Source of the DNA: a bacterium
Lineage (GTDB): Bacteria > Patescibacteriota > Minisyncoccia > UBA6257 > 2-01-FULL-56-20
DNA: 21,749 nt
Direction of reading: 5' to 3'
NCBI GenBank assembly: GCA_021780545.1
Contig: JAJXYP010000084.1
Span: 1-21,749, forward strand
Below the pieces are notes generated by a model, which saw only the letters and a program-made list of their open reading frames with translations, was not told the DNA's origin and did not search any database. Position 1 is the stretch's first letter. Every line of letters starts with the position of its first letter. Positions 1-21,749 of the stretch are shown here, piece by piece. The position numbers were made by a program, and so were the translations under genes.

Positions 1-969
1 AACACATTCCGGAATTCGCAGGGCGCAGTTACGGTCGGCGAGGACGGCAAATGGGATTTTTCGCTTGTCGACAACAATGCGCCCGGCGGCGCCTACTTTT
101 GCCTGCGGGCCATCGAGTCAAACGGCACTCCGTTCGCCTCCTACCTGAATTATCCGGTGGTTGCCATCGGAAACGTGCCTCCGACGGTCGGAAACATAAC
201 GCTGAACGGAGGCCAGAACATCACGCTTATCGAGGGCACGACAACGCTTATCACGGCCACCGCGACCGTAAGCGAGGGGAACGGCTACACCGACATCTAT
301 TCGGTTTCAAGCACCCTGTATCGCACGAGCTTGGGTCCGGGCTGCGCGGCGGATCCGAATAATTGCTATCAGGAGCCGCCGGGCGCGTGTTCGCTCAGCA
401 ACTGTGCCGGGACAACCTGCACCGCCACCTGCGACTATCAGGTTTGGTATTTCGCCCAGCCGACCGATTCGGGAACGCCGTGGGCGGGCGATTCCTGGTC
501 GGCGGCTTTCACCGTCGCCAACCTGGCGGGATCGACGGGAACCGCCACGTCTACCGGCGTGCCGCTTTTATCACTCCTCGCCTTCGAAACCACTTCCACG
601 ATCAACTACGGAAACTTCACGACCGGCCAGGCGATGGCATCGCTCACGGCGACGTCAGTCATCATGTCAACCGGCAACGTTTCCATGAACGTGAACGTGT
701 ACGGCACCAATATGACAAACGGATCATTCAGCATTCCGGTAGGACAGCAGCGGTTCGCCACTTCGTCGTTCTCGTATGCGTCCGGGACGACGCTTCTCGC
801 GAATCCCGGCACGACGGTTTATCTTGACTTACCGAAGCCGACGTCAACCAGCACGTCGCCCACATCGACGTTTTATTGGGGAATTTCCATACCGTCAGGG
901 CAGATGGCGACGACGTACACCGGCGGCAATTCGTTCATCGGCGTTTTGAACTCGCTGCCCTGGCCGTAA
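1..969 (+). CDS. C-terminal part of an exported surface protein (5' end outside window)
   Basis: The frame is open from base 1 and stops at 969, leaving 322 residues of a protein that begins upstream. An Ig-like stretch (about residues 1-55) is followed by a Thr-rich beta segment. A Cys-rich block comes next (roughly 95-165, with CNNCY-like spacing, CTATCDYQVW and PTDSGTPW). A terminal beta domain fills about 195-322, with the motifs INYGNF, STGNVSMNV, IPVGQQRFATSS and YWGISIPSG. The last two blocks are recognisably shared with the protein at 5191-7056 (INFGAL, ATGNVGLDE, IPVGQIQFATSS, YWGIAVP), so the two are paralogues. There is no sorting motif or membrane segment at the C-terminus. The role is probably cell-surface or secreted structural/adhesive. 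The function is inferred from architecture only. Confidence 0.8.
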   Translation, partial: NTFRNSQGAVTVGEDGKWDFSLVDNNAPGGAYFCLRAIESNGTPFASYLNYPVVAIGNVPPTVGNITLNGGQNITLIEGTTTLITATATVSEGNGYTDIYSVSSTLYRTSLGPGCAADPNNCYQEPPGACSLSNCAGTTCTATCDYQVWYFAQPTDSGTPWAGDSWSAAFTVANLAGSTGTATSTGVPLLSLLAFETTSTINYGNFTTGQAMASLTATSVIMSTGNVSMNVNVYGTNMTNGSFSIPVGQQRFATSSFSYASGTTLLANPGTTVYLDLPKPTSTSTSPTSTFYWGISIPSGQMATTYTGGNSFIGVLNSLPWP

Positions 970-1000
970 CCGGCGGAAAAATGCGGCGGGCGCTGCTATG

Positions 1001-1068
1001 GCGACTGAGCTGCGCGATGCGCCGGCTCAGTCGCGCCGTGTCAAGCGCGCCGCGCCGCCATCGGCGCG
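1001..1068. terminator. Two consecutive hairpins between surface-protein genes
   Basis: A 10-bp perfect inverted repeat (GCGACTGAGC 1001-1010, GCTCAGTCGC 1025-1034) is followed by a 7-bp one (CGCGCCG 1051-1057, CGGCGCG 1062-1068, loop CCAT). Neither has a U-tract, so they are not classical intrinsic terminators. They may end transcription of the upstream gene or protect its 3' end. The second hairpin abuts the -10 element of the next gene, in the place where a -35 would sit. Confidence 0.4.
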
Positions 1069-1077
1069 TGGTAGAAT
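1069..1077 (+). promoter_or_regulatory. Extended -10 promoter (TGG-TAGAAT) for the FN3 protein
   Basis: TGG followed by TAGAAT ends 10 bases before the ATG at 1087, so the message would have a leader of only about 0-3 bases. No convincing -35 is present. Confidence 0.55.
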
Positions 1078-1086
1078 TACAATAAT

Positions 1087-2580
1087 ATGAGTATTCGTTC
1101 GTGGTTTGCAACGGGCTTGCTGGCGGTTTCTGTCGGCGCGGCTATCGTCATCGTGCGGAGTGCGAGCGCCCAGTCGGCGCCGGTTATTTCGAACGTTCAG
1201 GTGACGGGCGTTTCGGCGACGTCAACGACGGTGACTTGGACGACGGACGTAAACACCGACAGTTACGTCAACGTGAGCCAGGACACGAACTATTGCGGCG
1301 TGCGAAACCAGGGGCCGCTCGGTACGACGCATAGCGTCGTCATTCCGAATCTGTCGCCCGGCACGACGTATTTTTTCCGCATCCGTTCGACTGATGTGAA
1401 TGGGAACCAGAACTTTTCGGGCGACTACTCGTTTACCACGACGAGCACCGTTGACCTCTCGCAGCTCAACAGCGTGACGAACGCCGTCCAAAAGCTCCTT
1501 GCAGAAAAGGCGATCAAGGACATCAGCCAGATCACGAATGCCGCGGCGCTCACGGCGGTCGGGCAGGCGCTTTCTTCCCAGGCCCAGGCCAATATCGGTC
1601 CGCCGGAAATACTCGGCAATCCGCAGCTCGCTATTTCGACCGATCAGGCGACGGTGACCTGGAGCACCGATCAGAATTCAGACGGCGCCGTCTCGTTCGT
1701 TTCGAACTCGCAGTACAATCCGAATGCGGCTAATCCTTATACCCGCGTGGAACAGGATACGAACACGAATACCAAGACGCACTCGGTTACTATTTACGGC
1801 CTGACGCCGGCGACGGAGTACGACTATAAGGTTTCGTCGCGGGCGGGCGGTATCGGCGCTCCCGGCGCGAGCCCAAATCTTACGTTTACGACCAAGTCAA
1901 TTCTGCCGGAAATCATCAATCCGCACGTCGTGAGGGTGGGCGAGCATGACGTAACGATCAGCTGGGGGACGCCGATGCCGTCCGCCGGCACCGTGACCTA
2001 TACCGACATGGCAAACCGGAAAGCGCTTTCGACCGGCGATCCGACGTACCTGGCGACCCACATCGTCCAGATTTCGGGACTCGTGTTTCAGACGCGCTAT
2101 TCCGCCGTTATTACCGCCACGAACCAGGCTGGCGACAGCGTGACGAGCCAGCCGATTTATTTCGTGACGACGAAAAACATCTACCCCCCGGTTATTTCCC
2201 AGGTGGCGAACGATTCGACGCTCTACCCGGGCCAGGATACGACGGTGCAGACAGTGATTTCGTGGCTGACAGACGAACCGGCTTCCTGCTTCCTTTCCTA
2301 TGCAGTCGGCGGGGCGGGCGGGCACGTTGCGACCACGACGACCGAGACCGCGCCGCTCACCAAGCACGTGGTTGTCGTAACGGATTTCACGCCTGCGACC
2401 GTATATAAATACTGGGTCACTTGTACCGATGTTGACGGCAACACGACGAGTTCCGAGGATTACGTATTGCTCACACCGCAGCAGCAGAAGAGCATCATTG
2501 ATCTCATTCTGGCCAACTTCCAGGGAACGTTCGGATGGCTTGGCAATTTCACGGGCGGATCGAAACCGGCGGGACCATAA
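1087..2580 (+). CDS. Exported protein with four fibronectin type III-like domains
   Basis: A signal peptide or N-terminal anchor (residues about 5-29, ending SASAQ) precedes an FN3-like domain (31-118; VTWTTD, TTYFFRIRSTD). A helical linker follows (about 120-170, rich in Ala/Leu/Gln). Three further FN3-like domains lie at about 172-270 (VTWSTDQNSD, TPATEYDYKV), 274-365 and 369-465 (VISWLTDEPASC, TPATVYKYWVTC). The domains resemble the FN3/purple-acid-phosphatase N-terminal type that is common in Patescibacteria surface proteins. No catalytic domain is seen, so a binding or structural role at the surface is inferred. The stop lies 9 bases before the ABC ATPase gene, so the three genes 1087-5125 may form an operon and the protein may work with the transporter. 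Confidence 0.85.
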   Translation: MSIRSWFATGLLAVSVGAAIVIVRSASAQSAPVISNVQVTGVSATSTTVTWTTDVNTDSYVNVSQDTNYCGVRNQGPLGTTHSVVIPNLSPGTTYFFRIRSTDVNGNQNFSGDYSFTTTSTVDLSQLNSVTNAVQKLLAEKAIKDISQITNAAALTAVGQALSSQAQANIGPPEILGNPQLAISTDQATVTWSTDQNSDGAVSFVSNSQYNPNAANPYTRVEQDTNTNTKTHSVTIYGLTPATEYDYKVSSRAGGIGAPGASPNLTFTTKSILPEIINPHVVRVGEHDVTISWGTPMPSAGTVTYTDMANRKALSTGDPTYLATHIVQISGLVFQTRYSAVITATNQAGDSVTSQPIYFVTTKNIYPPVISQVANDSTLYPGQDTTVQTVISWLTDEPASCFLSYAVGGAGGHVATTTTETAPLTKHVVVVTDFTPATVYKYWVTCTDVDGNTTSSEDYVLLTPQQQKSIIDLILANFQGTFGWLGNFTGGSKPAGP

Positions 2581-2589
2581 ACTACCTTC

Positions 2590-3900
2590 ATGCTTGAACC
2601 GATCATCAGGGTTAATAACATCAAAGTTGTATATAACGAGGGCAAGGCCAACGAGTATTACGCGCTGCGCGGCGAAAGCCTGGAGATTTATCCGAAGGAA
2701 TATATCATTCTGTTCGGTCCGTCGGGCTGCGGGAAATCGACCCTGCTCTACAGCTTGCTTGGTATTCTGCCGCCTTCGTCCGGCGAAATTCTCGTAAAAG
2801 GCGAAAATCCGTATAAGTACAACGTAAAGAAGATGGTGCAGTTCCAGCGAAGCACCGTCGGCATCATTTTCCAATCGTTCAACCTGATCCCTTCGCTCAG
2901 CGTGATGGACAACGTCGCCTTGCCTCTTATTTTCGCGGACGTTCCACGGCGGGAACGGGATGTGCGCTCCATGAAACTCCTGAAACAGTTCGGCGTGGAT
3001 CAGCAGGCCTATAAGCGCTCCACCGATCTGTCAGGCGGCCAACAGCAGCGCGTCGCAGTCGCGCGGTCGCTCATCAACGATCCGGAGATCCTGTTTGCCG
3101 ACGAGCCGGTCGGTAATCTGGATTCGGTGTCGTCCGATCAGGTGATGGGCATGCTCGAGGAGATCAACATAAAGCAGCAGAAGACGGTCATTCTTGTCAC
3201 CCACGACGCGAAACTCCTGCCCTACGCGCACCGCGTATACCACATGAAGGACGGCGGCGTTGAGCGTGAAGTGATCAACCCTGAAAAAAAACAGATCAAG
3301 CAGACCGATCCGGGCACATCGATTCTTTCGGAGATTGAGAAGCTCGCGCGTATTTATCCGTATGCCTCGCCGGAAGAGCTACGCGTCAAGAGCATCGTCA
3401 ATTTTCTGACGCAGGACATCGGATTTGATCAGATTGAAAAGCTCGAACGGACGGTAGGCCAGTTTATTGACGGCAAGCTGACGAACGAGGGCTTCGTGGA
3501 CCGCCTGATGCGCCGCGTAGAGGAAGGCGGTCCGGAAATACCCAAAAACAACGCGGCGGTATTCGAGGAAAAACTGAACATTGTACTTAAAGAGGCGCGC
3601 GAAATCCGATCCTATCGCGACAACTTCACCGCTAAAGTTGCGTCGCCGCGCCAGGCGGAGCGCATCGCCGGGGTTCGGGAGGACGTGCTGCGCGAATGCG
3701 GCATCGCATTGCCGCCGGAGCATATCGCCCGCATGGACGAGCTTTTGAAGTTCCGTATCCGCGGCTTCATTCAGTCGGAGGATTTCCGCCGCCGCCTTGA
3801 GGCGCCGTACGAAAATGACGGCATGGGTATTCCCGCGGAAACCGCGCGTAACGCGACCTGGTATCTCGAGAAGCTAATCGGACAGGGAATGTATCTATAA
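2590..3900 (+). CDS. ABC transporter ATP-binding protein, MacB/LolD type, with long C-terminal extension
   Basis: Residues 1-225 are a complete ABC ATPase: Walker [10 protein letters not shown] (43-51), Q-loop Gln95, signature LSGGQ (147-151), Walker B ILFADE (167-172) and H-loop His205. The spacing and the VGNLD D-loop match the MacB/LolD/FtsE class. This class powers FtsX-type permeases in mechanotransmission or export rather than solute import. An extra charged, helical region of about 200 residues follows (about 235-436), which family members of about 225-240 residues lack. I do not recognise a named domain in it. The permease gene follows after 19 bases. A weak TAAACT overlapping the upstream stop lies 7 bases from the ATG and could give a leaderless start. 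Confidence 0.9.
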
Positions 3901-3901
3901 T
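3896..3901 (+). promoter_or_regulatory. TATAAT overlapping the ATPase stop codon
   Basis: A consensus -10 hexamer spans the TAA of the ATPase gene and would give a leader of about 12 bases ahead of the permease ATG at 3920. It may be a secondary internal promoter. No clear -35 is seen, so it could also be chance in this AT-rich spot. Confidence 0.35.
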
Positions 3902-3919
3902 ACAAAGAACACCAAAGAC

Positions 3920-5125
3920 ATGCGCATCGGCGACGCCCTCAAGCTTTCCACTCGGATGTTCAAGACGAATCCCGCGCGGACGTGGCTTACGATTCTCGGC
4001 ATGGGCGTCGGTACGGCGGCTGTCGTGATGCTCGTCGGCCTCGGGTTCGGCCTCCAGAATATTCTGCTCGAAAAGATCGTGTTCGGCGACACGCTGCTCA
4101 GTCTGACGGTCACGCCGCCGACGACGAGCGCGGTGACGCTTGACGATAAAGCGGTTGCGGCATTCAAGAAACTTCCCAACGTTCTCGATGTTTCGCCGCT
4201 TGCGGATTTCCAGTCGCTTATCACGTACAATGGTCTTTCCGCAAACACCGATTTACAGGGGATACAGGCGTCTTATTTCAAATATGCCGGCATTCAGATG
4301 GCGGCAGGGAGCGCGTTCACCGATGCGCCGGCTGATAGCAGCGATATCATCCTTTCTTCTGCGGCGCTCCAGCTCTTCGGCGTCAGCAATCCGAAGGATA
4401 TCATCGGCAAGCCGGTTTCGTTCCGCGTCGTCGCTCCGTCGACCGGCGCCCAGGGCGGCGCCGACCAGGTGCCGCTCAACGGGAATTTTACCGTCACCGG
4501 CGTCACGAACGACACGGCCTCCATTTACGCGATGATTCCGCTTTCAACGCTTTCATCGCAGGTTGGCGTGACCGAGTATGAGAAAGCGCAGGTGCGCGTG
4601 GATGCGAGCCAGAATTTGAATGCTGTACAGAAGGCCCTGGTGGAAGCGGGATACGTCGTTTCCGCGCTCTCGAAGACGGTTGATCAGGCAAACCAGATTT
4701 TCACGGGCGTTCAGTGGGTGCTTGCCGGATTTGGCGGCATCGCTCTCGTCGTTTCGGCGATCGGTATGTTCAATACGATGACCGTCACGCTCCTCGAGCG
4801 GACTGGGGAAATCGGCGTCATGCGCACCATCGGCGCTTCGCCGCGCGACATCCAGTTTCTTTTCCTCGCGGAGGCCGTCGTGGTCGGTTTTCTGGGCGGT
4901 ATGACCGGCATGGGCATGGGCATTATAGGAGGACTTGCGATTAATTACATTCTTAATCTGGTAGCGACTCACTTCGGGGGCGCCGCTGTCGCCCTGTTTG
5001 CATTCCCGGCTACCTTCCTCGGTTTCATCACGTTCTTTTCCGCGATCGTCGGTTTCGTGACCGGCATCTTCCCGGCGCGGCGGGCGTCATCGATCAGTCC
5101 GCTCGAAGCGATTCGGTATAAGTAG
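3920..5125 (+). CDS. ABC transporter permease, MacB/FtsX family
   Basis: This 401-residue protein has the four-helix MacB layout. TM1 is at about 22-42. A large extracytoplasmic MacB-type core domain spans about 43-265. Three C-terminal helices follow (about 268-293, 312-345 and 360-383), and the protein ends in the family-typical FPARRASSISPLEAIRYK. The segment TGEIGVMRTIGASPRDI between TM2 and TM3 is the usual coupling-helix motif that contacts the ATPase. It is the partner of the preceding ATPase. The substrate is unknown. Relatives export peptides or lipoproteins, or transmit signals to cell-wall enzymes. The many surface-protein neighbours favour an envelope role, but that is inference. 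Confidence 0.9.
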   Translation: MRIGDALKLSTRMFKTNPARTWLTILGMGVGTAAVVMLVGLGFGLQNILLEKIVFGDTLLSLTVTPPTTSAVTLDDKAVAAFKKLPNVLDVSPLADFQSLITYNGLSANTDLQGIQASYFKYAGIQMAAGSAFTDAPADSSDIILSSAALQLFGVSNPKDIIGKPVSFRVVAPSTGAQGGADQVPLNGNFTVTGVTNDTASIYAMIPLSTLSSQVGVTEYEKAQVRVDASQNLNAVQKALVEAGYVVSALSKTVDQANQIFTGVQWVLAGFGGIALVVSAIGMFNTMTVTLLERTGEIGVMRTIGASPRDIQFLFLAEAVVVGFLGGMTGMGMGIIGGLAINYILNLVATHFGGAAVALFAFPATFLGFITFFSAIVGFVTGIFPARRASSISPLEAIRYK

Positions 5126-5130
5126 AGAGG

Positions 5131-5139
5131 TGTGGATAA
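5131..5139 (+). other. Single perfect DnaA-box 9-mer
   Basis: TGTGGATAA is the complement of the canonical TTATCCACA box. It stands alone between the permease and the next gene, with no cluster, AT-rich unwinding element or dnaA/dnaN nearby, so an origin is not supported. Confidence 0.2.
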
Positions 5140-5167
5140 CTTATTCGTTGGGTCGTTGTTACTGCGG

Positions 5168-5173
5168 TACAAT
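5168..5173 (+). promoter_or_regulatory. TACAAT -10 element for the 5191 gene
   Basis: TACAAT lies 17 bases upstream of the ATG at 5191, implying a leader of about 11 bases. No Shine-Dalgarno sequence is visible in that leader. Confidence 0.45.
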
Positions 5174-5190
5174 GAAAGCAACGGCAATAT

Positions 5191-7056
5191 ATGATCCGCC
5201 GCTGTACTGAATGGTTGAAAAACGGTTCCCGCGGCGCGCGCGGGCGGATTCGCATTTCGATTATTTTTCTCGGTATTGTGCTCGCGTTTGCATTTCTCGC
5301 GGCGAATTTCTGGGCGAGCGACGCCTTGAATCACGCGCGTTTCACCTTTGCCCAAAGCACCGCGACAACTACCGTAACGGTGCTTAATACGCCGCCGAAC
5401 TGGACCGTGAACGCACAGGAAGCATTCGAGTCTTCGACTTCGTCGCCAACTAACGCCGGCAGTCCGATGGAGTGGAATGCGGTTGCAACCGATCCGAACA
5501 ATGACAATTTCTATCTTCTTATCTGTAAGTCAAGCAGTACGCCGACGCCGGGTCCCGGGGGCAGTGCGCCGACCTGCGGCGGCGGCACATCGTTCCAATG
5601 GGGCGTTTCAAGTTCGACGACCAGCGGAACGAATGCCACGACGACTTACATCACCCAGGTCACCGATCCGCAAATCAACCCCTGGTTCGCCTGGATTTGC
5701 GATAACAACGCCGGAGGCGCAAAATGTAATGCGACTTACGAGCAGGGGTCAGGCACCACCGCCTCGCCGTTCGTCGTAAACCATCCGCCAAATTTCACGG
5801 CGATTGCGAATAGTTCTCCGGTTCTTCCCGGGGGAACGATAACCTGGACGACAACCGCCGCCGACCCGGATAACTTTACGGGCGCCACCGACACGATTCA
5901 GCTTTTCGTCTGCAAGGCGAATGATTTTACGGGTAGCGCGTGCGGCCCTGCCGGCAGCTACTGTACTTCGGCAACGACGACCTCCAATCCAACCTGTTCG
6001 TCGACCATTCCGATTCCAACGCCCGACACGACGTATGCTTCGTACGGATTTGTCGTCGACCAGCACGGCCTTGCGGCGCAGGGCGGGGCGGAGGCGAGCG
6101 ATTCTCCGTATGTCGTGAGTAACGTTGCCCCGTCAATTACGTCGTCGAGTATCGCGATCCTCAATACCAACGGATCGAGTACGCCGCTGACACTCACGAA
6201 TCCCGGCGGGCAGACGAACGGCTTCGCGGTGCAGTTCACCGTTTCGGATAACAACAGCTGCGAGACGGCGCAGGGCGGGAACGAGATTGCAAACGCGCTT
6301 ATCGATGTTTACCGTTCGGGAATCGGCCAGGCTTCGTGCCAGACGGCGGGTAATTATAACCCGAATAACTGTTATCCGGCCGCCATTGGCACGTCCACTT
6401 GGAATTATTCCTGCTCGCAGAACGCGGGTTCCTGCGCCGGCACCAGCTCGCTGACGGCTGTCTGGACCTGCTATTTCCCGATGTGGTACAACGCCGATCC
6501 TACGGACGGAACGCAGGCGAGCGACACTCAATATTACAATCAGAACTGGCTGGCGAGCGTTGAAGCCATCAACAACATCGGCGCTACCAGTTCTCTCGTA
6601 GAAGGTTCGACGGGTGATGATGTCGCGAGTTTCCTCGCGGCGCAGCTCCAGACGCCCTCGATCAATTTCGGCGCATTAAGTCCCGGTCAGCAAAACAGCA
6701 CGCTTGCCACCTCGACGGCTCTTGCTGCCACGGGCAATGTCGGCCTCGACGAAACGCTCTACGGCGCCAATATGTGCCCCAACTATCCGAACTGCGCGGT
6801 ATCGACGACATCGACCATCCCGGTCGGTCAGATTCAGTTCGCAACTTCTTCGCTCGCTTACGGATCGGGGTCGTCGCTTCTTGTGAGCCCTGGAACCCTG
6901 GTGCCGATTCATATTCCAAAAACAATCGCGACATCAAGTCCGTCCAACGGATCGACCTATTGGGGTATTGCGGTGCCGGTGACGATTCAACTCTCCGGCG
7001 CATATACCGGGCAAAATACCTTTGTCGCGGTCAAGAGCGATGCGCTTTACTGGTAG
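5191..7056 (+). CDS. Exported Ser/Thr-rich repeat protein with Cys-bearing Ig-like domains
   Basis: A basic N-terminus is followed by one hydrophobic segment (about 23-42), either a signal peptide or an anchor. Two tandem repeats of roughly 105 residues follow (about 68-195 and 200-310). Each carries an ATDP/AADPDN segment, a LICKSSS/LFVCKAND strand with Cys, and a closing SPFVVNHPP or SPYVVSNVAP. A Cys-rich block (about 340-440, NNCYP, CYFPMWYNADPTDG) and a terminal beta domain (about 490-621) match the end of the protein at 1-969. Paired cysteines suggest disulphides and hence an extracellular location. No enzyme motif is seen. It is likely a surface structural protein or adhesin; I know no named family for it. 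Confidence 0.85.
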   Translation: MIRRCTEWLKNGSRGARGRIRISIIFLGIVLAFAFLAANFWASDALNHARFTFAQSTATTTVTVLNTPPNWTVNAQEAFESSTSSPTNAGSPMEWNAVATDPNNDNFYLLICKSSSTPTPGPGGSAPTCGGGTSFQWGVSSSTTSGTNATTTYITQVTDPQINPWFAWICDNNAGGAKCNATYEQGSGTTASPFVVNHPPNFTAIANSSPVLPGGTITWTTTAADPDNFTGATDTIQLFVCKANDFTGSACGPAGSYCTSATTTSNPTCSSTIPIPTPDTTYASYGFVVDQHGLAAQGGAEASDSPYVVSNVAPSITSSSIAILNTNGSSTPLTLTNPGGQTNGFAVQFTVSDNNSCETAQGGNEIANALIDVYRSGIGQASCQTAGNYNPNNCYPAAIGTSTWNYSCSQNAGSCAGTSSLTAVWTCYFPMWYNADPTDGTQASDTQYYNQNWLASVEAINNIGATSSLVEGSTGDDVASFLAAQLQTPSINFGALSPGQQNSTLATSTALAATGNVGLDETLYGANMCPNYPNCAVSTTSTIPVGQIQFATSSLAYGSGSSLLVSPGTLVPIHIPKTIATSSPSNGSTYWGIAVPVTIQLSGAYTGQNTFVAVKSDALYW

Positions 7057-7088
7057 CCCGTTTCGTTTTTCACTTCGGGCGGGTGGTA

Positions 7089-7094
7089 TATAAT
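7089..7094 (+). promoter_or_regulatory. TATAAT promoter element for the DUF916-like gene
   Basis: A perfect TATAAT lies 17 bases upstream of the ATG at 7112. The roughly 11-base leader contains AGGAAG about 7 bases before the start, a possible ribosome site. A 5-bp inverted repeat (7056-7060 and 7076-7080) precedes it. Confidence 0.55.
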
Positions 7095-7111
7095 GATTAG
7101 GAAGCCTTCGA

Positions 7112-8089
7112 ATGAAAAAGATTTTTTTCATATTGGCGGCGGCGCTTGCGACATGCGCCTTTTTTTCGTTTCGGGTTCACCAGTCCGCGGCTGAAGGGTT
7201 TGGCATCACCCCGCCCTATGTAGAAAACGGATCGCTGACGCAGAATTCGCACTACGAACAGAAGATCATTTTAGTCCGCGGGAATCCCGACCAGGATCTC
7301 ACGGCAAAAATCACCATCAATGTTCCCGGCGCCAATAGCTGGATTTCGATCGATCGCGGCACGCAGTTCGTGATGCCGGCGGGAACGCAGCAGATGCCGA
7401 TTATCGTGAGCGTCAATGTGCCGAGCGATGCGAAGCTTGGCGCGTATAGCGGGAACATTCAGATTGTCGTTTCGCCGCTCTCGTCGCCGGCGGCCGGCAC
7501 GGTCGGCCTCACGATTGGCGCGCAGGTCGACGTTAATCTGCAGGTGATCGACAAGAAATCGGTTAACTTCACGGTCCGCCGCGTAACCATGAGTAATGCC
7601 GAGGTGGGGCACTCTTTTTGGTGGATGCACTTTCCCGGAAAAGTTCTTTTTTCAATGGATATCGAAAATGACGGCAACATTGCCGGCAGTCCGGACAAGG
7701 TTGTGTTCGCCTACGAAAATTATCTAACGCAGCAGGTGCTTGAGACGGAAACGAATTCGAACGGGCTGGCAAGCGTCCAGCCGTTTGAGGCCAAGACGGT
7801 GACGGCCGAAATGCCAACGTATCTCCCGCAAGGAAGTTATAAGGTGTATTACGAGATATTCGGCCGCGACAACAGCGATCTCATCGGTCAGGGGACGCTT
7901 GATTTGAGTATATTGCCGCCCGGTACGCTTGCGGGATATATCGGATACGATTTCTGGGGCTTGCGATGGCAGGAAAAACTGATAACATTCTCGGTTATTG
8001 CGGGCATTCTGCTGATATTCTGGGGTATCTATTGGGTTCTCCGTCGTCTATTCGGTTGGGGTAAGGGACGCAATCGCGTGTACGCGTAG
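7112..8089 (+). CDS. Membrane-anchored DUF916-like (WxL-interacting-type) surface protein
   Basis: A signal peptide (1-28, MKKIFF then AAEG) leads into a beta-rich region. The segment GFGITPPYVENGSL ... ISIDRGTQFVMPAGTQQMPI ... PSDAKLGAYSGNIQI resembles the N-terminal DUF916 domain of WxL-interacting proteins from Gram-positive bacteria. A second beta domain covers about 145-270. A transmembrane helix (about 290-312) and a short basic tail (RRLFGWGKGRNR) follow, giving an N-out/C-in anchored ectodomain. DUF916 proteins bind cell-wall material and surface partners, so a role in holding neighbouring surface proteins at the envelope is plausible. The family assignment is by eye and moderate; other NEW3/Ig-like domains are possible. 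Confidence 0.75.
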   Translation: MKKIFFILAAALATCAFFSFRVHQSAAEGFGITPPYVENGSLTQNSHYEQKIILVRGNPDQDLTAKITINVPGANSWISIDRGTQFVMPAGTQQMPIIVSVNVPSDAKLGAYSGNIQIVVSPLSSPAAGTVGLTIGAQVDVNLQVIDKKSVNFTVRRVTMSNAEVGHSFWWMHFPGKVLFSMDIENDGNIAGSPDKVVFAYENYLTQQVLETETNSNGLASVQPFEAKTVTAEMPTYLPQGSYKVYYEIFGRDNSDLIGQGTLDLSILPPGTLAGYIGYDFWGLRWQEKLITFSVIAGILLIFWGIYWVLRRLFGWGKGRNRVYA

Positions 8090-8118
8090 CCCCCGGCGCC
8101 GCCGCGCCGCTAGCCGTC

Positions 8119-9270
8119 ATGGAGCGAGGGACGAAAGCGATGGCTGAATGGGTGGCGGCAGCCGCAGCCGTTTTTTATCTTGCCGCCGCAGGGTCTCCCG
8201 GAGTGGCGCAGGCGCAGTATACGGCAACAACCACCGTCCGCATCAGCGTCTGCGGCGACGGCATCGTCGAGTATCCGGAGGTATGCGATGACGGGGTGAA
8301 TAGCGGGGCTTACGCGACGTCATCGGCGAATCGCCACTGCGCGCCGGGCTGCATGTCCTGGGGGCCGTACTGCGGCGACGGCATTTTGCAGACGGCGTAC
8401 GGAGAGCAGTGCGATGACGGCGCGCTGAACGGCACGCCGGGCGACGGGTGTTCGGCGACGTGCCAAATCGAATCCCTCGCGCCTCTTCCGGGGCCCGGAC
8501 CGATGCCTGCCGCGGGCGGTGGACCATATTCACCCGGCAGTCCGACGCCCCCGAATCCGACGCAGGTCATTCTCGAAGGAGAAGCGTATCCAGGCGCGAG
8601 CGTGAATATTTTATATGATGGTGCAACGCTCGGCGTCGTGCAGGCTGATACGAGCGGCAATTTCTATTTTTCGACGACCAATGTGTCGCCCGGCGTTGCC
8701 ACGTTCGGCATCTGGGCGCAGGATGCCAGCGGGCTGAAGTCGGTGGCGCTTACCAGCACGTTCACGATCACGGCGAATGATGTCACGCGGATCACCGGAG
8801 AGCTTCTCCCGCCGACGATTACGCTGAGCTCCCGCCAGGTTGCGCCCGGAAGCATCCTTACTTTGTCCGGCCAGTCCGTTCCGTCGGTTACGGTGGAGGC
8901 CCACTTTCATTCGTCGAGCACCGTCACGGTGACAACGAGCACCGACTCGAACGGATTCTGGCGCATAAACTTCGATACAGCGCCGCTCGCGGCGAACGCC
9001 ATTCATACGGTGAACACCGATTTCGTCACCACACAGAACGGCGCGACAGCTCGCAGCACGCTCAGCGAATCCGTATCGTTTTTCCTCGGGACAAAGAACA
9101 TCGGCAACCGCTTTAAGGCCGACCTGAACGGCGACGGCAGGGTGAACCTCGCCGACTTTTCGATCCTCCTCTATTACTGGGGAACCAGCAATCCGATTGC
9201 CGACCTGAACGGCGACGGCATAGTGGATATCCAGGATTTAAGCATTCTGCTTTATTACTGGACCGGATAG
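8119..9270 (+). CDS. Secreted protein: Cys-rich repeats, Ig-like domains and C-terminal dockerin
   Basis: The signal peptide is residues about 1-32 (hydrophobic core WVAAAAAVFYLAAAG, then AQAQ). Two Cys-rich repeats of the CGDGIxxxxExCDDG...GDGCSxxC type follow at about 45-78 and 85-115, as in the DUF4215/myxococcus Cys-rich family. A Pro/Gly linker leads to two Ig-like domains (about 138-225 and 232-320). Residues 335-383 hold two F-hand repeats of a type I dockerin (DLNGDGRVNLAD and DLNGDGIVDIQD, each followed by SILLYYW), with the expected Asp/Asn/Asp calcium ligands. Dockerins bind cohesins, and the next gene encodes a cohesin. The ATG at 8140 is an alternative start. No -10 is seen upstream, so it may be read through from 7112 (gap 29 bases). 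Confidence 0.88.
   Translation: MERGTKAMAEWVAAAAAVFYLAAAGSPGVAQAQYTATTTVRISVCGDGIVEYPEVCDDGVNSGAYATSSANRHCAPGCMSWGPYCGDGILQTAYGEQCDDGALNGTPGDGCSATCQIESLAPLPGPGPMPAAGGGPYSPGSPTPPNPTQVILEGEAYPGASVNILYDGATLGVVQADTSGNFYFSTTNVSPGVATFGIWAQDASGLKSVALTSTFTITANDVTRITGELLPPTITLSSRQVAPGSILTLSGQSVPSVTVEAHFHSSSTVTVTTSTDSNGFWRINFDTAPLAANAIHTVNTDFVTTQNGATARSTLSESVSFFLGTKNIGNRFKADLNGDGRVNLADFSILLYYWGTSNPIADLNGDGIVDIQDLSILLYYWTG
9118..9220 (+). repeat. Duplicated dockerin half-repeat at DNA level
   Basis: The first 22 bases of each F-hand repeat (9118-9139 and 9199-9220) are identical, with an 81-base period. This shows that the two dockerin halves arose by a fairly recent duplication or are kept alike. It is coding, not a CRISPR unit. 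Confidence 0.85.
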
Positions 9271-9273
9271 GCG

Positions 9274-9282
9274 TGGTATACT
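9274..9282 (+). promoter_or_regulatory. Extended -10 (TGG-TATACT) for the cohesin gene
   Basis: TGG-TATACT begins just after the dockerin stop codon. It would start a message with a leader of about 14 bases ahead of the ATG at 9303. The GTG at 9273 overlaps this promoter and is therefore unlikely to be the start. Confidence 0.5.
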
Positions 9283-9302
9283 GGAAGTATCGTACGAATT
9301 TC

Positions 9303-10271
9303 ATGAATCGGTCCATCATTGTCGCCGTCATCGCTGCCGCGGCTATCATCGGGGGGGTTGCCCCTGTCGTATCTCGCGCCGCCGAGCTATACCTTGATCC
9401 TGCATCCGGGAAATACGCGCCCGGCGTTGCGTTCCCGGTCGTCGTCCGTGTCAACACGCAGAATCAGTGCATCAACGCCGCCGAAGTCGAAATCGCATAC
9501 CCTAAAGGAATCATTGAACCAGTCGCGGCAAGCGATGGAGATTCGATTTTCTCCATCTGGGTCAAGGAGCCGACCATTTACGCCGATTATGGTTTAGTGT
9601 CGTTTGTCGGTGGTTTGCCGGGTGGTTATTGCGGTCGGATTGCCGGCGATCCTTCGCTCAGCAACAGATTAGCGACCATCTATTTCGCGTTTTCCACATC
9701 GACTGTTCCGGCGTCATCGACGCCGCCTCGGACGGCGGCAATCACGTTCATGTCCGGAACCCGCGTGACGCTGAATGACGGCGCGGGAACGATCGCGCCG
9801 CTCGCGCTCGCGAACGCGAGCTTCACGGAAATCACCGCGGGCCATTACGCGCAGATCAATTCCTGGCAGGCGGCGATTCAAAACGATACGACGCCACCCG
9901 AACCTTTCACGGTACAGGTATACCGTGACCCATCGCTCTTTAACGGACAGTGGTTCGCCGTCTTTTCGACGGTCGACAAACAGACCGGCATCGATCATTA
10001 TGAAGTAGCCGAGGTATCTTCGTCGACCGCGAATGAACCGCAGAACGAGTGGGATTGGAAGCGCGCAATCAGTCCCTACCTGATTCAAGATCAGTCGATG
10101 AAGAGCGTTATCGCCGTGCGCGCAATTGATGCAGCCGGCAACATTCGCTTCGAGGAATGGACGCCGACGTCCACCCCCGCGACTGCGCCGGTCAACCCGA
10201 TTTTCCCGCTCATCGCGATCATCGGGGTCGTCGGATTCGTCATCCTGCAGATCATTATGCGGTTACTGTAA
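9303..10271 (+). CDS. Membrane-anchored cohesin-domain protein
   Basis: The protein has 322 residues from the ATG at 9303. This start is preferred over the GTG at 9273 because it gives a clean signal peptide (MNRSIIV...VVSRA, cut near 26) and a promoter lies between the two. Residues 28-175 match the cohesin pattern: a VRVNTQNQCINAAEVEIAYP strand pair, then DGDSIFSIW, VSFVGGLPG and a hydrophobic ATIYFAF strand. Cys56 and Cys110 could form a disulphide. An FN3-like domain spans about 197-285 (DTTPPEPFTV, AVRAIDAAGNI). One transmembrane helix (about 300-320) ends the protein, leaving the cohesin outside the cell. The dockerin protein is encoded immediately upstream, so this protein probably tethers it. 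Cohesin identity is by eye but the motif set is good. Confidence 0.82.
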   Translation: MNRSIIVAVIAAAAIIGGVAPVVSRAAELYLDPASGKYAPGVAFPVVVRVNTQNQCINAAEVEIAYPKGIIEPVAASDGDSIFSIWVKEPTIYADYGLVSFVGGLPGGYCGRIAGDPSLSNRLATIYFAFSTSTVPASSTPPRTAAITFMSGTRVTLNDGAGTIAPLALANASFTEITAGHYAQINSWQAAIQNDTTPPEPFTVQVYRDPSLFNGQWFAVFSTVDKQTGIDHYEVAEVSSSTANEPQNEWDWKRAISPYLIQDQSMKSVIAVRAIDAAGNIRFEEWTPTSTPATAPVNPIFPLIAIIGVVGFVILQIIMRLL

Positions 10272-10329
10272 CAGCAGTTTTGCCATTCGGCGCAACCCGC
10301 GCCCCCGGCCGCCGGGGCGATTTTAGACC

Positions 10330-11601
10330 ATGTTCAATATTCCTCTTTTCATTAAAACCTGGATTCCAACCGAAGACCTGAAGCGTTTGCTGCTGGCTCG
10401 GGGATTACGGAGCCTGACGCAGGGATATATCTTCGTCGTGTTCGCTATCTATCTGAGCCAGATTGGTTTTCCCGCCTGGCTTATCGGTATCACGCTTGCT
10501 ATCGGTAGCGCGGCGAGCGCCATTCTGACGCTTGCTACCGGCATCCTGAGCGACCGGATCGGCAGGAAGCCTTTTTTGCTCGCGTACAGCGTCCTTCTCG
10601 CGGTGTCCGGCGCGGTATTCGGCATGACTTCTGCTCCCGTCGTTTTAATCCTCGTGAGCGCGATGGGTGGCATTGGTCGGAGTGGCGGCGCGGGCGGGCA
10701 GGCGGGGCCTTTCGCGCCGGCCGAAACGGCATTGCTTTCCGATAAGACGACTATTGCGACGCGGACAAGAGTTTTTGCCGCGAACAACATGTTTGGGACG
10801 CTCATGCAAGCGGTTGGCGCGGCTTTTGCCGGTGCGCCGGAACTCATGGGGCGGCTGTTCGGACTTCCAGTAATCGATGCCTACCGACTCATTTTCTGGG
10901 GTGTCGCGATTATCGGAGCTGTGACGTTCGTGATTTTGCTGCCCGTGACGGACACGGTGAACCGCGGCCGTGCGGATGATCGCTCGTCTGTCGCCGCTGC
11001 CGCTGCGCGCGCCGAGCGTTCCCGCGACAGTGTTTCCCGGATTTGGAAATTTTCCATTGCGGGGTTTATCAATGGATTCGGACTTGGATTCGTGACTGGC
11101 ATTCTTTCCTACTGGCTTTATATCCGGTTCCGGGTTTCGCCGGAGTCGATCGGGTTGGTCATTAGCGCAAGTTTAATTCTTGCTTCGATTTTTTCCCTGT
11201 GGATGGTACGCCTGGCGGAACAATTCGGACATGTTGAGGTGATTACGGCGTCGCGGCTTTTCGGCGCCGTTTGTACCGTCCTGCTCGGCCTTTCTCCGAT
11301 ATATCCGGTCGCCGCGATTTTCGTTATCCTCCGGGCGGCGGGTGCCATGTCCGCGATGCCGGTGCGGCAATCCTACTCGATGGGCGTAATCGATCCATCA
11401 TTGCGGGGTGCCGCGTCTGGTGTTTCGGGCGTCGCCCGGCGCATCCCCGCGGCGGTTTCGCCCGCTATTTCAGGGTATTGGCTTGGCGCGGGCGATCTCG
11501 AGCTGCCTTTTTTCGCCGCCGCGGCTTTTATGGTAATCAATGCGGGGCTCTATTTTTTCTGGTTCCGGAACATAAAGCCCCGGGACGTTCCGGCGGAATA
11601 A
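10330..11601 (+). CDS. MFS transporter
   Basis: This is a 423-residue polytopic protein with about 12 hydrophobic segments. Motif A of the major facilitator superfamily is GILSDRIGRKP at 71-81, between helices 2 and 3. A charged central loop (about 215-240, rich in Ala/Arg/Asp) separates the two six-helix halves, and the C-terminal half carries a weaker motif-A-like loop (WMVRLAEQFGH). It is an integral cytoplasmic-membrane secondary transporter, in the drug/metabolite efflux-like group by length and motif. The substrate cannot be told from sequence. No consensus -10 is visible ahead of the ATG, only GATTTT about 6 bases away. The upstream gap is a GC-rich run. Confidence 0.88.
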   Translation: MFNIPLFIKTWIPTEDLKRLLLARGLRSLTQGYIFVVFAIYLSQIGFPAWLIGITLAIGSAASAILTLATGILSDRIGRKPFLLAYSVLLAVSGAVFGMTSAPVVLILVSAMGGIGRSGGAGGQAGPFAPAETALLSDKTTIATRTRVFAANNMFGTLMQAVGAAFAGAPELMGRLFGLPVIDAYRLIFWGVAIIGAVTFVILLPVTDTVNRGRADDRSSVAAAAARAERSRDSVSRIWKFSIAGFINGFGLGFVTGILSYWLYIRFRVSPESIGLVISASLILASIFSLWMVRLAEQFGHVEVITASRLFGAVCTVLLGLSPIYPVAAIFVILRAAGAMSAMPVRQSYSMGVIDPSLRGAASGVSGVARRIPAAVSPAISGYWLGAGDLELPFFAAAAFMVINAGLYFFWFRNIKPRDVPAE

Positions 11602-11665
11602 GGAGCGACGGAGAGAAAAGCAGAACAGTTCCCCGCGTATTCGCGCCGACGCGCCCGCCGCCAAT

Positions 11666-11694
11666 TTGCACTTGCCCGCTTGATGGACGATAAT
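11666..11694 (+). promoter_or_regulatory. Sigma70-type promoter TTGCAC-17-GATAAT for thioredoxin
   Basis: TTGCAC (11666-11671) and GATAAT (11689-11694) are 17 bases apart. The expected transcription start, 7 bases downstream, is the A of the ATG at 11701, so a leaderless message is predicted. This decides the start against the in-frame upstream codon at 11680, which lies within the promoter. Confidence 0.65.
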
Positions 11695-11700
11695 ACTTTC

Positions 11701-12036
11701 ATGAGCAACATAATCCATGTGACAGGAGAGACATTCGATAAGGAGGTATTGCAGTCGAAGTTGCCGGTTTTGGTCGATTTTTGGGCTGCTTGGTGCGGCC
11801 CGTGCCGCATGATGGAGCCGGTGCTCGAAGACCTGGCCCGCGAATTCGACGGTAAGCTGGTGATTGCGAAAGCCGACATCGAAGATTCTTCGAATCGCGC
11901 GCTTGCGATGAAATACGAAATACGTTCAATTCCGAATCTCAAGCTGTTTTCGTCGGGCTCTGTCGGGCAGGAATTCATCGGTTACCGCGATAAGAACACG
12001 TTTACCCGGGAGTTGAAGGCCGCGCTTGAAAAATAG
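11701..12036 (+). CDS. trxA: Thioredoxin
   Basis: The protein has 111 residues, the usual thioredoxin length. The active site WCGPC is at 31-35, preceded by PVLVDFWAA (beta strand and helix start). The buried Asp is in VDFWA. The cis-Pro loop is SIPNLKLF, and the C-terminal strand/helix is FIGYRDKNTFTRELKAAL. It acts as a cytoplasmic thiol-disulphide reductant, recycled by thioredoxin reductase (not in this window). Its position among disulphide-containing surface proteins is suggestive, but no signal peptide is present, so a direct role in their folding is not supported. Confidence 0.93.
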   Translation: MSNIIHVTGETFDKEVLQSKLPVLVDFWAAWCGPCRMMEPVLEDLAREFDGKLVIAKADIEDSSNRALAMKYEIRSIPNLKLFSSGSVGQEFIGYRDKNTFTRELKAALEK

Positions 12037-12115
12037 CATCGCCGCGGCACGGACGGCCGTAGCGGCGTCCGCGAGGAAGCGGCTGATCGACGGCCGGAGC
12101 GCGGGATATCAAACC

Positions 12116-12124
12116 TGCTATAAT
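12116..12124 (+). promoter_or_regulatory. Extended -10 (TGC-TATAAT), leaderless
   Basis: A perfect TATAAT with upstream TGC ends exactly 7 bases before the ATG at 12131, which would make the A of ATG the transcription start. No -35 is seen. A GC-rich hairpin with one bulge (about 12051-12071) lies upstream. Confidence 0.65.
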
Positions 12125-12130
12125 TAATCC

Positions 12131-12730
12131 ATGGTGATTTCCAGGACCAAAGTCATAGTGGGCGTGGCGGTGGTCGTGCTCGTAATTATTGTTGTGGCAT
12201 GGGCGGCATACCGGCTGGGTGGGCAACCGGGCGTGGCGCCGGCGGCGGGCAATGCGACATCGACGGCCGCCGGCGCGGCAACAAGCACGCCAACGAGCAC
12301 GTCGGCTGGCGGCCGGACGGGCAGCTCCGTGCCGACGCCGACGGGTTCCGGCAGCCGGACCGGCACGGCTCCTGTGCGGTACGGGAAATATACGCGGATC
12401 ACGATGATATCACCGACGTCGAACGCCGTGTGGTCCATCGGGCAGCAACATACTATCCAGTGGAATCAGCCTGGCGGCGTAACGGGGCAGCTTTCGTTGG
12501 TCAATGCGTCTGACGGAACCATCGCGGGCTGGATTCAGCAGAATATCGCTCCGACGCAGACCTATTTTGTCTGGGACGCGCGCAGTGTCTATGTGAGCAG
12601 TATCAGTTCGGCCGGACGGGACGTCGTACCCGGGGAATACCTCGTCAAACTGACATATGACGCGCCGGACGTTTCGAGCGCGGTGAGCGCTCCGTTCTGG
12701 ATCACGGCCGCCACGACGACGGCGAATTAA
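12131..12730 (+). CDS. Small membrane-anchored protein with KNH/Kre9-like beta domain
   Basis: The 199-residue protein starts with a basic N-terminus and a transmembrane segment (about 8-27). A low-complexity Ala/Gly/Ser/Thr linker covers about 30-85. The C-terminal domain (about 92-199) has the pattern ITMISPTSNAVWSIGQQHTI, then IQW, WIQQNI, and VVPGEYLVKL. This resembles the Ser/Thr-rich Kre9/KNH beta domain found in many bacterial surface proteins. The linker probably spans the cell wall. No catalytic residues are apparent and the role is unknown. The leaderless promoter fixes the start at 12131. Confidence 0.75.
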   Translation: MVISRTKVIVGVAVVVLVIIVVAWAAYRLGGQPGVAPAAGNATSTAAGAATSTPTSTSAGGRTGSSVPTPTGSGSRTGTAPVRYGKYTRITMISPTSNAVWSIGQQHTIQWNQPGGVTGQLSLVNASDGTIAGWIQQNIAPTQTYFVWDARSVYVSSISSAGRDVVPGEYLVKLTYDAPDVSSAVSAPFWITAATTTAN

Positions 12731-12847
12731 CGCGAAAAGGTCGCATTATTCCGAACTCATATCTTATGAGGGGGCTTCCCACCTCCTGAACAGTTTTGAT
12801 ACGGCAAAGAGGGTTGAAAAAATCAAAATAACCATATCAGAAAAGAA

Positions 12848-12867
12848 GACCACCCCGGAGGGTGGTC
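12848..12867 (-). terminator. Intrinsic terminator for the interrupted helical-protein gene
   Basis: On the minus strand GACCACCC and GGGTGGTC form an 8-bp perfect stem with a TCCG tetraloop, followed by TTCTTTTCTG. It lies 30 bases past the stop at 12898 and is oriented for that gene, which supports the gene being real. Confidence 0.75.
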
Positions 12868-12897
12868 GAATAGTTGGGTGGCTGGCGGGCCGGCCGC

Positions 12898-13284
12898 TCA
12901 TGCCGGGCCGTCGAGTTCCTGGCGGATTTTGCGGATCAACTCCTGGGCTTGCGCGTGCAGCCATTCGTTTCGGACATCGATTTCCTTAAGGGTCTTGCCC
13001 TCGAGGAGATGCCGCAGATCGCAGCATCTTCGTATCGCTTCAGCGAATTTCTTGGCCTCTTTCAGTCGTTCGTCGCGGCTTGTTTTGATCGTTTGCTGAA
13101 ATTTCGCGGCGAACTCCCGATTATCGTCGGCGACGCAGCGATCCGGATCGGGAATGTCAATAAAGCAGAACGCAAGCTCGTATTCCATTTCGAGCACGGT
13201 GAGCCTGGTGTTGATGGCGAAGAGTGCGTTGTTGATGCTGCTCGCCAATTAGATCAAGAGTTCTTTGTCAATTTCATTTTCCAT
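12898..13284 (-). pseudogene. Helical hypothetical protein gene with an in-frame TAA at codon 12
   Basis: On the minus strand AGGAGA (13293-13288) sits 3 bases upstream of an ATG at 13284. The frame reads MENEIDKELLI, then TAA at 13251-13249, then LASSINNALFAINTRL and on to a stop at 12898. Across the stop the peptide reads as one uninterrupted helix, and a single C-to-T change (CAA to TAA) explains the interruption. The remaining 116 residues are charged and helical (TSRDERLKEAKKFAEAIRR, EWLHAQAQELIRKIRQEL). I recognise no family. The TTG at 13248 directly after the TAA could allow re-initiation, so a shortened product is possible. The gene has its own terminator and a structured leader. Alternatives are a sequencing or assembly error, or true decay. 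Confidence 0.65.
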
Positions 13285-13286
13285 GC

Positions 13287-13348
13287 GTCTCCTTTCGCAG
13301 GGCGGGGAGGTCCGACGCGTGGTCGGGCGCCCCCACCTACAAGGAGAC
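13287..13348 (-). promoter_or_regulatory. Structured leader able to sequester the Shine-Dalgarno of the helical-protein gene
   Basis: On the minus strand GTCTCCTT (13348-13341) is perfectly complementary to AAGGAGAC (13294-13287), which contains the ribosome site of the ATG at 13284. The 46 bases between them hold a CCGAC/GTCGG hairpin and a G-rich/C-rich pair. The layout would hide the ribosome site in the folded state. I do not recognise a known riboswitch class. Confidence 0.4.
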
Positions 13349-13571
13349 CGGTATTGAACCCCTCAGAAATCTGGCTGAACGATACGATAAATTGCGGAAT
13401 CCCGCAATATGTTGACTATCAGATTGATATAACGTGTCTCAATAAATCGAGCACTCCTCCACTACTGTTCACCTCAGCCCGCGACTCCCGAGTCACAGGA
13501 GAGGGGAAAATATATCTTGACGACAAGGCAGGACTCCCTAAACTGAGATAGTAACCGAAAAATCAAGCATT
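13349..13571. other. Gene-free stretch between divergent genes
   Basis: No convincing gene is seen. It contains a 7-bp hairpin ATTGCGG/CCGCAAT (13391-13408, loop AATC) and a 5-bp GACTC/GAGTC hairpin (about 13484-13495). A possible plus-strand -10 (TGA-GATAGT, 13544-13552) would give a leader of about 13 bases for the gene at 13572. No tRNA or known RNA was recognised. Confidence 0.4.
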
Positions 13572-14531
13572 ATGAAAAAAACGCTGCTGAGCTTGGGAGC
13601 GCTCGCGGTATTCGTCGGCATTCTGGTGATCATTCGGAAACCGTTGCCAACGGCCCCCATCCCCGGGGCGCCTCAATCGAGTGGCGGCAGCCCCGCCTCG
13701 GCGAGCACATCACCGCAACCCGTTGCCATAACGTGGTCCCCGTTGGATCTTACACAGACCATATTCCCGGGCGCGGGAGTCGTGGCAACAGCAAGCTTCA
13801 GTAGTAATGAGAATCTTTCGGCGGTGGTGATCGACGCCGCGCCATCGCTCGGCGGTGTCGCGGCCGTCAGTCCGGCCAACTTTCCTGCAATCGTTGCCGG
13901 TCAGGCCTACCAACTCACATTGACGCTCACGGCCCCTCCGGTTTTGGCGCAACGGAGCTTTGGCGGAACGATACACATTCGAGATGCGGCGAACACATCC
14001 ACGATTTACAACAAGCCGCTCCCCGTTGCTATCCAGGTTGGCTGGGCGTCCGTTACGAATGCGTCGTCGGGCATAAGCATGGCCCTGCCCCTACTTGGCA
14101 ACACGCCGCCGGCAGTGTTTGATGACGCCGGTTCGGCGAGTTCAGGCACGGGCTTTATGCTGGATATCGCGGCTGTAAACACATCGGAAAATACGGCTTG
14201 TTCCGTCGCTCGCGTTTTCTCCCTCGCCAATCCATCCCGGGATGATTTGCGGACCTGGTTCGAACAAAACGTCGATGATGCCGCCGGAACCCTGCTCGCC
14301 TCGGGCGCATTCCAACCAGAGCAGCTCCCCAACGGCCCCGCCCTCGTTGATGCAGGCCCGATACCATCCAATTACGAGGGAGCTCCGGTAGCCCAGGCGT
14401 ACGAGATGACCTCACCCGGCGGGCCAGTCTACGCGATTACTCAAGCTCAGGATTGTCAGCTGACGGATTTCGGATACGCGCCATCTTCCGTGCCGACGAT
14501 TCTCACGCTCATTCTGGGGTCGGTTCAGTGA
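13572..14531 (+). CDS. Membrane-anchored exported protein of unknown family
   Basis: This 319-residue protein begins MKKTLLSLGALAVFVGILVI, a single N-terminal transmembrane anchor or uncleaved signal. A Pro/Ser/Ala-rich linker follows (about 24-52), then an Ig-like beta region (about 53-155; ITWSPLDLTQTIFPGAG, YQLTLTLTAPP, GTIHIRDAANTS). The rest is a mixed domain (about 160-319) with two cysteines (near 213 and 308). The middle resembles a generic transglutaminase/Ig-type beta sandwich, but I cannot assign a family. An extracellular location is inferred from the anchor. It is probably a monocistronic gene, since the next gene runs the opposite way. Confidence 0.75.
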   Translation: MKKTLLSLGALAVFVGILVIIRKPLPTAPIPGAPQSSGGSPASASTSPQPVAITWSPLDLTQTIFPGAGVVATASFSSNENLSAVVIDAAPSLGGVAAVSPANFPAIVAGQAYQLTLTLTAPPVLAQRSFGGTIHIRDAANTSTIYNKPLPVAIQVGWASVTNASSGISMALPLLGNTPPAVFDDAGSASSGTGFMLDIAAVNTSENTACSVARVFSLANPSRDDLRTWFEQNVDDAAGTLLASGAFQPEQLPNGPALVDAGPIPSNYEGAPVAQAYEMTSPGGPVYAITQAQDCQLTDFGYAPSSVPTILTLILGSVQ

Positions 14532-14677
14532 CAAGCCTGCGGCAGGCCTCCTCGGTAAGAATCCCGGTCGGGATCGCCTCGGTACTCTATAATGTTCACC
14601 GGACCTTCTGAACGGTGCACTCGGCGATTTTAAGATTTTTCTTTTCGAGATATGGGACAAGTATATTTTTTACAAAA

Positions 14678-15196
14678 TCAACCGAGGGACGCGTACAGTA
14701 ATTTAAGTTTTTTAAGACCTCGATGCGCTCGCACAGCAATGGTGTTGTTTGATTGTCCAGTGATAAGGGATATTTCTTTCAGTGATAAATCTTGCACATA
14801 TCGCATGCGCATCACTTTTTGGTATGCCGCTGGGAGGCGTTGAATCAGGAGCAATGCGGCTTTTCCGTCCAAGACATCCAGAAGATGCTCGGAGTGCCTA
14901 TCCTTAGGCTCAAAGCCTTTTTCAAGAAGTAAATCGAGCGAGGTCGTTTTTCGTTTTCGATATTCATCCACAATGAGTTTGTTAAGTATGTGGTAAAGAA
15001 ACGCTTTCATTATGTCTATCTTCCCCCCTCTGACAAGATAGCTCCATGTCTTTGTGAAGGTTCCTTGTACCAAATCCTCGCCCAGCGCATGGTCATTTAG
15101 TTTAAAAAATGCACGTGCGTTAAGCCCCTTCTCGTAGTCGTGATGAGCCACGGTTAATATAGCCTGTCGTTTTGCCTTTTGCTTCGGGTTCATCAT
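14678..15196 (-). CDS. ECF-type RNA polymerase sigma factor
   Basis: The 172-residue protein has just the two domains of ECF sigma factors. Sigma region 2 is at about 25-83 (ARAFFKLNDHALGEDLVQGT with the DLVQ-type core-binding motif, then FLYHILNKLIVDEYRKRK). Sigma region 4 is at about 112-168 (LIQRLPAAYQKVMRMRYVQD, then SLKEISLITGQSNNTIAVRA, a helix-turn-helix). There is no region 1 or 3. It redirects RNA polymerase to a specific promoter set. The same two-part element lies ahead of this gene, the divergent PAS gene and the gene at 16390, indicating autoregulation. No anti-sigma gene is evident; the PAS protein or the small membrane protein could fill that role. The first of two adjacent Met codons fits the promoter spacing. 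The region is more AT-rich than its surroundings. Confidence 0.9.
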   Translation of the reverse strand: MMNPKQKAKRQAILTVAHHDYEKGLNARAFFKLNDHALGEDLVQGTFTKTWSYLVRGGKIDIMKAFLYHILNKLIVDEYRKRKTTSLDLLLEKGFEPKDRHSEHLLDVLDGKAALLLIQRLPAAYQKVMRMRYVQDLSLKEISLITGQSNNTIAVRAHRGLKKLKLLYASLG

Positions 15197-15202
15197 ATAT
15201 AT

Positions 15203-15233
15203 TTAAGCCGAACGCGGTGGTGCTTTATTACAA
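15203..15233 (-). promoter_or_regulatory. Putative ECF promoter of the sigma gene (autoregulation)
   Basis: On the minus strand TTGTAATAA (15233-15225), 14 bases, then CGGCTTAA (15210-15203), 6 bases, then the ATG at 15196. The octamer and both spacings are identical to those ahead of the divergent gene at 15438. Confidence 0.6.
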
Positions 15234-15400
15234 GAACATTACAGTTGCGCCTCATATATTAGGCACGCTCAGCTTTCTAGGCCTGAAATCGTCCCGCATA
15301 TGAAGATGCTTGGTTACCTCAGTATTACAGTCGTCACGCAATAATTAAGGATGGAGGCACTCGAACCTTAAGCATGGCCTTTATATCCCCATATAGCAAA

Positions 15401-15431
15401 TTGCAATAATTTAAGTTCTAAAACGGCTTAA
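15401..15431 (+). promoter_or_regulatory. Putative ECF promoter of the PAS gene
   Basis: TTGCAATAA (15401-15409), 14 bases, CGGCTTAA (15424-15431), 6 bases, then the ATG at 15438. It is the same element as ahead of the sigma gene. The distance to ATG predicts a leaderless message. Confidence 0.6.
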
Positions 15432-15437
15432 CACAGT

Positions 15438-16016
15438 ATGGAAACAATAAAAAAAGATTCAAGGCAAAGTATTGAGCCTATCGGAGCCGACTTCGTCGAA
15501 CGTTTTTGGGAGGAGAGTTGGGCGTATGTCAAAACCGTGGTCGATGTCGTGCGCGAGCCGATTTTAATTCTTGATAAAAATCTTCGCGTGATGGCGGCGA
15601 ATGAATCTTTCTATCGAACGTTTCAGGTGGAACCAAAAGATACCGAAAAGAAAGTCGTATATGAACTTGGGGATGGGCAATGGGATATTCCCGCATTAAG
15701 AAAACTTCTCGAAGATATTCTGCCGAAGAACACCTTTTTTAAGGGTTTTGAAGTTATCCATGATTTTCCTTTCATTGGCCATAAAGTGATGATTTTAAAT
15801 GCTCGTCAGATACATAAGGAGGGAACCGCTTCAGGAATTTTTCCACCCATCATACTTCTTGCTATGGAAGACGTTACTGAAATAATGGTTGTTGCTGATA
15901 CGCTCGCCGGTCATGCAAACCAGCTAGAGGCAAAACTTTTAGAGCGAACGCAGAGATTGGAGACTTATATTGCAAAATTGGAAAAGGAGATAAACGAACT
16001 CAAAAAGAAACAGTAA
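15438..16016 (+). CDS. PAS-domain protein with C-terminal coiled coil
   Basis: This 192-residue cytoplasmic protein holds one PAS fold (about 33-152). It has the typical start VVREPILILDKNLRVMAANE and end IILLAMEDVTEIM, as in PAS domains next to histidine kinases and chemotaxis methyltransferases. A predicted coiled coil follows (about 160-192; LLERTQRLETYIAKLEKEIN). It has no kinase, HisKA or output domain, so it would sense a ligand or redox state and signal by protein contact. It is divergent from the ECF sigma gene and shares its promoter element, so a sensor or partner role for that sigma factor is inferred. The gene at 16103 follows after 86 bases and may be co-transcribed. Confidence 0.88.
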   Translation: METIKKDSRQSIEPIGADFVERFWEESWAYVKTVVDVVREPILILDKNLRVMAANESFYRTFQVEPKDTEKKVVYELGDGQWDIPALRKLLEDILPKNTFFKGFEVIHDFPFIGHKVMILNARQIHKEGTASGIFPPIILLAMEDVTEIMVVADTLAGHANQLEAKLLERTQRLETYIAKLEKEINELKKKQ

Positions 16017-16102
16017 TACTCAAATGACCATGGCTAAAAATACAATTTTACAATTTATACATCGCATCCTTCGTGGGATCATTGCGATCCTTCCAGAGTA
16101 AA

Positions 16103-16255
16103 ATGCTTTATACTATAGCAGTCATTTTTCTAATTCTCTGGGTTCTTGGCGTCATTGGTGTCTACGCCATCGGTTGGTTTGTGCATATCTTGCTTGTGGT
16201 TGCCGTCGTCCTCATCCTTGTCAGTCTTATTCAAGATAAAAATCCAATTAAATAA
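16103..16255 (+). CDS. lmo0937-family small membrane protein
   Basis: This 50-residue protein has two hydrophobic helices (MLYTIAVIFLILWVLGVIGV and the segment from GWFVHILLVVAVVLILVSLI) and ends QDKNPIK. The pattern and length match the lmo0937/DUF5670 family of tiny membrane proteins, often linked to stress conditions. The molecular function is unknown. The ATG at 16103 gives exactly the family start; an upstream GTG-type extension to 16073 is not needed. It is likely part of the stress module with the PAS and sigma genes. A GGATC/GATCC hairpin at about 16077-16090 precedes it. Confidence 0.85.
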   Translation: MLYTIAVIFLILWVLGVIGVYAIGWFVHILLVVAVVLILVSLIQDKNPIK

Positions 16256-16292
16256 GTTCAAATAAGTCGTGTCCCCGTATTTTATCCCTCCA

Positions 16293-16323
16293 TTGTAATA
16301 CCTCCATCTTTGGAACGGCATCT
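16293..16323 (+). promoter_or_regulatory. Third copy of the putative ECF promoter, ahead of the peptidoglycan-binding gene
   Basis: TTGTAATAC (16293-16301), 14 bases, CGGCATCT (16316-16323). The upstream half and CGGC match the elements at 15203-15233 and 15401-15431 with the same spacing, but the last four bases of the octamer differ. The start would be near 16330, giving a leader of about 60 bases. Confidence 0.45.
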
Positions 16324-16346
16324 ATAACAGAGGTATATATGGAGGT
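16298..16346. repeat. Inverted repeats around the 16390 promoter (possible operator)
   Basis: ATACCTC (16298-16304) pairs with GAGGTAT (16330-16336), and ACCTCCAT (16300-16307) pairs with ATGGAGGT (16339-16346). A further CCTCCAT stands at 16287-16293. The left arm lies between the two promoter boxes, so binding of a regulator there could block polymerase. Confidence 0.35.
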
Positions 16347-16368
16347 CGACTATATCAAAATCGAATAA
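16339..16368 (+). CDS. Possible nine-codon leader ORF (MEVDYIKIE)
   Basis: A very short ORF begins about 9 bases after the predicted start of the 16390 transcript and stops 21 bases before that gene. It could be a leader peptide or chance. It has no ribosome site of its own. Confidence 0.15.
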   Translation: MEVDYIKIE

Positions 16369-16389
16369 TAAAAAATCAATTAAAAAATC

Positions 16390-17049
16390 ATGACTAAAAC
16401 AATAAATGTATTACGCGTCGGTTTAATATCGGCAGGAGCGATGCTCACGCTTCTCATCGTACCAGCGGCAACAGTACACGCTGCCATTACGAGCCAAATG
16501 GGTGTTGGCTCGACTGGAAGCAACGTTACACAACTCCAACAATTTCTAGCCACAAATTCTCAGATATATCCCGCAGGAATCGTTTCTGGTTATTATGGGG
16601 CACTTACGCAGGCTGCAGTTACGCAGTTTCAAGTAGCTTATGGAATCGCGCAGGTTGGAAATGTCGGCCCGATAACAGAGGCGAAGATTAATAACTTGAT
16701 GACATCCGGCTTCGGCCTTGATACCAGCGCTCCGGTTATGAGCAACTTATCGGTATCACAAGTGAGTCCGAACGGTGCGACTATTAGTTGGACTACTAAC
16801 AAGCTCGCGCGCGGTCAGGTGTTCTACGATGTGAACCCGGTGCAGGCCAACGAGGCAACGGGGGTATACCAGCTTCCGTGGATTGGCGGCACACAAGCGA
16901 ACGCGAACAACAATCCGAGCGTTAGCAATACTCAGTCGATCCAGCTCACGGGTCTCCAGCCTAATACGACCTATTACTACATCACTCGCTCCATCGACGA
17001 ATCTGGTAACGTCAGCATGAGCATGAACCAATCATTCCAAACGAATTAG
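16390..17049 (+). CDS. Exported peptidoglycan-binding (PG_binding_1) and FN3 protein
   Basis: The 219-residue protein has a signal peptide (about 1-32, ending VHAAI). A PG_binding_1 three-helix domain spans about 38-104 (GSTGSNVTQLQQFL, GYYGALTQAAVTQFQVAYGI). An FN3-like domain spans about 113-219 (APVMSNLSVSQVSPNGATIS, LQPNTTYYYITRSID). It should act outside the membrane, attaching to cell-wall peptidoglycan and presenting an FN3 module. It is likely controlled by the ECF sigma factor through the element at 16293. The leader of about 60 bases is unusual here, where most genes are leaderless. A strong terminator follows. Confidence 0.9.
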   Translation: MTKTINVLRVGLISAGAMLTLLIVPAATVHAAITSQMGVGSTGSNVTQLQQFLATNSQIYPAGIVSGYYGALTQAAVTQFQVAYGIAQVGNVGPITEAKINNLMTSGFGLDTSAPVMSNLSVSQVSPNGATISWTTNKLARGQVFYDVNPVQANEATGVYQLPWIGGTQANANNNPSVSNTQSIQLTGLQPNTTYYYITRSIDESGNVSMSMNQSFQTN

Positions 17050-17081
17050 GGAGATTGTGCATGCATAGCGGTAGTAGGATA

Positions 17082-17113
17082 AAAATCGCCGAGTAGTACT
17101 CGGTGATTTTTTG
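17082..17113 (+). terminator. Strong intrinsic terminator
   Basis: AAAATCGCCGAG (17082-17093) and CTCGGTGATTTT (17099-17110) form a 12-bp stem with one G-U pair and a TAGTA loop, followed by TTG. It ends the 16390 transcript and the sigma/PAS module. Confidence 0.85.
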
Positions 17114-17482
17114 TTTATAAGAGATATCCATACACGGCCATGCGGCCGTGAGCTATTTGTGAGGAGAGGAATTTTGGCGCGCAGAGGCGAAGCCCCGAAG
17201 CCAGCAGGCTGAGGGGCTGAGTGCTGAGTTTCAGGATTGCCGGAGGAAGGGCAGGAATACCAAAATAGGTATATTGTCGTTTTCAAAACTGGAGCAAAAT
17301 TTAGATTTGACGGGGCATAAAACGCGTCAAGGGGGGGTCAGGTATTCTGTACGATCATATCGGACACTCTGGCACAATGAACGATATGACCCTCTTCTGA
17401 TTTACCCCGGCTTCGTTCAGGACCATGTACCACCCGACTCCTCAAGCCATAAATTTCTTTCTGATCGCGAAGTCTCTATCTG
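17114..17482. other. Gene-free stretch with several hairpins
   Basis: I see no convincing gene. It contains three notable structures. One is a 7-bp CACGGCC/GGCCGTG hairpin (17133-17150). The second is a composite hairpin with tandem G-A mismatches (17191-17218). The third is an 8-bp inverted repeat TCATATCG/CGATATGA (17355-17362, 17382-17389) downstream of a G-run. An ATACC/GGTAT hairpin lies at 17257-17272. Confidence 0.5.
17191..17218 (+). ncRNA. Candidate structured RNA hairpin with tandem GA pairs
   Basis: AGCCCC (17191-17196) and GGGGCT (17213-17218) form the outer 6-bp stem. A GA/GA internal loop follows, then AGCC/GGCT as the inner 4-bp stem with an AGCA tetraloop. Sheared GA pairs are typical of functional RNA. 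No family is recognised, and the strand is chosen by the GA geometry only. Confidence 0.3.
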
Positions 17483-17569
17483 CGGAGGGTAGAGGATTCG
17501 AACCTCTGAGGGGATTTCTCCCCAACCGCATTTCGAGTGCGGCGCGTTAGACCACTCTGCCAACCCTCC
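17483..17569 (-). tRNA. tRNA-Ser(CGA)
   Basis: On the minus strand the acceptor is GGAGGGT/ACCCTCC with discriminator G. The anticodon stem is CCGCA/TGCGG around loop CTCGAAA, so the anticodon is CGA, reading UCG. A type II variable arm (GGGGAGAAATCCCC) and the T-arm AGAGG-TTCGAAT-CCTCT complete an 87-base tRNA-Ser. CCA is not encoded. Confidence 0.95.
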
Positions 17570-17583
17570 CAGGTCTTGCTTGT

Positions 17584-17589
17584 ATTGTA
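17584..17589 (-). promoter_or_regulatory. -10 element of tRNA-Ser
   Basis: TACAAT on the minus strand places the start about 8 bases upstream of the tRNA 5' end. Confidence 0.5.
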
Positions 17590-17615
17590 TTGATTTTTTC
17601 GAATTAGACAACTGT

Positions 17616-17671
17616 CGGGAATGCGTGCGTCCGTTCCTGCTGCCACGAGCGCCAGCATCACTGCATTCCCG
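17616..17671. repeat. Long two-tier inverted repeat between tRNA-Ser and the protease gene
   Basis: CGGGAATGC (17616-17624) and GCATTCCCG (17663-17671) are perfectly complementary. Inside them TGCTG (17638-17642) pairs with CAGCA (17653-17657). AAATTTTTCTTAA follows on the plus strand after a few bases. It could be a terminator-like or regulatory RNA element; no family is recognised. Confidence 0.4.
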
Positions 17672-17732
17672 TCGATGAAATTTTTCTTAAACGCTGTTTG
17701 GCTTCCGGCACAGTGTTTGTAATGCTGTGATT

Positions 17733-18899
17733 ATGAAAACGATCCATGCGCGGCGGATAATCATTGGCGGGGTCATTGTTGCGGCTTTGGTGATTTTAAC
17801 GCTTTTGATTTTTTTGGCATTGCTGTTTCCCGCCGGGCGGGCGGAAGCAGCATACCGTTTTGGTCGGTTCCGTGCGCGGCCGCCGGTCCACATCTACCGC
17901 GCCGCCGCAGCGACTCCTCGGGGCATTACGCCGGCGGAGATTAAGAGCGCCTACCGGCTGCCGACAACAGGCGGCCGGGGAACGATTGCGATCATCGACG
18001 CCTACGACGCCCCTTCAATCGAGAAAGACCTTGCTGTATTCGATGCCGCCTACCGGCTGCCGGCCTGCACGATAAAAAACGGTTGCCTTGAAAAGCATCG
18101 CATGGCGTCTTTGATTTCCACAAATAGCGGCTGGGCGCTCGAAATGTCGCTTGACGTCGAGTGGGCGCACGCGATTGCTCCCGGGGCGAAGATATTGCTT
18201 GTCGAGGCAAAAACGCCGAGTGGGCAGAATTTGCTCGATGCGATCGATTATGCGCGGAAGCGGAAGGATGTAATCGCGATTTCAATGAGTTGGGGCGGAG
18301 CGGAATTTTCCGACGAGGCGGATTACGACGGGCATTTTGCGGCATCGGCGGGGAAGGTGGCGTTCTTCGCGTCTTCGGGCGACGGCGGCACCGGGGTGAG
18401 CTGGCCGGCGAGTTCGCCGTATGTCATCGGCGTCGGCGGAACGTCGCTGCGGTTTTCTCCGTCGGGCGTTGTCGCGAACGAAACGGCGTGGGCGGGGAGC
18501 GGCGGCGGAGTCAGCGCGTACGAAAAGCAGCCGGCGTACCAGGCGGCATACCGCATTGCGCGGGCGGCGGGCATGCGCGCGGTACCGGACGTGGCTTATA
18601 ACGCCGATCCCGCGAGCGGATTTGGCGTCTATATGACGAGCGGGACGAAGCGACCGAAGGGCGCGTGGTATGTGGTTGGCGGAACGAGCGCTGGAGCGCC
18701 ACAGTGGGCCGCGATCCAGGCGCTCGGCCGCGCGGTATCGCTTCCCGCGCTCTATGCCGACAAGGCATCCTCTGCGGCGGATTCTTATTTCCGCGACATC
18801 ACGAGCGGCGCAAATGGCGGCTGCGGCTATTATTGCTCCGCTCGACGCCGGTATGATTACGTAACCGGCCTCGGAGCGCCGCAGACCGTAAGGTTTTGA
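17733..18899 (+). CDS. Sedolisin-family (S53) serine-carboxyl peptidase without propeptide
   Basis: Numbering here counts from the in-frame GTG at 17727. The ATG at 17733 is preferred because TGTAAT (17718-17723) lies just ahead of it. A transmembrane or signal segment (about 10-42) is followed by the mature-domain entry ITPAEIKSAYRLP at 67-79. The catalytic pair Glu139/Asp143 is in LEMSLD, Asp219 is in SSGDGG and Ser321 is in GGTSAGAPQ. The C-terminal calcium site is Asp357 (FRDITSG) and Asp377 (YDYVTGLGAP), 20 apart as in sedolisin. These are all the residues needed for acid-type endopeptidase activity. The roughly 150-residue inhibitory prodomain of secreted sedolisins is missing. It is probably membrane-tethered and faces outside, with possible roles in protein turnover or nutrient acquisition. 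Confidence 0.92.
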   Translation: MKTIHARRIIIGGVIVAALVILTLLIFLALLFPAGRAEAAYRFGRFRARPPVHIYRAAAATPRGITPAEIKSAYRLPTTGGRGTIAIIDAYDAPSIEKDLAVFDAAYRLPACTIKNGCLEKHRMASLISTNSGWALEMSLDVEWAHAIAPGAKILLVEAKTPSGQNLLDAIDYARKRKDVIAISMSWGGAEFSDEADYDGHFAASAGKVAFFASSGDGGTGVSWPASSPYVIGVGGTSLRFSPSGVVANETAWAGSGGGVSAYEKQPAYQAAYRIARAAGMRAVPDVAYNADPASGFGVYMTSGTKRPKGAWYVVGGTSAGAPQWAAIQALGRAVSLPALYADKASSAADSYFRDITSGANGGCGYYCSARRRYDYVTGLGAPQTVRF

Positions 18900-18917
18900 T
18901 GCCATGCCGGCGTTATT

Positions 18918-18926
18918 TGATACAAT
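18918..18926 (+). promoter_or_regulatory. Extended -10 (TGA-TACAAT), leaderless
   Basis: TGA-TACAAT ends exactly 7 bases before the ATG at 18933, predicting transcription from the A of the start codon. Confidence 0.6.
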
Positions 18927-18932
18927 GATGGC

Positions 18933-20087
18933 ATGTCCCTGTCTCTGCGCGTCGAGGCGGCCGCTCTCATTGCCGCGGCAACGGTTGGAGACGGCGTCTT
19001 CGCGCTGCCTTTCGTATTCGCGCGCGCGGGATGGGCCGTTGCGATTGTATATCTCACCGTGCTCGGCGGGATGGTTGTGCTCGCGCATACGGCGTATCTG
19101 GAAACGCTCGAGCGGGAAGGGGAGCACGAACGCCTTCTCGGCCTCGCGCGCCGCTATTTGGGTCGTGCCGGATTCTGGTTCGGATTTGTCGCAATCGTTT
19201 TTGGTCTTCTCCTGACGCTCGTCGCATATCTGATTCTCGGCGCCCGCTTCATCCAGCTTGGTTTTCCCGCTGTGCCGCCCGCGGCAGCATACATCGCTTT
19301 CTGGCTCTTCCTCGCTTTTGCTGTCTTGGCGAGCGATATCCGCATCGCCGAATTGGAGTTGGGCGGGATTGCTGCCGCTACCGCGTCCATCGTCGTTCTT
19401 TTTGCCGTCATCATTCGCCATGCGGATTTCCACGGCATACCGGCGGCGAGTGCCCAGAATTTGTTTTTACCATTCGGTGCGGTGCTGTTTTCGCTTGCCG
19501 GCTGGACCGGCGTCGAACCGGCGTATGAATTACGGAAGCGATCCGGCATGGAGGAGCCGCGCGAATCCAGCCACCGATTCGGCGCCCGTGTTTCGCTTGG
19601 AGTATCGCTTGCCGCCGGAACGGCGCTCGCGGCGTTTCTTTACGCTCTTTTTTCCGCCGGCGTGATCGGTGTTGCGGGCGCCGCGGGGAAGGTCGCCGGC
19701 GATACGATTTCGGGACTCGGCGCCTGGCCGGCCTGGGAGCGGGGACTTGTCGCGGTGCTCGGGCTTCTTGTGATTGCGACGACCGCCGCTCCGATTTCCC
19801 GCGAGGTGCGCAATGCGCTCGAGGGTGACCTTGGCTGGAATACGCGGACAACGCGAACAATCATTGTCCTGTTTCCAATCGTGTGCGTCGCGGCCGGTGT
19901 GAGGAATTTCCTGGGGCTTGTGAGCGTCATTGGAGCGGTGTTCCTCGGGGCCCAATATTTTCTGATCTCCGTCGTCGGCCGCCGCGCGCTTCCGCTGCCG
20001 TGGTTTCGCGCGCGGCTGCTCGATGCCGCGGCGCTGCTTTTTGCAGCTGCCGCAGTTTACGAATTGGTCGGATTTATAGTAAAATAG
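18933..20087 (+). CDS. Amino-acid permease-like protein (aromatic/neutral amino acid transporter family)
   Basis: The 384-residue polytopic protein has about 10-11 hydrophobic helices. The first-helix motif GDGVFALPFVFARAGW (19-34) matches the G-x-G-I/V-x-A-L-P signature of the Trp/Tyr permease and AAAP transporter families. These are Na+- or H+-coupled amino-acid importers of the LeuT fold. Other typical positions include FSLAGWTGVEPAYELRKRS in the middle. It is located in the cytoplasmic membrane. The exact substrate cannot be read. Import of amino acids fits an organism with reduced biosynthesis. The start is fixed by the leaderless promoter. A GGCGC/GCGCC hairpin at 20102-20116 follows the stop. 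Confidence 0.85.
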   Translation: MSLSLRVEAAALIAAATVGDGVFALPFVFARAGWAVAIVYLTVLGGMVVLAHTAYLETLEREGEHERLLGLARRYLGRAGFWFGFVAIVFGLLLTLVAYLILGARFIQLGFPAVPPAAAYIAFWLFLAFAVLASDIRIAELELGGIAAATASIVVLFAVIIRHADFHGIPAASAQNLFLPFGAVLFSLAGWTGVEPAYELRKRSGMEEPRESSHRFGARVSLGVSLAAGTALAAFLYALFSAGVIGVAGAAGKVAGDTISGLGAWPAWERGLVAVLGLLVIATTAAPISREVRNALEGDLGWNTRTTRTIIVLFPIVCVAAGVRNFLGLVSVIGAVFLGAQYFLISVVGRRALPLPWFRARLLDAAALLFAAAAVYELVGFIVK

Positions 20088-20173
20088 GTTCCACGGTGGT
20101 CGGCGCGACTAGCGCCCGCGCTGCGGCTATATTGCCCCCGCTGCAACGGTCGTCGTTCTGCCGGCGTCCGCGC

Positions 20174-20197
20174 CGATGTACCGATGTATCGATGCGT
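20174..20197 (+). repeat. Three tandem 8-mers upstream of tRNA-Arg
   Basis: CGATGTAC, CGATGTAT and CGATGCGT follow one another without gaps. They may belong to the tRNA promoter region or be simple slippage. Confidence 0.5.
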
Positions 20198-20217
20198 CAC
20201 CGTGCGATGGTAAGTGA

Positions 20218-20289
20218 GCCCTCGTCGTTCAATGGATAGGATATCTCCCTCCGAAGGAGGAGATGCTGGTTCGATTCCAGCCGAGGGCA
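20218..20289 (+). tRNA. tRNA-Arg(CCG)
   Basis: The acceptor is GCCCTCG/CGAGGGC with discriminator A. The anticodon arm is TCTCC-CTCCGAA-GGAGG, so the anticodon is CCG, reading CGG. The T-arm is GCTGG-TTCGATT-CCAGC. It is 72 bases long and CCA is not encoded. Its 3' end from 20269 is part of a 53-bp repeat found again at 21338. Confidence 0.95.
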
Positions 20290-20321
20290 CAACACAGTGA
20301 GACCAGACCGGGCCGGTCAAA
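20269..20321 (+). repeat. Direct repeat copy A (tRNA-Arg 3' end and flank; possible attachment site)
   Basis: This 53-bp segment covers the last 21 bases of tRNA-Arg and 32 bases beyond. It matches 21338-21390 at 44 of 53 positions without gaps. It ends exactly at the stop codon of the minus-strand methyltransferase gene. The position at a tRNA 3' end is typical of integrase attachment sites. Confidence 0.7.
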
Positions 20322-21248
20322 TTATAGATTAGCTTTCAAAATCCACACTTTGCCATATTCCCGAATATCTTCCGATAGTTGTTGGATCATTTCTGGGCTA
20401 AAGCCATAGCTTTCGAAAGAATGCAAATTGGTAGGTTGGGGGATTTTTTCAATCTGGAGTCCTTGTGAGGCAAAAAACTCGTCTGCCCCCTTCTCACTTT
20501 TAAAACCGTGATCATCATATTTTTGTCCAGCGATCTCTTCAGCCCGTTTTAAAAATCCTTTATTGCTCATGCTTTTTGTGAAGGTCGCCAAGCGATCTCT
20601 CCGCTCAGCCGACATGGCAGGATCGGGGGTTATCCATATTCCTCTGAACTGTCGCTGTAGATCTTTGATTATCGCCGCCAATTTTTCTTTCTCCGCATCG
20701 GAAAGATAAGCCATTAATCCTTCATTGTAGACGAGCAAGGGACGATGAGTATCCGCGTCTGCCAAAATACTTTGGATGCTTTCCTCGTCGAGCGCATTGC
20801 CTTGGGCAAAACGCAGATTAGGTAATTTTCTTTTGAGCAGCTGTGATTCTATGACGTCTTTTTTCGCCACTATAGTTTCGGGAGAATAATCGCTCTCAAA
20901 ATATTCTATCTCCGGATATTTTTCCGCGAGCGTCGCTCCGTGCAAAGAAAAGCCAGCCGCCAATTCCAAAACCTGAGCATTGGGATATTGTTGGATAAGT
21001 TTTTCCAAAGCCATCTCGCCACCCTTATATCGAGCTTCCATAATCGGGATGGTCTCCTCGTGGGCCGTATCCTTGCCGTGCAGTTCTTTCGTTTTTTCCT
21101 TGGCATCCATCAAACGTGACATTTCATCAGCATAAGGAATACCGTAGAAGCTTCTGAAGTAAATATGCGGAAATGCCGTGCGGCTGACTTTAGAAAATTC
21201 CCGCAATTCATTCTTGCTAGGGCGTGGCTCTGAGTCCGGGCTGTTCAT
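20322..21248 (-). CDS. SAM-dependent methyltransferase, leucine carboxyl methyltransferase-like
   Basis: This 308-residue class I methyltransferase carries motif I VLELAAGFSLHG (93-104). An acidic loop YFESD (116-120) binds the SAM ribose, RFAQGNALDE (146-155) follows, and VYNEGLMAYLSDAEKEKL (173-190) recalls the EGLLMYL motif of the LCMT/PPM1 O-methyltransferase family. The substrate is unknown. The ATG at 21248 is chosen because TGG-TATCCT lies 7 bases upstream; the open frame further upstream runs through the tRNA-derived repeat and is not protein-like. The gene is clearly more AT-rich than its neighbours and is flanked by direct repeats of the tRNA-Arg end, which points to horizontal acquisition. 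No integrase is present. Confidence 0.88.
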   Translation of the reverse strand: MNSPDSEPRPSKNELREFSKVSRTAFPHIYFRSFYGIPYADEMSRLMDAKEKTKELHGKDTAHEETIPIMEARYKGGEMALEKLIQQYPNAQVLELAAGFSLHGATLAEKYPEIEYFESDYSPETIVAKKDVIESQLLKRKLPNLRFAQGNALDEESIQSILADADTHRPLLVYNEGLMAYLSDAEKEKLAAIIKDLQRQFRGIWITPDPAMSAERRDRLATFTKSMSNKGFLKRAEEIAGQKYDDHGFKSEKGADEFFASQGLQIEKIPQPTNLHSFESYGFSPEMIQQLSEDIREYGKVWILKANL

Positions 21249-21255
21249 GGCATAA

Positions 21256-21264
21256 AGGATACCA
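21256..21264 (-). promoter_or_regulatory. Extended -10 (TGG-TATCCT) of the methyltransferase gene
   Basis: On the minus strand TGG-TATCCT is followed by 7 bases and then the ATG at 21248, so the message is leaderless or nearly so. Confidence 0.5.
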
Positions 21265-21337
21265 TCCCGACCGAGACGCTTCCAGGGCGTGAGATCAAGA
21301 CCATTCAAACGGTGTTTACATGGCTTGATTTTCAAAA

Positions 21338-21390
21338 GTTCGATTCCACGCGAGGGTACAGCGCAATGAGACCCGACCGAGCGGGTCAAA
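21338..21390 (+). repeat. Direct repeat copy B (tRNA-Arg 3' remnant)
   Basis: This is the second copy of the 53-bp repeat, offset by 1069 bases from copy A. It retains the T-loop sequence GTTCGATTCCA and a CGAGGGTA acceptor end, but no tRNA 5' half or matching stems lie upstream, so it is not a functional tRNA. Confidence 0.7.
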
Positions 21391-21421
21391 AAAAGAAAAA
21401 CCGGCCATCGCTGGTCGGTTT
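21388..21421 (-). terminator. Strong intrinsic terminator (minus strand)
   Basis: On the minus strand AAACCGACCA and TGGCCGGTTT form a 10-bp stem with one G-U pair and a GCGA tetraloop, followed by TTCTTTTTTT. It would end a transcript entering from the right edge of the window. Confidence 0.85.
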
Positions 21422-21488
21422 CACCGGGTTGACCTCTTTGTGGCTGGTCAGGCCGACGAGATTCCGGTTTTGCCTCTCCCGGTTTTCC

Positions 21489-21749
21489 TTACAATCGTGG
21501 GGAGAAGCGGCGGGGCGTGTCTTCAGCGGCCCGATTCCGGAGTGATCGATGACGGAGAGGGACGAGTCGGCAATGGTGGATTCGGGTTGGCAGTTGCAGC
21601 TCGGGCGCATTGCCCGAAGGGCGCAGATGGATGATGTCGCCCCGCGCGAAGCGGACGCGCAAGCCATCGGTGCGATCGATCGCCTGCGCCTCGCCCGCCA
21701 GCGCACCGAAATAGCGGCTCAGCCGCGCGAGCTGCTCGGCCTGGCTGCC
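21489..21749 (-). pseudogene. Phosphomannomutase/phosphoglucomutase C-terminal fragment, broken off
   Basis: Read from the right edge on the minus strand, the frame gives SRYFGALAGEAQAIDRTDGL, then RVRFARGDIIHLRPSGNAPE and Leu (to 21597). This is the phosphate-binding C-terminal domain of alpha-D-phosphohexomutases, with RPSGNAPEL the key motif. Family members continue with RCYVEA-like sequence and about 20-30 more residues. Here homology stops at 21597 and about 35 unrelated residues lead to a TAA at 21489. The coding part is much more GC-rich than the adjacent sequence. Gene truncation, recombination or an assembly chimera would all fit. The rest of the gene lies outside the window. Confidence 0.65.

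Follow-up and report, generated by a model that had tools for sequence, protein, structure and literature searches.

A conserved two-box promoter at an ECF sigma factor locus of a patescibacterium suggests a compact, autoregulated regulon

Little is known about gene regulation in the uncultured Patescibacteria, and our search of the open-licence literature (subscription papers lay mostly outside its scope) retrieved no paper on ECF regulons in this group. The window examined here, a stretch of 21,749 nucleotides, comes from an uncultured member with a small genome and carries a gene for an ECF sigma factor (SIG) divergent from that of a PAS protein. The question raised by this locus is which promoter sequence SIG reads and which genes are placed under it. 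The sigma factor, the -35 and -10 sequences, their spacing and the targets can all be named from sequence, yielding a promoter testable across many genera. The features of the locus are as follows.

14678..15196, minus strand: SIG, ECF sigma factor of 172 aa with sigma2 and sigma4 (Pfam, TIGR02937, SigW profile match)
15203..15233, minus strand: SIG promoter, read directly; TTGTAATAA at 15233-15225, N14, CGGCTTAA at 15210-15203, N6, ATG at 15196
15227..15243, minus strand: proximal doublet TGTAATGTTCTTGTAAT, exact match; an extra TGTAAT 11 bp above the -35 box, which is itself the downstream half
15312..15329, minus strand: distal doublet TGTAATACTGAGGTAACC, lying 86 bp above its proximal counterpart, conserved in PAS-SIG intergenic regions
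15401..15431, plus strand: PAS promoter, read directly; TTGCAATAA at 15401-15409, N14, CGGCTTAA at 15424-15431, N6, ATG at 15438
15438..16016, plus strand: PAS protein of 192 aa, a PAS fold with a C-terminal helix of 45 residues (PAS_4, AlphaFold2, Foldseek)
16025..16102, plus strand: possible gene for a 25-aa peptide, between PAS and DUF5670; weak, with a counterpart in one related locus (L059)
16103..16255, plus strand: DUF5670/lmo0937 family membrane protein of 50 aa (PF18919, E 1.4e-12; NF033488 above cut-off)
16293..16323, plus strand: PGfn3 promoter, read directly; TTGTAATAC at 16293-16301, N14, CGGCATCT at 16316-16323, 66 nt to the ATG at 16390
16344..16350, plus strand: GGTCGAC within the leader of PGfn3, of which GGTCGA recurs in relatives
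16390..17049, plus strand: PGfn3, protein of 219 aa of PG_binding_1 and FN3 type (PF01471, E 1.8e-9; PF00041, E 7.7e-6)

The sigma factor and the two-box element

The identification of SIG as an ECF sigma factor, made in a first-pass annotation from the bare sequence, is borne out by a match to TIGR02937 (sigma70-ECF; 51.2 bits, cut-off 42.9) and by a profile of 29 orthologues, for which SigW (5wuq) was the closest solved structure, matched over its full length with an E value of 1.5e-12. In the Pfam scan Sigma70_r4_2 scored above the cut-off (E 7.8e-13) and Sigma70_r2, at 21 bits, just below its cut-off of 24. The architecture is that of the ECF group (group IV), with sigma2 and sigma4 only and no sigma3, and in SIG and its orthologues alike the chain terminates soon after sigma4, without a C-terminal regulatory extension. 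Four further sigma-region-4 proteins are encoded in the genome. Pfam and NCBIfam scans recognised no anti-sigma family among the neighbours of SIG.

Direct reading confirmed that the same octamer, with the same two spacings, precedes SIG and the divergent PAS gene, and that a third copy of the element precedes PGfn3. The pattern TTGYAATA-N14..16-CGGCTTAA had two matches in the genome, both at the SIG locus (control 0), and TGYAATA-N14..17-CGKC had five, of which the three at the SIG locus all have N15 (reversed control 8). When up to two mismatches to TGTAATA-N15-CGGCNTNA were allowed, 14 matches were found vs 16 for the control; taken by itself, this loose pattern shows no enrichment in the genome, and the matches with no or one mismatch are the three SIG-locus elements only. 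The significance of the three elements lies in their conservation in relatives rather than in counts from their own genome. Between 14400 and 17200, sigma-70 promoter candidates numbered two, below the shuffles (5.7), and terminators three, vs 2.6 in shuffles; Rfam gave no match at E<=0.1 within 13500-17500.

Conservation of the element and extent of the regulon

The first-pass annotation had made its claim depend on the element being more frequent between genes than inside them and on its presence upstream of orthologous genes in relatives. Across 36 loci encoding SIG or an orthologue, the strict pattern TGYAAYV-N15-CGKC indeed proved to be concentrated between genes, with 59 intergenic matches and 12 inside called ORFs. 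It also precedes roughly half to three quarters of the orthologous genes (17/35 for SIG, 18/25 for PAS and 9/15 for PGfn3), as compared to at most one match in each of the 300 dinucleotide shuffles made of every set. Under a looser N15 match the SIG promoters number 20. Among the 18 of 35 SIG upstream regions without the strict pattern are near variants (L005, which reads TGTCACA-N15-CGTC, L006, L065 and L066); L010, L015, L062 and L067 have no convincing element. TTAA comes after CGKC in many of the SIG promoters.

That the three elements are an artefact of chance or copying has a negligible probability. A loose pattern of this kind does have a background of a few matches per genome, but the boxes and their spacing are kept over many genera while spacer and flank sequences vary between copies, and the reversed pattern matched the same 36 loci only three times, always within genes, against 71 matches for the forward pattern. 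The element is also tied to the presence of the sigma factor: TGYAAYA-N15-CGGC matched 61 times in 19 genomes that have SIG (28 times for the reversed control) and 24 times in 28 genomes of the family that lack it (41 times for the reversed control), and in a hand count TGTAATA matches were about 13 times denser in the former. Comparison of sequences thus shows the promoter and its spacing, which targets recur, and that the element goes with SIG genomes. It also supports the claim of a shared two-box promoter with autoregulation, as well as that of a compact regulon to which the PAS and PG-binding/FN3 genes belong.

How far this regulon extends was judged from the same matches, 34 of which (of 61) lie within approximately 10 kb of SIG, as sorted by hand. 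A wide regulon found no support in these counts, as the remaining 27 are no more than the reversed control gives (28). When TGTAATA alone was counted, 13 unlinked matches were found vs an expectation of 2.8 set by the SIG-free genomes (Poisson p 8e-6 if that rate is treated as exact; p 0.005 by a binomial test allowing for its error), an excess which is only suggestive of a regulon reaching beyond the locus. By eye, some unlinked matches precede plausible genes, namely PGfn3 in G035 and rhodanese-like and cupin-like genes in G080; others fall within genes or run antisense to them. The DUF5670 (lmo0937) gene, also counted in the regulon by the earlier annotation, has a promoter copy of its own in two relatives (L060 and L071) and no exact one in the window; it lies on the PAS strand, begins 86 nt past the PAS stop codon and may share a transcript with PAS. 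The preceding 25-aa peptide has a counterpart at the corresponding position of L059, 52% identical over a stretch, a weak match (E 7e-4).

Taken together, we consider a compact, positively autoregulated ECF regulon, with SIG reading TGTAATA-N15-CGKC, to be the best account of the locus, with a probability of roughly 0.8. SIG, presumably binding the promoter itself, would read this sequence together with core RNA polymerase. It would transcribe the PAS gene opposite, probably continuing into DUF5670, as well as the PG-binding/FN3 gene and, in a positive feedback loop, its own gene. The regulon would be mainly local and made up of surface or membrane genes; the predicted target families alone point to envelope stress as a possible signal. 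Specific predictions follow: mRNAs that lack leaders, a fixed promoter behind which the divergent gene can be exchanged, and a conserved doublet with no known binder.

Positive autoregulation has been predicted for ~55% of known ECFs (PMC8103513). The ECF41 promoter, TGTCACA-n16-CGTC, precedes both the sigma gene and its partner gene, and the neighbouring COE genes are reported as the sole known targets, making a nearly local regulon (PMC3426412). The similarity to SIG in promoter and near-local regulon is considerable; however, the -35 box and the spacer differ from TGTAATA-N15-CGKC, ECF41 has a C-terminal regulatory extension whereas SIG stops after sigma4 at 172 aa, and no COE gene was recognised at the SIG locus. 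Bacillus SigW is a two-domain ECF like SIG, but SIG has another -35, and the usual membrane-type anti-sigma was not recognised beside it.

Distance to the start codon and the TGTAAT doublets

In 15 of the 24 PAS rows the end of the 8-nt -10 box lies 5 nt before the ATG, and in 22 of them the distance is 4-7 nt; for these distances the starts in L010, L012 and L014 were shifted by eye to the first Met. Because of this short distance the SIG and PAS mRNAs are predicted to be leaderless, their transcripts starting at or beside the ATG. The PGfn3 transcript would carry a leader; GGTCGA was found by eye in 11/14 aligned leaders.

A TGTAAT exactly 11 bp above the -35 box was found in 18/20 SIG promoters, and in 0/24 PAS and 0/14 PGfn3 promoters. 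Of 21 PAS-SIG intergenic regions, 15 contain a distal doublet, as compared to a mean of 0.29 and a maximum of 2 in mononucleotide shuffles. Both, like the short distance to the ATG, had been overlooked in the earlier annotation. The distal doublet was considered as a second SIG promoter and rejected, since inspection of the upstream sequences revealed no consistent CGKC at N15 downstream.

One possible explanation for the repeats is that the TGTAATA boxes are bound by a response regulator, or by a DNA-binding regulator of another kind, with SIG merely one of its target genes. The two TGTAAT 11 bp apart in the SIG promoters, which we take to resemble 11-bp direct repeats of the Pho-box type, would fit such a reading, as would the kinase and OmpR regulator linked to SIG in four loci. 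Yet these four loci are all among those without the motif at SIG, the PAS and PGfn3 promoters have one box and no repeat, and the box stands at a constant 15-bp distance from CGKC. Furthermore, Trans_reg_C (PF00486) is absent at E<=0.001 from 11/18 SIG genomes, including the doublet-bearing G012, G013, G035, G066, G224 and G298, and an OmpR-type regulator was accordingly rejected as the reader of the -35 box or the doublet. We regard this explanation as quite improbable.

The PAS protein and the divergent slot

In most loci with a PAS gene it is the divergent neighbour of SIG; elsewhere other proteins, or kinase or receiver modules, occupy the slot. Where PAS is replaced (L005, L057 and L064) the promoter lies 5-6 nt before the replacement gene, and the gene divergent from SIG is thus swappable. 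Pfam recognised in the PAS protein PAS families only (PAS_4, E 1.3e-4, just below the cut-off), plus a weak DUF3375 match, and found neither HisKA/HWE nor ATPase domains, as a PAS histidine kinase would have. The AlphaFold2 model (mean pLDDT 78.1) matched PAS/LOV sensors in Foldseek; a PDB sequence search with the PAS profile gave no match at E<=0.001. The PAS region shares 40-50% identity with that of sensor kinases encoded on rhizobial plasmids, of which one is annotated HWE, among the 15 of 153 records listed. The alphaproteobacterial general stress response (EcfG, NepR, PhyR, HWE kinases) likewise links an ECF sigma to PAS sensor parts; the protein described here resembles such kinases in its PAS but has no kinase domain.

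In the preferred reading of an autoregulated SIG regulon, whichever gene occupies the divergent slot, in most cases that of the PAS coiled-coil protein, would most likely carry the signal setting SIG activity, passed to SIG directly or via another partner. The earlier annotation saw in PAS a possible direct sensor or anti-sigma. As an anti-sigma, PAS would hold SIG inactive and release it on a signal; its position divergent from SIG, a conservation equal to that of SIG (mean column identity 71% and 69%) and a gene itself under the promoter, fitting negative feedback, are consistent with this role, which nevertheless appears less likely than not, as neither sequence nor fold matches a known anti-sigma, the best matches being PAS sensors, and other loci have exchanged PAS for different modules. 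Alternatively, PAS may be a sensor acting through a separate kinase or receiver in a partner-switch-like manner, without touching SIG. The identity to rhizobial sensor kinases, the kinases and receivers in other SIG loci and the consecutive PAS, kinase and regulator genes of L014 make this a possible reading, held tentatively and at less than even odds; against it, PAS has no kinase domain and, by eye, no kinase adjoins it in the window. A more far-reaching proposal is that SIG represents a distinct Paceibacteria ECF clade, controlled directly by a stand-alone, kinase-derived PAS coiled-coil protein without kinase or classical anti-sigma, with the divergent slot a promoter-anchored leaderless cassette swapped for kinase/receiver modules and autoregulation gated by an undescribed regulator on two helically phased TGTAAT doublets; taken as a whole, we consider it improbable.

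Across 20 loci the distances of SIG and of PAS are correlated (Spearman 0.70, Mantel p 0.001), in keeping with the preferred reading, although shared ancestry alone would suffice. In the SIG tree 1/27 branches was starred and the sensor types were scattered, and therefore no claim on descent is made. An ECF gene can also be switched on by a two-component system, as is Streptomyces sigma-E by CseBC. L014, L017, L069 and L070, in which a kinase and an OmpR regulator are divergent from SIG and the autoregulatory motif is absent, are alike in this respect; the window differs from them, having kept the autoregulatory promoter without a linked OmpR gene.

The sigma factor locus

The window, contig C49 in a draft genome of 675 kb (92 contigs, 83% complete), carries the four genes considered here:

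14678-15196, minus strand, predicted two-domain ECF sigma factor (SIG)
15438-16016, plus strand, PAS-fold protein (PAS)
16103-16255, plus strand, DUF5670/lmo0937 protein
16390-17049, plus strand, PG-binding/FN3 protein (PGfn3)

As judged from its sequence, SIG is a two-domain ECF sigma factor: region 4 is clear, region 2 scores slightly below the Pfam cut-off and TIGR02937 above its own, and a profile of 29 relatives matched SigW, SigL and SigH-type structures. Named relatives come from Zambryskibacteria, Taylorbacteria, Nomurabacteria, Staskawiczbacteria, Vogelbacteria, Doudnabacteria and other Parcubacteria-type genomes. In the predicted PAS structure (mean pLDDT 78.1; residues 1-18 and 28-34 below 50), the PAS fold is preceded by one helix and followed by a C-terminal one 45 residues long; in fold the protein is closest to PpsR, short LOV proteins, NifL and further PAS sensors. 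Among the best 15 of 153 plasmid records matching PAS, identity was 40-50%, none covered 80% of the protein, and the annotations included sensor histidine kinases, one HWE kinase and one CheB. PAS may be a direct sensor or anti-sigma factor of SIG.

A 25-aa ORF lies between PAS and the DUF5670 gene (16025-16102), and one relative (L059) has a 52% identical stretch at the equivalent position. The genome is reduced and encodes four additional sigma-region-4 proteins (contigs C8, C15, C26 and C56). Elsewhere in the window, as judged by eye, one ORF (8119-9270) ends in dockerin-like repeats and the next (9273-10271) contains a cohesin-like stretch.

Orthologous loci (L numbers) were collected by a search of genome contigs, which gave 17; one of them, L019, a distant Chitinophaga sigma factor, was excluded. 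A family-level search detected SIG in 10 of 38 genomes at E<=1e-20 (seven at E<=3.4e-52, the others 34-39% identical) and a class-level search in 14 of 383 at E<=1e-40, longer stretches also being retrieved. The distribution is patchy, both in the hosts of L053 and L054 and across the class-level search, whose 14 genomes are spread over many families; this suggests loss or horizontal spread of SIG. In-frame stops were seen in the SIG copies of L006, L071 and L073; the genome of the last (G034) carries an intact SIG elsewhere (L055), and the broken copy adjoins an intact PAS.

A shared two-box promoter

The first-pass annotation had proposed that SIG, PAS and PGfn3 share a two-box promoter, and direct reading of the sequence confirmed an exact copy before each. 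With up to one mismatch allowed, TGTAATA-N15-CGGCNTNA matched at these three positions and nowhere else in the window's own genome; at up to two there was no excess (14 matches vs 16 for the control). Recurrence among relatives, scored with the strict pattern TGYAAYV-N15-CGKC (120 bp searched upstream of PAS and 160 bp upstream of PGfn3), held for 18 of 25 PAS, 9 of 15 PGfn3 and 17 of 35 SIG regions. Second copies or pieces (L008, L071, L073) are among the 35; L003 is truncated at a contig end. In 300 dinucleotide shuffles of each set the maximum was 1. When spacers of 8-23 were scanned, all those other than N15 together yielded only 5 (SIG), 0 (PAS) and 3 (PGfn3) positives. The expected placement ahead of the orthologues was seen for about half to three quarters of them under the strict pattern, which 18 SIG regions failed. 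These include near variants at N15 in L005 (TGTCACA), L065 (TGTCATA) and L066 (CGTAATA) and altered spacers in L006 (N16), L016 and L061 (both N17); no convincing element was seen upstream of SIG in L010, L015, L062 and L067. TAGCGA is frequent by eye directly above the PAS -35, for example in L007, L016, L058, L063 and L073.

Over 36 loci (350 kb, window included; 61,946 of 350,458 bases intergenic), the strict pattern matched 71 times, 59 between genes and 12 within called ORFs, as had been anticipated for a genuine promoter; the reversed pattern matched three times, always in genes. At least five of the 12 genic matches are SIG or PAS promoters under over-long ORF calls (L013, L055, L059, L068, L072). 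The element also follows the presence of SIG: TGYAAYA-N15-CGGC matched 61 times in 19 SIG genomes (reversed control 28) and 24 times in 28 family genomes without SIG (control 41). In a hand count, TGTAATA matches alone numbered 36 in ~15.6 Mb with SIG vs 4 in ~22.2 Mb without (rounded genome sizes). The predicted regulon is mainly local, because 34 of the 61 matches lie within ~10 kb of SIG and the remaining 27 correspond to background.

ECF transcripts typically begin a few bases downstream of the -10. The gap between the end of the 8-nt -10 box and the PAS ATG measures 5 nt in 15 of 24 rows, and 22 rows fall within 4-7 nt (in L010, L012 and L014 the start was reset by eye to the first Met; the placements of L013 and L067 are doubtful). 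Between the SIG box and the first in-frame ATG it is 3-8 nt, as judged by eye, in 15 of 20 rows. Transcription would then start on or next to the ATG and leave no space for a Shine-Dalgarno sequence, so that both transcripts are predicted to be leaderless; PGfn3 boxes lie 52-96 nt upstream of the start.

The earlier reading of SIG as the head of an autoregulated regulon is well supported by the comparison among loci. Positive autoregulation and a co-transcribed anti-sigma were early defining ECF traits, the latter since dropped as a requirement, according to a review (PMC8103513). The nearest promoter found is that of ECF41, TGTCACA-n16-CGTC, whose regulon is similarly local (PMC3426412); unlike SIG, ECF41 carries a C-terminal extension.

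Upstream doublets and the divergent slot

A second TGTAAT (at least 5 of 6 bases) lies exactly 11 bp above the -35 of SIG in 18 of 20 regions, and in none of 24 PAS or 14 PGfn3 regions. Of 21 PAS-SIG intergenic regions, 15 have a more distal doublet, against a mean of 0.29 and at most 2 in mononucleotide shuffles; it lies at distances of 65-66, 74-77, 83-87 and 96-97 from the proximal one, near whole 10.5-bp turns. This helical phasing is rated suggestive because the Rayleigh p ranges from 7e-5 (15 related loci) through 0.004 (distinct values) to 0.02 (four classes). Exact TGTAAT-N5-TGTAAY matched 13 times in 19 SIG genomes, 9 of them upstream of SIG (control 3). The doublet may be the site of a separate binder or a repeat used by the polymerase itself; an OmpR-type regulator was not found in 11 of 18 of these genomes.

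The place of PAS is taken in L005 by a receiver gene (promoter 6 nt ahead), in L064 by a PAS-HisKA kinase gene (5 nt), in L057 by an ice-binding-like gene (5 nt) and in L055 by a gene for a 182-aa protein, behind which lie receiver and kinase genes. In L014, L017, L069 and L070 an OmpR-type regulator and a kinase are divergent, and the strict motif was not found upstream of SIG; L014 retains it upstream of PAS, and the genome of L069 has TGTAATA-N15-CGGC upstream of other genes. Three of these loci (L014, L017, L069) have, in place of the TGTAAT doublet, an exact ATTAAA-type 11-bp direct repeat (shuffle background for some such repeat 5-9%), possibly a site of the linked OmpR regulator. The order of these swaps was not recoverable from the SIG tree.

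Target genes

Besides the ice-binding-like gene of L057, the element precedes genes for DUF5670 proteins (L060, L071), a Transgly_assoc protein (L064), a YGGT-like protein (L062; the relative tested scored below the Pfam cut-off) and, by eye, secreted-looking proteins (L059, L067). When neighbours were clustered into families over the 33 loci with a SIG row, PAS recurred in 24, a PG-binding/FN3/ice-binding cluster in 23, DUF5670 in 10, YGGT-like proteins in 9 and Transgly_assoc in 7. The recurrent target families are surface or membrane families, and on this sole basis the regulon may have an envelope role.

PGfn3 leaders carry a recurrent GGTCGA box well upstream of the ATG, at 16344-16350 in the window and in ten relatives (L004, L008, L011, L012, L013, L058, L060, L063, L066, L073), which makes 11 of 14 aligned leaders; it is possibly an RNA or protein site. 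GAGT-TTCGA-CTC stands in its place in L007, L017 and L064.
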